A stretch of 64,000 bases of DNA, taken from positions 2,046,001-2,110,000 of the forward strand of contig NZ_CP033381.1 in the NCBI RefSeq assembly GCF_016865255.1, read 5' to 3'. Shown piece after piece: positions 1 through 64,000 of this stretch (positions are counted from its first letter, which is position 1; each line of letters opens with the position of its first letter). The notes beneath the pieces are model-generated. The model saw only the letters and a program-made list of their open reading frames with translations, was not told the origin of the DNA and did no database searches. This DNA comes from Methylomonas sp. LW13. GTDB taxonomy: Bacteria > Pseudomonadota > Gammaproteobacteria > Methylococcales > Methylomonadaceae. A program made the translations under genes and the position numbers.

Positions 1-432
1 CCGTTGAGCTATAGCCAGTTAATCGCCGCGCAACCCAACCATGCGCTAATGGGGCCGCCGGATCGGGAAATCAAACTCAGGCTAACCGGCAATATGCAGC
101 GCTATATCTGGTCGTTCGACGACACCAAGTTTGCGGATGCGGAGCCGATTCGGGTCAAATTCGGCGAGCGGATTCGCTTTACCTATGTCAACGAAACCAT
201 GATGAACCATCCCATCCATATCCACGGCCTGTGGCAGTACCTGGACAATGGCAATGGCATGTACAACCCGAAAAAACATGTGATCAACGTCAAGCCCGGC
301 CAGACCGTCAGCGTCGATGTGCCGGCCGACGCGGAAGGCGAGTGGGCCTTTCACTGTCATCTGCTGTATCACATGGATACCGGCATGTTTCGTAAATTGA
401 TCGTGGAAAGGGCTGAGCATGAACATCGTTAA
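1..432 (+). CDS. copA: Copper resistance multicopper oxidase CopA, C-terminal part
   Basis: This is the last 143 codons of a multicopper oxidase; the gene begins before the window. The visible part is the C-terminal cupredoxin domain. It carries the HPIHIHG motif and the closing HCHLLYHMDTGM motif, which together supply type 1, 2 and 3 copper ligands in this family. The final Met of the second motif is the usual axial ligand of the type 1 site. CopA-type enzymes act in the periplasm and are thought to oxidise Cu(I) and sequester copper. The stop codon overlaps the start of copB by 14 bases, so the two are translated together. The assignment to CopA rather than another laccase rests mainly on the adjoining copB. 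Confidence 0.88.
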   Translation, partial: PLSYSQLIAAQPNHALMGPPDREIKLRLTGNMQRYIWSFDDTKFADAEPIRVKFGERIRFTYVNETMMNHPIHIHGLWQYLDNGNGMYNPKKHVINVKPGQTVSVDVPADAEGEWAFHCHLLYHMDTGMFRKLIVERAEHEHR

Positions 433-1114
433 AGCCCTGTTCAGTGCTCGCAATTTGTGGGTTTGCTTGGCCTTATTCTGTTCCGTCGCTACTGCGCACG
501 ATAGCTCGATGATTTTTAATCATTTCAAGGCCGACAGATTGGAATACGAAGGTAATCAAGACTTGCATCTGTTCAAATGGGACGTGCAAAACTGGACCGG
601 CACCGACGAAAATAAACTGTGGTTGAAATCAGAAGGCGATTATTCCGCCGATCAAAATATCTTCGGCCGCGCCGACTTGCAAGTGCTGTATAGCCGAAAT
701 ATCGACACGTTTTGGGACTTTCAAATCGGTGCGCGGCGGGCGATAGAACCGGAACGTACTTTCGATGCGGTGATCGGCTTTCAAGGGCTGGCGCCGTATT
801 TTATTGAAGTGGACAGTGCGATGTTCATTAACGAGAAAGGCAACGTGCTGGGGCGATTGACGCTGGGTTACGAAATGCTCTTGACCCAACGCCTGATTCT
901 GCAACCGCGGGTGGAAGTGAATGTCGCTGCAGAAGATATAAAAAATCGCGGCGTCAAGGCCGGCATTACCGAGTTTGAAGCCGGCTTTCGCTTGCGTTAC
1001 GAGATCGAACGCGAATTTGCGCCTTATCTGGGTATGGACTATGTTGAGGAAGAATCACTCCGCGAGCACCAACACAGTTTACGAGGTGTAGTGGGGGTGC
1101 GAGTGTGGTATTGA
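419..1114 (+). CDS. copB: Copper resistance protein B (outer membrane)
   Basis: The 231-residue protein has an N-terminal signal peptide ending near ATA-HD (about residue 26). A mature part follows whose alternating short strands are typical of the CopB outer-membrane family. Recognisable family stretches are WDVQNWTGTDENKLWLKSEG and the central GLAPYFIEVDSAMF. The C-terminus ends in aromatic residues (VRVWY), as expected for a beta-barrel. The methionine-rich N-terminal copper-binding segment seen in many CopB proteins is missing, so this is a short form. It overlaps copA and probably works with it in copper detoxification or storage in the cell envelope. Confidence 0.88.
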   Translation: MNIVKALFSARNLWVCLALFCSVATAHDSSMIFNHFKADRLEYEGNQDLHLFKWDVQNWTGTDENKLWLKSEGDYSADQNIFGRADLQVLYSRNIDTFWDFQIGARRAIEPERTFDAVIGFQGLAPYFIEVDSAMFINEKGNVLGRLTLGYEMLLTQRLILQPRVEVNVAAEDIKNRGVKAGITEFEAGFRLRYEIEREFAPYLGMDYVEEESLREHQHSLRGVVGVRVWY

Positions 1115-1180
1115 GGCGTTGCGGATCTGCGTACATTCGGAAAATAATACCCAATTTTCAAGCCTGCAGGGATAGGTAAA

Positions 1181-2242
1181 ATGTCGGCATTGCCAGGAGA
1201 AGTTTTGAAACAATCTTTTTACGATTTGAATTATGCTGATTTAGAAGCCGTTATAAAGCAGAATGATTTAAATCAATCGGTAGCAGGTATTCTATTTAAT
1301 TGGCATTATAAGAAAAAAGAAAGCATGCAATGCCGAGATAATATTTCAAAATCCTCATTGGCTTTTTTTGAAAAACATTTCGATTTTTCCTTGCCGGAAA
1401 TCGATACCGTGCAACAGTCGTCAAAAGATCGAACAGTAAAATTTCTGTTTAAGCTCAAGGACAACCATAAAGTCGAAACTGTCCTTATTCCGTTTAACAA
1501 CAAATATTCTATTTGCCTGTCATCGCAGGTTGGCTGCGCCATGAATTGCTCTTTTTGTTTTACCGGCGAACAAGGGCTTAAGCGGAATTTGACTACCAGT
1601 GAAATGGTTGGACAATTTCTGCAGGCTTGGCGTTGGTTGGCAAGCAACAGGCCAGGAGAAGAGCGGATTTTAAATATTGTTTTTATGGGGCAAGGCGAAC
1701 CTTTACATAACTTTGACGCCGTTAAAAAAGCCTGTGAAATTTTTTTATCGCAACGTGGTACGTCAATTGGCGTGCAAAAGATTACGATTTCAACGGCCGG
1801 TTATATTCCCGGACTGAAAAGATGGCTCCAGGAAGTGCCCGGCGTGAACTTGGCCTTATCGCTGCATTCACCGTTCACTGAAAAAAGGAATGAACTTATT
1901 CCGATTAATAAAAAATATCCGCTCGCTGAGGTATTAACTTATATTGACGCCATACCTTTGCAAAAGAAACAATTTATTACTTATGAGTATATTCTGATAA
2001 AAGGTTTAAACGATACTGCGGATGATGCTAAAAAATTGGGCGCGTTACTGCAAGGCAAAAGGGCTTATATAAACTTAATTCCATTTAATGCTTTCCCTGG
2101 CTCACGTTACGAGAGTCCTGATCTGATTGAAGTCGAAAATTTTAAGGCAATTTTAGATACCTTTAGAATCCCGACCTTAATAAGAGGCACTAAAGGTGAT
2201 GATGTATTAGCGGCATGCGGACAACTTAATTCTAAAAATTAA
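1181..2242 (+). CDS. RlmN/Cfr-like radical SAM RNA methyltransferase
   Basis: The 353-residue protein belongs to the RlmN/Cfr group, which methylates A2503 of 23S rRNA (and, for RlmN, some tRNAs). The CX3CX2C iron-sulfur motif is at C119, C123 and C126. The two extra cysteines of this chemistry are both present: C112 just before the cluster and C346 in the closing AACGQL motif. The SLHSP motif (where RlmN has SLHAP) and PINKKYPL are also visible. It is more A+T-rich than its neighbours and stands alone between copB and a phosphatase gene, which suggests acquisition or a second RlmN-like copy. GDD-AACGQL favours RlmN, whereas SLHSP is also the Cfr form, so subtype and target base are unsettled. 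A purine-rich stretch, AGGGATAGG, precedes the ATG. Confidence 0.75.
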   Translation: MSALPGEVLKQSFYDLNYADLEAVIKQNDLNQSVAGILFNWHYKKKESMQCRDNISKSSLAFFEKHFDFSLPEIDTVQQSSKDRTVKFLFKLKDNHKVETVLIPFNNKYSICLSSQVGCAMNCSFCFTGEQGLKRNLTTSEMVGQFLQAWRWLASNRPGEERILNIVFMGQGEPLHNFDAVKKACEIFLSQRGTSIGVQKITISTAGYIPGLKRWLQEVPGVNLALSLHSPFTEKRNELIPINKKYPLAEVLTYIDAIPLQKKQFITYEYILIKGLNDTADDAKKLGALLQGKRAYINLIPFNAFPGSRYESPDLIEVENFKAILDTFRIPTLIRGTKGDDVLAACGQLNSKN

Positions 2243-2279
2243 AAAACTCCTCCCTTCAATATTCCGGCAGGATAGCAAT

Positions 2280-2834
2280 ATGACAGCTGTACGGACCAGC
2301 CACACACATCCGCTGCAGATCGCAGAACTGCGTGCGAGTCCTGCGCATGGAAGGATCGGCATTACTTTCTGCCCCGGCAAGCACGACCACTTTGCTTACA
2401 CGGGGGCCTGGGAGCGCGACCTCGGTATCGATTTGGATGCCATCGCTGCCTGGGGGGCAAAACTGGTGTTGACACTCGTCGAACCCGCAGAGCTTAAAGC
2501 CCTCAAGGTGCCGCAGATCGGGCATGAAATTCGCCGACGCGGCATCGAATGGCGCCATTTGCCGATTGCCGACTTTTCCGTGCCTACTCTGGCTTTCGAA
2601 CAGCAGTGGGTCACACAAGGCCATGAGATCCGAGAGATGTTGCGCAGCGGCCAAGATGTGCTGGTACATTGCAAAGGCGGCTTGGGTCGGGCGGGCATGA
2701 TCGCGGCGCGGCTGTTGGTGGAACTGGGCATGGACGCCGAAGAAGCGATCAATGCCGTTCGGCACGTGCGTAAGGGCGCCATCGAAACACCGGCGCAGCT
2801 TGCGCTGGTGCGTCGCACTAAACCCATCCCTTAA
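2280..2834 (+). CDS. Dual-specificity (CDKN3-like) tyrosine phosphatase
   Basis: The 184-residue protein carries the protein tyrosine phosphatase signature HCKGGLGRAG at residues 130-139. The nucleophile is C131 and the phosphate-binding arginine is R137. The upstream segment RHLPIADFSVP supplies the expected general-acid aspartate (D98) in the arrangement found in cyclin-dependent kinase inhibitor 3-like phosphatases. It has no signal peptide and should be cytoplasmic. An AGGA lies 8 bases before the ATG. The gene that follows after 14 bases encodes a kinase-like protein, so the two may form a reversible phosphorylation pair. Its substrate cannot be told from sequence. Confidence 0.82.
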   Translation: MTAVRTSHTHPLQIAELRASPAHGRIGITFCPGKHDHFAYTGAWERDLGIDLDAIAAWGAKLVLTLVEPAELKALKVPQIGHEIRRRGIEWRHLPIADFSVPTLAFEQQWVTQGHEIREMLRSGQDVLVHCKGGLGRAGMIAARLLVELGMDAEEAINAVRHVRKGAIETPAQLALVRRTKPIP

Positions 2835-2848
2835 GCCGGCGCATAACG

Positions 2849-3523
2849 ATGTGTGCCGATACTCCGACTATTGATACCACCACCCTGCAACGGATAGGCG
2901 GGCAATTGGGTAGCAATCCAGCAGGCATTTTTCAGGACAGTAACGGTCGACGCTACTACGTGAAAACACTGGAATCTGCGGCGCATGCGCGCAATGAGCT
3001 GATCGCAGCCGAGCTCTATCAACTGGCTGGAGCGCCCACTTTGACCTATGTGAGAACAATTGCGGCGGACCAGGTGGCGACAGAATGGGTCGAACTCACC
3101 AAAAAATGCATTGCTCATCTGAATGACAGCGAACGCAAACAGGCACGGTACTGGTTCGGTGTGCACGCCTGGACCGCCAACTGGGATGTCGCCGGCTACA
3201 ATGGCGATAACCAAGGTGTTGCCGGTGGCAAAGTGCTGACATTGGATGTGGGCGGCGCATTGGCCTTTCGGGCTCAGGGCGATCCGAAAGGCAAAGCATT
3301 CGGTACCTGCGTCGACGAACTGGAGCTGTTGCGCCGCGATACCGATAACCCGCACGCCGTCAAACTCTTTGCCGAGATGAGCGCCGACGACATCAAGCAG
3401 GCCATAAACGTGGTGTTACGGATTCCGGACGAGAAAATCCGCCAAGTCATTCTTGACAGCGGCGGTACCCTGGCCTTGGCTGACAAAATGATTGCACGCA
3501 AAGCCGATATGGCAGGGCGCTAG
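2849..3523 (+). CDS. Predicted HipA/PI3K-fold-like kinase, uncharacterised
   Basis: This 224-residue protein is not a named family to me, but it shows a kinase-like order of motifs. There is a glycine-containing loop (GSNPAGIF, residues 21-28), a lysine in RRYYVK (K39) and a glutamate in the following helix (ARNE, E50). A catalytic-loop-like HAWTANWD follows at residues 106-113, with an asparagine at N121, and then a LDVGG motif with D133 in the place of the DFG aspartate. The arrangement resembles HipA, PI3/4-kinase and FAM20-like folds. There is no signal peptide. It follows the phosphatase gene by 14 bases and is presumably co-transcribed. Loss of activity or another phosphotransferase role cannot be excluded. 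Confidence 0.55.
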   Translation: MCADTPTIDTTTLQRIGGQLGSNPAGIFQDSNGRRYYVKTLESAAHARNELIAAELYQLAGAPTLTYVRTIAADQVATEWVELTKKCIAHLNDSERKQARYWFGVHAWTANWDVAGYNGDNQGVAGGKVLTLDVGGALAFRAQGDPKGKAFGTCVDELELLRRDTDNPHAVKLFAEMSADDIKQAINVVLRIPDEKIRQVILDSGGTLALADKMIARKADMAGR

Positions 3524-3612
3524 TCTGTTTGTGCGGCAGCGCTAATGGATTGGTTACGAGCGGCAAAAACCCGCCGGTCGCGGTCAACATCCAATTTCAT
3601 TAGCTAAGACAA

Positions 3613-5073
3613 CTATACCCACGTTATCAAATTAACTGCAGTCACTGGATATTGTGCCAGCAAATCCCCGGCAATATCGCCCAACTTCTTCAACGCCTTT
3701 TCTACCCTGTCATTCCAAGGCACCGCGCAACTCAAGCGAATGAAATTGCCGTATTTCTTTTGCGTGGCCGAGAATAAGGGGCCGGGAGCGATGATGATAT
3801 TTTCCTGGCTGGCCCGGCGGTGCAGTGCCATGGCATCGACGCCGGCCGGCAGTTCCACCCACAAGGCAAAGCCGCCTTCGGGCTGTGTTACTCGCGTGCC
3901 TTCCGGGAATAACAGGCTGACCGCGTTCACCGCCAACGCCACGTTGCGGGCATAGTCCTGACGCACATGCCGCAGGTAGCGGTCGTAACCGCCTTGCTCC
4001 AACATCTGCGCGACGATCAATTGATTCAGGGTCGGCACGGCCTGGTGTTTCATGTATTTCAAGTTTTCCACCCGTGCCAGGTAACGGCCCGGCACCAGCC
4101 AGCCCACCCGCAAGCCTGGCGACAGGGTTTTGGCGAAGGAGTTGCAATACAACACCTGGCCGTTTCGGCTCCAGGCTTTGCAAACCGAAGGCCTCCGCAA
4201 GCCAAAGCCCAGGTCGCCGTATACATCATCCTCGACCAGCGGAATCTGATGTTGTTCCAGCAAGGCCACCAAGGCTTGCTTGCGCTCGTCGCTCATGCAC
4301 GAACCCAGCGGATTGTTGTAATTGGAGACAAGCAAACAGGCTTTGATCGGCCATTGCTCGATGGCCATTTGCAGCGCATCCAGCGACAAACCGTCACGCG
4401 GATGCGTAGGGATCTCCAGCGCTTCCATGCCGCAGGATTCGATGACTTGCAATAAGCCGTAAAAGGTCGGCGATTCGATAGCGATCAAGTCGCCGGGTTC
4501 GCAAATAGCCATTAACGCCAGCCTGACCGCTTCGCGCGCGCCGTGGGTCACCACAATGTCGTCCGGACTATCGGCGCATTGCAGTTCCACCATGCGCTTG
4601 GCGATTTGCCGGCGTAGTTCCTGACTACCCAGCAATTCGTCGGCGTCGAAACAGCGTTTACCAAAGCTGCGCGCCACCTTGCCGGTCGCTTGTTGCAGCG
4701 CATGAGTGGGTAAGAAATCGGCGTGCGGTACCGACGAACCCAGGTTGATCTGATACGGGTCCTTGGCGGCGCGGAGGATTTGCCGGGTCAGCGATTGGCC
4801 GGTGACCTTGGCTGGCGTCACCGGCGCATCGGAAACTTGCGGTTCCACAATCGCCTGCCGGCGAAAGCTGCTGACATAGTAACCGGAACGCGAGCGCGCC
4901 TGAATCCTGCCGCTGTCTTCCAACATCCGATAGGCTTCCAGTGCGGTTGAGATGCTGACATGCAATTGCTGACTCAACTTCCTGACACCGGGTAGCTTTT
5001 CGCCCGGCTTGTAAACACCCTGTTCGATATGCGCAATCACCGTATCCGCGACGGTTTCGTACAAGTGTTTCAT
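3613..5073 (-). CDS. MocR-type GntR regulator with aminotransferase domain
   Basis: An N-terminal GntR winged helix (MKHLYETVADTVIAHIEQG, then VRKLSQQLHVS) is joined to a fold-type I aminotransferase domain. The PLP-binding lysine lies in SFAKTLSPGLRVGW, and NYNNPLG is a second PLP-site motif. MocR proteins are transcription factors that sense PLP or amino-acid derivatives through the aminotransferase-like part. I chose the ATG at 5073 because the protein there begins directly with the DNA-binding domain. An in-frame ATG at 5112 would add 13 residues that look unrelated to the family. It is convergent with the kinase-like gene and lies just downstream of the nitrilase operon on the same strand. 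The target genes are unknown. Confidence 0.85.
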   Translation of the reverse strand: MKHLYETVADTVIAHIEQGVYKPGEKLPGVRKLSQQLHVSISTALEAYRMLEDSGRIQARSRSGYYVSSFRRQAIVEPQVSDAPVTPAKVTGQSLTRQILRAAKDPYQINLGSSVPHADFLPTHALQQATGKVARSFGKRCFDADELLGSQELRRQIAKRMVELQCADSPDDIVVTHGAREAVRLALMAICEPGDLIAIESPTFYGLLQVIESCGMEALEIPTHPRDGLSLDALQMAIEQWPIKACLLVSNYNNPLGSCMSDERKQALVALLEQHQIPLVEDDVYGDLGFGLRRPSVCKAWSRNGQVLYCNSFAKTLSPGLRVGWLVPGRYLARVENLKYMKHQAVPTLNQLIVAQMLEQGGYDRYLRHVRQDYARNVALAVNAVSLLFPEGTRVTQPEGGFALWVELPAGVDAMALHRRASQENIIIAPGPLFSATQKKYGNFIRLSCAVPWNDRVEKALKKLGDIAGDLLAQYPVTAVNLITWV

Positions 5074-5190
5074 GTTTTTATCCAGGTTAAGCCATGCATT
5101 TGCACTGAGCATCCACTCGTTTAAGTTCGATCAATAAGCCGTATTATAAAGCCCACTCTATGCTGGCCTTGCCGCACTGACGGCCAATTA

Positions 5191-6462
5191 TTAAAGCTCA
5201 GCCACTGTCTTAACCGCCAATTTGCTCTTAATCACATCCGCCAAATACTCAGCATCGTCGGCAATCCCCAGGAACCGTCCGGAACCCCAAGTATGCAACC
5301 AGGGCAAGCCGATAAAATACAGACCGTCCACGTTGCTGACTCCACGATCGTATTGCGGGAAGCCGCGGCCATCGAATGCCGGCAGCTCTATCCAGCGATA
5401 GTTCGGTCTAAAACCAATGGCCCAGATGATGCTGGTGATGTTTTCGGCGTCGGCGTCGATGCGGGTGGGATCGAACTCGGGTTCCCATACTTTGCGGAAC
5501 GGCGGTTCTACCGGAGCATCGATATTATGCTCGGCGATGTAACGGTCGATGTCATTGCGGATGTTGACGTAGATTTCGTCGGCATCGTCCAGGTTTTTGG
5601 TCAAATCCGGTAAAAACTCCAATAGGCTGCCGTTGATATTGGTCATGCTGCCGTAAAGTTTCACGCCTTCCAAGGCAAACTGGCGCAAATCAATTTCGTG
5701 ACCACCGCTACGCCCGGTTAGATAGTGATTGGTTTTATGTTTGGCTTCGTCGCCCAGGGGATGGCGGTCTATGGTCAATTGATAAAAACCCAGGTCAAAC
5801 AACCATTCCGTGGTCTCGCGGCCGCGATACATACGCGGCGAACGCGGGGCGCTACCAACTGCCAGATGCACCTTGCGGCCGGCCAAATGCAAGTCTTCCA
5901 TTAACTGCACGCCGGATTGGCCGGTGCCCACCACCAGCACTTCACCTTCCGGCAGTTGCTCGGGGTTACGGTAATTGACCGAATGAATCTGGGTGATATG
6001 TTTAGGCAGGCTGTGGGCATAGTCGGGCACGATGGGAATGTCGTAGCCGCCGGTTGCTACCACCAGATGATCGGCGGAAAACTCGCCGACCGAGGTGCTG
6101 ACATGCAATTGGCCTTGCTCGCCACGCCAGACCCGATTTACCGCCACGCCTTCCAGGATCGGCGGATTGACTTTTTTGGCAAATGCTTCGATGTAATCGA
6201 CGATTTCGTCTTTCAGCATAAAGCCTTTGGGATCGTCGCCCTGATAAGGAAAGTCCGGCAGTTGGCATTGCCAGTTGGGGGTGACCAAACAAAAACTGTC
6301 CCAACGCTCGTTGCGCCAAGAATGGCCGATGCGGTTTTTTTCGAAGATGATATGGTTGATACCGTGTTTTTGCAGATTGTAACTGACGGACAAACCGGCC
6401 TGGCCGCCGCCGACGATAATCGTGTCATAGTGCAGGCGGGTATTTTCTGATTTTTCTTTCAT
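5191..6462 (-). CDS. MSMEG_0569-family flavin-dependent oxidoreductase (nitrilase cluster)
   Basis: The 423-residue protein has an N-terminal FAD-binding Rossmann motif (IIVGGGQAGLS, about residue 16) and a second nucleotide-binding motif (VVGTGQSGVQL). This is the layout of flavin monooxygenase-like and thioredoxin-reductase-like enzymes. It matches the flavoprotein that ends Nit1-type nitrilase gene clusters (called NitH in the Pseudomonas cluster). It is the last gene of the eight-gene minus-strand operon and starts 35 bases after the MSMEG_0570-like gene. Its substrate is not established. In the cluster it would be expected to oxidise an intermediate of nitrile or cyanide metabolism. Confidence 0.87.
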   Translation of the reverse strand: MKEKSENTRLHYDTIIVGGGQAGLSVSYNLQKHGINHIIFEKNRIGHSWRNERWDSFCLVTPNWQCQLPDFPYQGDDPKGFMLKDEIVDYIEAFAKKVNPPILEGVAVNRVWRGEQGQLHVSTSVGEFSADHLVVATGGYDIPIVPDYAHSLPKHITQIHSVNYRNPEQLPEGEVLVVGTGQSGVQLMEDLHLAGRKVHLAVGSAPRSPRMYRGRETTEWLFDLGFYQLTIDRHPLGDEAKHKTNHYLTGRSGGHEIDLRQFALEGVKLYGSMTNINGSLLEFLPDLTKNLDDADEIYVNIRNDIDRYIAEHNIDAPVEPPFRKVWEPEFDPTRIDADAENITSIIWAIGFRPNYRWIELPAFDGRGFPQYDRGVSNVDGLYFIGLPWLHTWGSGRFLGIADDAEYLADVIKSKLAVKTVAEL

Positions 6463-6497
6463 GGCGTCCTCGTCTATTTGATTGGGGGTGTGTTGGT

Positions 6498-6785
6498 TTA
6501 TTCGATGAATTCGGTCACGCTGACCATGGGGTTGTCGCTATCCAAAAATTGGCTGGCCTTGGCTTCGATTTCCGCCAGTTGGCTCATCGCGCTGGAACAG
6601 GTGTAGCCATATTTTTGCCGTACTCTTTCGCTGGCTATTTCCAACGCTTCGCGGCTGTACTCGACGAATGCCGGCAAGGGATAACTTTGTCCGGGTTGGA
6701 AATAATCCTTGATCACCAGTGACGGCGAATAACACAGGCTTTCGGTTTGGTCCGGCCAGCGGACGCGGAAGCGCATTTCAGGCAT
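6498..6785 (-). CDS. MSMEG_0570-family small protein (nitrilase cluster)
   Basis: This 95-residue protein begins MPEMRFRVRWPDQ and matches the small conserved protein family always found in Nit1-type clusters and described as nitrogen-starvation related. I chose the ATG at 6785 because AAGGAA lies 7 bases upstream; a longer reading from 6827 would add 14 residues inside the preceding gene. It overlaps the end of the glycosyltransferase gene by 8 bases, showing translational coupling. No catalytic motif is visible and there is no signal peptide. Its role in the pathway is unknown. Confidence 0.83.
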   Translation of the reverse strand: MPEMRFRVRWPDQTESLCYSPSLVIKDYFQPGQSYPLPAFVEYSREALEIASERVRQKYGYTCSSAMSQLAEIEAKASQFLDSDNPMVSVTEFIE

Positions 6786-7953
6786 AGTGGGTTCCTTGGG
6801 CGTTGATGAGTGAACGGTAAATTTCAAGATGGGTATTGGCCGACTGCACCCAGGAAAACTCGCTGCTTAAACGCTGGGCGATTGTTGGCAAGCGAGCCTT
6901 GGGAAAATCATCGATGGCGGTTTTCATTGCAATCGAGATCGCGGCGCTATCTTCCGGATCAGTCCAGATGCAGTCCTGATCTTGCAAATAATCGGTAAAC
7001 GGCGGCCGCAGCGAAACGATAGCCGGCGTGCCGGAGAGAATGGCCTCCAGCACCACTAGGCCAAAGCCTTCGGTCAATGATGGAAACACCAGTGCGTCAG
7101 CCAGACGAAACAAACTCGGCATGTCGGCATCGGGCAATGGACCGGTGATGATCAATGGTTGGCCGTGGCCCTCCTGAATAGCGCTCTCGGCGACAGCGGC
7201 GTTGAACTGTTGGCGGTAGTCGCTGTGGTCTAATAGGCTGGCGCCGCCGACGATGATCAACTGCGTATTGGGACGCTGCTGCAAAACCTCACGGAATGCC
7301 GCGAAGATACGCAAGGTGTTTTTGCGTGCCTCGATGCCGCCAACCGCCAGGAAAATCGGCCCGCCCCGCGACAAACCCAGCGATTGGCGCAGGGTTTCGT
7401 CATGGGCATGCGGTACGGGCGAATAGCGTTGCACATCAACGCCGTTATTGACTTGGGTGGCGGCAATCCGATGCTGCTTGTGCAACTTGTCCTGCCAATC
7501 GCGGCTGACGCACAAGACTCGTTGGGCGGCCACAAACGAGCGACTTTGCCAGGTCATCAACGAAACGTCGTCGAAACTATCCAGATGATGCACGGTGCGG
7601 ACAAAGCCATCGATGATGCCGCGTTCGCTAAGTTCGGCCATCGCGCAACCGCTGATGGCATCCTGAGCGTGGTAAATATCGAATGTGGTGGTAGCGGATT
7701 GGCTGAAGTAATCGATATAAGCCTGGATGCGCTGGCCGACGGTGGCGACCAAATCGCCGCTCAATCTGGTTAGCGGTATCAGGGTTGTCCGGCAGCGTAC
7801 GGCGCGAAAGAATTTTTTGCCGGGTTCCGCTGCGGCGATCAAGGTCACATCGTGTCCCAACTCCTGCAAGGCCTCCGCCAATTGCATCGCATGCACCACG
7901 CCGCCGCGCGGGTTAACGGAATGGGTCAGCATGGCAATGCGTAGTCTTGGCAT
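6778..7953 (-). CDS. MSMEG_0565-family GT4-type glycosyltransferase (nitrilase cluster)
   Basis: The 391-residue protein has a GT-B glycosyltransferase layout. The N-terminal half starts with a glycine-rich loop (HSVNPRGGVVHA). The C-terminal half carries the GT4 nucleotide-sugar site EGFGLVVLEAILSGTPAIVS, with the two glutamates seven residues apart. It is the glycosyltransferase that belongs to Nit1-type nitrilase clusters. The start lies 2 bases after the end of the AIR-synthase-like gene, so the genes are co-translated. A sugar-linked intermediate in cyanide or nitrile handling is an inference from its place in the operon; donor and acceptor are unknown. Confidence 0.87.
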   Translation of the reverse strand: MPRLRIAMLTHSVNPRGGVVHAMQLAEALQELGHDVTLIAAAEPGKKFFRAVRCRTTLIPLTRLSGDLVATVGQRIQAYIDYFSQSATTTFDIYHAQDAISGCAMAELSERGIIDGFVRTVHHLDSFDDVSLMTWQSRSFVAAQRVLCVSRDWQDKLHKQHRIAATQVNNGVDVQRYSPVPHAHDETLRQSLGLSRGGPIFLAVGGIEARKNTLRIFAAFREVLQQRPNTQLIIVGGASLLDHSDYRQQFNAAVAESAIQEGHGQPLIITGPLPDADMPSLFRLADALVFPSLTEGFGLVVLEAILSGTPAIVSLRPPFTDYLQDQDCIWTDPEDSAAISIAMKTAIDDFPKARLPTIAQRLSSEFSWVQSANTHLEIYRSLINAQGTHYA

Positions 7954-7955
7954 GG

Positions 7956-9005
7956 CTAGTCCTGCCGGTTTGGGCCGCAGCCGATCAGGGCTTCGCTGTT
8001 TAAATCCCAGAGCAGTTGCTCTGCGTCGCCGGCTTTAAGCCGCAACCGGCCACTGTCGTCAGTCTTGCCGATGGCCGCGCAAGCGATGCCGCGCAGGCTA
8101 AACAGTTCGATCACGTCGCCGGTGTCATGGGTATCGACGCTCAGCACGAAGCCGTAGCTGGGAAAGCAGCGCAACCATCTTGCCAAATCGATGTGGCTTG
8201 GACGCGGTATGGCGTTAATATCGATCACGCCGCCCAAACCGGAGCACTCCAACAGCATCAATAAGGTGCCGATTACGCCGGCATTGCTGATGTCCTTGGC
8301 GGCATCGCATAGGCCGGTTTCGGCCAGTGTTGGCAGGATTTCCAAATCTTGGCGTAGACGTTCCGGTGGCGCGCCGGTGCTGGCGTCCCACCACAAATAG
8401 GGTTCGCGAAAATGGCCGCGCAAATCGATGGCTGCCAGCAGTTGTTGTTCCGGTTTGGCGGCGAAACTGCTCAACAGTTTTTGCGCCCGACCCAGGATAG
8501 CTACCGATAATTGCGGGCGGTCGTTACGCAAATTGCTGTGGCCGCCAACCACCGGTACGCCGTAAACTTGCGCGGCAGTGGCCAGGCCTTCCAGTATCGG
8601 CTTGGCTTGGCCAGCACCTTCGCTCCAGATCGCATCGACCACCGCGATTGGCCGGCCGCCCATCGCGTAAATGTCGCTGACGTTGACCATCACGCCGCAA
8701 TAGCCGGCAAACCAGGGTTGGCTGGCGACGAAGTCATTCAAATAGCCTTCGCTTGCCAGCAACAGGAAGCCGTCGCCGTCGGGGATGGCCGCGCAGTCAT
8801 CGCCCACGGGTACATCGTTCCCACGCTCCGCGTGGGAATGCAAGCTGAACCGCTCCGCGGTTCGGGACGCTGGAGCGTCCGGGGCTGGGTTCCCACGCTG
8901 AGCGTGGGAACCATAGAGTCTTCCCACCACCTCGGCGATGTCGCGCTTATGCGCCAGCCCCAAGCCTTGTTGGATGCTCTTGGTCAATTCAGTCAATGAA
9001 CTCAT
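7956..9005 (-). CDS. AIR-synthase-related protein (sll0787 family) with palindromic repeat insert
   Basis: The 349-residue protein is of the PurM/SelD-like AIR synthase superfamily, in the sll0787 subfamily of Nit1-type clusters (NitF in Pseudomonas). The ATP-binding motif VGDDCAAIPDGDGFLLLASEG and the later VVGGHSNLRN are visible. The ATG at 9005 overlaps the stop of the preceding acetyltransferase as ATGA. A longer open frame reaching 9479 is only the shadow of that gene. Residues about 31-64 are not part of the family fold: they are encoded by a four-hairpin palindromic element lying in frame between the first helix and the VGDD motif. The protein should still fold if this segment forms a surface loop. 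Substrate unknown. Confidence 0.87.
   Translation of the reverse strand: MSSLTELTKSIQQGLGLAHKRDIAEVVGRLYGSHAQRGNPAPDAPASRTAERFSLHSHAERGNDVPVGDDCAAIPDGDGFLLLASEGYLNDFVASQPWFAGYCGVMVNVSDIYAMGGRPIAVVDAIWSEGAGQAKPILEGLATAAQVYGVPVVGGHSNLRNDRPQLSVAILGRAQKLLSSFAAKPEQQLLAAIDLRGHFREPYLWWDASTGAPPERLRQDLEILPTLAETGLCDAAKDISNAGVIGTLLMLLECSGLGGVIDINAIPRPSHIDLARWLRCFPSYGFVLSVDTHDTGDVIELFSLRGIACAAIGKTDDSGRLRLKAGDAEQLLWDLNSEALIGCGPNRQD
8816..8912. repeat. Four-hairpin palindromic repeat inside a coding gene
   Basis: Four hairpins follow one another without a break: TTCCCACGC/GCGTGGGAA (8818-8838), GAACCGC/GCGGTTC (8847-8863), GGACGC/GCGTCC (8865-8880) and GGTTCCCACGC/GCGTGGGAACC (8888-8912). Loops are 3-4 bases. 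The element is REP-like and shares its TTCCCACG stem with the hairpins at 59569-59590 and 61486-61507. It is read in frame as part of the AIR-synthase-like protein. Confidence 0.9.
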
Positions 9006-9544
9006 GCCGCGATCCGACTGGTCGTTACAAAACCGATAGCGCCGTCGGCATAAGGCGGATACCAAGCCAGGTCCGCTTGCATCAGATAATGCGGCCGCCC
9101 GTGCATCGCGATTTCCTGCAAGGTTTTCCAGTGCAGTCGGCGGAACAGCAATTGGTTGCGGCTTTGCACCTGCGCCAGAAAGCGGGTGCAACCCTGGGCG
9201 TGGGCGCTGGTGACCGCCAGTTTGATTAAAGCGGCGCCCAGACTGCCTTGTTTGCGGTAGTCCTGATCCACCGCCAACCTCGATCCCCACCACACGCCGG
9301 GTTGTTCCTGATGAATACGCACAGTGCCGACAACGCGATCCGGCAGGCCGGCGACGCAGGCGATGGCGACGATAGGGGTGGCGATGTGGTCGATGTCGTC
9401 CAGATCGTCGCCGGCAAAAATACCTTGCTCCTCGCAAAACACCGCCTGGCGCAGCGACCGCATTTGTTTGCGTTCCCAATCCTCGGTGACGAATTTGATC
9501 AGGTAAGCGTTGGCAAAATACGGTTTAAAGTCGTTGCTCCACAT
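9002..9544 (-). CDS. MSMEG_0567-family GNAT N-acetyltransferase (nitrilase cluster)
   Basis: The 180-residue protein is a GNAT acetyltransferase. The core runs from FVTEDWERKQMRSLRQAVFCEEQGIF through the DQDYRKQGSLGAALIKLAV segment, whose RKQGSLG is the acetyl-CoA pyrophosphate loop. It matches the MSMEG_0567-like acetyltransferase of Nit1 clusters (NitE). The ATG at 9544 has a GAGG five bases upstream and lies just after the radical SAM stop; an ATG at 9556 would add four residues. The stop overlaps the next gene as ATGA. In some bacteria this domain is fused to the AIR-synthase-like protein, whereas here they are two coupled genes. Acyl acceptor unknown. Confidence 0.86.
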   Translation of the reverse strand: MWSNDFKPYFANAYLIKFVTEDWERKQMRSLRQAVFCEEQGIFAGDDLDDIDHIATPIVAIACVAGLPDRVVGTVRIHQEQPGVWWGSRLAVDQDYRKQGSLGAALIKLAVTSAHAQGCTRFLAQVQSRNQLLFRRLHWKTLQEIAMHGRPHYLMQADLAWYPPYADGAIGFVTTSRIAA

Positions 9545-9545
9545 C

Positions 9546-10658
9546 TCACACCTCATAACTGGCCAGTGCCGAGCAGGCTGCGCATTTGGCGCAACCGGCT
9601 TTCATGTCTAGGGATAGCAGGTTTGCTTGCTTCAGCATCGCACCCAGTTGCGGCAGGATTTTCGCCATAAAGGCAGGCGTCGGTGCCGGATGGTTTGCCA
9701 AGGGGGTGCCGCTAATCGGCACGAAAGGCACCACGAACGGGTAAACGCCTTTGGCGATCAACTGCTCGGAAATCGACAGAATCGCTTCCGGCGTATCGCC
9801 CAAGCCCGCCAGAATATAGGTACTTACCTGGCCGCGACCGAACACCGCCACCGCGGCGTCGAACGCATCCATGTAACGGTCCAGCGGCACGCTGGCCTTG
9901 CCGGGCATGATGCGTTCACGCACTGCCGGCGTCACCGCTTCCAGATGCATGCCCAAACTATCGATGCCGCAAGCCTTCATGCGCTCAAACCAGATGTCGT
10001 CATCCGGCGGCTCGCATTGGCCTTGAATCGGCAGATCGACGACTGCCTTAACGGCTTCGGCACTCTCGCAGAGCAATGCCGCGCCTCTGTCGGTGAGATT
10101 CGGCGTGCCGGTGGTCATGACCATGTGTTTGACCTGATCCAGTTCGACCGCGGCTTTCGCGACCTCGGCCAATTGTTCAGGCGTTTTACGCAAGATAGTT
10201 TTGCCCGCCGCCAGCGACTGGCCGATGGCACAGAACTGGCAGGATGTTTTGCGGTTGCCGTATCGAATACAGGATTGCAGTAGTGTGGTCGCCAACACAT
10301 CGGACGAATGCAGCGTGGCGATCTGCGAATACGGAATGCCGTCGGCAGTCTGTAAACCGTAAAAACGTGGCTGGCGCGGGAATTGAACGTGGCTGACCAC
10401 AGCGCCATCGCGGCGAATCTCGCTGATACCGTTGACATCGGGCCGACTGGCGATGAACGGCGATTCGCAAGCCGACACGGTGGCGATCGGTATCATCACG
10501 GTTCGGCCGGCCAAGTTAATGGCTTTGTGATCGGAAGGCCCTGCACCGCCACGCCGTCCTGTGATGCCGACTTCGCTGCCTTCCAGGCGTAAGCCTAAGG
10601 ATTGCAAATCGGCGATCAGCTCTGCCACGCCGACTTTAGTGTGTGCTGATAGCGTCAT
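9546..10658 (-). CDS. MSMEG_0568-family radical SAM protein (nitrilase cluster)
   Basis: The 370-residue protein is the radical SAM member of Nit1-type clusters (NitD). The cluster-binding cysteines are C130, C140 and C143, a CX9CX2C spacing instead of the usual CX3CX2C, followed by AIGQS. A second cysteine group near the C-terminus, C356, C359 and C362 (GCAKCAACS), could bind an auxiliary iron-sulfur cluster. The start overlaps the nitrilase gene by 23 bases, so the two are translationally coupled. The reaction is unknown. From its neighbours it should act on a product or precursor linked to the nitrilase step. Confidence 0.9.
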
Positions 10659-11631
10659 CGCGGTCGCTCTCTTGGATGGGTTGAGACGAAACGGCTGGCA
10701 GGTCGCTGAACATCGGTACCGCCGGCCTGTCGGCTATGCGCAAACTAAGTAGTTCAGGACGGGCGTAATGGCCGACCGAATCCATCATCCGTTTACGTTT
10801 GGTGATTAAATTCATATCCAGATCGGCGATCAGCATGCCTTCGCCTTCGCGTAACGGTTCGACCACATGCTGGCCTTCCGGCGAAATGATGGCGGTACAG
10901 CAACCGCCGCGCAGGGCTTTTTGCAGGGTTGGCTCGGTAGTGACCGCGTCGATTTGCTCATCGTTGAGCCAGCCGGTGGCGTTGATGACAAAGCAACCGG
11001 ATTCCAGCGCATGGTGGCGCATCGTTACTTCAATTTGCTCGGCAAAAATGGGCCCGACCAGGGAGCCGGGAAACTGGCTGCAATGGATTTGTTCGTGCTG
11101 GGCCATCAAGGCATAGCGAGCCAGCGGGTTGTAATGTTCCCAGCAGGCCAGCGCGCCGATACGGCCGATGCTGGTTTCGATGACTTTCAGACCCGCGCCG
11201 TCGCCTTGGCCCCAGACCATGCGTTCGTGGTAGGTCGGGGTGATCTTGCGGCGTTTCAGCGCCAGACGGCCGGTTTCGTCGAATATCAATTGAGTGTTGT
11301 ACAGGCTGCCGTGGTCGCGCTCGTTGACGCCTAATACCACCACTACGCCGTGCGCCTTGGCTTGTGCGGCAACGGCATCGGTAACAGGTCCCGGCACCGT
11401 CGGCGCGTAATCGTAAAGCTTCAAATGCTCTCGGCCCTGGCTGACCGGTGGCAGCACGAAGGAAAAGTAGGGGTAATAAGGCACGAAGGTTTCCGGGAAC
11501 ACCACGATTTGCGCGCCTTTCGCGGCGGCGTCGCTGATGGCCTGGCAAACCTTGTCGCCGGTGGCGGTGGCGGATTCGAACACCGGCGCAATCTGTACCG
11601 CCGCCGCTCTGACGATGTTGGGATTGGTCAC
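10636..11631 (-). CDS. Nit1-type nitrilase (sll0784 family)
   Basis: The 331-residue protein has the complete nitrilase triad: E47 in [13 protein letters not shown]129 in [12 protein letters not shown] and C163 in [13 protein letters not shown]. Nitrilases hydrolyse nitriles to acids and ammonia, and the Nit1 subfamily is tied to a conserved gene cluster needed for growth on cyanide in Pseudomonas fluorescens NCIMB 11764. Translation starts at GTG (11631), with AGGAGA a few bases upstream. It is the second gene of the operon, separated from the first by an intergenic palindrome. The physiological substrate here, cyanide or an organic nitrile, is not given by sequence. Confidence 0.92.
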
Positions 11632-11666
11632 TTTTTTCTCCTGTGGATGATCAACAAGCTCAAAAC

Positions 11667-11738
11667 GTAGGTTGGGCTGAATGCAATGAAGCCCAACAAT
11701 TTGATTTTGTTGGGTTACGCTACGCTAACCCAACCTAC
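11667..11738. repeat. Intergenic inverted repeat between first two nitrilase-cluster genes
   Basis: GTAGGTTGGG (11667-11676) and CCCAACCTAC (11729-11738) are perfect inverted arms. Between them lie GCCCAACA and TGTTGGGT copies of the same core, so the element can fold several ways. It resembles the short GTAGGTTGGGTTAGCG-type repeat scattered in many bacterial genomes. It sits in the 155-base space between the MSMEG_0572-like gene and the nitrilase gene and may affect message processing or stability. Confidence 0.75.
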
Positions 11739-11786
11739 ATTTTGATTTTTACGACGCCCTCTCGATGAAGGGTTCGGCGTTACGGT

Positions 11787-12269
11787 TTATAAAGTCCAGG
11801 TATCCAGGATGAAGGCGTTGTCGCGCTGGTGCAGTAACACGATGTCTAACACATCCAATGGGCTGATCGGACGAATGCCCGGCAATAGGCTGGGCTCGCC
11901 ATGGCCGTACAAAGCTTGCAGCGCAAAGCGGCAGGCATAGACTTTGCCGCCTTCCTCGATGAATTTGGCAATCTGATTAGCGTAGTTTTGGTGGCCGGGA
12001 AATGATTCGTCGCCCAAACGCGGAAAGCCACGTTGCAGACCTAAGGTGACTCCCGGACCATACAGCAGAATGGAGGTTTCGAAGCCTTTGCGTTGCAAAC
12101 GGGTTGCTTGTAGCAGATTGACGAAGCCAATTGATCCTTCAAAAGCGACGGTATGGAATTTGACCAAAGCTTTCTGGCCTGGCTCGGCTTTGACGTCTTC
12201 AAATACTTTTTCTTCGAAATCGACAAAACAATCGCCTTTTTGATGTGCCGGTGAGGTGACTGCGGGCAT
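11787..12269 (-). CDS. MSMEG_0572-family protein (first gene of nitrilase cluster)
   Basis: The 160-residue protein beginning [20 protein letters not shown] matches the conserved protein that opens Nit1-type clusters (NitB in Pseudomonas). The ATG at 12269 has AGGAGA about 7 bases upstream; a longer frame reaching 12392 lacks such a site and has no family-like sequence in its first 41 residues. The middle part ([31 protein letters not shown] is its key segment in meaning: a cysteine, C-terminal to GGKVYA, and a helix) recalls DsrE-like folds, but this is only a resemblance. It has no signal peptide. As the first gene it likely sits directly behind the operon promoter. Confidence 0.85.
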
Positions 12270-12422
12270 GAAGTTCTCCTGGATGTTAGTAAAAAATGCC
12301 CTGCATCGGCGGGATGGATGCAGGGAAGTATTTTTGGCCGCCAGCGTTGTCTGGTCGACGGTGAATACTTTACTAACCTCGGAAAAAGCCAAACAGATTC
12401 AGTTACTCGCCTAATTTTTAAG

Positions 12423-12449
12423 TACAGATTTAGTGAAATGAAATCTGTA
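12423..12449. promoter_or_regulatory. Inverted repeat upstream of the nitrilase operon, candidate operator
   Basis: TACAGATTT (12423-12431) and AAATCTGTA (12441-12449) are perfect 9-base arms with a 9-base spacer. The site lies 154-180 bases upstream of the first gene of the nitrilase operon, within a 358-base gene-free stretch (12270-12627). No clear sigma-54 promoter or NtrC consensus site was seen around it. Binding by a dimeric activator or repressor is an inference from symmetry and position. Confidence 0.45.
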
Positions 12450-12627
12450 TGGCTTGAAAAAGCGCATAACTGTTATGGTGGCATTTCGCCAAATCATTCA
12501 ATTTGCGAGCGAGCCAATCAACTCAGATCATATTTTTAGATCACTAACACCGGATCAGGCTGTCTAATTGGAAATGCGGCCAGGGGCAGCGGCGCGAAGC
12601 CTGTCACTTTGCTGTTCTGCGCAAATA

Positions 12628-13152
12628 TCAGTTAGCTGCCGGCGGAAGCGCCGGATTGCCGGTTCTCTTCGCGGTAAACTCAACAGGCACATGTGCCGAA
12701 TAACCGCCTTCGGTTTGCATCACAAATTTAATTTCATCGCCGGCTATTTTGCCTTGATACCGATGGATAGCCTGTTGTGTGGGGCCTGATCCCAGCGATT
12801 CCGAGGTTTTGGTGATAAAACGCAAGGTGCCTCCGGCGATCTCGCCTTCCAAAATGCCGTTTGGGCTGCCGGTAAATGTAGCGCTGCCATATAGCTGCGT
12901 ATCGCTACCGGCGAAATCGAATCGCTCTTGATAATTAGCGTTCGGCCAGTCATAGCTGACTTGGGCTTGCCATAATCCGTTGATTGCCGGCCGCTGTTCT
13001 GCGCCGCTTAACAGATCTATTAGATTCCGGGTGGCGTTGGTAAACGTCGAAAGGCCAATAACCAGCGTGCTGACCGCAATCAACAATGACAGCAGCGGGT
13101 GGTTTCTAATCCGGGTATTGATTCTGTCCAAGCGGGTTCTTGAGTCGTTCAT
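12628..13152 (-). CDS. Membrane-anchored hypothetical protein
   Basis: I do not recognise this 174-residue protein. Residues about 18-40 (HPLLSLLIAVSTLVIGLSTF) form one membrane helix. A C-terminal domain rich in beta-strand patterns follows, starting at INGLWQAQVSYDW and continuing with repeated short G-x-x-F/L strands, suggesting a small beta-barrel or lipocalin-like fold facing the periplasm. The layout (single helix, linker, then a domain opening with I-x-G-x-W) is similar to that of the protein at 23702-24214. The gene is separate from its neighbours, with 192 bases to the PepSY gene and 358 to the nitrilase operon. Function unknown. Confidence 0.6.
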   Translation of the reverse strand: MNDSRTRLDRINTRIRNHPLLSLLIAVSTLVIGLSTFTNATRNLIDLLSGAEQRPAINGLWQAQVSYDWPNANYQERFDFAGSDTQLYGSATFTGSPNGILEGEIAGGTLRFITKTSESLGSGPTQQAIHRYQGKIAGDEIKFVMQTEGGYSAHVPVEFTAKRTGNPALPPAAN

Positions 13153-13344
13153 GGTTTTAGTATCCGTAGCATTTTGGCGTTTCGGTAGAAGGGGACTACC
13201 CAGCGAGGTTAAACGTGCCGACAGAATAAGCGTTTTGGCTGACGTTTTCTAACGGTTATCGACTAAGCCGATCAGGCTTGGGGAGAGCTGATAAGGGATG
13301 GGTGGCTCCCGTCTGTTTGGAAACGACGGTATGCGTGGGTTGGC

Positions 13345-14841
13345 TTAATGAATAGCCAGCTTGCGCTTCGCACGCCGCCAGCCGATGACGATACCGCTCG
13401 CGCTAATCAACAAGCCGCCGGTGCTGAATACTATCAACACAATATCCCAGACCGGCCGATTGTTCAGTAAAGGCAGCCAGTCCCAACTGTGTAAAAAGGC
13501 AAATAGCCAGCGGCTGACGCGCCTACCGGCATCGAGTTTACTGAAGTGACCGGTGTAGGGGTCGAGATGCAGCCAGGTGCTGTCGGCGTCAGCAAATTCC
13601 AAACGCAGGATAGGCAAACGTTTGTCGATGTGCCCGGTCATGGTATGCGCGGCGCGGCTGTAGTAGTAAAAATCGTATTCGTTTAACACGCTTTGCCTGG
13701 CAATTTTATTCGGAGCCATGAGCCGTTCGGCTGCGGTTTGCAGGGCCGGCCACTCGAATTTCTCGAAAACCCGGCTATCAGTCTGCGCCGTCTGGATACG
13801 GCTGCGGCCCTGACCATCAAAAGCAATGTAAAAACCTTGGCAGTTCAGTACGCGCCATTCGATTTCCCGCGGCTGAAACCCGGTATTTTGAAAACGCGCC
13901 AAGGCTTCCGCTGCGGACAACGGGAAATACTGCGGCGAAATGTCTCCGCCCATGTAGGTCTGGAGCTTGGGTTTGGCGGCGGTGGAGTCGAATATTTTCC
14001 ACGGATTCATCGAAAATAAGCCACTGAGTATCCAAGTGAAGGCGATTACGCCAAAGCCCAATCCCAGCAGGTGATGCCACCGCATCCAGGCCTCGCGGTA
14101 TGGGGTTTTTGTGCCATGTTTGTAACGGCCCTGAAAACGCCAACGCAGTATGCCAACGATTAGGCCAAGCAAACTTAATACCGAACCGGCCAGCGCGGTG
14201 TAAATGACAATGTCCGCCGCGTAACGATCCAAAGCGCCGCCGCGAAACGGATATAGCCAATGAATCCAGGCGCCCAGCCAGTTCCAGGTGCGTTCGTGGC
14301 GAGTGGCATCGCGCACCACTTCGCCGGTAGTGTTGGAAATATAAAGCAGCGTGGCTTGCTCGTCGGCCATTTGCACGCGGTGCAGCGGCCGATGTTCGTC
14401 CAGCGCTTTGGAATGCGTCCAGGCGTCTTCGTCGATGCGATCCAGATAATAGCCGTCAGCCGTCGCCAGAAAGCTGCCGGCTGACGCTAAGGCCTGGGCC
14501 GGCGTCACCTGATCGACACGGTTCCCGGTTTCGGCATCCACGGCGATTTGGGTTTTGCCGTAAGCAAATACATAACGCGGCGCGCCGGCAACGCTGGTCA
14601 AGCGCACGCTATCGGGACTTTTGGCTTGAGCACTAGCTTCCAATGCTTGTGCAAGGTTGATGCGGCAGCGCTCAGCCGCCAAGCCAGGCAAGGCGCTCAG
14701 CTTTTCCTGTGGCGTCAGTTTGGGGTAGCCGACATACATCATCACGACGCCGGATACGAACCACATGGCCATGAAACAGCACAAGGCTATACCCAGCCAA
14801 CGGTGAACCAGATATAGATTGCGCTTTAGCCCGTTGAGCAT
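13345..14841 (-). CDS. PepSY-associated TM protein, siderophore-iron reductase-like
   Basis: The 498-residue inner-membrane protein has a first membrane helix right at the N-terminus (WLGIALCCFMAMWFVSG), two to three central helices around residues 200-280, and a last one near residues 455-480. Periplasmic PepSY regions lie between them. This is the PiuB/PepSY_TM family commonly encoded beside TonB-dependent iron receptors, where it is thought to help reduce or release iron in the periplasm. Its ATG shares one base with the receptor stop (TAATG), so the two are coupled. The N-terminal LVHRWLGIALC and the later RWHHLLGLGFG motifs, with paired histidines, could bind haem. Confidence 0.85.
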   Translation of the reverse strand: MLNGLKRNLYLVHRWLGIALCCFMAMWFVSGVVMMYVGYPKLTPQEKLSALPGLAAERCRINLAQALEASAQAKSPDSVRLTSVAGAPRYVFAYGKTQIAVDAETGNRVDQVTPAQALASAGSFLATADGYYLDRIDEDAWTHSKALDEHRPLHRVQMADEQATLLYISNTTGEVVRDATRHERTWNWLGAWIHWLYPFRGGALDRYAADIVIYTALAGSVLSLLGLIVGILRWRFQGRYKHGTKTPYREAWMRWHHLLGLGFGVIAFTWILSGLFSMNPWKIFDSTAAKPKLQTYMGGDISPQYFPLSAAEALARFQNTGFQPREIEWRVLNCQGFYIAFDGQGRSRIQTAQTDSRVFEKFEWPALQTAAERLMAPNKIARQSVLNEYDFYYYSRAAHTMTGHIDKRLPILRLEFADADSTWLHLDPYTGHFSKLDAGRRVSRWLFAFLHSWDWLPLLNNRPVWDIVLIVFSTGGLLISASGIVIGWRRAKRKLAIH

Positions 14842-17192
14842 TAAAAGTCTACTTTCAATTCCATCATGAAGGTACGCGGTGCGGCGACGAAAAATAACGG
14901 GGCGTTACCGCCGCTACCCCATTCGACGTATTGCTCGTCGGACAGGTTTTTAACCCGCGCGGTGACAGTGGCTTTTGGATTAAATTTCCAGGACAGTTGG
15001 GTATCGAATACCGCATAAGCCGGGGTTTTGATCAAGTTGGCGGTATCGACGAAACGGTCGCCGACGTAGCGCGAGCCAAAACTCCATTGCCAGTCGGCAT
15101 CGAAATCCCAGGTCAGCCAGGCATTAGCCACCCATTTTGCGACATTGGCCGGCCGATTGCCTTTTCTTGACACCGTGCTGGTGCCGACGGTTTCCAGGAA
15201 TTTGTCGTACTGGGCATCGACGTAGGCCATGTTGCCTTGCACGCTCCATTCGTCGGTGAGTTGTACCCCAATATTGGCCTCTACACCGCCGGAGGACTGT
15301 GCGCCAATCGGTAACTGCCGATTTCGGTCCGTCGGATCGGTTATCGATAGATTTTTCCGTTCGATGTAATAGCCTGCCAGTGTCGCCGAGCCTTTGCCGT
15401 CCCAAAAGTCGAATTTGGTGCCTACTTCTGCTTGCCGGCCGGTGGTGAGATCGAAGTCTTGCAGCGCGGCGAAGGTGCCGGTGGTCAAAATCCCGGACGG
15501 CGGATCGGCTGCGGTGCTGTATTGCGCATAAACGTTAAAGGTGGAGGTGATGTCGTACATCAACGCTGCCCGCCAAGTCACAGCCGTCCAGCGGCGGCCG
15601 AAAGCGGCGGGGCTGGTGGCGGTCGGAGGCACAAAGGAAGTGCGTAGATTTTTCGCATCCAGACGAATATCGTCTACCCGCACGCCGGTGATCAAATTCA
15701 GATCGGGCACCAGGGTCAGGCGGTTTTCGGCATAACCGGCGACGGTATACAGTTCGTTGCGGGCGTTGGAGATTGGCCCGGTGGCCAGAGGGTTGTCGTA
15801 GTAGGTGCCGGTGCTGAAATTGTATGGGTTAACGATACTGACGGTGCCTGTCGAGCTTTCCATGCTGGGTGCGCGGGTTTGCTTGTTGTAGGCAATGTCG
15901 ACCCCGGCCGAAATTTTCGAAGGCAGGCTGAACCAATTACTGCTATGCACGATTTCGAATCGGTTGCCGACCAAAGCCTGATCGTGATTTACCGCAAACG
16001 ATTTATTGCGGGTAATCAGGGTATTCGTGCTGTTCCAGTCGTAACCTTCTACGTTTAAATACTGGCGATCCGCTTTGTAATAGTAAAAGGTGTTTTTGAA
16101 TTGGGTGTTATCGGACAGTTGATAGTCGACAATGTCGCGTAACCAAAACACCTGCTGATCAAATACCGAACCACTGGCGTTATAGTTTTTAAAGCGGGTG
16201 CCGGGGTCTATTTGGCCTTCGGTGGGCCCTAAACCGGCGGTACCCCAGGGGACTATTCTACCGTTGACGACCGGATTCAGTACCGGCGTGCCCCAGTAAG
16301 AATCGCGGTCTTCCATCTGATGCTCGAAAGCGATGGTGTGCGACAGATTGGACGTAATGTCGCTTAACAAGGAAAACGACATCACGCCGGAATCGGCTTC
16401 CGTGTGGTCGATATAGCCTTCGGACCCCAAATAACTGATGTCGGCTTGCAGCCAGTTATCGGTATTGCCGAGTTGGCCGTTGAAACCGTAGGACGCCCGG
16501 CGATTTAAGTATTCTCCCAGCGAAACTAAGCCGTGATGTTCATCCGGGCCGCGATGCGCAATTTTGCTGACATAGTTGACCGAGCCGCCTACTGCACCTT
16601 GGCCGTATAAAAATGTGGACGGCCCACCCAAGACTTCGACGCGATCAGTGAGCCAACTATCGATGGGGCGGGCGGCCACGACATCATATTGCACGGTAAT
16701 GCCGTTGAACAGCTGCGTGATTTGCGAACCGGTGAAACCCCGCATCGACACCGAGCCCGCCGAGCCGGGTTGCGACGATACGATTATGCCTGGGGCTCTT
16801 TCCAAGGCTTCCTGCGTAGTCTGCGCGCCGCGCTTTTCGAAAGTTGCCCGATCAATAATCGTGATCGAAGCCGGCGTTTCGCGAGGTGTCAGGCCCAGGC
16901 GGCTGCCGGTAGCGGCTTCGGTATCCAGTTGCGGTTTTTGGTTGGGTGGATTAAAGGGAGCCGTTCCCGCTACGGTGACTGTATCCAGTGTAGTGGTGGT
17001 GTCGCTGGTTTGGCTTTGGCTAGTGGTTCTGGCCGTTTTGGTTTTGCTGTTGGTCTCGCTGGTTTTTAGATCCTCGGTCGGCGATGGCTCGGCAGCGTGA
17101 GCGATGCCGTGCAGCGAAAACAGCAAGGCGGCGACGCCTGCTAGGTGGCCGGGTTGGGCAACTGGAAAATCCTGTAACTTGGTTTTTTTCAT
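14841..17192 (-). CDS. TonB-dependent siderophore receptor
   Basis: The 783-residue outer-membrane receptor starts MKKTKLQDFPV. Its signal peptide ends near HGIAHA, and a Thr/Ser-rich linker follows (residues about 40-75). The TonB-box-like TLDTVTVAG comes next, then a plug domain with RETPASITIIDRATFEKRG and RVEVLGGPSTFLYGQGAVGG, and a beta-barrel ending in an aromatic residue (MMELKVDF). These plug motifs are those of ferric-siderophore receptors of the FhuE/FpvA type. The ATG at 17192 was chosen because it begins a normal signal peptide; 17240 adds 16 unlikely residues. It forms an operon with the PepSY gene. Iron control by Fur is expected, but I could not point to a convincing Fur box upstream. 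Confidence 0.9.
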   Translation of the reverse strand: MKKTKLQDFPVAQPGHLAGVAALLFSLHGIAHAAEPSPTEDLKTSETNSKTKTARTTSQSQTSDTTTTLDTVTVAGTAPFNPPNQKPQLDTEAATGSRLGLTPRETPASITIIDRATFEKRGAQTTQEALERAPGIIVSSQPGSAGSVSMRGFTGSQITQLFNGITVQYDVVAARPIDSWLTDRVEVLGGPSTFLYGQGAVGGSVNYVSKIAHRGPDEHHGLVSLGEYLNRRASYGFNGQLGNTDNWLQADISYLGSEGYIDHTEADSGVMSFSLLSDITSNLSHTIAFEHQMEDRDSYWGTPVLNPVVNGRIVPWGTAGLGPTEGQIDPGTRFKNYNASGSVFDQQVFWLRDIVDYQLSDNTQFKNTFYYYKADRQYLNVEGYDWNSTNTLITRNKSFAVNHDQALVGNRFEIVHSSNWFSLPSKISAGVDIAYNKQTRAPSMESSTGTVSIVNPYNFSTGTYYDNPLATGPISNARNELYTVAGYAENRLTLVPDLNLITGVRVDDIRLDAKNLRTSFVPPTATSPAAFGRRWTAVTWRAALMYDITSTFNVYAQYSTAADPPSGILTTGTFAALQDFDLTTGRQAEVGTKFDFWDGKGSATLAGYYIERKNLSITDPTDRNRQLPIGAQSSGGVEANIGVQLTDEWSVQGNMAYVDAQYDKFLETVGTSTVSRKGNRPANVAKWVANAWLTWDFDADWQWSFGSRYVGDRFVDTANLIKTPAYAVFDTQLSWKFNPKATVTARVKNLSDEQYVEWGSGGNAPLFFVAAPRTFMMELKVDF

Positions 17193-17478
17193 TGTTTTTA
17201 TCAGGTATTTAGAAGTTAGAAGGCTTTTGGGTGGCAGCAATTAGTGTGCCGGGAACGGAAGTCCCAACACGGCGGGTGTTGCAGGGCATAAGGGCTGAGT
17301 TTTTTAATTAATCTATGTTAGATAAATGGACGGTTTCGCGGTATATGGCTTGTTTCGCCGGCTTGGTACTGATTTAGGTCCGCGGATATTGGACTTAAAG
17401 CCCACCGGCCGGCAATGCTAAAATGCCGCATGGGCCGGCGCTGCGGTAAAACGCCACTATCAAAAATTTAGTTAAACA

Positions 17479-18885
17479 ATGGATTCAAGTATGTCGGGAT
17501 TTTTTTCCAAACAACATAGCGTCGCGCAGCCCGGCTATAGCCGTTGGTTAGTGCCGCCGGCGGCTTTATCGGTGCATCTGTGCATCGGCCAAGCCTATGC
17601 GTTCAGTGTGTTCAACGATCCATTGACTCGGGTAATAGGCATCGGTACCTCCGCGCCGGAGGATTGGAAGCTGACGACGCTGGGCTGGATATTCAGCCTG
17701 GCGATTGTGTTTTTAGGGTTGTCGGCGGCGTTCGGCGGTAAATGGCTGGAAAAAGTCGGGCCACGCCTGACGATGTTCGTTGCGGCTTGCTGTTTTGGCG
17801 GTGGTTTTTTAATCTCCGCACTGGGCGTGCACCTGCATGAAATTTGGCTGATTTATCTGGGTTATGGGGTGATTGGCGGTATTGGTTTGGGTTTGGGCTA
17901 TGTGTCGCCGGTATCGACGTTGATCAAATGGTTTCCCGACCGGCGCGGTATGGCGACCGGTATGGCTATCATGGGTTTCGGCGGCGGGGCGATGATAGGC
18001 GCGCCCTTATCGGTGTTGCTGATGGACCAGTTTAAATCGGCCGAATCGGTTGGCGTAGTGCAAACATTTTTGGTGATGGGCGGCCTGTATTTTTGTTCGA
18101 TGCTGATAGGTGCATTGACCATCCGCATCCCGCCGCCTGATTGGCAGCCTGCGGGATGGACGCCGCCGCTGGTGCAAAACAAAATGATCACCGATAAGCA
18201 CGTGCATATCGACCAAGCTTTAAAAACCCCGCAATTTTATTTGCTGTGGCTGGTACTGTGCCTGAATGTGACGGCCGGTATCGGTGTGCTGGGGCAAGCT
18301 TCGGTGATGATACAGGAGATGTTTAAAGGCTCGGTAACGCCGGCCTCGGCGGCCGGTTTCGTCGGTTTGCTGAGTTTGTTCAATATGGGCGGGCGGTTTT
18401 TTTGGTCGTCGGCGTCGGATTATCTCGGGCGTAAAAACACCTATTTTATTTTTTTCGCGGTGGGCGCTGGCTTGTATTCCACCATACCTACCATGGGTAT
18501 GAGCGGCAATATGGCGCTGTTCGTGTTGCTGTACGCCTTGATCATGAGTATGTACGGCGGCGGTTTTTCGACGATTCCGGCTTATTTAGCGGATATTTTC
18601 GGCACGCGCTTTGTCGGCGGAATCCATGGCCGCTTATTAACCGCTTGGTCAACCGCTGGCGTGTTGGGGCCGGTGTTGGTGAATTACATTCGCGAATATC
18701 AAATAGGCCAGGGCGTGGCTAAGGCCGATGCCTACAACGTCACCATGTACATTATGGCCGGACTATTGGTGGTGGGTTTTATCGCCAATCTATCGATCCG
18801 CCCGGTGCATGAGAAACATCATATGAAACACGGCGATTTCGACGAGCTGGACGGTATTTATCCGGCTGACGAAGCCGAACATTAA
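17479..18885 (+). CDS. OFA-family MFS transporter (oxalate/formate antiporter-like)
   Basis: The 468-residue protein has about twelve membrane helices and family features of the oxalate/formate:anion group: an N-terminal AALSVHLCIGQAYAFSVFN, the loop WFPDRRGMATGMAIMGFGGGAM and, in the second half, DYLGRKNTYFIFF. Members exchange small organic anions across the inner membrane. The substrate here cannot be told; oxalate or formate would fit a C1 user. A tiny membrane-protein gene follows directly and is the usual partner. The C-terminus is charged and cytoplasmic. It is divergent from the siderophore receptor gene, with 286 bases between the starts. Confidence 0.87.
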   Translation: MDSSMSGFFSKQHSVAQPGYSRWLVPPAALSVHLCIGQAYAFSVFNDPLTRVIGIGTSAPEDWKLTTLGWIFSLAIVFLGLSAAFGGKWLEKVGPRLTMFVAACCFGGGFLISALGVHLHEIWLIYLGYGVIGGIGLGLGYVSPVSTLIKWFPDRRGMATGMAIMGFGGGAMIGAPLSVLLMDQFKSAESVGVVQTFLVMGGLYFCSMLIGALTIRIPPPDWQPAGWTPPLVQNKMITDKHVHIDQALKTPQFYLLWLVLCLNVTAGIGVLGQASVMIQEMFKGSVTPASAAGFVGLLSLFNMGGRFFWSSASDYLGRKNTYFIFFAVGAGLYSTIPTMGMSGNMALFVLLYALIMSMYGGGFSTIPAYLADIFGTRFVGGIHGRLLTAWSTAGVLGPVLVNYIREYQIGQGVAKADAYNVTMYIMAGLLVVGFIANLSIRPVHEKHHMKHGDFDELDGIYPADEAEH

Positions 18886-18904
18886 GTAAGGCAGGGCACT
18901 TTTT

Positions 18905-19033
18905 ATGAATAACTCCGAATCGGGCAAATCTTCCAGCCCCTGGCTGTTGGCGGTATTCTGGCTTTATGTACTGATCCCGCTCAGTTGGGGTGTGTGGTCA
19001 ACGTTGAAAAAGGCCTTGGCTTTGTTCAGCTGA
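18905..19033 (+). CDS. MFS transporter small subunit
   Basis: This 42-residue protein begins 19 bases after the OFA transporter. It has a short polar head rich in serine and one membrane helix (WLLAVFWLYVLIPLSWGVW), ending in a short amphipathic tail (STLKKALALFS). Tiny single-helix proteins of this kind are regularly found directly after OFA-type transporters and are annotated as their small subunit. It ends 3 bases before the convergent beta-helix gene. The recognition rests on the helix pattern, size and position. Confidence 0.8.
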   Translation: MNNSESGKSSSPWLLAVFWLYVLIPLSWGVWSTLKKALALFS

Positions 19034-19036
19034 GGT

Positions 19037-20206
19037 TTAATCGGGCTGTTTGGCGATAAATTCGTAGGCGCCCACATCAAGCGGTCCTTGTTGGCGGCGT
19101 TTTTCGCTGCCGCGCGGATGGCGATAGACAAATTGGGGATTAAGCAGCATCCCGTTGGCGGCGAGTCCGGGGGAGATGCCCTGATCGATTGCCGGCGCAT
19201 TAGGTTTCAGGCGGTAATCGTAACTTGCCGGATCAAGTAACACCTTGGCCTTAGCCTTGAGGTCGTGGTTTTCCTGGTTGGGGCCAATCATGGCGGTGGC
19301 TTCGCCTATCAACAGATTGTTGATTAACATCGCGGTGGCAATACTGTGATTATGCAGAAACGAGCCGCCGGGGTAATCGTTGACGAAAGTGTTGTTCACC
19401 AGATATAGCTGTTGATTCGGCTGAGTTTGGTTGTGTTCGGCGGCAAAAGCCAGCATCGCGGCATTTTCGGTGTTGGCGCTTTGATGAAACAGATTGCCAA
19501 TCAAGTAGCCGGCACCGCCATCCGGTAAGTCCACCAAATAGCTGGAGCCGTTACGCTCGTCGGTGATGCGATTGTAAAGAATATAGTTTTCCCTGGCCCG
19601 CGATTTGACGTTATGGCCGGTGCTGGCATCGTGGATATAAGAATTTTGCAGGGTAAAACGGCGGATATTGCCAATGTAGATGTTATGGCCGAGTTTACCG
19701 TAGCGCGGATAATCGACGGTGTTGTCGTTAAACTCCGAATTTTCAATCAAGATGTCGCTGTCAGGGTTAACGCCGGTCAAGATACCCATCTGGTTATGAT
19801 GAAAATGGCAATTCCTTAGAGTCAGATGAGTACCTTCGAAGCGGATGCCGGCACCGTTCAGCGCCGGTGCGCTGGCCCCGGAAAGTTCGATATTTTCAAC
19901 GACCGTGTCATTGCCTTTTAGTACCCAAATCGCTTTGCCTTCCGCTGAATTGCCAAGTGCTTCCAGGTGGGCGCCGCCTGCCATTCCGCGTATGGTCAAG
20001 CGCTGCTGCGGCCAACTGGCGACGTCGCCCTGGTATAGCCCGGCATCGATGCTGACCACATCGCCGTCTTTGGCGAGTCTTGCAGCCGCGCTAGGCAGCT
20101 TAAGCGCGCGCTGCGGGCCGACTTGCCAATTGGTGCCGTGCGCCGGGAAGGCCAGCAGCCAACTAACCACACTGATCAAACATCCCGACAATATCAAGCG
20201 ATGCAT
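19037..20206 (-). CDS. Secreted right-handed parallel beta-helix repeat protein
   Basis: The 389-residue protein has an N-terminal signal peptide (MHRLILSGCLISVVSWLLAFPAHG). Repeating beta-helix coils follow, with recurrent N-x-x-F/I and stacked asparagines (LRNCHFHHNQMGI, LIENSEFNDN, LQNSYIHDAS, LVNNTFVND). This is the fold of pectate-lyase-like and NosD-like proteins. It closes with GPLDVGAYEF, a frequent end of such secreted proteins. The ATG at 20206 has AGGAG nine bases upstream; the frame further upstream has no signal-like sequence. Most members bind or cut polysaccharides, but no catalytic residues can be assigned here. It is convergent with the transporter pair. Confidence 0.8.
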   Translation of the reverse strand: MHRLILSGCLISVVSWLLAFPAHGTNWQVGPQRALKLPSAAARLAKDGDVVSIDAGLYQGDVASWPQQRLTIRGMAGGAHLEALGNSAEGKAIWVLKGNDTVVENIELSGASAPALNGAGIRFEGTHLTLRNCHFHHNQMGILTGVNPDSDILIENSEFNDNTVDYPRYGKLGHNIYIGNIRRFTLQNSYIHDASTGHNVKSRARENYILYNRITDERNGSSYLVDLPDGGAGYLIGNLFHQSANTENAAMLAFAAEHNQTQPNQQLYLVNNTFVNDYPGGSFLHNHSIATAMLINNLLIGEATAMIGPNQENHDLKAKAKVLLDPASYDYRLKPNAPAIDQGISPGLAANGMLLNPQFVYRHPRGSEKRRQQGPLDVGAYEFIAKQPD

Positions 20207-20414
20207 CCCGACTCCTGGTTGTGGGCAGCTGTAAAATTCACTAATCCCAAGCGCTATGTTCTGTCTGATCGGCAGCGCCTTACAAAGGCGTCGGACTGAA
20301 CTTGCAATATTTAAAGTAATACTTGGGCCAGATAAGAGTATTATCCTGTCATCAGGCATATTTGCCAGACCTACGACTTGATTATAAGAATAGCGAGACG
20401 CTACTGGAGGAACT

Positions 20415-20771
20415 ATGGCTTCACTTGATATGCAAGGGGCTTACGATTTGAGCAATGCCAAAATCAACGAATTAATTACGGAAAGCGCCGAAGGCAATTA
20501 CGCCTTGGGCATTATTAATCAAAAAACCAATAAGTTTGTCGTCAAATACGTCGGCCGTTCGGAAACCGACCTAAACGCCCGCTTGAAGCAACATGTCGGC
20601 AGGTATCCCAAATTTAAGTTTAGCTATGCCGCATCGCCCAAGGCCGCATTCGAAAAAGTCTGCCAAAACTATCATGATTTCGGCGGCTCGAAAAAACTGC
20701 TGAATCATGTGCACCCGACGCGGCCAGCGGACGTCGATTGGAAATGCCCCTGCTGCAACGCGTTCGATTGA
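20415..20771 (+). CDS. GIY-YIG-like nuclease domain protein, small
   Basis: The 118-residue protein shows the pattern of the GIY-YIG fold: NYALGI (residues about 33-38), then YVGRS (residues 50-54) in place of YIGxS, and LNARLKQH with the conserved arginine. The glutamate of the active site would be in AAFEKVCQNYHDFGG. The C-terminus WKCPCCNAFD has a CPCC knuckle that may bind zinc. There is no signal peptide. It stands alone between the beta-helix gene and the convergent chemoreceptor gene, with GGAGG ahead of the ATG. Whether it cuts DNA is not shown; small GIY-YIG proteins have diverse roles. Confidence 0.6.
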   Translation: MASLDMQGAYDLSNAKINELITESAEGNYALGIINQKTNKFVVKYVGRSETDLNARLKQHVGRYPKFKFSYAASPKAAFEKVCQNYHDFGGSKKLLNHVHPTRPADVDWKCPCCNAFD

Positions 20772-20801
20772 GTTTTTGAGCCGAGTATTTTCAGGCCGCG
20801 G

Positions 20802-22832
20802 CTAATAAGTTGCGGAGTGGTTGAAAAAGGCAAAACAGGCTTTTAAGCTCTGTGCGGATTCCGGTGACATGAATTCGTTGAATTTGACGCCGTAGTGGTG
20901 TTCGTCATCCACGGGTTTGTGCCAGACTAGGGTGCAGGTAAGCTCCAGTGGCAGTTGGGACTCGTATTGCTGAATATTGTCGTACGGAATGCGCAGTTGA
21001 ATGGCAATCGAGCTGTTTAGCGGGCAGGGCAGTTCCACAGGCAGACGCAAACAGGCACCGGACATGCTGAAATCAGCAGTGACGCCGTCGAGAACCAAGT
21101 CGGCGATTTCGACATGGGCCAGCAAGTATTGGCTGCTGCGCGGAAATTTACGATTCTCGTTGGCGGCGGGGGTCGCCGTCCACTGCGCATCGAAGCTAAA
21201 GTGTTCCAGCATAGTGCGCATTTTTTCGGTCACCACGTAAAGGTCGTCACTGATGGTTCGAGTGATGTGCACTTTGGATTCGTTCTGTCCCAGCGCGTCG
21301 AATAAAGCTTCTACCCGGGTCTGCAATTGGTTGACGTTTTCCAGTTGATATTTGGACACCTGGGAGATTTGCTGCGCCGTACCCGCATTTTCTGCTATCT
21401 GACCTACAATCTCGTTGATGACTACACTGGTGGTTTCGGCTTTTTCCATGCCCTGTTTGGTGGTCTGGATGATGGAGCCCATCGCCAGAGTATTTTCTTC
21501 GATGATTTTGGTTAATTCGCCAATAATGCTGGCAATTTCGGCGGTAGCGCCGGAAGCGTTTTGCGCCAGCTTACGCACTTCATCGGCTACCACCGCAAAA
21601 CCTCTGCCGTATTCACCGGCTCTGGCGGCTTCGATGGCCGCGTTTAAGGCCAGTAGATTGGTTTGCTCGGTGATGTTGCGGATGGTGGTGGTAATATCCT
21701 GAATTTGCCGATTAGCTTGGCGCAGTGCCACGGTTTTAGCTTCCGCGTTTTCCACTTCCTTCACAACTCTGCGCATTTCGTCGAGATTTTCGTTGACGGC
21801 GACAATGCCTTTTTGTGCCGTGTTTTGCGTTTGCTGGGTGCGGTGGCGAATCTCAACGGAAAAGCGTTCGACTTCTTCGGTGGTGTTACGTAATTGTTCG
21901 GTAGCGGTTTTTACCTCGGACGATCTGGCTTGTTCCGATCGGTTGGCATTGGAAATACCGCCGGAAATATTGGATATTTGGTAGGAAGACTGGCCGATTT
22001 GCTTGCTAACCGCATTGATCTCGCGCATATGGCGGGTTAGTTCCTGGCCCATGAGCTTCATGGTCGCCAATAGGCTGTTGGTATCGTTTTTCTCAGTGGC
22101 GACTTTGATGTCTAATTGGCCCTTGGCGATACTGCCGGCAATTTTCGACGCATAGCTGGGCTCGCCGCCCAACACGCTAAATAATTTTCGCGTCAGCCAG
22201 ATATTGGCTGACACGATCAATAGTAAAGCCAGACCGGCAACCGTGGCGCTGACCGTAAACATCTGGCTTTGCATCTGATTTTGCTGCTGTGAGGCGGCGT
22301 TGGCTTGCTGTTCCACGCTGCCGGCAAGCTGATTGAGTTTGTCGGCCAGAATTTCCGAAGCCGCGTCGAAGCCATTTTCCGGCGCTTTCATGATCAGGTT
22401 GCCGGCTTCACGGCCTTGCTGAAAATAGGCGTTTGCCATGCGTTCGCCGGTGGCATAAAGCTCTGTCACGGCGTTATCGGCGTCCTTAATCGCCGGGTTC
22501 ATGTCCGGCATCATCGCCAGTAAACTCGTCAGTTCCGCGTGAGCGGCATTTTTTTCCGCCAAGGCGTCGCTGTAATCGTCTTCGCCTACCGCTGATGCAT
22601 CGGTGAGAAATTGCTGGATTTGTACGACGTGATAGCGAACATTTTTAAATGCCAGCGTCGCATTTATCAGACGTTGTTTTTCGGCTTCCGCTGTTTCCAG
22701 TTTGCCGTGGCTAAGCCACACAAACATATTGCCGACTATCAGCAATAAAGCCACCGTGGCGGTCAGTACGGTCAACAGTTTGCGTAAGGAAAAGTCCTGG
22801 GGTGCGGACTGATTACTATGGCGATCAAGCAT
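20802..22832 (-). CDS. Methyl-accepting chemotaxis protein with C-terminal PilZ domain
   Basis: The 676-residue protein has a membrane helix at about residues 20-43, a periplasmic sensor rich in alpha-helix to about residue 195, and a second helix to about 220. The signalling domain carries the signature hairpin [35 protein letters not shown]. From about residue 561 a PilZ domain follows, with the RKFPR arginine pair and [12 protein letters not shown] (the D/N-x-S-x-x-G motif). PilZ domains bind cyclic di-GMP, so the receptor could link that messenger to the chemotaxis array or to pili. It is a lone gene, away from the main chemotaxis island at 41-50 kb. Its ligand is unknown. Confidence 0.88.
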
Positions 22833-23243
22833 AAGCGGTATCCATTTTCAGCAGAAACGTCAATGTGCGGTTTCACAAGTTTAGACTGATACGCGAGTTG
22901 CATAATCATTTTGCAACTTACAAAGCCCGCCGTTGAATGTCGTCGTATCCGCACGGCCGGGAACGCAAATCTCAACGGTCTGGCAGAAAATTCCTACATT
23001 ACTGAAAATGGCCGTTACAAGGAGTTTGCGGGTGGGGGGGCAGCATTAATTCGTTAGCCCGGAATGGGTGGCCGACGCCGAAATCAACCGGTATTTCGGT
23101 GGCTGCTGCTTTGGAATAATAAAGCTAGCTAGTGTGGGGAATTTTTATAATAATCGCATAGGGCAGAAGTCAGCTGGTCGCCGAACCGGTCGGTCCCGAG
23201 GCTGTCCAAGTGTAGAATAAAAAATAATAACAGGAGGTACACC
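22833..23243. other. Intergenic region between chemoreceptor and CBS genes
   Basis: No convincing gene is seen in these 411 bases, which lie between divergent genes and must hold both promoters. They contain the inverted repeat AGTTGCA/TGCAACT (22896-22902 and 22912-22918) with an A+T-rich loop, and a second hairpin GCCGAAAT/ATTTCGG near 23076-23098. A strong AGGAGGT ribosome site for the CBS gene lies at about 23231-23238. Confidence 0.4.
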
Positions 23244-23639
23244 ATGCTAGCCAAAATAGCTGTAGTCGATTACATGTCGACCAAAATCGTTACCGTTACC
23301 CCCGATACCGAAATTTCTCAGGCTGTTAAGATTTTGCTGGACCACAAAGTAACCAGCGTGCCGGTTGTGGACCAACACGGTAAGTTGGTGGGGATATTTT
23401 CCGAAAAAGACGGCATGAAGGTGTTTGTCGAATCCGCTTACAACCAAAGCATGGCTGGAAAAGTAGGTGAGTTCATGAGCAAAGACCCGCAATTTGTGAG
23501 TGCCGATGCCAGTCTGGTGGATGTCGCCAGCAAATTTCAGGAATCGCCGACCAGGAGTTTCCCGGTTTTTCAAAACGATCAGTTTGTCGGCATGATTAGC
23601 CGCGTTGATGTGTTAAGAGCACTGTTAGCCATTCGTTAG
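23244..23639 (+). CDS. CBS-domain pair protein
   Basis: The 131-residue protein consists of two CBS motifs and nothing else. The first runs from VVDYMSTKIVTVTPDTEISQAV to GIFSEKDGMKV and the second from VGEFMSKDPQFVSADASLVDVA to GMISRVDVLRALLA. Such stand-alone pairs bind adenosine nucleotides or other ligands and regulate partner proteins. It begins at an ATG preceded by a near-perfect AGGAGGT, which implies strong translation. There is no co-directional neighbour, so it gives no hint of a partner. Confidence 0.88.
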   Translation: MLAKIAVVDYMSTKIVTVTPDTEISQAVKILLDHKVTSVPVVDQHGKLVGIFSEKDGMKVFVESAYNQSMAGKVGEFMSKDPQFVSADASLVDVASKFQESPTRSFPVFQNDQFVGMISRVDVLRALLAIR

Positions 23640-23656
23640 ATGTGTTAGTTCAAGAG

Positions 23657-23693
23657 TAGACTGCCATTCCCCTGGGATGGTGGTCTGCCCCTT
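23657..23693. terminator. Imperfect hairpin between convergent genes
   Basis: AGACTGCCATTCCC and GGGATGGTGGTCT pair with few mismatches around a short CT loop. The hairpin sits in the 62 bases between the convergent CBS gene and the hypothetical gene at 23702 and could end transcription from both sides. Confidence 0.5.
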
Positions 23694-23701
23694 GTCCCGT
23701 C

Positions 23702-24214
23702 TTATTGCCGCACGCCTGCCGACACGTAGGTACCCATGATGGTATCGGTGCAGGTTGCGGTAATCTTCGCGCCGTTCGGCGTTACCGTGCCGGTGCAATT
23801 GCCCTTCGAAACCCAGCCGTTTTGGTACTGCGCGGTGTAATCGTAAGTCAGGGTTTGCCCGATCAGATTACCGCTGCCTTTTGATGTATAGCCCACGCCT
23901 TGCGCCAACATTCCCCAGCCCTGGAATTCAAAACTGTCGCTCTGTTGGTTGATGTGGGTGCCGCCTGCGGTAGGCGCGGCGGGGTTATACCAGTCGCCGC
24001 TGATGTTGATGACTGGCACAGGCTCCACTACTGCCGGTTTTGCCGGGGCAATCGGCGGAGAAATTGCCGTCACGGTTTGCTGTGCCGGCGGCGATTCTAC
24101 GGCCTTTTGTTGTCCAGTCAATTTATCCCAGTTAGAGATAATAGCGACACTGATCGAGCCGATGACACCAATGATCGCGGCGGCGATAGCGGGATTTTGA
24201 TTGGATTCGGCCAT
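23702..24214 (-). CDS. Membrane-anchored hypothetical protein
   Basis: I do not recognise this 170-residue protein. The ATG at 24214 has GAGGAAC just upstream. Residues about 9-27 (IAAAIIGVIGSISVAIISNW) form one membrane helix. A proline/alanine-rich linker follows, then a domain starting VINISGDWYNP that is rich in glycine, threonine and tyrosine in strand-like alternation, with a cysteine pair (GNCTGT and TATCTD) that could form a disulfide. The build suggests a periplasmic beta-barrel domain tethered to the inner membrane. The domain opening resembles that of the protein at 12628-13152. Function unknown. Confidence 0.6.
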   Translation of the reverse strand: MAESNQNPAIAAAIIGVIGSISVAIISNWDKLTGQQKAVESPPAQQTVTAISPPIAPAKPAVVEPVPVINISGDWYNPAAPTAGGTHINQQSDSFEFQGWGMLAQGVGYTSKGSGNLIGQTLTYDYTAQYQNGWVSKGNCTGTVTPNGAKITATCTDTIMGTYVSAGVRQ

Positions 24215-24474
24215 AAGTTCCTCTGTTGCTGCATAAAAATGTCCGGCCGCCTGAGGTGGCACAGTTTGAGAATTTAGCGCAGATGTAAACGATTCGGCAA
24301 TCTAAAAGATGCGCTCGTCGGCTAAAGAATAAATGGGAGAGAGTTAAGAGGCTGGATCTAGCCGAGTGAAGAGGGCGGTAGGGGGCTTTTCGAGCGGGCT
24401 GGACTGGTTTGACTGGGCCTAACTGCGGTCACTACATCACCGCAGTGAGGCCCAATCGGATCTGAGGTTACAGA

Positions 24475-25044
24475 TTATTTATCGCATTTATGCGCGGAGC
24501 CGCAGCAATCGGCCATGTCGCCGCCGTGCTTTTTGCAATGATCCGCACTGCAATCATGGGCTGCGCCGCCTTGATGATGGGCGCAATGGTGGCTGCTGCA
24601 ATTGGCGGCAGCGGCGGCTTCGTGATGGGCACAATGCTCGGCACCGCATTGGTGGGCGCTGGCATGGGCATCTTGCGCGCAATGTTGGGCGCAGACTTTA
24701 TCTTTAGCACCTGGGTGATCGGCGCAATGTTTCGCGCAATCGTGTTCGGCTGCGGCTTTGTCGGCACAATGTTTCAGGCAAGCTTTGCCTTTTTTACCTT
24801 TGTGTTTGGCGCAATGTTCAACGCAATTGTGCGCTGCGGCATCGGCTTTATGTTTAGCGCAATGTTCCGGAGACATGGCGGGTGCCGCCGCTGGCGCGGG
24901 GGCAGCAGTTTCAGCCGGTGCAGCGGTTACAGGCGTCACGACCGCAGGCTCAGCAGTTGCTTCGACCGGTTTTGCGGATTCGCAGCCTGTCAGGGTCAGC
25001 AAAGCCGGCAAGGTTAAGGCGATTAGCAAATGTTGAATTTTCAT
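24475..25044 (-). CDS. Lipoprotein with eight Cys/His repeats, putative metal binder
   Basis: The 189-residue protein has a lipoprotein signal with the lipobox LTGC (C21). A Pro/Ala/Val/Thr-rich spacer runs to about residue 56. About eight tandem units of some 15 residues follow, each built on the pattern x-H-C-A-x-H followed by 7-9 residues and a further Cys, for example EHCAKHKADAAAHNC and KHCADHPGAKDKVC. Every unit supplies two cysteines and usually two histidines, and the tail adds DCC and C-D-K. The spacing suggests one metal site per unit. Copper or zinc binding at the periplasmic face is an inference. I know of no named family with this repeat. A perfect palindrome lies 70 bases upstream of the start. 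Confidence 0.78.
   Translation of the reverse strand: MKIQHLLIALTLPALLTLTGCESAKPVEATAEPAVVTPVTAAPAETAAPAPAAAPAMSPEHCAKHKADAAAHNCVEHCAKHKGKKGKACLKHCADKAAAEHDCAKHCADHPGAKDKVCAQHCAQDAHASAHQCGAEHCAHHEAAAAANCSSHHCAHHQGGAAHDCSADHCKKHGGDMADCCGSAHKCDK
24490..24870 (-). repeat. Tandem Cys/His-coding repeats within the lipoprotein gene
   Basis: The stretch encodes about eight units of roughly 45 bases. On the plus strand it shows a recurring GCGCAATG core, which is the reverse of the codons for H-C-A. The DNA-level similarity between units (repeated GCGCAATGTT/GCGCAATGGT) points to growth by duplication. Confidence 0.75.
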
Positions 25045-25357
25045 AAGTATTTCTCTGTGGGTGATAAAGGAGGCGCAATTGTAGGGGTAAGGTGCACGTT
25101 AGGCAAATAAAATTGTGTTATTTAACACAGAATAATTTATTGGCGAGCGCGCCTATCTGACAGTGACTGCCAAGCCGTTCCTCAATTTCCTTGGGTTTGT
25201 CACGCCCGCGAAGGCGGGAGCCGTTACATCTTACGGCGAATCCACTCTAGCGGCTGAGCTTGCGCCTTTGCGGGAGCGATAATATTTAAGGGCGGGTTGG
25301 TAATTCGACCGGGTGAGCGGTCAGGCAGTGATTCCCGAATCCAAACGGTATGCAAAA
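25045..25357. other. Gene-free stretch with operator-like palindrome and hairpin
   Basis: These 313 bases separate the Cys/His lipoprotein gene from dtd and hold no convincing gene. Besides the 16-bp palindrome at 25114-25129 they contain a CCCGC/GCGGG hairpin with a GAAG loop (25205-25218), similar to short intergenic repeats seen in other proteobacteria. Confidence 0.4.
25114..25129. promoter_or_regulatory. Perfect 16-bp palindrome, candidate operator of the Cys/His lipoprotein
   Basis: TGTGTTATTTAACACA is a perfect palindrome without a separate loop, set in an A+T-rich stretch 70 bases upstream of the lipoprotein start. The form (7-base arms around TT) is that of a dimeric repressor or CRP/FNR-like site. 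The regulator is unknown. Confidence 0.5.
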
Positions 25358-25804
25358 TTACTTTTCCAGACAACGTAAGGTAAAAGTCACCGGGCCGTCG
25401 TTGATCAACGCTACTTTCATGTCGGCGCCGAATTCGCCGAACTGGCTGCTTGGGTAAATCTCCAGCGCGCGCTTTTGCAAATACGCGAATAATTCCCGGC
25501 CCATTGCCGGCGGCGCGGCCGAGGCAAAACTGGGCCGGTTGCCGGTATCGGTGTTGGCCGCCAAGGTAAATTGCGGTACCAGCAGCAGGCCGCCTTGAAT
25601 ATCGCGCAGACTCAGATTCATTTTGTCGTCCGCGTCCGCAAAGATGCGGTAATTCAAAATCCGCTCCAGCAAGCGGTCCGCTTGCTTGGGGGTGTCGGCT
25701 TTCTCGACAGCCACCAGCGCCATAATGCCGGTGCCGATCACGCCGATGTCGTTGCAGTTGACCGTGACTTTGGCTTGAGTCACGCGCTGGATAATGCTGA
25801 TCAT
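25358..25804 (-). CDS. dtd: D-aminoacyl-tRNA deacylase
   Basis: The 148-residue protein is the proofreading enzyme that removes D-amino acids and glycine mischarged on tRNA. It has the hallmark motif QFTLAANTDTGNRPSFASAA and the closing GPVTFTL, equivalent to the cross-subunit Gly-cisPro motif. The start at 25804 gives the standard N-terminus MISIIQRVTQAKV and has AAGGA seven bases upstream; it overlaps the end of the GGCT-like gene by 4 bases. The gene is part of a short minus-strand operon with the two small genes upstream. Confidence 0.95.
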   Translation of the reverse strand: MISIIQRVTQAKVTVNCNDIGVIGTGIMALVAVEKADTPKQADRLLERILNYRIFADADDKMNLSLRDIQGGLLLVPQFTLAANTDTGNRPSFASAAPPAMGRELFAYLQKRALEIYPSSQFGEFGADMKVALINDGPVTFTLRCLEK

Positions 25805-26211
25805 GTTTTGTCCTTGAGATGATGAAGATAGTCGCCGCTTAAGATCCGCTGCAAACCGGTCGTCGGACGGTTGTATAGGTAGGTCCAAGCGCAAACGCTT
25901 TGTCCGTCGGGCAGGTTTACTAAAAGTTGGCGGCGGATGTATTCATGCGGCTGCGGAAAATGCGTGGCGCATTCTTCGTAAATATCCAATACAGACAGTG
26001 TGTGTTCGGGGGTGCCAAGTAAGTACAGTTCGCCTTTGATCTGCGTTGTGCCGCGGGTTACGGCGCCTGGATAATTATCGATTTCATACAAATCGCCGTG
26101 CATAAACGCAGGGCCTATGTAATCGCAATCGTCTAGAAATGGGTGTTGAGTTTGATCGTCCGGGTTTCTGCGCAGCGTACCGTAGACAAACAGGTATTGC
26201 GCGCAGCTCAT
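25801..26211 (-). CDS. Gamma-glutamylcyclotransferase-like protein
   Basis: The 136-residue protein starts MSCAQYLFVYGTLRRN, whose VYGTLR motif marks the GGCT/AIG2 fold. A central acidic residue in YDIYEECATHFPQ lies near where the catalytic glutamate of the family is found. These enzymes release 5-oxoproline from gamma-glutamyl amines, though many bacterial members are uncharacterised. The ATG overlaps the preceding small membrane-protein gene (ATGA) and its own end overlaps dtd, so three genes are coupled. Confidence 0.84.
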   Translation of the reverse strand: MSCAQYLFVYGTLRRNPDDQTQHPFLDDCDYIGPAFMHGDLYEIDNYPGAVTRGTTQIKGELYLLGTPEHTLSVLDIYEECATHFPQPHEYIRRQLLVNLPDGQSVCAWTYLYNRPTTGLQRILSGDYLHHLKDKT

Positions 26212-26372
26212 GAATAGATCTGATCGACCAACGCCTTGAACCAGCGTGGGCGGAACGCGATGACATACAGTAGCGTCAAACCCATCAGCGGAAAGGGGCC
26301 TATTTCGACGATGGTCAGCAGCAGAATGATCACGAACCACTTGAATCGGGTAAAGGCGGCTTGCGTACTCAT
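26208..26372 (-). CDS. Small membrane protein, unknown
   Basis: The 54-residue protein has a short basic N-terminus (MSTQAAFTRFKW) and two closely spaced membrane helices (FVIILLLTIVEIGPFPLMGLTLLYVIAF), followed by RPRWFKALVDQIY. It resembles small uncharacterised inner-membrane proteins found in gammaproteobacteria. The start at 26372 was preferred over 26420, which would extend into the greB reading frame. Its ATGA overlap with the GGCT-like gene shows coupling. No function can be given. Confidence 0.7.
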   Translation of the reverse strand: MSTQAAFTRFKWFVIILLLTIVEIGPFPLMGLTLLYVIAFRPRWFKALVDQIYS

Positions 26373-26373
26373 C

Positions 26374-26861
26374 TTAATACTTGATCGCGGTAATGTAATA
26401 CCGCGTTTCCTGCTCGGCATGGCGGATTGTCACTTCGTCGTCCAGCATCTTCTTCAATAAGGCTTTCGCCAGAGGTGAGTCCAGGCTGATCAAACCACCC
26501 GTAGTATCGATTTCGTCGGCACCGACGATGCGGTAGGTGATTTCCTCTCCATCCATCGTTTCCAAAGTCACCCAGGCACCGAAAAATACCTGATCGCGAT
26601 TGCTCGGCTTCTCGGACACGACAGTCAACGACGGCAAGCGCTTTTGCAGATAATGAATACGCCGGTCGATTTCTCGTAGTTCTTTTTTGCGGTAACTTCT
26701 GCGTTCTCGGAACGATCACCTTCCGCAGCGGCGGCGGACAGGGCTATGGTTACGTGCTTGCGCCGTTCCCAAAGCTGTTTCAACTCGGTTTCCAGGGTCC
26801 GATAGCCTTCGGCGGTGATGTAAGGTGAAGATTTGGGGCGGGGCGGTCGCCAGCGTGACAT
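26374..26861 (-). pseudogene. greB: Transcription elongation factor GreB, frameshifted
   Basis: Two frames together cover a complete GreB. The first (26861 to about 26695) gives [20 protein letters not shown] to GDRSENAE, the N-terminal coiled coil with the catalytic acidic tip. The second gives [20 protein letters not shown], running on to the normal C-terminal FKBP-like domain ending YYITAIKY. Between GDRSENAE and RKKELRE the family has three residues (such as YIY), but only five bases (GTTAC on the minus strand) are found. That is a net loss of four bases around 26692-26696, and it puts the frames out of step. The break is either a real inactivating mutation or a sequencing error; the rest of the gene is intact. 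Confidence 0.82.
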
Positions 26862-26918
26862 GTTTTTTCGGGGAAAAGGTTATATGATGTCGGCTTTTTT
26901 CATCTAGCGAATACGCAT

Positions 26919-27395
26919 ATGCAAATCACAGACAAAACGGCTGTTTCCATACATTATACCTTAACCAACCAAGACGGTGAGCAGCTGGACAGTTCCAGAG
27001 GCGAGGAACCCTTGTTGTATTTGCATGGCGCGGGCAACATCATTGCGGGTTTGGAAGCCGCTTTAAACGGCAAGCAAGCGGGCGATAAATTCAACGTCAC
27101 CATCGCTGCCGATCAAGCCTACGGCGAAGTCTCCGAAGAAATGATTCAAGTTGTTTCCAAGAAAATGTTCGACGGGATGGATATTGAAGTCGGGATGCAA
27201 TTTCACGCCGATGTCAGCCATGGTCCGGGCATCATTACCATCGTGGAGATCGACGGCGACGATATTACCATCGACGGCAACCATCCATTGGCCGGTGAAG
27301 ATTTGACGTTTGACGTGGAAGTCATGGATGTCAGACCGGCCACAGCCGACGAAGTGGCTCACGGCCATATCCACGGTTCAGGTTGCCATCACTAA
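26919..27395 (+). CDS. slyD: FKBP-type peptidyl-prolyl isomerase, SlyD family
   Basis: The 158-residue protein has the SlyD layout: an FKBP half (HYTLTNQDGEQLDSS, EPLLYLHGAGNIIAGLE) and the chaperone insert-in-flap domain around residues 70-125 (AYGEVSEEMIQVVSKKMF). The end is rich in His and Cys (HGHIHGSGCHH). SlyD helps protein folding and delivers nickel, which the histidine-rich tail would bind. The tail is shorter than in E. coli. It is divergent from greB, with 57 bases between the starts, and convergent with the export operon across a strong hairpin. Confidence 0.92.
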   Translation: MQITDKTAVSIHYTLTNQDGEQLDSSRGEEPLLYLHGAGNIIAGLEAALNGKQAGDKFNVTIAADQAYGEVSEEMIQVVSKKMFDGMDIEVGMQFHADVSHGPGIITIVEIDGDDITIDGNHPLAGEDLTFDVEVMDVRPATADEVAHGHIHGSGCHH

Positions 27396-27419
27396 CCGTC
27401 GTTTTCCAACATCAGACCG

Positions 27420-27452
27420 GTAAGCGATAAACGCGCGGCTTTTATCGCTTAC
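27420..27452. terminator. Bidirectional hairpin between slyD and the tolC-like gene
   Basis: GTAAGCGATAAA (27420-27431) and TTTATCGCTTAC (27441-27452) form a perfect 12-bp stem with a 9-base loop. It lies between two convergent genes and has A/T-rich flanks on the stem, so it may end transcription from either side. Confidence 0.72.
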
Positions 27453-27470
27453 ATTCACTCACTACAGTGC

Positions 27471-29282
27471 TTACTGAGCACTGGCGCTTAGGCCCAAATC
27501 GACTCGGCTATGTCCGAGTAAGGTGCCGGTGGCAAACGCCAGGTCTATCATCGACACTTGGTAATCACCGATGGCGCGCACTTCGCGTAATTGCGCTTCA
27601 CCGAGCCGGGTTAGGGTTTCCAGTACTTCGGTCATGGTCCGCAAGCCTTCTTTAAATTGTTTCAGTTCTGCGTCGTAATTCAAACCGGCCAGTACCACGT
27701 TTTGCCGAGTGGCTAAAATGCGTTGCCAGTTCTGGCTCATTTGATCCAGCGAGTCGTAGATTTCTCGGCGCACACTCAATTCCCTGAGTTGTTGCGTCGT
27801 CAGACGTTGCATGCGTTCTTGCACGGCTCGATCCAGACGCGCACGGCGCAGCTCGTTGCTGAGTGGGATTTCCATGCGTACGCCCACCGACCAATCCGAA
27901 TAATTGCCGCTCAAGGTCTGATCAAAAGCGCCACCGTAGGATGACGTGTCGCGGCCCAGTGCGGCGTAGTTGTAATCCAGCATGAACATTGGCAGGGTTT
28001 GATTGCTGAGGTAGTCGATCTTGGTCAAGTCAGCGGCCAGCTTTAATTCCAGTTCCAGCAATTCCAGGCGGCCGTCCAGCGCGCGTTGCGCCAATTGCTC
28101 GCGGTCCAGATTAAATTCCAGCAGGGTCGGCGAGGTCTCGGGAATCAGCAGCGTTTGTGAATCCAGATCCAGGTCCGGCGCGTTTAATAACAATTTCAGT
28201 TGGCGCTGGCGGGTTTTCAGGCTGGTTTCGGCGATGATCAAAGACTCCAGCCGCTCGGCCACGCCGATTTCGGCCCGGTTGATTTCCACGTTGGCTGTCA
28301 AGCCTTCCGCCACGCGCTTCCTGACCATGCTCAGATTGTTGGAGGCGTTTTCGTATTGCTGGCGGCGCACGTCCAATTCGCCCCAAGCCACATACAGACT
28401 CCAATAAGCGCGCTCAACCATGGCCAACACCCGAATCGCCTGCAGACGGGTTTTTACGTCGACGGCTTGTTGTTCGTAACGGGCGATGCGGATGCCGGCG
28501 ACGTTATTGGAAATCCCGGCATCGCGCAGTAAGGGCTGGCTGATGGAAAACCGCAGCGCATTTTGATACTGGTCCGAAGCGACACCGCGAAACTGCCGTT
28601 TGCCGTCGAACGGTGAACTGACGGTAATTTTGGCGCCGGTACGCAACGGAATCACGATACCGGCTTCCATATCCAGCACCTCGGTTTCCTGCGGCACGGC
28701 GGTGAGTTTGTCGATTTCATTTTTCAGCGGCGAAGTGGGATCCACCGGCGTAAAGCTGACGACATCCAGATTTTGCGCCGGGGTGTTTTTCTTGCCGTAT
28801 TTGGCCTTGGCGAAGATCAAATCGTCGAATTTGGCTTGCTCTTCGCTGACTGAAGTGGCGGCGATTTTTGGATCGGCCTGGGCGATTTTTAAATCCAGGT
28901 TATTTTCCAAAGCCATACTGCGCACCGCAGTGATGGACAATTGCTTGCTCGCTTCCGGTGCTGCCTTCGGTAATTCCGGCTTCGTCGCGCTGGGAGGCGG
29001 CAGGATAGTCGCCGACTTGGGCCGGCCTTCCTTAAACTTGGGCAAGGCCTGCTCCACAGTTTGCGGCGGCAGTTGCGAAATCGCCGGTAGCGGTAAACCC
29101 TCATCAGGTTTCAGGCGTTCTTCCACGCGCTTGACCAGTTTCCGGTCGGGGCTGGTGTCGAGATATTGTCCGCAACTGACCAGCAAAGGTATCAGCAAGA
29201 GTGCGCCGATACGCCGCCGGCAGGCTTGCAAGTGTTTGGCCGTAGCCCCTGATGGGTGTTGACGGGATGCGAAACGATTCAT
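27471..29282 (-). CDS. TolC-family outer-membrane factor, lipoprotein-like
   Basis: The 603-residue protein has an N-terminal hydrophobic stretch ending in LLVSC, a lipobox that would anchor it to the membrane at C36. A long proline-rich extension runs to about residue 105. Two outer-membrane efflux repeats follow, rich in alpha-helical heptads (for example RYEQQAVDVKTRLQAIRVLAMVERAYWSLY and LEKQ-like helices near the end). TolC-like proteins form the outer-membrane channel of type I secretion or efflux systems. It is the last gene of an operon with HlyD- and ABC-type genes, 6 bases after the HlyD gene. The proline-rich extension is unusual. Confidence 0.86.
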   Translation of the reverse strand: MNRFASRQHPSGATAKHLQACRRRIGALLLIPLLVSCGQYLDTSPDRKLVKRVEERLKPDEGLPLPAISQLPPQTVEQALPKFKEGRPKSATILPPPSATKPELPKAAPEASKQLSITAVRSMALENNLDLKIAQADPKIAATSVSEEQAKFDDLIFAKAKYGKKNTPAQNLDVVSFTPVDPTSPLKNEIDKLTAVPQETEVLDMEAGIVIPLRTGAKITVSSPFDGKRQFRGVASDQYQNALRFSISQPLLRDAGISNNVAGIRIARYEQQAVDVKTRLQAIRVLAMVERAYWSLYVAWGELDVRRQQYENASNNLSMVRKRVAEGLTANVEINRAEIGVAERLESLIIAETSLKTRQRQLKLLLNAPDLDLDSQTLLIPETSPTLLEFNLDREQLAQRALDGRLELLELELKLAADLTKIDYLSNQTLPMFMLDYNYAALGRDTSSYGGAFDQTLSGNYSDWSVGVRMEIPLSNELRRARLDRAVQERMQRLTTQQLRELSVRREIYDSLDQMSQNWQRILATRQNVVLAGLNYDAELKQFKEGLRTMTEVLETLTRLGEAQLREVRAIGDYQVSMIDLAFATGTLLGHSRVDLGLSASAQ

Positions 29283-29288
29283 GAGCGC

Positions 29289-30599
29289 TTATTTCAGTTT
29301 TTGCCTGACCAAATCGGTCGCAGGCGCTTCCATAGTCATCTGCGGCGGAAAGGCATTCAGTTGCCGCCACAATTCGTAAGCCATCGTTACCCGGTTCAAC
29401 AACACCCAGCCTTTTACTCTCACGCCTTGGCGGGCGAAGCGTTCTGTCGGCCAGGGGCGGTCGTTGGGATCGGGCACGATCAGCACCCTGAATTTACCCT
29501 TGCCGTCGTCAGTGGAGTCCACGAAGGCTACTAAGCCACCGAAGGTACCGACGGCTACTTCGGGCCAGCCGGCGAATTGCAAGGCCGGCCAGCCTTCGAA
29601 TTGCAGACGTGCATGCCGGCCTGGGGTGATCAATACGGCATCGTTGCCGTCTACCCACAGTTCCACGGCTTTCACATCCATATCAGGCACCAACACCAGC
29701 AAGGGATCACCTTGTCTGACAATGTCGCTCTGCGGATTGGCCAGCAGCCTGAGGATGCTGCTGTCGCGCGGCGCTCTGATTTGTTGGGATTGCTGGCGGG
29801 AAACATCCACTTCGCTCTTTAACAGGCTGCTGCGGCTGTCTTCCAGTTCGCTTTGGGTTTTGTTGGCAGAGGCCGTCGCCGAGTCGATACGGGCTTGGGC
29901 ATCGGCGCGAATTCGGCCGATTTCGGCTTCGGCGGCGCGTTGTTCGGCCAAAGCGCCTTCCAGACTGGCTTGGGCGCTGTTTAAGCTGCGTTGCGCGACG
30001 ATACCGTCGCGTTGTGCCACTTCGTAATCGCGTTGGGATACCAGGCCGTCGCCGATCAATCTTTGCAGACGCTGGGTTTGCACGCTGGCCGTTTCCAGCG
30101 TGGCACGGGCGGAGGCAATGGCTTCACTGGCGGAGCGCGCACGTTGCCGTGCCACATCCAGCCGGTATTGCGCGGTAGCCACTTGTAAATCGCGGGTAGC
30201 AATCAAATTATCGATTTGCAGGCGATACGCCCGCAGCTCGTCTTCTTTGGCTGCCAATTTCGCTGCGGCTGCCGCGCGTTGTTGTTGTAAGCGTTCCAGC
30301 AATTCCGGATCGACATCGGTGATTTCCATCAGTAAATCGCCGGCCTTCACTTTGGCGCCTTCTTTGGCATGCCAACTGACGATACGGCCGGAAACCGGCG
30401 CATCCAAGTTCTGTTGGCGTTCCAGCGGCGCAAAGGCGGAGACCCGGCCGATACCGTTGATGTTTTGTTGCCACGGGGTGAGCAGCAAGGCTGGAGGGGT
30501 CAACAGAAATAACCAGACGCAAGCCCGCGCTAGACTACTGACCAGGCGAGGAGTATGGGCTGCCGATAGCGCGGACAGCCTGATCTGTAACTCAGTCAT
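29289..30599 (-). CDS. HlyD-family periplasmic adaptor
   Basis: The 436-residue protein has one membrane helix near residues 25-45 (ACVWLFLLTPPALLLTPW) and a biotinyl-lipoyl half-motif (ISWHAKEGAKVKAGDLLMEI-like, VSWHAKEGAKVKAGDLL). A long helical hairpin runs from about residues 110 to 270, followed by a barrel domain (LLVLVPDMDVKAVELWVDG). Such adaptors bridge an inner-membrane ABC protein and a TolC channel. It overlaps the ABC gene by 8 bases and is followed by the TolC gene, so the three form one export machine. No substrate gene is visible nearby. Confidence 0.87.
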   Translation of the reverse strand: MTELQIRLSALSAAHTPRLVSSLARACVWLFLLTPPALLLTPWQQNINGIGRVSAFAPLERQQNLDAPVSGRIVSWHAKEGAKVKAGDLLMEITDVDPELLERLQQQRAAAAAKLAAKEDELRAYRLQIDNLIATRDLQVATAQYRLDVARQRARSASEAIASARATLETASVQTQRLQRLIGDGLVSQRDYEVAQRDGIVAQRSLNSAQASLEGALAEQRAAEAEIGRIRADAQARIDSATASANKTQSELEDSRSSLLKSEVDVSRQQSQQIRAPRDSSILRLLANPQSDIVRQGDPLLVLVPDMDVKAVELWVDGNDAVLITPGRHARLQFEGWPALQFAGWPEVAVGTFGGLVAFVDSTDDGKGKFRVLIVPDPNDRPWPTERFARQGVRVKGWVLLNRVTMAYELWRQLNAFPPQMTMEAPATDLVRQKLK

Positions 30600-32685
30600 G
30601 GGCGGCTCCCGGCAAAATTATCTCGCGCCCGCAAAGTGCGGCCAATTCTTTGGATCCGGTCAGCAGCAGTAGGGTCCAGGGCGCGTCTGCGGCAAATAGT
30701 GCGGATGCCAACTGTTGCTGTAAACCGCTATCCAAGCCATCGAGTATGCCATCCACGATCAACAAAGTCGGCCGGGCGATGATGGCTCTAGCCAGCATGA
30801 CTTGTATGGCTTGGCTGTGGGCAAGTGGCGAGCCGCCGGGACTCATGACGGTATCCAAATCCAAGCTAGTTAAGCCGACTTTGGCCAAGACCTCTTGGAC
30901 ATCGGCAACGCTCAGGTTCGCATCGCCAAGCCTGATATTTTCCAGCAGGCTATCGTGAAATATCTCCAGTCGGCTGACGACGGCGATGTTTTGCCGCAAA
31001 GTACTCAGGCGCAGCTCATCCAGTGTTTGGCCGTTGAATTGTATCCGGCCGGCTTGTGCTTGCCGCATCCCGCTGATTAGCGACACCAGCGCGGTTTTAC
31101 CGCTGCCGGGACCGCCTGAAATCGCGACTTTTTCGCTAGGCTGAATGTGCAGCGCAAAATCCGAGAATAATGGCCGCTGCGCGCCGAAGCCGAATTTTAA
31201 GCCGCTGATTGTGAGTGACGCCGGACCGTTAAATTCTGCGTCCAACTCGGCCGAATCTTCTAAGGGCAAATCCAGCAAATGGCCGATCTTGTCCGTGCCG
31301 GCCATCAAGTCGTAAAAGCCTTCCAGGTGTTTGCCGAATTTGATCAAGGCTAGCAAAGCTGACGAGACGATCAGTTCCGCCGCCACCAATTGCCCCAAAG
31401 TTAAATGGCCGTCTATGACCAAGTAGCCGCCGATAGCCAACAAGGCCGTACTGGCGATGGCGTACAGCGCCACGGAGGCGATGACTTGGCCCAGCAGCAC
31501 GCGGTAATGCTGGCGTTTGGCCGTTAAATAGTCCAGCGAGAGTTGGTCGGTGCGGTTGGCGGCCATCACTGCACCGTTACCGAATTTAAAGGTTTGAATA
31601 TTCCCGGCAACGCTTTCCAGCCAGGCGACCAAGGCATATTTGCTGATCGATTCCTGAATCGCCGTGGTGACCGCGCCGCGGCCCAACAAAAATATTATTG
31701 CCGTGATAGATAACAGCAACACCACATCGAAGGCCAGCAGGAAGGGGTGATAGAAAGCCAGCATGATCAGGCCGACGCAAGTTTGCACCACGGTGCTCAA
31801 ACCGTCCAAGAGCAGTGCAGAGCCGGCTTTCTGCAAGGTCAATACATCGAAAAAGCGATTGACCAGTTCCGCGCCGTGTTGGCTGTCGTAGGCATCGCTG
31901 CGCACCCTGGGCAAGCGATAGGCCAAGTCGGCGGCCAGCCGTACAAAAATCCGCCGCTGCACGATCTCCACCAGATAAGATTCCAGCACAAAAACCGCAC
32001 CGCCGAAGCTTAGAAAGAAAAACAGTATGGTCGCCAATACGATCAAAGGTTGGCCCATACCGCCCATCGCTACGGTATTGACCAGCGCTTGCACCGCCAC
32101 CGGCGAAGCCAGCGCCAACAATCCGGAGCCCAAAGCCAAACCCAACAATAACCAGAGATCGTGGCGATCAGCGCGTAACAGCTCCAGCAAGCGGCTAAAT
32201 GGCGGCATGTGGTTGTGATGGTCTTGGCTGACGGCATTCTCCAGCGGCGCCTGGGCTTGCACTAAAAGCCACTCGCTGATGCCGGCGTCGCTTCGGCCCA
32301 GTAGTGCGGCGATGTCAGTCGGTTTGACGTAGCGCTCTTCGATCACCTCGCCTTGAGCAAGGGCCACTCTGACTTTGCCGCCGCGAAATCCGCACAACAC
32401 TAGCCAGCCGCAGCCATCCGAGAGGCTGGTGAGCAGTGGCGTATGTGGGGATGAAGCGTTGGCGGCTGCAATGGGCGTAAGCAGCGTGCTCTCCATATTC
32501 AAACCCAAATGGTCACCGATGCGGCTCAGCGCTATCTGGCTGTCGTCACTGACTGAGTCCAGCCAATGCTCGCGGATGCCTTGGGCTTGGCCGGGGATTT
32601 CCAGCAGGTCGAATAAGAATCCCAGCAAGGTTTGCGTCGACTGCTTTCTGTGCGGGTGTTCCTTGTTTCCGGCGTTGATGCTCAT
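30592..32685 (-). CDS. ABC exporter-like protein with degenerate ATPase domain
   Basis: The 697-residue protein has an N-terminal domain of about 160 residues (perhaps a worn-down C39-peptidase-like domain), a six-helix ABC transmembrane domain to about residue 460, and a nucleotide-binding domain. Walker A is intact (GGPGSGKT, 524-531). Other motifs are not. The Q-loop reads VVSRLE with no Gln, the LSGGQ signature is replaced by PLAHSQ near residue 621, Walker B reads LLIVDG with Gly in place of the catalytic Glu (D645-G646), and the H-loop reads LLLTG without His. It may bind ATP but should hydrolyse it poorly. It is the inner-membrane member of an operon with HlyD and TolC genes. It could be a regulator or a partner of another ATPase. 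Confidence 0.85.
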   Translation of the reverse strand: MSINAGNKEHPHRKQSTQTLLGFLFDLLEIPGQAQGIREHWLDSVSDDSQIALSRIGDHLGLNMESTLLTPIAAANASSPHTPLLTSLSDGCGWLVLCGFRGGKVRVALAQGEVIEERYVKPTDIAALLGRSDAGISEWLLVQAQAPLENAVSQDHHNHMPPFSRLLELLRADRHDLWLLLGLALGSGLLALASPVAVQALVNTVAMGGMGQPLIVLATILFFFLSFGGAVFVLESYLVEIVQRRIFVRLAADLAYRLPRVRSDAYDSQHGAELVNRFFDVLTLQKAGSALLLDGLSTVVQTCVGLIMLAFYHPFLLAFDVVLLLSITAIIFLLGRGAVTTAIQESISKYALVAWLESVAGNIQTFKFGNGAVMAANRTDQLSLDYLTAKRQHYRVLLGQVIASVALYAIASTALLAIGGYLVIDGHLTLGQLVAAELIVSSALLALIKFGKHLEGFYDLMAGTDKIGHLLDLPLEDSAELDAEFNGPASLTISGLKFGFGAQRPLFSDFALHIQPSEKVAISGGPGSGKTALVSLISGMRQAQAGRIQFNGQTLDELRLSTLRQNIAVVSRLEIFHDSLLENIRLGDANLSVADVQEVLAKVGLTSLDLDTVMSPGGSPLAHSQAIQVMLARAIIARPTLLIVDGILDGLDSGLQQQLASALFAADAPWTLLLLTGSKELAALCGREIILPGAAHD

Positions 32686-32706
32686 ACGTAACGAAATCCT
32701 ATCGGT

Positions 32707-33147
32707 TTAAACGAATAACAGCATGGTCTTGCCGAGTATGCCCAGCAAAAGTGTAACCTTTAATGTGGTAAGTAATTTGGCCGGGCCGGCTTTGGCGCAC
32801 CAGTTAAGCCAGGCAGTTTCGCATCCCTGGGCGATCACGAGGTAAGCTTTGCACGACAAGCGCCAAACGACGGTGCCGAGCAACGTTAGGCCGGACCAGA
32901 ACACGATGAATTCGGCTTGGCGGGGCGTTACCCCGAACACGTGTTCCAAAAAATGCTCGAACAACATCTCGACCACCTCAATGGCCAAGTGCACAATGTG
33001 CCATAGAAAGGGTAGCAAGGTGTCGCCAAATTTATACAAAAATATCAGGGTCAAGATTGCCATGGCAGGCTTGTTTTCAAACAGCCAGCGCCCGGTGTTA
33101 ATGATGATTACTCTAAACCAGTGTGCCAATGCGTAGGCGTATTGCAT
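32707..33147 (-). CDS. Membrane protein of the export operon, unknown
   Basis: The 146-residue protein has three to four membrane helices (AILTLIFLYKFGDTLLPFLW, FIVFWSGLTLLGTVVWRL and LLTTLKVTLLLGILGKTMLL). Its histidines and glutamates lie in the first loop (VEMLFEHFLEHVFG). A strong GGAGGAG ribosome site precedes the ATG, and the ABC-like gene starts 21 bases after its stop, so it opens the export operon. I do not know its family. It may be an accessory subunit of the exporter or its cargo-handling partner. Confidence 0.65.
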   Translation of the reverse strand: MQYAYALAHWFRVIIINTGRWLFENKPAMAILTLIFLYKFGDTLLPFLWHIVHLAIEVVEMLFEHFLEHVFGVTPRQAEFIVFWSGLTLLGTVVWRLSCKAYLVIAQGCETAWLNWCAKAGPAKLLTTLKVTLLLGILGKTMLLFV

Positions 33148-33204
33148 GGTTCTCCTCCCTTTTAGAGTCTGCCGAAAAGCCCTTTCCCCTTTTCAGGGGG
33201 GGGC

Positions 33205-33229
33205 GCGTCCTTCGACCCGTTCAGGACGC
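33205..33229. terminator. Hairpin downstream of ppc
   Basis: GCGTCCT (33205-33211) and AGGACGC (33223-33229) form a 7-bp stem with an 11-base loop directly after the ppc stop on the minus strand. A nearby CCCCTTTTCAGGGG hairpin adds a second candidate. Either could end the ppc transcript before the export operon. Confidence 0.45.
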
Positions 33230-33256
33230 CGGAATTTCAGGGCCGGGCTAATAACA

Positions 33257-36178
33257 TCAGCCGGTATTACGCATACCTGCGGCAATCGCATTGATACTGC
33301 GCAACAAGGGTTTCATCCACGGACTGTCCGCGGGATTCTCGGTATTCATTTCCCGCAGCCGCCGGATCAAAAAAACCTGGATATAGTTTAGCGGCCCCAG
33401 ATAAGCATCGCGGCGGTGCAGGGAGGCGGCCAAAGCCGGATTTTCCGCCAGCAAATGGTCAGTGTTGGCTATCTCCAGTATCCACTCCACGCAGCGTTGA
33501 TGCTCGCCGGCTATCAGGTTGTAAACCCGTTTGCCGGTTTCCGGGTCGTTGCACAATTGCGCGTATTCGCGGGCGATGTTCATGTCGGATTTACTCAAAG
33601 CCATTTGCGCGTTACTCAGCAGGTTGCGGAAAAACGGCCAGTCGCGATACATCCGCCGCAGGGTTTCCAGGCGCTCCGGCTTGCCGGCGCACCAGCTGGC
33701 CAGGCTGAAACCGATGCCGTACCAAGCCGGAAACGTCTGCCGCGATTGCGCCCAGGCGAATACCCAGGCTATCGCTCGCACCGAGTTTTTCGAGCGATCC
33801 AGTTTTTTGCGGTGCGAAGGCCGCGAACCGATGTTCAAGCCGCCAATTTCGCCGACCGGGGTGGCTTCGTAGAAATAATCCAAAAAGCCGGGAGTGCGCT
33901 CGGTCAGGTCGCGATAACTTTGCTCGCCGATCCGCGCCAATTCGTCCATCACTGCCAGATCTTCCGCATGATCCGCCGGGACGGCTTGCACCAGGCTGAC
34001 GCTGGCTTTCAGCAAGCCGGTAACGCCCATGGTTAATTCGTAGACCGCCGTTTCCATATTGTTATACCGATAAAACAGCACTTCGCCTTGCTCGGTAAAT
34101 TTGATCTGGCCGCGCACGGTGTCGGGCGGCTGGGCCAGAATCGCTTCGTGAGTCGGGCCGCCGCCGCGACCGACAGTGCCGCCGCGGCCATGGAATAATC
34201 GGCATTTCAAACCGTAACGCTCGCTGATTGCAATAATTTGCCGTTGCGCGCGCGATAAGCCCCAGGCCGACGCCAGGATGCCGCCGTCTTTGCAGGAGTC
34301 CGAATAGCCCAGCATGATTTCCTGGCGGTCATCGCTGACCCGCAACAATTCCCGATAGCACTCGGTATCGAATAGCTGGGTCAGTACCTCGGAGATGCGA
34401 TTTAAATCGTCGATGGTTTCAAACAAGGGGCTGACGCCGATATGGCAATGCCAATGCCCGCCGATTTTGCCGACCAGGCCGGCTTGCGCCGCCAGCAGCA
34501 AGACTTCCAAGACATGACTGGCCGAGTGGGTCATGGAAATTACGTATTTACCAAAGCAGTTCGGGCCTATTTCCCGGCGCATTTTCGCCATCACGGTAAA
34601 CAACTCCAGGGTTTCGCGGTTGGCCGGCGTCAGCGCGGCGGCGTCGAACATCAAACCACCCGGTGCGGCAATCGCCTCTGCTAACAATGCTATGCGTTGC
34701 GCTTCGTCCAGCGCCAGGTAGTCAATGTTCAATGCGGTTGCCAGAATTTCCGCGACTGCTTCGCTGTGGCGAGTCGATTCTTGCCGCACGTCGAGTTGCA
34801 TCAAGTGAAAGTCGAACACGTCGGCCAAGCGGATCAGATCGGCTAATTCCAGCTCGGCGATATTGGCGTCGCCGTGGCTGCGCAAGGATGCATCAATCAA
34901 GCGCAGATCGTGTAAAAACTCGGCCACGCTGGCATAGGCAAGGCGATTGGCTTGTTCCGCTTGGCCCTGTAACTGTTGTTGCACGCGCTGCAAGGTGGAT
35001 TGCATGCGATATTTCATCAATATCAGTTTGTGCCGGTAAGGTTCCTGCAAATAAGGCTTTTCCAAGTCCGTGACTGCCGCGCCCAGCAGGGCGCGGTCGG
35101 CGTGCAGGCTGTCAATAAATTCCGGCGTCAAGTCACAAAGTCCATAAGAATGCGACAACTGGCCGCGCAATTGATCCAGGCGCGCCAAATATTCCTGCAT
35201 GATGGTTTGCGCCTGCATGCGCAAGGCCAGTTCGGTGGTTTCCGGCTTGACATTTGGATTGCCGTCGCGGTCGCCGCCTATCCATGAGCCAAAACGCAGG
35301 AAGCTGGGGATGCGGATTTGGCCGGCAACGTCGGCGCCGAATACATCGCTAAGCGCCCGTTGCAAGTTCCGGTAAACCAAGGTGGTAGCCTGAAATAGCG
35401 ATAGCGAAAAATAAAACAAACCGGCGTCGATTTCGTCGGCTACGCCCAGTTTACGGGCGCGCACTTCGTCGGTTTTTAACAGCAATTGAATCTGTGCTTG
35501 CAGTTTGTCCAAGGCCTCGCTGCGTTGCTGGCTGCGTAGGCGTGGATCGTCCAAGGCCTCCTGGCTAAGGAAGACATTGCGCAACGCGCTTTTGACTGTG
35601 CGGCGTTTGGCTTCGGTGGGGTGAGCGGTCATCACCGGCAAATACAGCATTTCGTCCAATAACACCTGTAATTTATCGGCACTGACGCCGCTGTCGCGTA
35701 GTTTAATCAGCGTGTCATGAAACGAGCCGGGCCAATAGCGGCCGGTCTGATTTTGTCGGCGCAACGTTAGGTTATGCGATTCTTCGGCGATATTGAGCAG
35801 GCTGAAATAGCCGTTAAACACCCGCACCACTTCGCCTATTTCTTCCGCATCCAGGCCTTCCAGAATCTCCATAAACTGGCGGCGGCGGTTGGCGCTGCCC
35901 TCTCGGAGCAAGCTGGCAAACTTGCGTTGCAACTGCGCGACGGCGGTGGCCACCTCCGGTTTGGCTTGGGCGGTGAGCACTTTAGTCAAGATCGAACCGA
36001 GCAGGCGTATCGAACTGCGTAATTCTTTGTCGTCGCCGTGAGCATCCGATAAGCGATCACTGAGGATTTGGCTGGCGCCGAGGTTATCCAATTCAAACGC
36101 CGACTTGTCATACTCCGCTAATGCGGCTCCGGTACTTGGCGCGATGTCTTCGCTGTGCAGTGCTTTTAGCTTTTGCAT
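33257..36178 (-). CDS. ppc: Phosphoenolpyruvate carboxylase
   Basis: The 973-residue enzyme forms oxaloacetate from phosphoenolpyruvate and bicarbonate, refilling the TCA cycle; in C1 users it also carries much of the CO2 fixed by anaplerosis. The active-site motifs VMTAHPTEAKRRTV with the catalytic histidine (H187), GSWIGGDRDGNPNV, and FHGRGGTVGRGGGPTHEAILAQPP are all present, as is the closing MRNTG. It is somewhat longer than the E. coli enzyme (883). It is divergent from nhaR and shares the 112-base region between them. No allosteric changes can be judged from sequence alone. Confidence 0.96.
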   Translation of the reverse strand: MQKLKALHSEDIAPSTGAALAEYDKSAFELDNLGASQILSDRLSDAHGDDKELRSSIRLLGSILTKVLTAQAKPEVATAVAQLQRKFASLLREGSANRRRQFMEILEGLDAEEIGEVVRVFNGYFSLLNIAEESHNLTLRRQNQTGRYWPGSFHDTLIKLRDSGVSADKLQVLLDEMLYLPVMTAHPTEAKRRTVKSALRNVFLSQEALDDPRLRSQQRSEALDKLQAQIQLLLKTDEVRARKLGVADEIDAGLFYFSLSLFQATTLVYRNLQRALSDVFGADVAGQIRIPSFLRFGSWIGGDRDGNPNVKPETTELALRMQAQTIMQEYLARLDQLRGQLSHSYGLCDLTPEFIDSLHADRALLGAAVTDLEKPYLQEPYRHKLILMKYRMQSTLQRVQQQLQGQAEQANRLAYASVAEFLHDLRLIDASLRSHGDANIAELELADLIRLADVFDFHLMQLDVRQESTRHSEAVAEILATALNIDYLALDEAQRIALLAEAIAAPGGLMFDAAALTPANRETLELFTVMAKMRREIGPNCFGKYVISMTHSASHVLEVLLLAAQAGLVGKIGGHWHCHIGVSPLFETIDDLNRISEVLTQLFDTECYRELLRVSDDRQEIMLGYSDSCKDGGILASAWGLSRAQRQIIAISERYGLKCRLFHGRGGTVGRGGGPTHEAILAQPPDTVRGQIKFTEQGEVLFYRYNNMETAVYELTMGVTGLLKASVSLVQAVPADHAEDLAVMDELARIGEQSYRDLTERTPGFLDYFYEATPVGEIGGLNIGSRPSHRKKLDRSKNSVRAIAWVFAWAQSRQTFPAWYGIGFSLASWCAGKPERLETLRRMYRDWPFFRNLLSNAQMALSKSDMNIAREYAQLCNDPETGKRVYNLIAGEHQRCVEWILEIANTDHLLAENPALAASLHRRDAYLGPLNYIQVFLIRRLREMNTENPADSPWMKPLLRSINAIAAGMRNTG

Positions 36179-36290
36179 GTGCAGTTCTCAGGGTAGGTTA
36201 GGGTTGCGTGATAGCCTAGCGCAGCATTTTGATATTGTTAAATAGAATGTTTAGAATTAATTCATCGTAAATTCCTATACATTGAGCGCT

Positions 36291-37193
36291 ATGGAACGTA
36301 TCAACTACCAACATTTGTTTTATTTCTGGAATGTCGCGCGTGAAGAAAGCATCACTCGCGCTTGCGAGAAACTGCATTTGGCGCAACCTACCATCAGCGG
36401 CCAATTAGCGGTGCTGGAACAGCAAATTGGCGAAAAACTCTTTTATAAACAAGGCCGTAAACTGGTGCTCACCGACACTGGGCGGGTGGTATTTAATTAC
36501 GCGGAAGAAATCTTTTCGCTGGGCCGAGAGTTAACTAACACCTTAAAAGGCCGGCCGACCGGCAGGGCTCTGCGTCTGGTGGTGGGCGTGGCGGATGCGT
36601 TACCGAAAATGGTGGTTTATCGCTTGCTGGCGCCGGCATTCCGCTTACCAGAGTCGGTGCAGATTCTTTGTTACGAGGACAAAACCGAGCGGCTTTTGAG
36701 TGAGATGGTCATGCAAGGGATGGATATAGTCTTGTCCGATGCGCCGCTGACACCAACCAGTGGCGCCAAAGCGTTTAACCATCTGCTGGGCGAATGCGGG
36801 GTTACCGTGTTCGGCGCGCCGGCTTTGGCCGCGACCTATAGGCAAAATTTCCCACGCTGCTTGAGCGGCGCACCGTTCCTGCTGCCCACCGCCAACACTT
36901 CGCTGCGGCGCTCGCTGGATCAATGGTTCGACGCCGAAAGTATCAGCCCGGCTATCCAGGCCGAAATTGAAGACAGCGCGTTGATCAAAACCTTTGGCAG
37001 TGGTGGCGTGGGTTTGTTTGTCGCACCGAGTAATGTCGAAGCCGAAATCCAAAGCCAATACGGCGTGGAAGCCATCGGCCGTATCGACTCGGTGCATGAA
37101 CGTTTTTACGCCATCACCATGCGCCGCAAACTCAAGCATCCGGCCGTGACCGCGATTTTGGAGAATGCGCGGGATAAGTTGTTTCCGGAATAA
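36291..37193 (+). CDS. nhaR: LysR-family transcriptional activator NhaR
   Basis: The 300-residue protein has the LysR helix-turn-helix at its N-terminus (ITRACEKLHLAQPTISGQLAVLEQQIGEKLF). The effector domain resembles E. coli NhaR along its whole length, with IVLSDAPLTP matching the NhaR effector cleft region and the YHAI-like FYAITMRRKLKHPAV near the end. NhaR controls sodium/proton antiport genes in E. coli, but here no nhaA lies beside it. The ATG at 36291 was chosen over an in-frame TTG nine bases earlier. It is divergent from ppc and could also regulate that gene. Confidence 0.84.
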   Translation: MERINYQHLFYFWNVAREESITRACEKLHLAQPTISGQLAVLEQQIGEKLFYKQGRKLVLTDTGRVVFNYAEEIFSLGRELTNTLKGRPTGRALRLVVGVADALPKMVVYRLLAPAFRLPESVQILCYEDKTERLLSEMVMQGMDIVLSDAPLTPTSGAKAFNHLLGECGVTVFGAPALAATYRQNFPRCLSGAPFLLPTANTSLRRSLDQWFDAESISPAIQAEIEDSALIKTFGSGGVGLFVAPSNVEAEIQSQYGVEAIGRIDSVHERFYAITMRRKLKHPAVTAILENARDKLFPE

Positions 37194-37484
37194 CAATCCT
37201 GAGAAAACTTCATCCGGTGTGGCAGTTGCCACGAAAAACACCAAGCCAGGCTCTACGCCACCGCTGCTCTTAAAATATGAGACAGCATCTTCAGGTCTGG
37301 ATAAACTATTCCGGGTCCCTGATGGGCACTTGCCGCTGACATGAGCGAATTATCGCCGGCTATGATGTGCCTATTTTTACCGATAACTACAAATGCCTTG
37401 CTATCGTTGATCGGATTTTTGCCGTGCGGCCGGCAGGTAGATAAAACGATTGAGCGGGCATCGATCAAACCTTAAATCAATCTC

Positions 37485-39734
37485 TTGAAAACAAAATTAG
37501 CTTTCTTAATTCTTTCCCTATTCGTGGCTTTGGAGTCCGGCGTGAGTGCAAAAGAAACAAACGACAATGTTGAAGCGCAGGTACAGGCCTTATTGGCGCA
37601 AATGAGCCTGGAAGAAAAAGTCGGACAGATGACGCAGATCGACTTTAGCGTGGTTTCGGTCGTGAATGGCGAGGTAGCCGACAATCCCATCGATCAGGCC
37701 AAACTGGAAGACGCCATTTTGAACCGGCATATCGGTTCGATACTCAACACGCCCACCACGCCGAATAATCAAACCCAGCCCATCGAAAAATGGCGGCGGA
37801 TGACCCAAGCGATACGCGACGTGGCGGCAAAAAGCCGGCTGAAAATTCCGGTGCTGTACGGTATCGACGCGATTCATGGTGCAACTTACACCGAAAACGC
37901 AGTGCTGTTTCCGCAAGCCATCAGCATGGCGGCGACGTTTAATCCCGATTTGGCTTTCAAGGAAGGCGAAGTGACTGCGCGGGAAGCCAAGGCCTCGGGT
38001 TTGGATTGGAATTTCATGCCGGTGATGGACATCGGCCGGCAACCGCTGTGGCCGCGCTTGTGGGAAACTTACGGCGAGGACGTGCTTTTGGCGGTGACGA
38101 TGGGCAGTGCCTATATTCAAGGTCATCAAGGCGATAATTTTGCGGACGCCGACAAAGCGCCAACTTGCTTGAAACATTACGTCGGCTACAGCTATCCCTT
38201 GAACGGCAAGGACCGCACCCCGGCCTGGATAGGCGAACGAGCTTTGCGCGAATATTTTCTGCCGGGCTTCGAAGCGGGCGTGAAAGCCGGAGCGCCGACG
38301 GTGATGGTCAATTCCGCCGAGGTGGATGGCATTCCCGGCCACGTCAATCATTACTACCTGAACACCATTTTGCGCGTTGAGATGGGTTTTAAAGGCTTTA
38401 CCGTGTCCGATTGGGCCGACATCAGCCGCTTGTATACCCGCGATAAATTGGCATCCTCGCCGCGCGAAGCGGTAAAAATGGCGGTGATGGCCGGCATCGA
38501 TATGAGCATGGTGCCGTTCGATTATTCGTTTTACGACTTATTGCTGGATTTAGCCAAAACCGGCGAAGTGCCGATGACCCGTATCGACGAAGCGGTGTCG
38601 CGTATTTTGCGGGTGAAATATCAAAGCGGTTTGTTTGACAGGCACGAGCCTGAGCTGGCCGTAAAAGGTAACTTTGTCACTGAGGATGCGGTGGCCGCTA
38701 ACCGGCAAGCGGCGCGGGAAGCGATCATTCTGGCGAAAAATGACCAACATATTCTGCCCTTGAGCAAGCAGGCCAGCATCTTGGTCACCGGGCCGACCGC
38801 GAACTTGTTGAGCGTGATGAACGGCGGTTGGACGATTACCTGGCAGGGCGCCGCAGAGCATTTATATCCCAAAGACAAGCCCACTTTGATACAAGCCATT
38901 CAGCAGAAAACCACGGGCAAAGTGACGTACGTGGGCGGCAAAAATTTCAGCGACGAAATCAATATCGAGCAGGCGGTGACTCAAGCCAGGCAGCACGATG
39001 TGGTGATTTTGGCGCTGGGCGAAAAAACCTACACCGAAACCGAAGGCAATATCGAATCCCTGCATTTGGACCCGGTACAGTTGCAACTGGCTAGAGCGAT
39101 TTTCGAAATCGGCAAGCCGGTGGTTTTAGTCACGTTCGGCGGCCGGCCGCGCATCATCACCGAAATTGCCAACAAGGCGCAGGCGGTGGTGTTGGGCTTT
39201 TTGCCGGGCATGGAAGGCGGGGCAGCGATGGCCGATATTTTGTTCGGCGACACCAATCCCAGCGGCAAGTTGCCGATTTCCTATCCGCGCGATGTTAGCG
39301 ATATTGTGATGTACGATCACAAGCCGATAGAGGCTTTTGAGAGCAATCAGTATCGGCCTTTGTATCCATTTGGTCACGGTTTGAGTTACACCACCTTCCA
39401 GACCAGCGGCCTGCGTCTGAGCAAAGACAATATTGCCATGGGCGAGAATATCGACGTGACGGTTAAGGTGAAAAATACCGGCACGCTGACCGGCAAGGAG
39501 ACCGTGATGGTTTACCTGCACGATGTCGCGGCCTCGGTTTCGCGGCCGGTGAAACAGCTAAAGGCGTTTAAAAAAGTTGAGTTAAAACCCGGCGCGGAGC
39601 AGACCTTGCAATTTAGCTTAACGCCGCAGGATATGTCTTTTATCGGCGTGGATATGCGGCGCATTGTCGAACCGGGCGAGTTTGAGGTGATGGTCGGTAA
39701 CGAGATCGCACGTTTCCAGGTCCTCAAACCCTAA
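37485..39734 (+). CDS. Glycoside hydrolase family 3 beta-glucosidase, periplasmic
   Basis: The 749-residue protein starts at a TTG and has an N-terminal signal (LAFLILSLFVALESGVSA). GH3 domains follow: the TIM-barrel-like part with LYGIDAIHGATY, KHYVGYSYP and the nucleophile aspartate in FTVSDWADIS, a second alpha/beta domain, and a C-terminal fibronectin III-like domain (KNTGTLTGKETVMVYL). The length and order are those of BglX-type periplasmic beta-glucosidases. The sugar-permease gene follows after 6 bases, so this is a small oligosaccharide-use operon. Which glucan it cuts is not known. No ribosome site is clear before the TTG. Confidence 0.9.
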   Translation: MKTKLAFLILSLFVALESGVSAKETNDNVEAQVQALLAQMSLEEKVGQMTQIDFSVVSVVNGEVADNPIDQAKLEDAILNRHIGSILNTPTTPNNQTQPIEKWRRMTQAIRDVAAKSRLKIPVLYGIDAIHGATYTENAVLFPQAISMAATFNPDLAFKEGEVTAREAKASGLDWNFMPVMDIGRQPLWPRLWETYGEDVLLAVTMGSAYIQGHQGDNFADADKAPTCLKHYVGYSYPLNGKDRTPAWIGERALREYFLPGFEAGVKAGAPTVMVNSAEVDGIPGHVNHYYLNTILRVEMGFKGFTVSDWADISRLYTRDKLASSPREAVKMAVMAGIDMSMVPFDYSFYDLLLDLAKTGEVPMTRIDEAVSRILRVKYQSGLFDRHEPELAVKGNFVTEDAVAANRQAAREAIILAKNDQHILPLSKQASILVTGPTANLLSVMNGGWTITWQGAAEHLYPKDKPTLIQAIQQKTTGKVTYVGGKNFSDEINIEQAVTQARQHDVVILALGEKTYTETEGNIESLHLDPVQLQLARAIFEIGKPVVLVTFGGRPRIITEIANKAQAVVLGFLPGMEGGAAMADILFGDTNPSGKLPISYPRDVSDIVMYDHKPIEAFESNQYRPLYPFGHGLSYTTFQTSGLRLSKDNIAMGENIDVTVKVKNTGTLTGKETVMVYLHDVAASVSRPVKQLKAFKKVELKPGAEQTLQFSLTPQDMSFIGVDMRRIVEPGEFEVMVGNEIARFQVLKP

Positions 39735-39740
39735 ATCAAT

Positions 39741-41012
39741 ATGCAGGATTCACTCATGCCGGATCGACAAAACCTTGATAGACCCTCGCATGCAGGCTCG
39801 CTGACGGTTCTGACTTCGCTATTTTTTATTTGGGGATTTATCACCTGTCTTAACGACATCCTGATCCCGCATTTGAAGGCGGTGTTTACGCTGAGTTACA
39901 CCCAGGCGATGCTGATCCAGTTTTGTTTCTTTACCGCTTACTTTCTGATGTCGGTGCCCAGCGGCTATCTGGTGGAAAAAATCGATTACAAGGGCGGCAT
40001 CATCGTCGGTTTGGCGATTGCCGGTGGCGGTTGTTTGCTGTTTTATCCGGCGGCTGGCTTGCATTCTTATCCTTTGTTTTTGGCGGCGTTTTTTGTGTTG
40101 GCGTCCGGGATTACCTTGCTACAGGTTTCCGCCAATCCTTACGTGACGGTGTTGGGCGATCCGCACACTGCGTCCAGTCGTTTAACCTTGACGCAGGCGT
40201 TTAACTCCTTGGGTACCACGCTGGCGCCGTATTTTGGCGCATTGTTTATTTTGTCGAATGCGGTGAAAAGCGCCGAGGAAATAAAGCTGCTCGACGCCGA
40301 GCAATTGTCTGCGTATCAGGCCGCGGAAGCGGCGGCGGTGCAGAATCCGTATTTATGTCTCGCGGCAGTCTTGTTTTTCATGGCGGCAGTGTTTGCGATG
40401 TTGAAGTTGCCTAAGATTAACCAGCAAGCCGAGGCAACCGGCCCAAATGCAGTGGATGGCAGCGCCTGGCAATATTCGCACCTGGTATTGGGCGCCGTGG
40501 CGATTTTTGTGTACGTCGGCGGTGAAGTGTCGATTGGCAGCTTTCTGGTTAACTTTCTCGGCGAGCCGCATATAGCCGGTTTGGCTGAGCAAGAGGCCGG
40601 CAAATACGTGTCGTTTTATTGGGGCGGGGCGATGGTCGGCCGGTTTATTGGGTCGGCGGTGATGCAGAAAATCCATCCCGGCAAAGTGTTGGCCTTTAAC
40701 GCCTTGGCGGCGGCTGGTTTGGTGTTGGCGACGATGTTGGGCAGCGGCATACTGGCTATGGTTACCATCCTGGCGGTAGGTTTGTGCAATTCCATCATGT
40801 TTCCCACCATCTTTTCGCTGGCTTTGACCGGCTTGGGCAGGCATACCGGCCAAGGCTCCGGCATACTCTGCGCCGCCATCGTCGGTGGGGCTATTTTACC
40901 TTTGCTGCAAGGGGCGTTTGCGGATCGTATTGGCATTCAGCAGGCTTTTTTCATCCCTTTACTCTGTTATTTATATATCGCCTATTACGGTTACCGCTGT
41001 CGCCGCTTGTAG
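39741..41012 (+). CDS. MFS sugar permease, FHS (fucose/glucose-galactose) family
   Basis: The 423-residue protein has twelve predicted membrane helices and the family marks of sugar:proton symporters of the FHS group: [24 protein letters not shown] near the N-terminus (its key part being WGF-x3-LND), and [14 protein letters not shown]. It lies directly behind the GH3 beta-glucosidase gene and should import glucose or another sugar freed in the periplasm. Such a pair is uncommon in strict C1 users and may hint at limited sugar use. The stop is 13 bases from the convergent cheB stop. Confidence 0.88.
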
Positions 41013-41025
41013 ATAAAACCGGCCT

Positions 41026-42120
41026 TTAACCTTTCAAGAATTTTGCCCGATTCGGCGATTGCATGATCAAATTCGGGATAGCTGATAAAGGCAATTCGCC
41101 GTCGGTGCCGCCCAGTTTTACTGCTTCCTTGGGCATGCCGTAGACCACGCAACTGGCTTCGTCTTGGGCCACGCAAAGTGCGCCGGTATCGTGTAATTCT
41201 TTCATTCCATGGGCGCCGTCGTCGCCCATGCCGGTCATGATTATGCCCAGTACGTTTTTGCCGGCAGCTTGCGCGGCCGAGCGGAACAACACATCCACCG
41301 ATGGCCGATGGCGGCTTACCAAGGGGCCATCCTTGATTTCCACCCGGTATTGGGCGCCGCTGCGGCGCAACAGCATGTGTTTGCCGCCGGGCGCGATCAA
41401 AGCCAGGCCGGGAATGACCCGGTCGTTTTGCTCGGCCTCTTTAACTGTAATTTGGCACAGGCTGTCCAGCCGTTTGGCAAATGCGGCGGTAAATGCCTCC
41501 GGCATGTGCTGCACAATGACGATTCCCGGCGTGGTACGGGGTAATCGCGTCAATACGTATTCCAGAGCCTGGGTGCCGCCGGTTGATGTGCCAATGGCGA
41601 CGACGCGATCGGTGGTTTCCGTCATCGAGATCAGGCTGGTCGGGGAAATGACGGCGTCGGCGGTTAATTTCGGGCTGCCATCCAGAGGTTTGCCGCTTGG
41701 GATAGCCGATTTTTTTAGTCTGGCATGCGCAGCACCTTTAATCGCATCCGCCAGCAGGGTTTTCGAATCTTGCAAAAAGCCCTTCAGGTTGACGGTCGGT
41801 TTGGTGATGATGTCGACGGCACCGGCACTCATGGCCTGCATCGTCACTTCCGCGCCTTTTGCCGTGAGCGTCGAACAGATCACGACCGGCGTGGGATGTT
41901 CGTGCATTAGCTTCTTAAGGAAGGTGATGCCGTCCATGCGCGGCATTTCAATGTCCAGGATGATGACATCCGGCCAGTCTTTTTCCATGCGGGTCAGGGC
42001 AAAGATGGGATCCGGCGCGGCGCCGATCACTTTGACGCCAGGCAGGCTATCGAGCAATCCGGTTAATACCTGCCGGACCACGGCGGAGTCGTCGACAATA
42101 AATACTTTTGTGTCTGTCAT
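41026..42120 (-). CDS. cheB: Chemotaxis protein-glutamate methylesterase CheB
   Basis: The 364-residue protein joins an N-terminal receiver domain ([13 protein letters not shown], phosphorylated D in [11 protein letters not shown]) to a C-terminal methylesterase domain. The catalytic triad Ser, His and Asp lies in [21 protein letters not shown] and [15 protein letters not shown]. CheB removes methyl groups from chemoreceptors and resets sensitivity after activation by CheA. It ends the three-gene cheR-cheD-cheB run on the minus strand of the chemotaxis island. Confidence 0.95.
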
Positions 42121-42149
42121 AGTGTTGCCTGTTAATGGTCTTGGATGAT

Positions 42150-42746
42150 TTACCAGAATTCGGCACTGCTTCTGGATTTTTCATGTTCGTCGATATTTTT
42201 CTTCCAGTAGCGGCGCTCTTCATTTTCAAGAGACAGTTGCTGATTGTGGTCGATTTTTTTGATAAACACCGAATAATCAGTACCGACGAAATGGACGTTT
42301 CTGCCGATATTGCCGCCTAGACAGGCACTAAGCATAGGAATGTTTTCTTTTTTTAAAAACTCTTTGATGAATAAAACATTCACGTCGCCCACGGTTTCCT
42401 TGCGGTTTTTGTCCTCTCGCAGTTTTAATACGTTGCCGCCGCCGAAGCATTTGGCTTGTAGATTGAGCCGGTTGGCGCCCAGTTTCATCATTTCGTTGAT
42501 CAGCAATTCCATCGCATAAATGCCGTAACGGCCCTCTTCGGATTCGATGATAGGCATGTTTTTGGAGTAGGAACGATAAGCCAGCAAAAAATGATTCATG
42601 CCAAATACCCGATTGATTGGGTCATATAGGCAGGCAGCCACGCACGAGCCCAATAGTGTTGAAATGACTTCCGGCTGGCGGGAGGCATAGAATTCGCCCG
42701 GATCGATGACGATACGCTGGGTATCTCGGAAGGGCAGGATTTTCAT
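42150..42746 (-). CDS. cheD: Chemoreceptor glutamine deamidase CheD
   Basis: The 198-residue protein has the CheD catalytic set: the cysteine in [14 protein letters not shown], the histidine in GMNHFLLA, and threonine further on. CheD deamidates glutamines on chemoreceptors and helps set CheA activity. Its start overlaps the end of cheR by 4 bases (ATGA). The C-terminus is longer and more polar than in short family members. cheB starts 29 bases after its stop. Confidence 0.93.
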
Positions 42747-43501
42747 GGTTTCCGGTAGATAGAAGGCTTCAGCATTTGTAACTGTTCGGTGACCCGGTGC
42801 AGGCTTTCCGAATGACTGATGATGAAATGTCCGCCAGGCTTTAGCGCGGTAATCAGTCGTTCGACGACCTGCTTTTTGGTGTCTTGGTCAAAATAGATTA
42901 GAACATTACGCAGAAAAATTACGTCGAACCTCCCCAATGTATGCGGCAGTGAACTCATCAAATTAACCTGATCAAATTTGACGCGGCTGCGTAGTTTGTT
43001 GTCCACACGAAAAAAACCTTCCTGGCTGCGCACGCCGCGTAAACAATATTTTTCCAATAGGCGTTTGTCCATATGGTCCAGCCTATCCAGTGGATAGACG
43101 CCATGACGGGCAACTTCCAGCACTCGCGTGCTCAAATCGGAGCCGAAAATCTCCCAATTGCGCGTGCCTAGGTTCTCCGCTAATACCATTGCCAGAGTAT
43201 AGGCTTCTTCTCCTGTCGAACTAGCCGCGCTCCAAACCCTAAAATGCTCGCCGCGCCAGGTCTTAAGAATGTGCTGTTGAAAAAATTCGAAGTGCTTTGG
43301 CTCCCGAAAAAAATACGTTTCATTGGTGGTCAGAATGTTGACCAGCGTTTGAAATTCATGGGGGTAATCGGGACTGACAGCCAGTTGGTAGTATTCCCCG
43401 TAATGTTCTAGCTGGTAATAATCGAGCCTTTTGGCCAGCCGGCTGGCTACCATGACTTTCTTTTCCGGCGTCAGAGCGATGCCGGCATGGTCGTAAATCA
43501 A
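42743..43501 (-). CDS. cheR: Chemotaxis protein methyltransferase CheR
   Basis: CheR methylates glutamates of chemoreceptors with S-adenosylmethionine. The reading starts at TTG 43501 and gives 252 residues with the SAM-binding fold (FRVWSAASSTGEEAYTLAM and FDVIFLRNVLIYFD). The N-terminal helix is incomplete when read from there. The frame upstream encodes ITTEEFERFRRLIYDHAGI, as expected at the start of CheR, and continues to an ATT codon at 43549-43547 with GGAG (43561-43558) eight bases before it. No ATG, GTG or TTG lies in that stretch. The real start may therefore be the ATT at 43549, giving 268 residues. cheD overlaps its end. Confidence 0.9.
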   Translation of the reverse strand: MIYDHAGIALTPEKKVMVASRLAKRLDYYQLEHYGEYYQLAVSPDYPHEFQTLVNILTTNETYFFREPKHFEFFQQHILKTWRGEHFRVWSAASSTGEEAYTLAMVLAENLGTRNWEIFGSDLSTRVLEVARHGVYPLDRLDHMDKRLLEKYCLRGVRSQEGFFRVDNKLRSRVKFDQVNLMSSLPHTLGRFDVIFLRNVLIYFDQDTKKQVVERLITALKPGGHFIISHSESLHRVTEQLQMLKPSIYRKP

Positions 43502-43716
43502 ACGTCTGAAGCGTTCGAATTCTTCGGTTGTGATCGGGGCAATAGTAATAAAACCGTCTCCGTTAGTAAGGATATGCGACGTAATTATGTCAGTAAATAA
43601 TTACAGGAAGTGCTGAGAACTTAACATTAACGAAAAACCTAAGATGGTAGTGGGTTGAATGCAAATTTAAAACTCTCTACTATCTTTAACATACCCAAAA
43701 CCCAGACGGAATTCCC

Positions 43717-44925
43717 ATGCTTCGAAAACCTTATCCTGTAGCCAAGAGCCCCGGTCCACTTGGTTTTTATCTGTTAACGGTGGGGTTGGGTGTGACAGGT
43801 GGATTGTTGGCTTGCGTGCAAACCGGTTTCAGTTTGATCAGCTTGGGAGCTACTGCCGGGCTTGGTTTTGCCGGCGTCCTGATTGGGTCTACTTTGTACA
43901 ATAAACAGCAAACCGCGCTGAATGAAGCTAATAACGCCTGGCGTGGCGACGAAGATTTAAAACTGCAAGAGCTTGAAGCATACGCCATTGAGCTGGAGCG
44001 GTTGTTTCTGCAAGTAGTGCCCATTTTGCTCAGACAAGTACAAACATCCAGAACGCATACCGAACAGGAAATCACCGTCCTGACCAGCCGTTTCGCCGCT
44101 ATGGTTAATCAATTGGAGAGACTGATTTCCGGCGGTGCGCAGAATCGTCAAGGTCGTAGCGTGGATGTGTTATTCGGCGAAACCCGGGATGCTTTGACGG
44201 CGGTGTTAAAAGTTTTAAGTGAAATCCAGGACGTTGAGCATGCGGTAGTCGACGAGGTTCGTAAATTGTCCGCACATACCGGTCAACTGGACACGATGGC
44301 GCAGGAAGTGCGCAAGGTCGCTGAGCAAATCAATTTACTGGCTCTAAATGCGGCTATCGAAGCCGCTCGCGCAGGCGAAAATGGCCGGGGTTTTGCGGTT
44401 GTAGCCGACGAAGTCCGTAAACTGGCCGGATTTTCGTCTTCCACCGGGGAAAAAATCAGCCACGCCATTGCTGATATCAACAAAGCCATGGCCTCGACGT
44501 TGAAAATGTCCGAGGCATCCGGCTCTTCCGATGACAAAGCGATCCGAGATGCCGAACACGCCATCCGCACCGCTCTGGACGATTTGCGGGTGGCTTTGGA
44601 TATGTTCAGAAACGATGCGGATCAGTTACGCGGCAACAGCGCGCAAATTCGCGACGAGATTTTCTCGGTGTTGACGGCGTTCCAGTTTCAGGATCGGGTC
44701 AGCCAAATGCTGTCGCATGTCGAACATAATCTAAACAGCCTGCAAACTGCGGTAGATGCCACGCGCAGCAGCGGCGAGCGCCAAGCAAATAGCTTGGATG
44801 TCGGCGCCACATTGTCGAGAATGGAGCTTAGTTACACGATGCCGGAAGAGTTGTTGAATCACTCTTCAAGTGCGGCGGTCAGTCACCAAAGCACTTCCGC
44901 CAACGATGAGATTACATTTTTCTAA
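43717..44925 (+). CDS. Methyl-accepting chemotaxis protein without ligand domain
   Basis: The 402-residue protein has two membrane helices near its start ([20 protein letters not shown] and [19 protein letters not shown]) with almost no periplasmic loop between them, then a cytoplasmic coiled coil. The signalling tip reads [35 protein letters not shown]. The absence of a ligand domain suggests it senses a cytoplasmic or membrane state (energy, redox or light) or partners with another protein. It opens the plus-strand chemotaxis operon, followed after 20 bases by the response-regulator gene. Its start is divergent from cheR. Confidence 0.88.
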
Positions 44926-44945
44926 ATTTGATGAAGGATTGACTA

Positions 44946-45314
44946 ATGGCTAAAACCATCATGATTGTTGATGACTCGGCATCCATTCGACAGGTTGTCG
45001 GCATTGCCCTAAAGGGTGCCGGCTACGATGTGATTGAGGCCTGCGACGGCAGGGATGCACTGAGTAAATTAACCGGACAAAAAATCAATTTGATCATTAC
45101 CGATGTGAATATGCCGAATATGGATGGCATAACCTTTGTGACGGAAGCCAAAAAACTCCCGGCATACAAATTCACCCCGATGATGATGCTGACTACCGAA
45201 GCCGCCGACGATAAAAAACAGGCTGGCAAGGCCGCCGGCGCGAAAGCCTGGCTGACCAAACCGTTTCAAGCCCCCACTTTACTCGACGCGGTGTCCAAAT
45301 TGGTGTTGCCTTAA
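44946..45314 (+). CDS. cheY: Chemotaxis response regulator CheY
   Basis: The 122-residue protein is a single receiver domain. The acidic pair is in MIVDDSASIRQ, the phosphorylated aspartate in IITDVNMPNMDG, then a conserved threonine (MMLTTEA) and lysine (WLTKPF). It is the CheY that CheA phosphorylates to switch the flagellar motor or a pilus machinery. It lies between a receptor and a STAS-domain gene. A separate cheZ is not seen in the window. Confidence 0.92.
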   Translation: MAKTIMIVDDSASIRQVVGIALKGAGYDVIEACDGRDALSKLTGQKINLIITDVNMPNMDGITFVTEAKKLPAYKFTPMMMLTTEAADDKKQAGKAAGAKAWLTKPFQAPTLLDAVSKLVLP

Positions 45315-45345
45315 AAACAACCCCATTGCACAAGGGGAGAAAACC

Positions 45346-45678
45346 TTGGCTATCCACCTAAAACAACAAAAAAAGGGTGTCACCCATCTAGCCATTCAGG
45401 GTGAATTGACCATCTACTCGGTGCTGGAACACAAACAAGCACTATCCCCGTATCTAAGCTCGGCTAAAGACGTGCAAATCGATCTTGCCGATGTCACTGA
45501 AATCGATAGCGCCGGTGTGCAACTGCTGATGTTTCTGAAGCAGGAAGCCGTCAGCCGCGATATCCGCTTTAGTCTTATTCAGCATAGCGAGGCGGTCGTT
45601 GAAGTGCTGGAACTGCTCAACCTGAGTAAGCATTTCGGCGACCCTATCGTAATCTCCGCAGATTGGAAAACATCATGA
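45346..45678 (+). CDS. STAS-domain protein in chemotaxis operon
   Basis: The 110-residue protein starts at TTG with AAGGGGAG nine bases upstream. It has the STAS fold with the characteristic IDLADVTEIDSAGVQLLMFLKQEA, the serine in DSAG being the position phosphorylated in anti-sigma-factor antagonists. STAS proteins between cheY and cheA are found in several proteobacterial chemotaxis operons, though their role there is not well known. The cheA start overlaps its stop (ATGA). Confidence 0.84.
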   Translation: MAIHLKQQKKGVTHLAIQGELTIYSVLEHKQALSPYLSSAKDVQIDLADVTEIDSAGVQLLMFLKQEAVSRDIRFSLIQHSEAVVEVLELLNLSKHFGDPIVISADWKTS

Positions 45679-47867
45679 GCGAATTAGATGCGGCCTTAAC
45701 GGTTTTCGCCCAAGAGGCTGAAGAGTTGTTAACTGATATGGAAGACGCTTTGTTGTCTCTGGAGAGTAAACCGGACGATAGCGAAACCATCAACAGTTTA
45801 TTCAGGGCCATGCATACCATCAAAGGCTCTTCCGGATTGTTTGGTTTTAACGCCATTGTCGGCTTTACCCATGAAGCGGAGTCGGTCCTGGATAAAGTGC
45901 GTAACGGCGAACGCGGCATCGACGCGGAATTGATTTCTGTCTTGTTGGACAGCAAGGATCACACTGCTAAATTGATCGAACATTGTTTGACGCAGAAAGA
46001 CTCCGAGTTACCGGCAAGCTTGGCGGCGGATGGAGAACGTTTGATTCGGCAATTGACCGGACGGCAAACGACCGACATGCAGCAAAGCGACGATAGCGTC
46101 CAGCTGGAAATTGAAGGCGGCGGTGAAATATCGGTGGACGATAACTGGCTAATTTCTCTAGAGTTTCAGAAAGATGCCTTCAGAAACGGCATGGACCCCT
46201 TGTCGTTTATTCGCTATCTGCGCACCTTGGGTGAGATTAAACAAATTCTTACTGTAGCCCCGGAAATGCCGGTCGGTGACGACATGGACCCGGAAAGCTG
46301 CTATTTGCATTTCAAAATTGCTTTTCAGAGCGATGCGAATAAACAGACGATAGAGGCGGTGTTTGATTTTGCCTCGGACGATTGCGATATCAAAATTTTG
46401 CCGCCTAATTCCAAGCTGGAGGAATATTTAAATCTGTTGAATGCCCAGGATGACAATCATGTCAACCGCTTGGGCGATATGTTGGTGCAGGTTGGGGCGC
46501 TGACTCAAAATGATGTCAACCATGCTTTGCAACGTCAGCAGGCCAATATTGATTCCGAACTGGTTATCGTCCCCGGCAAACCCTTGGGAGAGATACTGGT
46601 CGAGCAACATGTCGTACAGCAGCCATTAGTCGATCAAGCGCTGAAAAAACAGGAACAGACCAAACAAAAACTGGCAAGCGAAGCCAATTACATCCGGGTC
46701 GATGCTACCAAACTGGGCCATTTGATCAATTTGGTCGGTGAGCTGGTGATTTCCAGTGCGGCGATGAATTTGATCGTTGAGCGGCATGGCCTCAGCGATG
46801 CCGGCGACGTGGCCGCCAGCATGAATGCCTTAGTCGGCAGTATTCGCGATACCGCATTGGAATTGCGCATGGTGCAAATCGGCGAAACCTTTTCCCGGTT
46901 TAAACGGGTGGTGCGCGACGTTAGTAAAGAATTGAATAAAGACATCGAACTTTTTATCAGCGGCGGCGAAACCGAGTTGGATAAAACGGTCGTCGAAAAA
47001 ATCAACGATCCGTTAACGCATTTGATCCGCAACGCCCTCGATCACGGCATTGAAAGTCCCGAGCAGCGGCTCGCCGTAGGTAAGCCGGCACAAGGTACCG
47101 TGCAACTCAATGCCTACCACGAATCCGGGCATATCGTGATTCAAATCGCCGATGACGGCGCTGGTTTAAATAGCGACAGAATACTCGCCAAAGCATTAGC
47201 TAACGGTTTGATTAAACCCGATCACGATTTGTCCCAACAAGACATTCACAATCTGATATTCGCCGCCGGACTTAGCACCAAGGATCAAGCCACCAATTTA
47301 TCCGGGCGCGGTGTCGGCATGGATGTGGTGAAAAAAAATATCGAAGCCTTACGCGGCTCCGTCGAGATAGACAGCGTAGAAGGCGAGGGCACCACCATTT
47401 CCATACGCTTACCGCTGACCCTGGCAATTATCGATGGTTTTATGGTCGGCACCGGTCAGGACCGCTACATCATCCCGTTGAGTATGGTGGACGAATGCAT
47501 CGAGATGAACGCCAACGAATGCGAGATTGATGAATTACAGCATTACATTAATTTACGCGGCCAGGTTTTACCGTATTTGCGTTTAGCGGATTACTTTCGG
47601 AACGGTTCCCATGACACCACTAGGAAGCGCGAGAGCGTGGTGGTGGTCAAATTCGGGCAAAGCAAAGCCGGGTTTGTTGTCGATGAATTGCATGGCGAGC
47701 ATCAAACTGTCATCAAGCCTTTGGGCAGGGTTTTCGAAAAACTTAAAGGTATTACCGGCGCTACGGTGTTGGGCGACGGTAATGTAGCTTTAATTTTAGA
47801 TGTGCAGGGTCTGATTGACTCGGCAACCAGTTTTAAGCACCGAAAAGTGCCAATGTATGAACAGTGA
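45675..47867 (+). CDS. cheA: Chemotaxis sensor kinase CheA
   Basis: The 730-residue histidine kinase has an N-terminal Hpt domain with the phosphorylated histidine at H47 (FRAMHTIKGSSG) and a central region to about residue 330 (possible response-regulator binding). The dimerisation and ATPase domain follows (ATKLGHLINLVGELVISSAAMN, N-box LTHLIRNALDHGIE, G-boxes DDGAGL and GRGVGMDVV), and a CheW-like domain ends the protein. It phosphorylates CheY and CheB in response to receptors. The ATG at 45675 was chosen; the frame also has a TTG twelve bases earlier. It overlaps the STAS gene by 4 bases. Confidence 0.94.
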   Translation: MSELDAALTVFAQEAEELLTDMEDALLSLESKPDDSETINSLFRAMHTIKGSSGLFGFNAIVGFTHEAESVLDKVRNGERGIDAELISVLLDSKDHTAKLIEHCLTQKDSELPASLAADGERLIRQLTGRQTTDMQQSDDSVQLEIEGGGEISVDDNWLISLEFQKDAFRNGMDPLSFIRYLRTLGEIKQILTVAPEMPVGDDMDPESCYLHFKIAFQSDANKQTIEAVFDFASDDCDIKILPPNSKLEEYLNLLNAQDDNHVNRLGDMLVQVGALTQNDVNHALQRQQANIDSELVIVPGKPLGEILVEQHVVQQPLVDQALKKQEQTKQKLASEANYIRVDATKLGHLINLVGELVISSAAMNLIVERHGLSDAGDVAASMNALVGSIRDTALELRMVQIGETFSRFKRVVRDVSKELNKDIELFISGGETELDKTVVEKINDPLTHLIRNALDHGIESPEQRLAVGKPAQGTVQLNAYHESGHIVIQIADDGAGLNSDRILAKALANGLIKPDHDLSQQDIHNLIFAAGLSTKDQATNLSGRGVGMDVVKKNIEALRGSVEIDSVEGEGTTISIRLPLTLAIIDGFMVGTGQDRYIIPLSMVDECIEMNANECEIDELQHYINLRGQVLPYLRLADYFRNGSHDTTRKRESVVVVKFGQSKAGFVVDELHGEHQTVIKPLGRVFEKLKGITGATVLGDGNVALILDVQGLIDSATSFKHRKVPMYEQ

Positions 47868-47987
47868 ACTGTCCCCTTTAAGACCGTAGATTCTATTTTT
47901 GCCAGTGAAAGGCTGCACTTTTGTCGGGAGAATTCCCCGTTACTTGAAGGCACTCTGTTCCGGCTTTAATTTATAAGGAATAAGAAA

Positions 47988-49628
47988 ATGAAAATGACCG
48001 TGGTAAGAAAAATGATTTTACTGGTCGTGGTGGCCATTATTGGTTTGGCGGCTGTCGCCTGGATAGGCCAACGCAGTATGACCAGTGTCTATGAAAAAAC
48101 AAATTTTGCAAATTTGAAGACCGTACCGGCGCTCTCGGCCCTCGGTGATGCCGGCCAGCGACTGGGACGTTTGCGGGTTCGGGTCTATCGGCATGTATTG
48201 ACCGAGGATATTGCTGAAAAGGCAAAAGTCGAAGCAACGATCAAGGATGCGCAGGATGGTATTGAGAAGGCGTTTGCACTGGTGGAAAAAACGGTCGACG
48301 AGGGCAAAGACCGCAAGTTGTTCGAGGAAATGACAAAAACCTATAAGGAGTATGGGTTGTCTATCGATAAAATTATCGAGGTCTCTCGAAAAAATAATGA
48401 TGCCGATAGTCGAGCGGCGCTGACAGCGGGTGCGCCAATCGCTGAGGAGTTCAACAGCAAAATCGATAGTTTCCAAGAATATGTCATTGAAGAGGGCAAA
48501 AAGTCTGCTGACGAAGCGGCGGCTGAAAAGGAAAGCGCAACCTTTATAGTGAATGTGATCAGTGCATCGATCTTGATATTCACGGGGATTCTGGGCTGGG
48601 TAATTACTCGTGGCATTATTCTGCCCTTGAATGAACTGCAACGGGTAGTGGACGCACTGGCGCAAGGAGAATTTAGTACCGCCATTAATATCAATCGTGA
48701 AGACGAAATCGGCGTGGTTGCCAACGCCTTGAAAGATATGCGCGGGCATTTGGTCAGAGTGGTGCAGGAAGTGCGTTCCAATTCAGAGGCCTTGTTGAGC
48801 GCATCGCAGCAAGTTAGTGCCACGGCGCAATCGATGAGTCAAATGGCCACCGAGCAAGCAGCAAGCGTGGAAGAAACGACTTCGTCGATTGAACAACTTA
48901 ATTCGTCGGTACAACAAAATACCGAAAATGCCCACATCACCGAACAAATGGCCACCAAATCTGCCAGCGAAGCCCGCGATGGCGGTAATGCCGTGAACGA
49001 AACGGTAACGGCCATGAAACACATCGCCAAAAAAATTGGTTTAATCGAAGACATTGCTTACAAAACAAACCTGCTATCGTTAAACGCCGCCATCGAGGCC
49101 GCGTCCGCCGGTGAGCACGGAAAAGGTTTTGCGGTGGTAGCGGCAGAAGTGCGTAAGTTGGCGGAAAGTAGTCGGGTCACCGCCGAAGAGATCAATGAAT
49201 TGGCCACTAATAGCGTGGCGATAGCTGAGAAAGCCGGTGGTTTGATCAGCGCAGTGGTGCCTAATATCGCTAAAACCGCCGATTTGGTTCAAGAAATTAA
49301 TGCCGCGTCGATCGAACAATCCAGTGGCATCAATCAGATCAACGAAGCCATGCGCCAATTGGATAAGGCTACCCAGCAAAACGCCGCCAGTTCAGAAGAA
49401 TTAGCAGCGACCTCAGAAGAATTAAATGGCCAAGCGACCCAACTGCAGCACGCCGTGGCCTTCTTTAAATTGGAGGAGGACAAAAGAGCGCAAAATTACA
49501 GATCGACTCCGCCTGCACCTCGCCCAAATAGAGGTCCGGTAAGTCCCAGCTATGCTGCTAAGCCTGCGGCTCCGGCTTTAGCGGATGGGTCGATTAATTT
49601 TAACGACAAAGACTTTGAGCGCTTTTAA
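47988..49628 (+). CDS. Methyl-accepting chemotaxis protein
   Basis: The 546-residue receptor has an N-terminal membrane helix ([19 protein letters not shown]), a four-helix-bundle sensor with several arginines ([11 protein letters not shown]), and a second helix near residues 190-210 ([21 protein letters not shown]). A HAMP domain then leads to the signalling domain with [36 protein letters not shown]. The sensor part is that of 4HB_MCP proteins that sense amino acids, acids or aromatics. A ribosome site AAGGAA precedes the ATG, and CheW follows after 17 bases. Ligand unknown. Confidence 0.92.
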
Positions 49629-49645
49629 TCTCTGGAGAACAGACC

Positions 49646-50191
49646 ATGAGTAATCTGATTCGGAGAGAAACCGGCCAAGCTGTGGCGGTTCAGGAGCAGG
49701 TAGGCCAATACCTGACTTTTTTAGTGGGGACAGAAAGTTTTGCCGTCAGCATTCTGGATGTGAAGGAAATTATCGAAATTGCCAACGTGACCCGGGTGCC
49801 GTTGACGCCGGACTATATTCACGGCGTGATCAATTTGCGCGGCAGCGTGGTGCCGGTAATCGATTTATCGGCACGATTAAGCCGGCATTGCTCGGAAGTG
49901 AGCAAGCGCAGTTGTATTGTGTTGGTGGCGGTTGAAGCGGGCGAGGGTTCGCAACTGATCGGCATGTTGGTGGACGAAGTCCGGGAGATTTTGGAAATTC
50001 CGCCCGCCAATATCCAGCCGGCTCCGGATTTCGGTACCGATATTCGTACCGATTTTATTCAAGCCATGGCCCGTGTCGACGACGTATTTATTATACTTTT
50101 GGCGATTAGCCGGGTACTGTCGTTGGACGAGCTATCGTTACTAAACGACTTGGCGCAATCTCAAGACCATCTGCTCGCAAATGCGGACTAG
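49646..50191 (+). CDS. cheW: Chemotaxis coupling protein CheW
   Basis: The 181-residue protein has the CheW fold with FLVGTESFAVSILDVKEIIEIANVTRVPLTPDYIHGVINLRGSVVPVIDLS as its core (two subdomains meeting at the INLRG motif). CheW couples receptors to CheA in the array. It closes the plus-strand operon and has GGAG nine bases before the ATG. A C-terminal helix is slightly longer than usual. Confidence 0.94.
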   Translation: MSNLIRRETGQAVAVQEQVGQYLTFLVGTESFAVSILDVKEIIEIANVTRVPLTPDYIHGVINLRGSVVPVIDLSARLSRHCSEVSKRSCIVLVAVEAGEGSQLIGMLVDEVREILEIPPANIQPAPDFGTDIRTDFIQAMARVDDVFIILLAISRVLSLDELSLLNDLAQSQDHLLANAD

Positions 50192-50301
50192 GTTTTGATC
50201 TGGGAGCTATGCTGGAAGAATTTTCCGGCATTCTCCCAGCAGCTTGCCTTCTTCACGGCTAGGTAGCAGCACTCGTTGCTATCCTGTTAGGTGTTCTTCC
50301 G

Positions 50302-50685
50302 CTATTTCTGGGTTTTTAAATAAGTATTAATGGCAGCATCTTCCTCTGCCATATGAGTAATCCAGTCGCGCATGAAGCCGGACACGTCTATTTCCTGTCG
50401 TTTTTGCTGATGGATTCCAGCACTAAACGCGATCAGTTTCTCCAGCATCACATTATGCGTCTGCACATGATGTTGATATTCCGGATAGTCGTGCTGTTTC
50501 ATAAAGGCTTCTTCAGCTTGAAAGTGCTCTCTAACGTGTTGATAAAGCAACATAATATTTTCGGCTAGCGCTTGCGTATCTTTCGAGCTCACCAATTGGT
50601 TTGCCAGATCGAAAATCTCTCTGTGCTGTTGGTCAACGGCTTCGTTTCCGAGCAGATATTGATTTTCCCAAACGAATTCGTTCAT
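50302..50685 (-). CDS. Bacteriohemerythrin
   Basis: The 127-residue protein has the diiron ligand set of hemerythrin: a His in VDQQHREIFD, His and Glu in HVREHFQAEEAFMKQH, two His in HHVQTHNVML, and a His and Asp in WITHMAEEDAAI. The fold is a four-helix bundle that binds oxygen reversibly. In methanotrophs such proteins are thought to carry oxygen to particulate methane monooxygenase. Here the adjoining chemotaxis genes make oxygen sensing another option. It is on the opposite strand to cheW and 24 bases ahead of the stop-side of the NIT receptor gene. Confidence 0.94.
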   Translation of the reverse strand: MNEFVWENQYLLGNEAVDQQHREIFDLANQLVSSKDTQALAENIMLLYQHVREHFQAEEAFMKQHDYPEYQHHVQTHNVMLEKLIAFSAGIHQQKRQEIDVSGFMRDWITHMAEEDAAINTYLKTQK

Positions 50686-50709
50686 GTTATTTCCGTTATC
50701 TTTTGTCTG

Positions 50710-52590
50710 TTAGTGCATCTTAAAAAAGCCAACTTCTCGCATGAGCGTTTGGCTTTGATCGTTTAATTCTTCAGCAGTGGCGGCCAATTGCTCAGAAGCT
50801 GCCGCGTTATGCTGAATGGCCGTATCCAACTGTCCTACCGCTTGACTGATTTGCCGGACGCCGGCAGCCTGTTCGTCGGATGCGATGGCTATTTCCTGTA
50901 CCAGCGTAGCGGTTTTTTGAATGCTGGGCAGCATTTGGCTGAAGATACGGCCGGCGTTTTCAGCGATGTCCAGGCCGGTATTGGCGAGTTCGCCGATTTC
51001 GTTGGCGGTATCCTGGCTGCGGGTTGCCAACTTCCGCACCTCGGTTGCTACGACCGAGAAGCCGGCACCGTGTTCGCCCGCTTTGGCGGCGACTATCGAA
51101 GCGTTTAATGACAGCAAGTTGGTTTGGTAGGCAATCGCTTCGATTAAGCCGATTTTCTCGGCGATTTTGTTCATCGCTTCCACGGTGTCTCTGATCGCCT
51201 GTTCACCGCTTTGCGCCGATTCGGCGGCGGTAAGGGCAATTTGTTCCGTAGTCTGCGCATTCTCATGGTTGTGTTCTACCGACCCGGTCAATTGTTCCAG
51301 TGCGGCGCTGGTTTGTTCAATGCTGGCCGCTTGTTCGCAACTGCTTTGACTGAGGGTTTGCGCCGCATTATTGACTTCGGTAGAGGCTTGAGCGATTTGC
51401 GCCGAACAACTGCCGATAGTGCCAATCACATCGGCCAGACGTTTTTGCATGGTCAGCATGGCGGCAAAAATGCCGACATGATGCTCTGCTTGCGGCATGC
51501 CCCGTCGTTCCAGTTTCCCGGCAGCGATATTGACTGCCAGATTATTGACCTGCAACGGTTCTCCGCCCAACTGAGCGGCTATGTCCTTACGCAGTATCCA
51601 AAATAGCGAAAAAGACAACCCCGCTACCACAATAATAAACACGCCGTTGAACAACAAACGGCGACTGGCGCTGTTTTCAATCGCCTTGGACGAGTCTATG
51701 GTGTCCTTGGCGATATAGTTTTCCACGTCTTTCAACAGATTGATCTTGCCGGTTTGCATCGCAAACCAGTGGGCGGGGTCTACCCCAAAACCGCCTTTAT
51801 CGGTATTGCTAAGAGCTTTGCTGCGCATCGCCGCCGTTTCATCAATAAATTGGCCGCGCAGCGTGTGTTGTAAAAAATCCAGGTACTGCTGGGGGGCGAC
51901 AGAGGCGAAAATATCCAGATAAGTATTCTGAAAAGCGATCAGCGTCACCAGTTTTTCATACATGCCGGGGCCAAAAGCGTCCTTGGCAAAAGTGTTCGCC
52001 AACACGGCCCGCTCCACGCCCGCTTGCTCCTTGCCTTTCAGAAAATTGGCATAGGCATCCAGCTTGTGATTGATTTCTACATTGGTGCTCAATTGAGGCA
52101 ATTGGGCGATGATCGCCAGATAGGCGGCATTTAGATTGGAATAGTAATTGATGGTAACTTCGCCGCTGGCGCTTAAAGCGGTGACCGACTGGCGAGTCTC
52201 GTCGAGTTGGTCGATTTGCCGGTCTGCCGCCGCCAAACCAGCCGCCAGATTGGCGGCGGCTTTGGTGTCGAATGTTTTGAGAAAAGCATTCAGTTGTTTC
52301 AGTTTTTCGTCCGTGGTTAAGCGTTGTTGCCCCAGTTCTTGTTTAAATTTCTGGCCGCCACTACCCAAATGCCCGACCGACAAGCCGCGTTCTTTTTGTA
52401 ATTCATGCACCAGATCGCTGGCGTACACGGAAAAGTTGGCTAAGGAGATAATCTTTGCCGCTGACCGCATCTCCACAATATGGGTGTAGACCACGAAGGA
52501 GGCCATTAGCAGTAAGCCTGCTAAGGGTATCAGCGATAGGGCCGCTATTTTGTGGTTGAATTTAACGGTTTTCAGGTCAAGCATGTCCAC
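50710..52590 (-). CDS. NIT-domain methyl-accepting chemotaxis protein
   Basis: The 626-residue protein has a first membrane helix ([21 protein letters not shown]), a long periplasmic NIT domain (nitrate and nitrite sensing; [20 protein letters not shown]), and a second helix about residue 310. A HAMP and signalling domain follow, with [39 protein letters not shown] domains bind nitrate or nitrite in known cases. It could guide the cell toward usable nitrogen or away from nitrite. The receptor ends directly beside the hemerythrin gene on the same strand, and the two may be co-transcribed. Confidence 0.9.
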
Positions 52591-52718
52591 TCCCGGCGAC
52601 TATTCATATGCTCAAGCATAGTCCAGGGTGCTTATACCTGCTACGTGTAAGGTTGAAGGAAACGGGCCGATTGCATTGCAAAAAATTCGAACAATCGACC
52701 CAATTTGCCTAGCGATAT

Positions 52719-54392
52719 TTAGAACAAACCGCTGATCACGCCGTCGTCGCTAATATCGATACGCTCGGCGGCCGGTACTTTCGGTAAGCCGGGCATCGTC
52801 ATCATGTCACCGGCAATCGCCACGATGAAGCCGGCGCCGTTAGCCAGACGTACTTCATTGATTTCCACAGTATGGTCGGATGGCGCGCCCTTGGCATTGG
52901 GGTTGGTGGAAAACGACATTTGGGTTTTCGCCATGCAGACCGGGAAATGACCGTAGTTGGCTTGCAGCGCCTTCAACTCGGCGCGAATTTTCGGGCTGGC
53001 GCTGATGTTTGCCGCGCCGTACAGCTTGGTGGCGATGGCTTCGATCTTATTCCACAGCGGTAGTTCGCTGTCGTAAACATAACTAAAACCGGGTTCGCGA
53101 TGATCGACGATGTTCAGTATTTCTTGAGCCAATTGTTCCGCGCCGGCCCCACCGTGCGCCCAGTGTTTGGCGACTACGCATTTCACGCCCAAGGCTTCGC
53201 ATTTCTGCTGTAGCAAGGCGATTTCGGCATCGGTGTCGAAAGTAAAGTGATTGATGCTGACCACGCAGGGCAGGCCGTAATGCTGGGTAATGTTATGCAG
53301 ATGGCGTTCCAGATTGGCAAAACCTTGTTCCAGTGCCGCCAGATTTTCCTGGTTCAAATCGTCTTTAGCTACGCCGCCATGGAATTTCAACGCGCGTACT
53401 GTGGCGACCAATACCACCGCCGATGGCTTTAAGCCGGACATGCGGCATTTGATGTCCAGAAACTTTTCCGCGCCCAAGTCGGCGCCAAAGCCGGCTTCGG
53501 TGACCGCATAATCGGCCAGCTTCAACGCGGTTTTGGTGGCGGTGACGGTGTTGCAACCGTGGGCGATGTTGGCAAACGGGCCGCCATGAATAATCGCCAG
53601 ATTGTTTTCCAGGGTTTGTACCAGGTTGGGTTTGATCGCATCTTTTAAGATCGCCGCCATCGCGCCATGCGCTTTCAGGTCGCTGGCGTAAACCGGCGTG
53701 ACTTTGTCGGATTTGTAGCCGATGACGATGCGGCCCAAACGCTCCTTCAAATCTGCGCGGCTGGTGGCCAGACACAGAATCGCCATCACTTCCGAGGCGA
53801 CGACGATGTCGAAGCCGTCCTCGCGCAAATAGCCGTTCGCCGGCCCGCCTTGGCCGATGGTGATTTTGCGCAGAGCCCGGTCGTTCATGTCGATTACCCG
53901 TTTCCATTGGATGCGGCGCGGGTCGATGTCCAGTTTGTTGCCGTGATTGATATGGTTGTCGATCAACGCCGACAACAAATTGTGCGCCACACCGATGGCG
54001 TGGAAGTCGCCGGTAAAATGAAGATTGATGTCTTCCATCGGCACTACTTGCGCGTACCCGCCGCCGGCCGCGCCGCCTTTTACACCGAAGCAAGGGCCCA
54101 GCGAAGGTTCGCGCAGGCAGATAATGGTTTTTTTACCCAACCTGTTCAAGGCATCACCCAAACCTACCGTGGTGGTAGTTTTACCTTCGCCGGCCGGGGT
54201 GGGGCTGATCGCGGTGACTAAAATCAGCTTGCCGTCGGTTTTATCGGTCAGGCTGTTGACATATTCCAGGGAAATCTTGGCTTTGTAATGACCGTAAGGG
54301 TCCAAATGTGCGGCGGGGATGCCGAATTTTTCGCCGGCCAAATCAATAATCGGGCGCATGCTTGCCTGTTGGGCAATTTCAATGTCAGACAT
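52719..54392 (-). CDS. fhs: Formate-tetrahydrofolate ligase
   Basis: The 557-residue enzyme makes 10-formyl-tetrahydrofolate from formate, ATP and tetrahydrofolate. This is a key step in carrying C1 units into the serine cycle and purines. The ATP-binding loop [43 protein letters not shown] and [11 protein letters not shown] are present. The length is normal. It follows the rpiA gene on the minus strand but is separated from it by a hairpin and 206 bases, so it probably has its own promoter. Confidence 0.96.
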
Positions 54393-54502
54393 GGTAGTTC
54401 CTAAAATACTCTGAGAAATGTTGCAAAAGCAGAGCAGCCGGCGGCTGCGATGGGCGGATATTGTAGAGTTCTAAGGCTGGGGCAGCCAGAAATTTAATGG
54501 GG

Positions 54503-54544
54503 AAAAGCCGGCAAGGCTTTATGGGTAAGGCGCTGCCGGCTTTT
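54503..54544 (-). terminator. Hairpin downstream of rpiA
   Basis: AAAAGCCGGCA (54503-54513) and TGCCGGCTTTT (54534-54544) form a perfect 11-bp stem with a 20-base loop. The A and T runs at the outer ends give the T-rich tail of an intrinsic terminator on the minus strand, where rpiA ends at 54599. Confidence 0.65.
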
Positions 54545-54598
54545 CGGCGACTGAGGTCGTCGCGTCGGACAACCTATCGCAATAGCGGGTAACGCTGT

Positions 54599-55282
54599 TT
54601 AGTAAGTAATGACTTCGCTGCCTTTACCGACCAACACCACATCCGCGTCGCGGATCGCAAACAAACCGTTGGTGATCACGCCGGGGATATTGTTGATGGT
54701 TTTTTCCAACTCGATAGGGTCCAGGATGCTCAAATTATGCACGTCCAGAATCTCGCAACCGTTGTCGGTGATGTAGCAGGCGCCGGTGTCTTTGTTCATG
54801 CGCAATTCGGGTTGGCCGCCCAGTTTAGCCAATTGGCGAGCCACGAAGCTGCGCGACAAGGGCAATACTTCGACGGGCAACGGAAACTTGCCCATCACGT
54901 CCACGCATTTGCTTTCGTCGACGATGCAGACAAATTTTTTGCTGGCGCCGGCGATGATTTTCTCGCGGGTCAACGCGCCGCCGCCGCCTTTCAACATTTT
55001 TTTATGCGGCGTGACTTCGTCCGCGCCGTCTACGTATATGTCCAGATCGCCGGATTGATTCAGTTCGATGACGCGAATGCCGATGGATTGCAAATGTTCG
55101 GTGGTTTTCGCCGAGCTGGATACAGCGCCTTCGATGTCTCTTTTGAAATCGCAGTCGGCCAACAGATTAATTAAATGGGTGACGGTGGAGCCGGTACCCA
55201 TGCCGATGATGGGTACGTTTTTCAAATAGTGCAGCGCAGCCTGAGCGACTTGTTTTTTTAATTCGTCTTGAGTCATGGTCAT
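54599..55282 (-). CDS. rpiA: Ribose-5-phosphate isomerase A
   Basis: The 227-residue enzyme interconverts ribose-5-phosphate and ribulose-5-phosphate in the pentose phosphate pathway and the ribulose monophosphate cycle. The phosphate-binding [10 protein letters not shown], the catalytic [12 protein letters not shown] and [13 protein letters not shown] are all present. The reading begins [11 protein letters not shown]; a second ATG at 55276 gives MTQDEL and either could be used. It is divergent from ilvA, with 190 bases between the starts. Confidence 0.96.
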
Positions 55283-55472
55283 GGTGATGGTCCTGATGGA
55301 TTGCTCTTATAAATCTGACACGGCGTTTAACCCGTCATTGTGTGGGATAATAACCGATTGACGCTGATCTCTCAGCTGTTTTTACGCCGAACCGGCTCCA
55401 GGCAGCCTCGCCTAAACAACCCCGGAACCCACGCATGGACGGTAAGTGCGCCAGCAGTTGCCGAGGACAATA

Positions 55473-57011
55473 ATGCAGACATACATAGAAAAGATATTGC
55501 GGGCAAAAGTCTACGACGTTGCCGAGGAAACCCCATTGGATTTTGCCGCTACGCTGTCGGAGAAAATCAACAACAAGGTGTATCTGAAACGCGAAGATTT
55601 ACAGCCGGTATTCTCGTTTAAATTGCGCGGTGCCTATAACAAAATCGCCTCCCTGACACCGGAACAAACCGCTCACGGCGTCATCGCCGCATCCGCCGGC
55701 AATCATGCGCAAGGTGTGGCCTTGGCGGCAAGAAAACTGGGCATCAAAGCCCTGATCGTGATGCCGAAAACCACCCCGGAAATCAAGATCAAATCAGTAA
55801 AGGCACGCGGCGCGAAAATCGTGCTGCACGGAGACTCCTACGACGATGCTTATGCCCATGCCATGGAATTGGTCGCGGAAAAAGGCATGACGTTTATCCA
55901 TCCTTACGACGACCCGGAAGTGATAGCCGGGCAGGGAACAGTAGGCATGGAAATTCTGCGCCAACACAACGGCGATATTCACGCGATATTCGTTCCGGTC
56001 GGCGGTGGCGGACTGGTGGCCGGTATCGCCGCTTACGTCAAATTCGTGCGCCCGGATATTAAAGTCATTGCAGTGGAGCCCGACGACGCCGATTGTTTGA
56101 ATCAAGCTTTAAAAGCCGGCCAGCGGGTGATATTGGAGCAGGTCGGTTTGTTTGCCGACGGCGTGGCCGTCAAGCAGGTTGGCGAGGAACCGTTCCGCAT
56201 CGCCCGTGAGCACGTCGATCAGGTCATCACCGTCAGTACCGACGAGATTTGCGCGGCGATTAAAGACATCTTTGACGATACCCGCTCGGTCGCCGAGCCG
56301 GCCGGCGCCCTGGCGGTGGCGGGTTTGAAAAAATACGCCGAACAACACCATCTACAACAACACACCCTGATTGCCATCGACAGCGGTGCCAATATCAATT
56401 TCGACCGCTTGCGCTATGTCGCCGAGCGCACGCTGGTAGGCGAGCATAGAGAAATTCTGCTGGCCGTCGAAATACCGGAAGTGCCGGGCAGTTTTTTGCG
56501 ATTTTGCAAAGTCATCGGCAAGCGCAGCATCACCGAGTTCAATTATCGCTATTTCGACGCGCGCATGGCGCAAGTGTTTGTAGGGATCAGCAGCAGCGGC
56601 GCGGAAAATGACCGCCAGCATCTGATCGAGCAATTGACCGTAGACGGTTTTTCGGTCACCGATATGACCGGCAACGAACTGGCCAAGGATCATATCCGTT
56701 ATATGGTTGGAGGGCATGCGCCATTCGAGTTGAAGGAGAGCGTCTACAGCATCCAGTTTCCCGAGCGTCCCGGCGCGCTGCTGAAGTTTTTGTTGTCGCT
56801 GGGTAGCCAGTGGAATATCAGCTTGTTTCATTACCGCAATCATGGCGCCGCCTTCGGCAAGGTGTTGATTGGCTTGCAGATTGACGGTGAGCAGCGTGGG
56901 CGTTTTGAACAATGTTTGTCGGCTTTGGGGCTGGCGTATCGAGACGAGACTGGTAATCCAGCCTATCGCCTGTTCGTCGGTGGTAGCGAATCTGCCGACG
57001 CCGGCAGCTAA
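55473..57011 (+). CDS. ilvA: Threonine ammonia-lyase, biosynthetic
   Basis: The 512-residue enzyme makes 2-oxobutanoate from threonine for isoleucine synthesis. The catalytic PLP domain has the PLP lysine in PVFSFKLRGAYNKI, SAGNHAQGVA, and the phosphate-binding PVGGGGLVAG. Two ACT-like regulatory domains occupy the last 180 residues (FLRFCKVIGKRSITEFNYRY and YSIQFPERPGALLKF), so feedback control by isoleucine is expected. I chose the ATG at 55473 because GAGGA lies just upstream; 55446 would add nine residues. Confidence 0.95.
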   Translation: MQTYIEKILRAKVYDVAEETPLDFAATLSEKINNKVYLKREDLQPVFSFKLRGAYNKIASLTPEQTAHGVIAASAGNHAQGVALAARKLGIKALIVMPKTTPEIKIKSVKARGAKIVLHGDSYDDAYAHAMELVAEKGMTFIHPYDDPEVIAGQGTVGMEILRQHNGDIHAIFVPVGGGGLVAGIAAYVKFVRPDIKVIAVEPDDADCLNQALKAGQRVILEQVGLFADGVAVKQVGEEPFRIAREHVDQVITVSTDEICAAIKDIFDDTRSVAEPAGALAVAGLKKYAEQHHLQQHTLIAIDSGANINFDRLRYVAERTLVGEHREILLAVEIPEVPGSFLRFCKVIGKRSITEFNYRYFDARMAQVFVGISSSGAENDRQHLIEQLTVDGFSVTDMTGNELAKDHIRYMVGGHAPFELKESVYSIQFPERPGALLKFLLSLGSQWNISLFHYRNHGAAFGKVLIGLQIDGEQRGRFEQCLSALGLAYRDETGNPAYRLFVGGSESADAGS

Positions 57012-57049
57012 CATTTTTCGCTCCCGTTTAGCCTCCCAATCTTAGGAGC

Positions 57050-57090
57050 TATTTAAAAAATCTCCCCCAGTCTCTCGTTTCAAAGAGGGG
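57050..57090. repeat. Intergenic repeat, inverted partner of the one at 60321-60362
   Basis: Read on the minus strand, positions 57068-57050 give GGGGGAGATTTTTTAAATA, which is identical over 19 bases to 60344-60362 on the plus strand. An AAAGAGGGG/CTCT-like segment lies beside it in both copies. The two copies face each other across the secretin, Sel1 and small-protein genes. Confidence 0.75.
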
Positions 57091-57309
57091 CGCATTGTTT
57101 CGCCTTCGGTGCAATCAGAATCGCCGGAAGTTATTTTCAACTAAATCCTCAAACCAACCAACCAGGTGCTTAATGTCCTTAAGCGCTTCGGCACATTATT
57201 CCGCCAAAGTCCTTAACGCCCGGAATTATTGGCAAACATTTCGGGATTTCCTCCTAACGACAACTGGGAATTCGCCAACATACAATGCGCGCCATTTTGT
57301 GCTATGGCG

Positions 57310-57482
57310 ATTTGAATATAAAGATGCTTCTGTCAGACCCAAAAAACCGTCGTTCCCGTCAGGATGCGGGTAGCCGGAGCCATGGAGGGCACGCTTCGAC
57401 TTATCCATGCGGTTTGGGCTCGGCTAAGGACAGCTTGATCAACGGTTTTTCCAACGTGGCGGAAGCATCTTTATATTCAAAT
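57310..57482. repeat. 173-bp nested foldback element
   Basis: The ends are 21-base perfect inverted arms (57310-57330 and 57462-57482, beginning ATTTGAATATAAAGATGC). Inside them three further arm pairs nest in order: 57342-57350 with 57442-57450 (AAAAACCGT/ACGGTTTTT), 57371-57381 with 57417-57426 (TAGCCGGAGCC/GGCTCGGCTA, one bulge), and 57381-57386 with 57404-57409 (CATGGA/TCCATG). The whole stretch can form one long hairpin. No clear target-site duplication flanks it and no open reading frame of note lies inside. It could be a MITE-like element or a structured RNA upstream of the secretin gene. Confidence 0.7.
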
Positions 57483-57595
57483 TTTAAACAGCCTGCTGAT
57501 ACGCAAACGACAAGCGGCTTGGGACTAATGCGTCCGGGCGCGCCAAAGTTTTCGATAAGTGCAAAACATGAATTATCAAGTTACTGAGGGTGTAA

Positions 57596-59467
57596 TTGAA
57601 AATCGTCAAACCAAAGCACATCAGGGTGTTATGCATGCTCATGCTGCTGTCGGCAGGCTTTACCGTGCTTGCTGCCGCTAAGTCTTTCGAAATTCAGGAA
57701 CTGGAGTTCAAAAACTCCCAGGTCTCCGACATCATCCGCGTCCTGTCCGAAGATGCCAATGTCAACATCGTTGCGACCCCGGAAGCCGGCAAAAAGAATG
57801 TGACGATTTTTCTGAAAAAAGTCAGCTTGGAAGACGCCATCCGCACGATTTGCCGCATCAGCGATCTTTGGTATCGCCAGGATAACGGCGATGCCGGTAC
57901 CTTCAGACTGATGACCAAGGAAGAATACAGCAAAGATCTGGTGATGGGCCAAGACGACAACGTGCGCGTGTTTCAATTGCGCAACCCCAATGTCATGGCG
58001 GTGGCTATGGCTATCGAAAGTCTTTACGGCAATCGGGTGCGGGTATCTTACGGCAACGCGATGATGTTGAGCGGCATGGGCGGTATGAACGGACGCGGCG
58101 GCAATAACCGTGGCAGCGGTTTCGGCAATAACCGGGGTATGGGCAATACCGGCTTCGGTGGCGGTATGGGTGGTTTTGGCGGCGGCATGGGCGGCGGATT
58201 CGGAGGTTTTCAAGGCGGCTTTGGCGGTGGCAGCAGCGGCAATATGTACGGCGGACGTAACAACCGTTTTTCCGGCGGCATGGGCAATCAAGGCGCAGCC
58301 GGTGGTCGCTACGGCAACTTGCAACAAGGTTTTCGCGAAGAAGTACCCAAGGATTTAAGCGTCGAACAACTCGCGGAACTCGGCGCCGACGGCAAACGTG
58401 TCGATCCCGGCGAACTGTCCGAGGTGTCCGGCATCAACAAAGTGATATACGTCACCATCAACGCTGAACACAATCAATTGATCGTCAAGACCAGCGACAA
58501 TGCCATTCTTAAATCCATTTCCAGCCTGGTCGAACAGCTCGACAAGCCGCAAAACCAGGTGATGCTGGAAATGAAGATTATCGACGTCAAGGTTGGCGAA
58601 GACTTTAGCTCTTTGTTCAACTTCGAAATCAAAAATACCAAGATTCAAGGCGATAGCCTCAATCCTTTGATCATGGGTGGTGCAGCGGCCATGACCGGCG
58701 GCGGCAGTTTTGTTTACGAATTTCTTAGTGATAAGGTTAAGGCCAATATCGAATTTTTGGAGAAGAACAACCGCGTCAACGTGGTTTCCAATCCCATGCT
58801 GGTGGCGTCCAATCATCGCCCGGCTAACCTGTTCATAGGAGAGGAACGCATCATGGTGCGTGGCTATTCCATCGACAACATCGATAACCTGAATACCACC
58901 CGCACCATTTCCACCCCGGAAACCGAGTTAAAGGAAATCGGCACCACCCTGGAAGTCACCCCGCACATCAATGCCGACGGTACCATCCACATCCAGCTCA
59001 GGCAGGAAAACTCAACACTAAACGAGAGAGCCGCATCCATTCCGGTAACAAATAGCACGGGTGGAGTCGTGGTTGAATTACCGGTGGATACCGTTACTAC
59101 GGCCCGCATGGAAGGCGAAATCTTCGCCCGGCACGGCTATACCGTCGCGGTGGGTGGTTTGATTCGCGACAGATTTTCTCGTGAAAGACGTAAGGTACCC
59201 TACCTTGCTGACATACCGCTGCTCGGTAACATTTTTAGACAAACTACCGACGCCGACAGTAAATCGGAAATGGTGCTGTTGATTACGCCCTATGTGCTGA
59301 ACCAAGGCAACGACAGCCACCAAGAATACGATCCCACAGACAAATACCACCGCTACGCGCCGGATACCGCCATGCAAGCCAAGCCGGTGCCCAAACCGGA
59401 AAATCCCGACGAGCCGGTGTGCGGCGAGTTTTGCGCGCCGCCGCGCTTAGGGGTGACAGAACAATGA
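57596..59467 (+). CDS. Secretin with glycine-rich insert (type II/IV pilus type)
   Basis: The 623-residue protein starts at TTG with GAGGG seven bases upstream. A signal peptide (LCMLMLLSAGFTVLA) is followed by an N0/STN-like domain (IQELEFKNSQVSDIIRVLSEDANVNIV). Next comes a Gly/Asn/Met-rich segment (residues about 159-240), then a second N-domain, and the secretin core ends with VPYLADIPLLGNIF and VLLITPYVL. Secretins form the outer-membrane channel of type II secretion, type IV pili or MSHA-like pili. It shares a stop-start overlap (ATGA) with the Sel1 gene, and prepilin genes lie downstream. The glycine-rich segment is unusual. Confidence 0.88.
   Translation: MKIVKPKHIRVLCMLMLLSAGFTVLAAAKSFEIQELEFKNSQVSDIIRVLSEDANVNIVATPEAGKKNVTIFLKKVSLEDAIRTICRISDLWYRQDNGDAGTFRLMTKEEYSKDLVMGQDDNVRVFQLRNPNVMAVAMAIESLYGNRVRVSYGNAMMLSGMGGMNGRGGNNRGSGFGNNRGMGNTGFGGGMGGFGGGMGGGFGGFQGGFGGGSSGNMYGGRNNRFSGGMGNQGAAGGRYGNLQQGFREEVPKDLSVEQLAELGADGKRVDPGELSEVSGINKVIYVTINAEHNQLIVKTSDNAILKSISSLVEQLDKPQNQVMLEMKIIDVKVGEDFSSLFNFEIKNTKIQGDSLNPLIMGGAAAMTGGGSFVYEFLSDKVKANIEFLEKNNRVNVVSNPMLVASNHRPANLFIGEERIMVRGYSIDNIDNLNTTRTISTPETELKEIGTTLEVTPHINADGTIHIQLRQENSTLNERAASIPVTNSTGGVVVELPVDTVTTARMEGEIFARHGYTVAVGGLIRDRFSRERRKVPYLADIPLLGNIFRQTTDADSKSEMVLLITPYVLNQGNDSHQEYDPTDKYHRYAPDTAMQAKPVPKPENPDEPVCGEFCAPPRLGVTEQ
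58072..58314 (+). repeat. Low-complexity glycine-rich coding segment in secretin
   Basis: The DNA repeats short GGC, GGT and ATG units that encode about 80 residues of glycine, asparagine, methionine, phenylalanine and arginine. It lies between folded secretin domains as a flexible linker. Confidence 0.7.
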
Positions 59468-60015
59468 GTCACAACCATGTTAAAACGCGGCGCGGAGTGA
59501 CCATGCTAAGCCCCTTGTTGTTCTGGTCCCTACGGTCCTCCCTGGGAAGCCCTATTCGCCCGCATGCCTTCCCACGCAGGAGCATGGGAACGAGAGTATT
59601 CAGTCTGGCGCTGGCCGCAATGTGTTGCAGCGCGTGCCAGCCAGCTTTCATCGGCCATGACTCGGAAGCGACCGTAGCCAATGAAAACTGCTACGCCTAC
59701 CGCAACGGCGACAAATTGCGCAAAATCAATTTTGCCCAGGCCTTCGATTGGTGCCATCGTGCCGCCAATTTTGGCGATGCGAACAGCGAAGCCCTGCTGG
59801 GAGAACTGTATTACCTGGGGCTGGGCGGCCCACAAGACATGACGCTGGCGGCGCGCTGGTTCGAAAAAGCCGCTCGTCAAGGCCACGCCCACGCCCAATA
59901 CATGCTGTACCGGGTCTATGCCACCAGTCCCAATCTGGAACAACAGGAAAAAGCCGATTACTGGCTGAATCAGGCCCGCCATAGCGGTTACAAACTGGCC
60001 TTGCCGGCGCAATGA
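59464..60015 (+). CDS. Sel1-repeat lipoprotein with repeat element in its 5' part
   Basis: The 183-residue protein has a Sel1/TPR-like repeat core (FGDANSEALLGELYYLGLGGP, DMTLAARWFEKAARQGHAHAQYMLYRVYA, DYWLNQARHSGYKLA). The ATG at 59464 overlaps the secretin stop (ATGA), which supports this start. A palindromic repeat lies in the first 40 codons (LRSSLGSPIRPHAFPRRSMGTR). It ends at an in-frame ATG at 59584 that opens MGTRVFSLALAAMCCSACQP, a normal lipoprotein signal with a C-S-A-C lipobox. So the product may begin at 59584, with the first 40 codons being read-through of the element. Sel1 proteins are partner-binding scaffolds, and here it would serve the secretin. Confidence 0.7.
   Translation: MSHNHVKTRRGVTMLSPLLFWSLRSSLGSPIRPHAFPRRSMGTRVFSLALAAMCCSACQPAFIGHDSEATVANENCYAYRNGDKLRKINFAQAFDWCHRAANFGDANSEALLGELYYLGLGGPQDMTLAARWFEKAARQGHAHAQYMLYRVYATSPNLEQQEKADYWLNQARHSGYKLALPAQ
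59569..59590. repeat. Palindromic repeat hairpin at the start of the Sel1 gene
   Basis: TTCCCACGC (59569-59577) and GCATGGGAA (59582-59590) pair with one mismatch around AGGA. It belongs to the same TTCCCACG-stem family as the hairpins at 8816-8912 and 61486-61507. The arm contains the ATG at 59584. Confidence 0.75.
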
Positions 60016-60251
60016 ACACGCTTGAATTGAATGAGGGAGAAATAGAGATGATGAGAAACCATAAGCACATGCAAGCCCAACCCGTCAAAAGCAAGCTGAT
60101 GGAATTGCTTGATGAAGTATTGCAGCACGACGGCTTCGGCGAAATCCGCGTCGAGGTCAAAATTCTCAAGCGTCAGCAAAAAGAAGTGATTCTGCACTGC
60201 GGCAAACAATACCGCTTTGTGGTGGATAGCAGCTTACCGGGCCAAGCTTGA
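60012..60251 (+). CDS. Small conserved-looking protein of the secretin operon
   Basis: The 79-residue protein has no named domain I can assign. It overlaps the end of the Sel1 gene by 4 bases (ATGA). A second start at 60048 has GAGGGAGA close upstream and may be the real one, which would drop 12 residues. The body is charged and helical (KSKLMELLDEVLQHDGFGEIRVEVKILKRQQKEVILHCGKQYRFVV), with one cysteine. It could regulate or assemble the secretin, but no function can be given. Confidence 0.6.
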   Translation: MNTLELNEGEIEMMRNHKHMQAQPVKSKLMELLDEVLQHDGFGEIRVEVKILKRQQKEVILHCGKQYRFVVDSSLPGQA

Positions 60252-60320
60252 TGCTTCCGGTAGGCACGGTCCGAGTGGAAGGCGGGAGATTGGAATAAGG
60301 CCGCTTTAGCCTTATCAATT

Positions 60321-60362
60321 CCCCTCTTTAGCAAAGAGGGGCCGGGGGAGATTTTTTAAATA
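60321..60362. repeat. Hairpin plus 19-bp repeat, partner of the one at 57050
   Basis: CCCCTCTTT (60321-60329) and AAAGAGGGG (60333-60341) form a perfect 9-bp stem with an AGC loop. It is followed by GGGGGAGATTTTTTAAATA (60344-60362), which matches the inverted copy at 57050-57068. The hairpin with its T-rich tail could end transcription of the secretin operon. Confidence 0.7.
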
Positions 60363-60445
60363 ATCCCCCATCTTTTGCCCAGTGGGCGCGAGGAATATAG
60401 AGAATTCAGGACTAATCCGCGCACGGACGCGCATAACTAAACGAG

Positions 60446-60460
60446 TGTGATGGGGTCACA
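60446..60460. promoter_or_regulatory. CRP-like half-sites before the prepilin gene, weak
   Basis: TGTGA and TCACA are separated by five bases (TGGGG), one short of the usual CRP/Vfr spacing, 74 bases upstream of the prepilin start. The resemblance to a CRP site is partial. Confidence 0.2.
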
Positions 60461-60533
60461 TCAAAAAACCAAAAAATAAGATGACCAATAGGCTGCGCGA
60501 GGCAGTTGCGGCATTTAGATTTGAGAAAACAGT

Positions 60534-61466
60534 ATGAAAGGCAAACAACTGAAAAGACTGCAACACAGACAAGCGGGTTTCACCTTACTGGAACTGCTGG
60601 TCGTTATCACGCTGATCGCGACGTTGGCGACGGCGGCATTGGTGGCGTATGACGGTATTGGCGACAGCGCGCAAGCAACTGCAGCGTCCAACAGTACCTC
60701 CACTGCTGACGGCGCGATTCGTAACTACCGTGCTGTTACGCAAAAATTCCCTGATCAATGGGATAACTTGGTAACAACCGCAGGTGCCAGCCCTGCATTC
60801 TTGTCTGATCGAACAGCTGCGCGGTTTGCCAACTGGGCGGTACCAGCATCCGCTTCTGCTTTTGGCATCGCATTGAACGACGCGATGGCGGCTGTCGGTA
60901 TTACGGAAATACAGGAACGCACCATTGCAACAATAACTGCTGGTGTTGAGCCCAACCTACAACATAACGAAGGTGCGGTAAACCGCGTAAGTCCTGGTGA
61001 CGCCGCCGAAAACGACTGGACGGCCGTCGCCAATGTCGCCATCCTGCCAACCTTTGGTACTGCGGCTTGCCAGGTCAACACAGTTGCACTGGGCGCTAAA
61101 CTAGACGGTTCCGCTATGGCGGCTACGGACGGTGATCGTCAAAACGTCATCAACGATTCACTGGAAAGCGACCAATGCAACTTGGTAATTGCTCTGGGCT
61201 TTGGTCACGATGCCGCGCATAGCACCAGCAATTCTTCTGTGGCTATTTCGACCGCGCCGACTTTCGTGAGCCAAAACATCAATCCTGCAACCACTTATGC
61301 TCGTTACATCGCCTTGTTCCACGTCGGTCAAGATGGCGCGAATGGGGGGGCCGAGGATAACAACATCGTTGCTGGTGAGTTGTTCACCAAACCCCGTCTG
61401 CTGGCGGTGGTTGACACCGAAGGCCGTATGATCGACGAAAACATCGCCGCTCAAAATCCTAACTAA
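60534..61466 (+). CDS. Prepilin-like protein (type IV pilin/pseudopilin)
   Basis: The 310-residue protein has a classical prepilin leader, MKGKQLKRLQHRQAG, cut before FTLLELLVVITLIATL, with Glu at position 5 of the mature protein. A large globular part follows, with a pair of cysteines (TAACQVN and SDQCNLV) that could form the disulfide of the D-region. It is larger than a major type IV pilin (about 150 residues), so a minor pilin, pseudopilin or special surface subunit is likely. A related partial gene lies at the window end, and the PglL gene between them suggests glycosylated pilins. Confidence 0.86.
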   Translation: MKGKQLKRLQHRQAGFTLLELLVVITLIATLATAALVAYDGIGDSAQATAASNSTSTADGAIRNYRAVTQKFPDQWDNLVTTAGASPAFLSDRTAARFANWAVPASASAFGIALNDAMAAVGITEIQERTIATITAGVEPNLQHNEGAVNRVSPGDAAENDWTAVANVAILPTFGTAACQVNTVALGAKLDGSAMAATDGDRQNVINDSLESDQCNLVIALGFGHDAAHSTSNSSVAISTAPTFVSQNINPATTYARYIALFHVGQDGANGGAEDNNIVAGELFTKPRLLAVVDTEGRMIDENIAAQNPN

Positions 61467-61483
61467 GTTTAGCTAGGTACGCC

Positions 61484-61507
61484 GGTTCCCACGGCCCGCC
61501 GTGGGAA
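61484..61507. repeat. Palindromic repeat hairpin after the prepilin gene
   Basis: TTCCCACGG (61486-61494) and CCGTGGGAA (61499-61507) form a perfect 9-bp stem with a CCCG loop, 18 bases after the prepilin stop. It belongs to the TTCCCACG-stem family of the hairpins at 8816-8912 and 59569-59590 and may end transcription. Confidence 0.8.
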
Positions 61508-61509
61508 TC

Positions 61510-61552
61510 CCTGCTAGCTCTGGGCTTTGTTGCAGAGTTTAGAGCTAGCAGG
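61510..61552. repeat. 12-bp inverted repeat after the prepilin gene
   Basis: CCTGCTAGCTCT (61510-61521) and AGAGCTAGCAGG (61541-61552) are perfect arms around a 19-base loop. It directly follows the TTCCCACGG hairpin. It could act as a terminator or a protein-binding site. Confidence 0.6.
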
Positions 61553-61921
61553 TACCGGGCCTATCGCCATTTCGGACGGTCGCATTTGAATCAGGTTGGC
61601 AGTGCAAATGGCAGCCTTTAGGCATTGCCGGGTGTAAGCGTCACAGCCAATTATTAAACACCACCTCGGGAGAGATTGCCCGAGTCCGGAGGCACCGGAT
61701 GGCGACGGCGTTTTACCGCTCGGCAATCTGGATTTCGCTAGTCGTAAGTGCTCGAAGTGCAGCCCTGGCGGAATGGCGGCCTATTTTCCGGCCCGTAATC
61801 CCGTTCGCCTCAATGCCCTTGAGGATACTGAGCAAGGCCGAAGGACGAATGCTTATGCCCAAGGACGTAAGAGCCGCTCATGCTTCGAAAAGCGCAACAC
61901 AACCAAAACCGACAACAAACG
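61553..61921. other. Unassigned stretch with several small hairpins
   Basis: No known gene is recognised here. It contains short perfect hairpins such as CGGG/CCCG, CCGG/CCGG and CCTCAA/TTGAGG, and a frame open for about 90 codons without a usual start (encoding segments like CSKCSPGGMAAYFPARNP). It could be a structured leader RNA for the PglL gene or the remnant of a gene. Confidence 0.35.
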
Positions 61922-63664
61922 ATGAAATCGCTCGACTTCTCCAAATTTCCACCGCTCAGCCTGTTGCTATTGGGCTTGTTGCCGCTTTTGCCTTGGCTGG
62001 CGCCCTGGCATTTGCAGCCGGTAATCACCTTTCATCTGGAATGGCTGGCGCTAGCCGGCGGCTTGCTGGCTTGTGCGGCGGCATTGCCAAGCTTGTGGCG
62101 TAGCGAGCATTTGCAGCTACCGCGCACGCTGTGGTTGCCTTTAACGCTGGCTGCCTATCTGGCCTTACAAAGCAAACTGTTGCCGCAAGTTGTTGCCCCC
62201 CATGCCTATATGGGGATGGCTTACTTGGTTTGGGCTGCGCTGATGATGGTTTTGATGGCCTATTTACGGCAACAGTTTGGTGGCGAACGGGTCGGCGGCT
62301 GGCTGGCCGGCGGTTTGGTAACAGCGGCCGCTCTGGTGGCCTGGCGTGAGCTATGCGGGCGGCTATCCGGGGAAATCGGCGACTGGGGCGGCGTAGGCCA
62401 AGCCAACAACTACGGCGATTTCTTGGCCTTGGGCAGTGTGTCTTTACTGTACTGGCATGCGCTTGGTCGGCTACCTCGGTGGGTATTTGCTTTCTGCGGG
62501 TTTAGCCTGATGCTGGGCTTGAGCCTGACGCCTTCTCGCAGCGTTTTATTGTATTGGCTAGCCATCTTTGTCATCGCGTGGCGCTACCGTTCCGCCTGGT
62601 TGAAACCCATTAGTTTAGGCCTTTTCGGCTATCTGGCCTTGCAGGGTTTGTGGTCGCTGGGGGTGTTGCCAGATGCGCAACTCAGCTCGGCGGAACGCAT
62701 GCTGCAACCAACCAGCGGCGCGTCGCCGCGCTGGCATATCTGGCAAGTGGCCTGGCACTTGTTTTTGCAGCAGCCCTTGCTGGGTCAGGGTTTCGGGCAA
62801 TTCGACACCGCCTACTTTCAAGCTGGCCACTATATTCCGGCACTGCCTACCTATATCGAACACGCGCACAACCTGATTTTGCACTTGCTGGCCGAACTGG
62901 GTTTGTTACCGGTGTTGCTGCTGCTGTTGGCTATCAGCCGCTGGATTCGTCCGGTGTTGGCCGTGGGCGAGGGAACAACGCAGCAAGCGTTTAAGACTTG
63001 GCTGATGTTGTTGGCGGCAATTTTGGGCATTCACAGCATGTTGGAATACCCGCTGTGGTATGCGCCGTTTTTAGGGGTTGCCGCGATGGTACTGGGCTTG
63101 GGTGATGAGTTGAGCCGGCCGATAGCCTGGAAAAAAACCGGCACGGTTATCGCCGGCTTCTGCATTGCTGCCGCCGCGTCCGTGGCGGTTGTACATGAAG
63201 CTCATTATCTGCGCATGGAATTGGCCTTGTTAGCGACGGTGGCGCAACCCTCTCAGCAACGCTCCGATCATCTGGTGGATGTTTGTCAAAAAGCGGTGAC
63301 GCAAGCGCCGCTGCTCGAACCTTATGTGCCGATGATTTTTACCTTTACCGGCCAACCCGATGATTTGGCGATGCGGCCGCAACTGACTGTATTGGCGGAT
63401 GTTGCCGTGCGTTTTGTGCCGGCCAACAATTTAGTGTACCGGCTGGCGCTGATGCAAGCCCTGAACGGCGATCAGCAAGCATCCAAAAACACGCTGAGCC
63501 GGGCCTTGGCCGCTTATCCGAATGATGCCTCAAAGTTTATTGTCGACCTTTTCCATCTTAAAGGCCCGGACAGTGCCAAGGTTAATTTCATGTTGCCGAT
63601 GCTGGCCTCCACGCTGGGTGCAAAAGTGGTCACCAGCAGCGGCGCGCCTGCCAAGCAACTTTAA
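61922..63664 (+). CDS. pglL: PglL-type protein O-oligosaccharyltransferase
   Basis: The 580-residue membrane protein has about twelve helices and the Wzy/WaaL/PglL-type motifs: a large periplasmic loop with IEHAHNLILHLLAELG and GIHSMLEYPLWYAPFL, both close to the PglL consensus. The PglL group transfers a lipid-linked glycan to serines of pilins and other exported proteins. The last 140 residues lack membrane helices. The gene lies between two prepilin genes, which supports pilin glycosylation. The start at 61922 (MKSLDFSKFPPLS) was chosen; the longer reading from 61880 adds 14 residues. Confidence 0.87.
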   Translation: MKSLDFSKFPPLSLLLLGLLPLLPWLAPWHLQPVITFHLEWLALAGGLLACAAALPSLWRSEHLQLPRTLWLPLTLAAYLALQSKLLPQVVAPHAYMGMAYLVWAALMMVLMAYLRQQFGGERVGGWLAGGLVTAAALVAWRELCGRLSGEIGDWGGVGQANNYGDFLALGSVSLLYWHALGRLPRWVFAFCGFSLMLGLSLTPSRSVLLYWLAIFVIAWRYRSAWLKPISLGLFGYLALQGLWSLGVLPDAQLSSAERMLQPTSGASPRWHIWQVAWHLFLQQPLLGQGFGQFDTAYFQAGHYIPALPTYIEHAHNLILHLLAELGLLPVLLLLLAISRWIRPVLAVGEGTTQQAFKTWLMLLAAILGIHSMLEYPLWYAPFLGVAAMVLGLGDELSRPIAWKKTGTVIAGFCIAAAASVAVVHEAHYLRMELALLATVAQPSQQRSDHLVDVCQKAVTQAPLLEPYVPMIFTFTGQPDDLAMRPQLTVLADVAVRFVPANNLVYRLALMQALNGDQQASKNTLSRALAAYPNDASKFIVDLFHLKGPDSAKVNFMLPMLASTLGAKVVTSSGAPAKQL

Positions 63665-63798
63665 CTGAGACATATTTGATTGGGTGCCGATGCCGGCGTG
63701 ACGCCAACTTAATGCCAGTGAATCGGAAACGAGGGCTGGCTAAGTTTTTAATTTTCACAAGCAAGTAAATGAGGTGTTTATTGTTTGTTTTTAGCGGG

Positions 63799-64000
63799 AT
63801 GTTACGGTCCGTCGCCTGGCGCGATGTTGCCGCCGTGCGTTCCAAAACCGTGAAAATTCGGTCGCAAGCCGGTTTTACCCTGCTGGAACTATTGGCGGTG
63901 ATTGCGCTGATGGCCGTGGTGGCTGGGATGGCGGTGCTGGCTTACGAAGGCGTGCAGGATCAAGGCCGCCAAGACGCTACCCGGTTTGAAATCGCGGAAA
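63799..64000 (+). CDS. Prepilin-like protein, 5' part cut by window end
   Basis: The visible 67 codons encode a prepilin leader ending SQAG, cut before FTLLELLAVIALMAVVAGM, followed by AYEGVQDQGRQDATRF, with Glu at position 5. It is related to the prepilin at 60534. The start is not settled: ATG 63799 gives 24 residues before the FTLLE, an in-frame ATG at 63769 makes the leader longer, and GTG 63850 makes it short. None has a clear ribosome site. The rest lies outside the window. Confidence 0.75.
   Translation, partial: MLRSVAWRDVAAVRSKTVKIRSQAGFTLLELLAVIALMAVVAGMAVLAYEGVQDQGRQDATRFEIAE

What the first reader, a model, noticed from the sequence alone, without database searches (positions are those of the whole stretch)
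8816..8912. Palindromic repeat read in frame inside a nitrilase-cluster enzyme gene
Four hairpins in a row sit inside the AIR-synthase-like gene, and the frame stays open through them. The protein gains about 34 residues between its first helix and the VGDD ATP-binding motif. Family members run directly from the helix to that motif, as far as I know. In-frame palindromic inserts in proteins are known mainly from Rickettsia (RPE). Here the same type of hairpin appears at two other sites of the window, so the element may be mobile and tolerated inside proteins.
Basis: partly seen in the sequence, partly recalled or inferred. Interest (0 to 1): 0.72.

Follow-up and report, generated by a model that had tools for sequence, protein, structure and literature searches.

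The report
Hairpin repeat inside enzyme genes
A likely mobile hairpin-forming DNA repeat sits inside a predicted enzyme gene of a likely methane-eating bacterium without breaking its reading frame, adding 33 amino acids that are predicted to form a floppy loop, and the same repeat lies in frame in other conserved enzyme genes of related species, so such short DNA is a likely source of new protein linkers.

Summary
Window 8814-8912 is a 99-nt pair of inverted double hairpins inside the sll0787-family AIR-synthase-like gene (TIGR04049). It is in frame and stop-free and adds 33 residues between helix 1 and the GDD motif. Of 120 listed homologs 5 carry the full dimer; 92 of the 107 with a readable linker have a short one. 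AlphaFold2's only segment under pLDDT 50 is 34-68, the insert. The genome holds 27 such hairpins against 1 in the reversed control, and RAYT transposase genes lie between inverted copies. The repeat is REP-like but lacks the GTAG tag of canonical REPs. HypF (also in this genome), NrdA (C-terminal tail), CobN, a PRTase_2-TRSP protein and NRPSs carry it in frame in relatives. At the AIR linker a relative (G064) carries an unrelated GTAG-tagged REP pair in frame. In AIR, stems inside the insert change less than loops. In-frame REPs in proteins are already published (Di Nocera 2013; Rickettsia RPE), so this is a new variant of a known kind, well documented across species. RAYT mobilisation and translation through the insert are inferred.

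The parts
8814..8912 (-). Inserted codons 32-64 (33 residues, GSHAQRGN...SHAERGND) of the AIR-synthase-like protein; a REP-like dimer of two inverted double hairpins
   Evidence: only segment with pLDDT < 50 is 34-68
8818..8838 (.). outer hairpin 1, TTCCCACGC-TCC-GCGTGGGAA
8847..8863 (.). inner hairpin, GAACCGC-TCC-GCGGTTC
8865..8880 (.). inner hairpin, GGACGC-TGGA-GCGTCC
8888..8912 (.). outer hairpin 2, GGTTCCCACGC-TGA-GCGTGGGAACC; direct repeat of hairpin 1 at 72-nt (24-codon) spacing
7956..9005 (-). host gene: sll0787-family AIR-synthase-like protein, 349 aa, ATG at 9005
   Evidence: TIGR04049 447.5 bits, cut-off 321.3; PF00586, PF02769
9002..9556 (-). neighbour: MSMEG_0567/Sll0786-family N-acetyltransferase; overlaps the start of the host gene by 4 nt
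   Evidence: TIGR04045
9546..10658 (-). neighbour: MSMEG_0568-family radical SAM protein
   Evidence: TIGR04043
10636..11631 (-). neighbour: Nit6803-family nitrilase
   Evidence: TIGR04048
59562..59593 (-). degenerate copy of an outer hairpin
   Evidence: E 3.2e-5
61484..61510 (+). degenerate hairpin of the same type, 17 nt after the stop of a prepilin-like ORF
   Evidence: (E 0.057)

Best explanation
A REP-like pair of inverted hairpins, likely moved by a RAYT transposase, lies in frame inside the sll0787-family AIR-synthase-like gene and adds 33 residues that are predicted to form a disordered loop before the GDD motif. How it likely works: a HUH-type RAYT would cut and join the folded single strand, so that the copy lands without a target-site duplication (inferred; none is seen at the one filled/empty pair inspected, G210 against G165). 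Most insertions into genes would be lost; those whose net length is a multiple of three, free of stops and in a flexible linker or tail would survive. Afterwards the segment behaves as a loosely constrained linker: its codons show less protein-level selection than the flanks, recombination between the two outer hairpins (72 nt = 24 codons apart) likely collapses it to a short scar, and another REP family can take the same linker.
For: Insert present in 5 and absent in 7 of 12 genus copies. In-frame copies in unrelated genes: HypF in 4 of 27 loci inspected, 13 with short linkers, where solved HypF 3VTH aligns at residues 193 and 194 on either side of query 199-234; NrdA tail in 4 of 9 loci inspected, 5 empty; CobN, 22 of 24 proteins found with the insert peptide of a CobN (not a census); PRTase_2-TRSP and two NRPSs, one genome each. 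RAYT genes over the curated cut-off lie between inverted copies of the outer hairpin at three loci. pLDDT under 50 only at 34-68. Collapse: P0005 has the window protein's first 39 residues and then HVPVGDD, 24 residues shorter; G061 HypF keeps IVPTQSMGAM. Site reuse: G064 carries a GTAG-tagged palindrome pair in the same linker, a family clearly above its reversed control in G153, G165, G064 and G147.
Against: No experiment shows transposition or that the protein is made with the insert. The element lacks the GTAG tag. The tree does not give one clean insertion: dimer-filled, GTAG-type and empty copies interleave, so recombination or repeated events must be added. Inserts were found largely by searching open frames, which favours in-frame ones. 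A peptide search among proteins of about 192-610 residues gave 5 proteins, all AIR. The low synonymous change in the insert is not explained by neutral linker evolution alone.
Confidence: 0.86

Rival explanations
1. The segment is not only a tolerated linker: the translated repeat is kept as a nucleic-acid hairpin, either because the mRNA or DNA structure does something for the host gene or because hairpin-templated correction at the replication fork keeps the arms matched.
For: Synonymous change in the insert is below that of the 20 codons on both sides in 9 of 11 pairs (summed by hand over 6 of the 11, 11.5 of 156 sites against 52.5 of 146). Stems differ at 7 of 330 and unpaired columns at 17 of 150 sites in five pairs, and the true mask is the lowest of 96 circular shifts. 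G210 and G201 keep a perfect left stem through a C-G to G-C swap against G000.
Against: The stem signal comes from AIR (2 of 132 against 13 of 60); NrdA shows none (4 of 132 against 2 of 60) and CobN little (1 of 66 against 2 of 30). NrdA and HypF have lost the left outer stem. In two AIR pairs the upstream flank is at least as conserved as the insert, so local recombination can mimic the effect.
Confidence: 0.35
2. The insert is part of the mRNA but is skipped (translational bypass), or translation starts after it, so it is not protein.
For: Strong hairpins inside a gene resemble bypass elements (recalled); a source gives the G201 relative (P0004) an inner start at MKYLSPHS, still before the insert.
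Against: The filled orthologs found have no stop inside and stay in frame, which skipping would not require. The helix before the insert is conserved (L7, H19, K20, D22, I23 invariant in 58 rows); in HypF and CobN the insert lies in mid-protein and in NrdA near the C-terminus.
Confidence: 0.04
3. The segment is a native variable linker of the family whose palindromes are chance.
For: The linker stretch varies in the family (25-87 residues).
Against: The DNA is a multicopy repeat in the genome and lies in unrelated genes with the same ends.
Confidence: 0.01
4. The gene is a decaying pseudogene in which insertions no longer matter.
For: Two relatives (G201, G210) hold a second insert-free copy, so redundancy can shelter an insertion.
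Against: Flank pN/pS is 0.14-0.21 in three AIR pairs, 0.17-0.23 in HypF, 0.07-0.10 in NrdA and 0.09-0.10 in CobN; residues invariant in the 58-row alignment are kept; G000 has one copy.
Confidence: 0.05

Closest known systems
REP / REPIN elements with RAYT (TnpA-REP), including intragenic GTAG and CGTC REPs (Di Nocera 2013, PMC3733652; sections 5, 6, 15, 16 and part 1 of 17 read)
   Same: multicopy palindromes, inverted dimers, RAYT gene bounded by the repeat, intragenic dimers or groups encoding 20-30 residues
   Different: no GTAG or CGTC tag at the ends (they read ATCG...CGAT); the nearest description there is RAYT-like genes flanked by untagged, some doubly palindromic inverted repeats ('TIRtrons'). 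Orthologous filled and empty sites with a second REP family in the same linker are not in the sections I read; its additional file listing decorated genes is unseen
Rickettsia palindromic elements (RPE; passages of PMC10969869, sections of PMC3733652)
   Same: palindromic repeats inserted in frame in unrelated proteins
   Different: other host class; PMC3733652 finds no transposase gene flanked by CGTC repeats, the class to which it assigns RPE-4 and RPE-6, whereas here RAYT genes are flanked. Sequences were not compared
Enterobacterial repeat units RU-1/2/3 inside genes (PMC2759123, abstract and outline read)
   Same: small mobile units whose open reading frames are kept in annotated genes
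   Different: described there as MITE-like; sequences not compared
Coding palindromes in Nematomorpha mitochondria (PMC6649704, search listing only)
   Same: perfect inverted repeats inside protein genes
   Different: mitochondrial genes of animals

Membership tests
RAYT-mobilised REP / REPIN | short palindrome present in many copies | tested here: met
   27 sites at up to 2 mismatches against 1 in the reversed control; 37 BLAST matches
RAYT-mobilised REP / REPIN | organised as inverted dimers | tested here: met
RAYT-mobilised REP / REPIN | RAYT gene bounded by the same repeat | tested here: met
   ORFs of L056, L055 and L054 match NF047646 at 97.4, 100.9 and 96.5 bits (cut-off 80) between inverted hairpins. 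At L054 the outer hairpin is the same but the inner one differs. Pfam Y1_Tnp scores L056 and L055 below its cut-off of 23 (19.6, 20.8) and the genome search with it does not list them
RAYT-mobilised REP / REPIN | GTAG (or GTGG-like) tetranucleotide at the foot of the palindrome | tested here: not met
   copies end in ATCG/CGAT-like sequence; so I call the element REP-like, not a canonical REP
RAYT-mobilised REP / REPIN | mostly extragenic | tested here: inconclusive
   2 of 30 copy clusters in the fetched stretches lie inside an ORF that matches a curated family; ORFs over the other 28 were not family-searched
RAYT-mobilised REP / REPIN | mobilised by its RAYT | not testable with these tools
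   needs biochemistry
HUH-type (IS200/IS605-like) insertion | no target-site duplication | tested here: met
   G210 filled against G165 empty shows no flank repeat; one site only, judged by eye
Rickettsia palindromic element | in-frame insertion in unrelated proteins | tested here: met
Rickettsia palindromic element | sequence of a described RPE family | not tested
   no RPE sequence was compared; Rfam gave only a mir-1301 match at 20.5 bits, under its 63
GTAG-tagged REP (element in the G064 linker) | GTAG at the foot, inverted dimer, multicopy, RAYT nearby | tested here: met
   GTAGGCCGGAATAAGCC / GGCTTATTCCGGCCTAC arms; sites against reversed control: G153 27/1, G165 18/1, G064 10/1, G147 8/1, G000 6/2, but G210 2/4, G183 1/3 and G201 0/5. 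RAYT nearby was seen in G000 only: a Y1_Tnp ORF at 1887532-1888050 beside sites at 1887375 and 1887451

The most novel reading that the evidence does not exclude
Translated REP pairs are dual-coded: they serve as disordered protein linkers while their stems are still conserved as nucleic-acid hairpins, and certain linkers of core enzymes act as reusable docking sites that successive, unrelated REP families enter in frame and later collapse to short scars, so that REP/RAYT systems are a continuing source of protein linker evolution in methanotrophs.
Probability: 0.35. Interest if true: 0.78.

Novelty: new variant of a known kind. Interest (0 to 1): 0.6.

Why it matters
REPs are named for being extragenic. 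Here a RAYT-linked repeat lies in frame in several conserved enzyme genes, one of them ribonucleotide reductase 15 residues before its C-terminus, with filled, collapsed and empty states of the same site in related species. That makes an old idea (palindromic repeats as raw material for protein loops) testable in bacteria that can be cultured, and lets DNA-level hairpin constraint be separated from protein-level selection.

Tried and rejected
Stop-free design: I asked whether the repeat is unusually open in all six frames. It is not: 31 of 48 frames are open in 8 dimers against 28.8 expected in dinucleotide shuffles. Rejected.

Gene conversion from resident copies as the cause of low synonymous change: the best other full-length copies in G000 are 83% identical (shorter matches reach 91% over 56 nt), while the insert of G153 differs from the window's at 8 of 96 sites. 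Not favoured.

Single vertical insertion in AIR: the tree interleaves insert types (G153 with P0018; G147 with P0028 and P0011), so I do not claim it. In that script the labels E40, E44, E70 and the like of P rows are not linker lengths, because the pattern could match from the protein start.

Most look like spurious frames; none was family-searched.

Excluded from the list of decorated genes: L071 (no family), L087 and L090 (insert near the frame's start, possibly upstream of the true start), and L070, L072, L074-L077, which were not family-searched.

Left out of counts: HypF, G147 and G168 in the five pairs; 3 of 30 HypF loci (L129-L131) were not given, and 2 of the 27 given had no pattern match; one of 10 NrdA matches (G211, truncated) was not inspected; 13 of 120 AIR homologs did not fit the linker pattern. 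Empty CobN orthologs were not looked for. The flanks include sequence upstream of some true starts, so I quote instead.

Papers: the hairpin letters are in 223 papers, of which the 20 listed look unrelated by title; Methylomonas with REP and RAYT, and methanotroph with REP and transposase, gave none; the insert peptide is in none of the 8 papers listed. Passages only were read of PMC10969869, PMC3686654, PMC3116915, PMC6006769 and PMC8266576.

Full report
WHAT IS THERE. The window (G000, one contig of 5.23 Mb, window at 2046001-2110000) comes from a likely Methylomonas: its AIR-like protein is 99% identical to one named Methylomonas sp. OY6. At 8814-8912 the minus-strand gene 9005-7956 contains four hairpins in a row. 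The two outer ones have perfect 9-bp or longer stems (TTCCCACGC/GCGTGGGAA) and are direct repeats at 72-nt spacing; the two inner ones have 7-bp and 6-bp stems. Folding energy is far outside shuffles on both strands (z -8.6 and -7.4). The host gene is an sll0787-family AIR-synthase-like protein (TIGR04049, 447.5 bits) next to a nitrilase, a radical SAM protein and an acetyltransferase.

INSERT OR NATIVE? Alignment settles it. In the genus, five genomic copies carry the segment (G000, G153, G147, G210, G201) and seven lack it (G206, G165, G141, G183, G126 and the second copies in G201 and G210); G064, from another genus, carries something else. Among 120 listed homologs, 107 fit the linker pattern; 92 of them have 25-34 residues in that stretch, one of which (P0005) is a remnant, and 15 have more. 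Four of the five filled copies share the right junction NDV-P-V/I-GDD; G147 has two extra codons there. The left side differs: G210 and G201 keep KYLSPHSAEKI before the repeat, as in the empty G165, while G000, G153 and G147 do not. AlphaFold2 with 58 rows gives mean pLDDT 85.1 and a single segment under 50, residues 34-68, between helix 15-32 and strand 71-75. The fold matches PurL, ThiL, HypE and SelD.

A REPEAT FAMILY WITH A TRANSPOSASE. The genome has 27 hairpin sites at up to 2 mismatches against 1 for the reversed pattern, in 30 clusters by BLAST of the fetched stretches. At L056, L055 and L054, RAYT ORFs (NF047646, 96.5-100.9 bits, cut-off 80) sit between inverted copies of the outer hairpin; at L054 the inner hairpin is of another type. 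Two more at L053 are short and under the cut-off (67.6 and 49.6 bits). The ends of the repeat read ATCG...CGAT, not GTAG. The hairpin is also found outside methanotrophs: an exact 28-nt search of named genomes stopped at 120 rows; of the 80 shown, 76 are Pseudomonas and 4 methanotrophs.

OTHER GENES. Searching the 33-residue translation in 37 genus genomes and 237 family genomes and then identifying the long frames gave, besides AIR: HypF (4 of 27 loci inspected carry the dimer, read in a different frame; 13 have short linkers, 7 other long linkers, G061 a monomer-like remnant, 2 unmatched); NrdA, the ribonucleotide reductase large subunit (4 of 9 loci inspected, insert after the barrel domain and 15 residues before the C-terminus); CobN (G186, G110, G168, part in G192); a PRTase_2-TRSP protein between its two domains (G120); and NRPSs of G168 and G015. 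A database search with a CobN insert and nine CobN residues, limited to proteins of 0.55-1.75 times its length, gave 24 proteins, 22 CobN and 2 NRPS-type; the same with the AIR insert gave 5, all AIR. Empty orthologs were inspected for AIR, HypF and NrdA only. Solved HypF 3VTH aligns contiguously (193|194) across the insert.

WHAT HAPPENS AFTERWARDS. (a) Collapse: P0005 shares the window protein's first 39 residues (to GSHAQRGN) and continues HVPVGDD where the window has DVPVGDD 24 residues later, as expected from recombination between the outer hairpins 72 nt apart (protein only). (b) Replacement: in G064 the linker begins TATGGCTCCCAAG, like the left end of the repeat, and continues with a different perfect palindrome pair, GTAGGCCGGAATAAGCC...GGCTTATTCCGGCCTAC, also in frame (0 of 200 shuffles fold as well). 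That GTAG pattern is clearly above its reversed control in G153, G165, G064 and G147, weakly in G000, and not in G210, G183 or G201. In G000 a 172-aa Y1-transposase ORF lies beside two sites. P0011, P0018 and P0028 show a similar peptide, and P0008 is the G064 protein. (c) The tree mixes these states, so exchange or repeated events are needed.

SELECTION. Host genes are under purifying selection (flank pN/pS 0.07-0.23 in the 10 pairs). In the insert pN/pS is higher in all ten: 1.01, 0.28 and 0.44 in AIR; undefined (no synonymous change), 2.1 and 1.6 in HypF; 0.17 and 0.34 in NrdA; 0.19 and 1.1 in CobN. Unexpectedly, synonymous change in the insert is low: in 9 of 11 pairs it is below that of the 20 codons on both sides. 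In 6 of these pairs, chosen as near-independent and summed by hand, 11.5 of 156 synonymous sites differ in the insert against 52.5 of 146 in those flanks. Two AIR pairs have an upstream flank that is at least as quiet, so local recombination is part of this. In five near-independent pairs stems differ at 7 of 330 sites and unpaired columns at 17 of 150 (Fisher P 5e-5), and the true mask is the lowest of 96 circular shifts. The signal comes from AIR (2 of 132 against 13 of 60); NrdA shows none (4 of 132 against 2 of 60) and CobN little (1 of 66 against 2 of 30); HypF was not counted. Either the hairpin is useful as nucleic acid or arm-templated correction keeps it; I cannot tell which.

MECHANISM. 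Shown: in-frame, stop-free insert; multicopy repeat; RAYT bounded by it; filled, empty, collapsed (protein level) and replaced states. Inferred: RAYT-mediated single-strand insertion without target duplication, survival only in flexible linkers, translation through the insert.

PRIOR ART. Di Nocera 2013 (PMC3733652, sections 5, 6, 15, 16 and part 1 of 17 read) already reports REP monomers and dimers inside ORFs of free-living bacteria, suggests that linkers or loops tolerate them, and describes RAYT-like genes flanked by untagged inverted repeats. The RPE review (PMC10969869, passages) and Delihas (PMC2759123, abstract) report related cases. New here, as far as the searches in open-licence papers show, are this untagged family in methanotroph enzymes, the cross-species filled/empty/collapsed series, the second REP family in the same linker, and the stem conservation inside a translated copy.

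Noticed in passing
window 59562-59593: A degenerate hairpin of the same family whose right arm (GCATGGGAACGAG) would supply the ATG of a lipoprotein-like ORF (MGTRVFSLALAAMCCSAC...).
   Followed up: partly
window 61484-61510: A hairpin of the same type 17 nt after the stop codon of a prepilin-like ORF (60534-61466), in the usual extragenic place.
   Followed up: partly
L135 and L136 (G201, G210): Both genomes hold a second, insert-free copy of the AIR-like gene beside the insert-bearing one.
   Followed up: partly
L106-L111 and L128 (HypF): Seven of 27 HypF loci carry other long linkers (84-115 residues from the second zinc finger to KGLGGF) at the same place; their origin was not traced.
   Followed up: no
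P0012: Its linker SPHPDPLPKGEG and its C-terminus PLPQGEGVG look like translations of yet another palindromic repeat; only the protein is at hand.
   Followed up: no
L032 1450-1510 (G153): A different palindrome (CCTCTCCCTGAGGGAGAGGGG) lies just downstream of the AIR-like gene in G153.
   Followed up: no
G000:C1:1887375-1888050 (L261): A GTAG-tagged REP pair beside a 172-aa Y1-type transposase ORF, so at least two RAYT/REP systems likely share this genome.
   Followed up: partly
loci (L141-L260): The same untagged hairpin is common in Pseudomonas, often as inverted pairs about 72-105 nt apart; the letters CCCACG do not occur in the main text of PMC3686654, which lists 22 REP classes of fluorescent pseudomonads.
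   Followed up: partly
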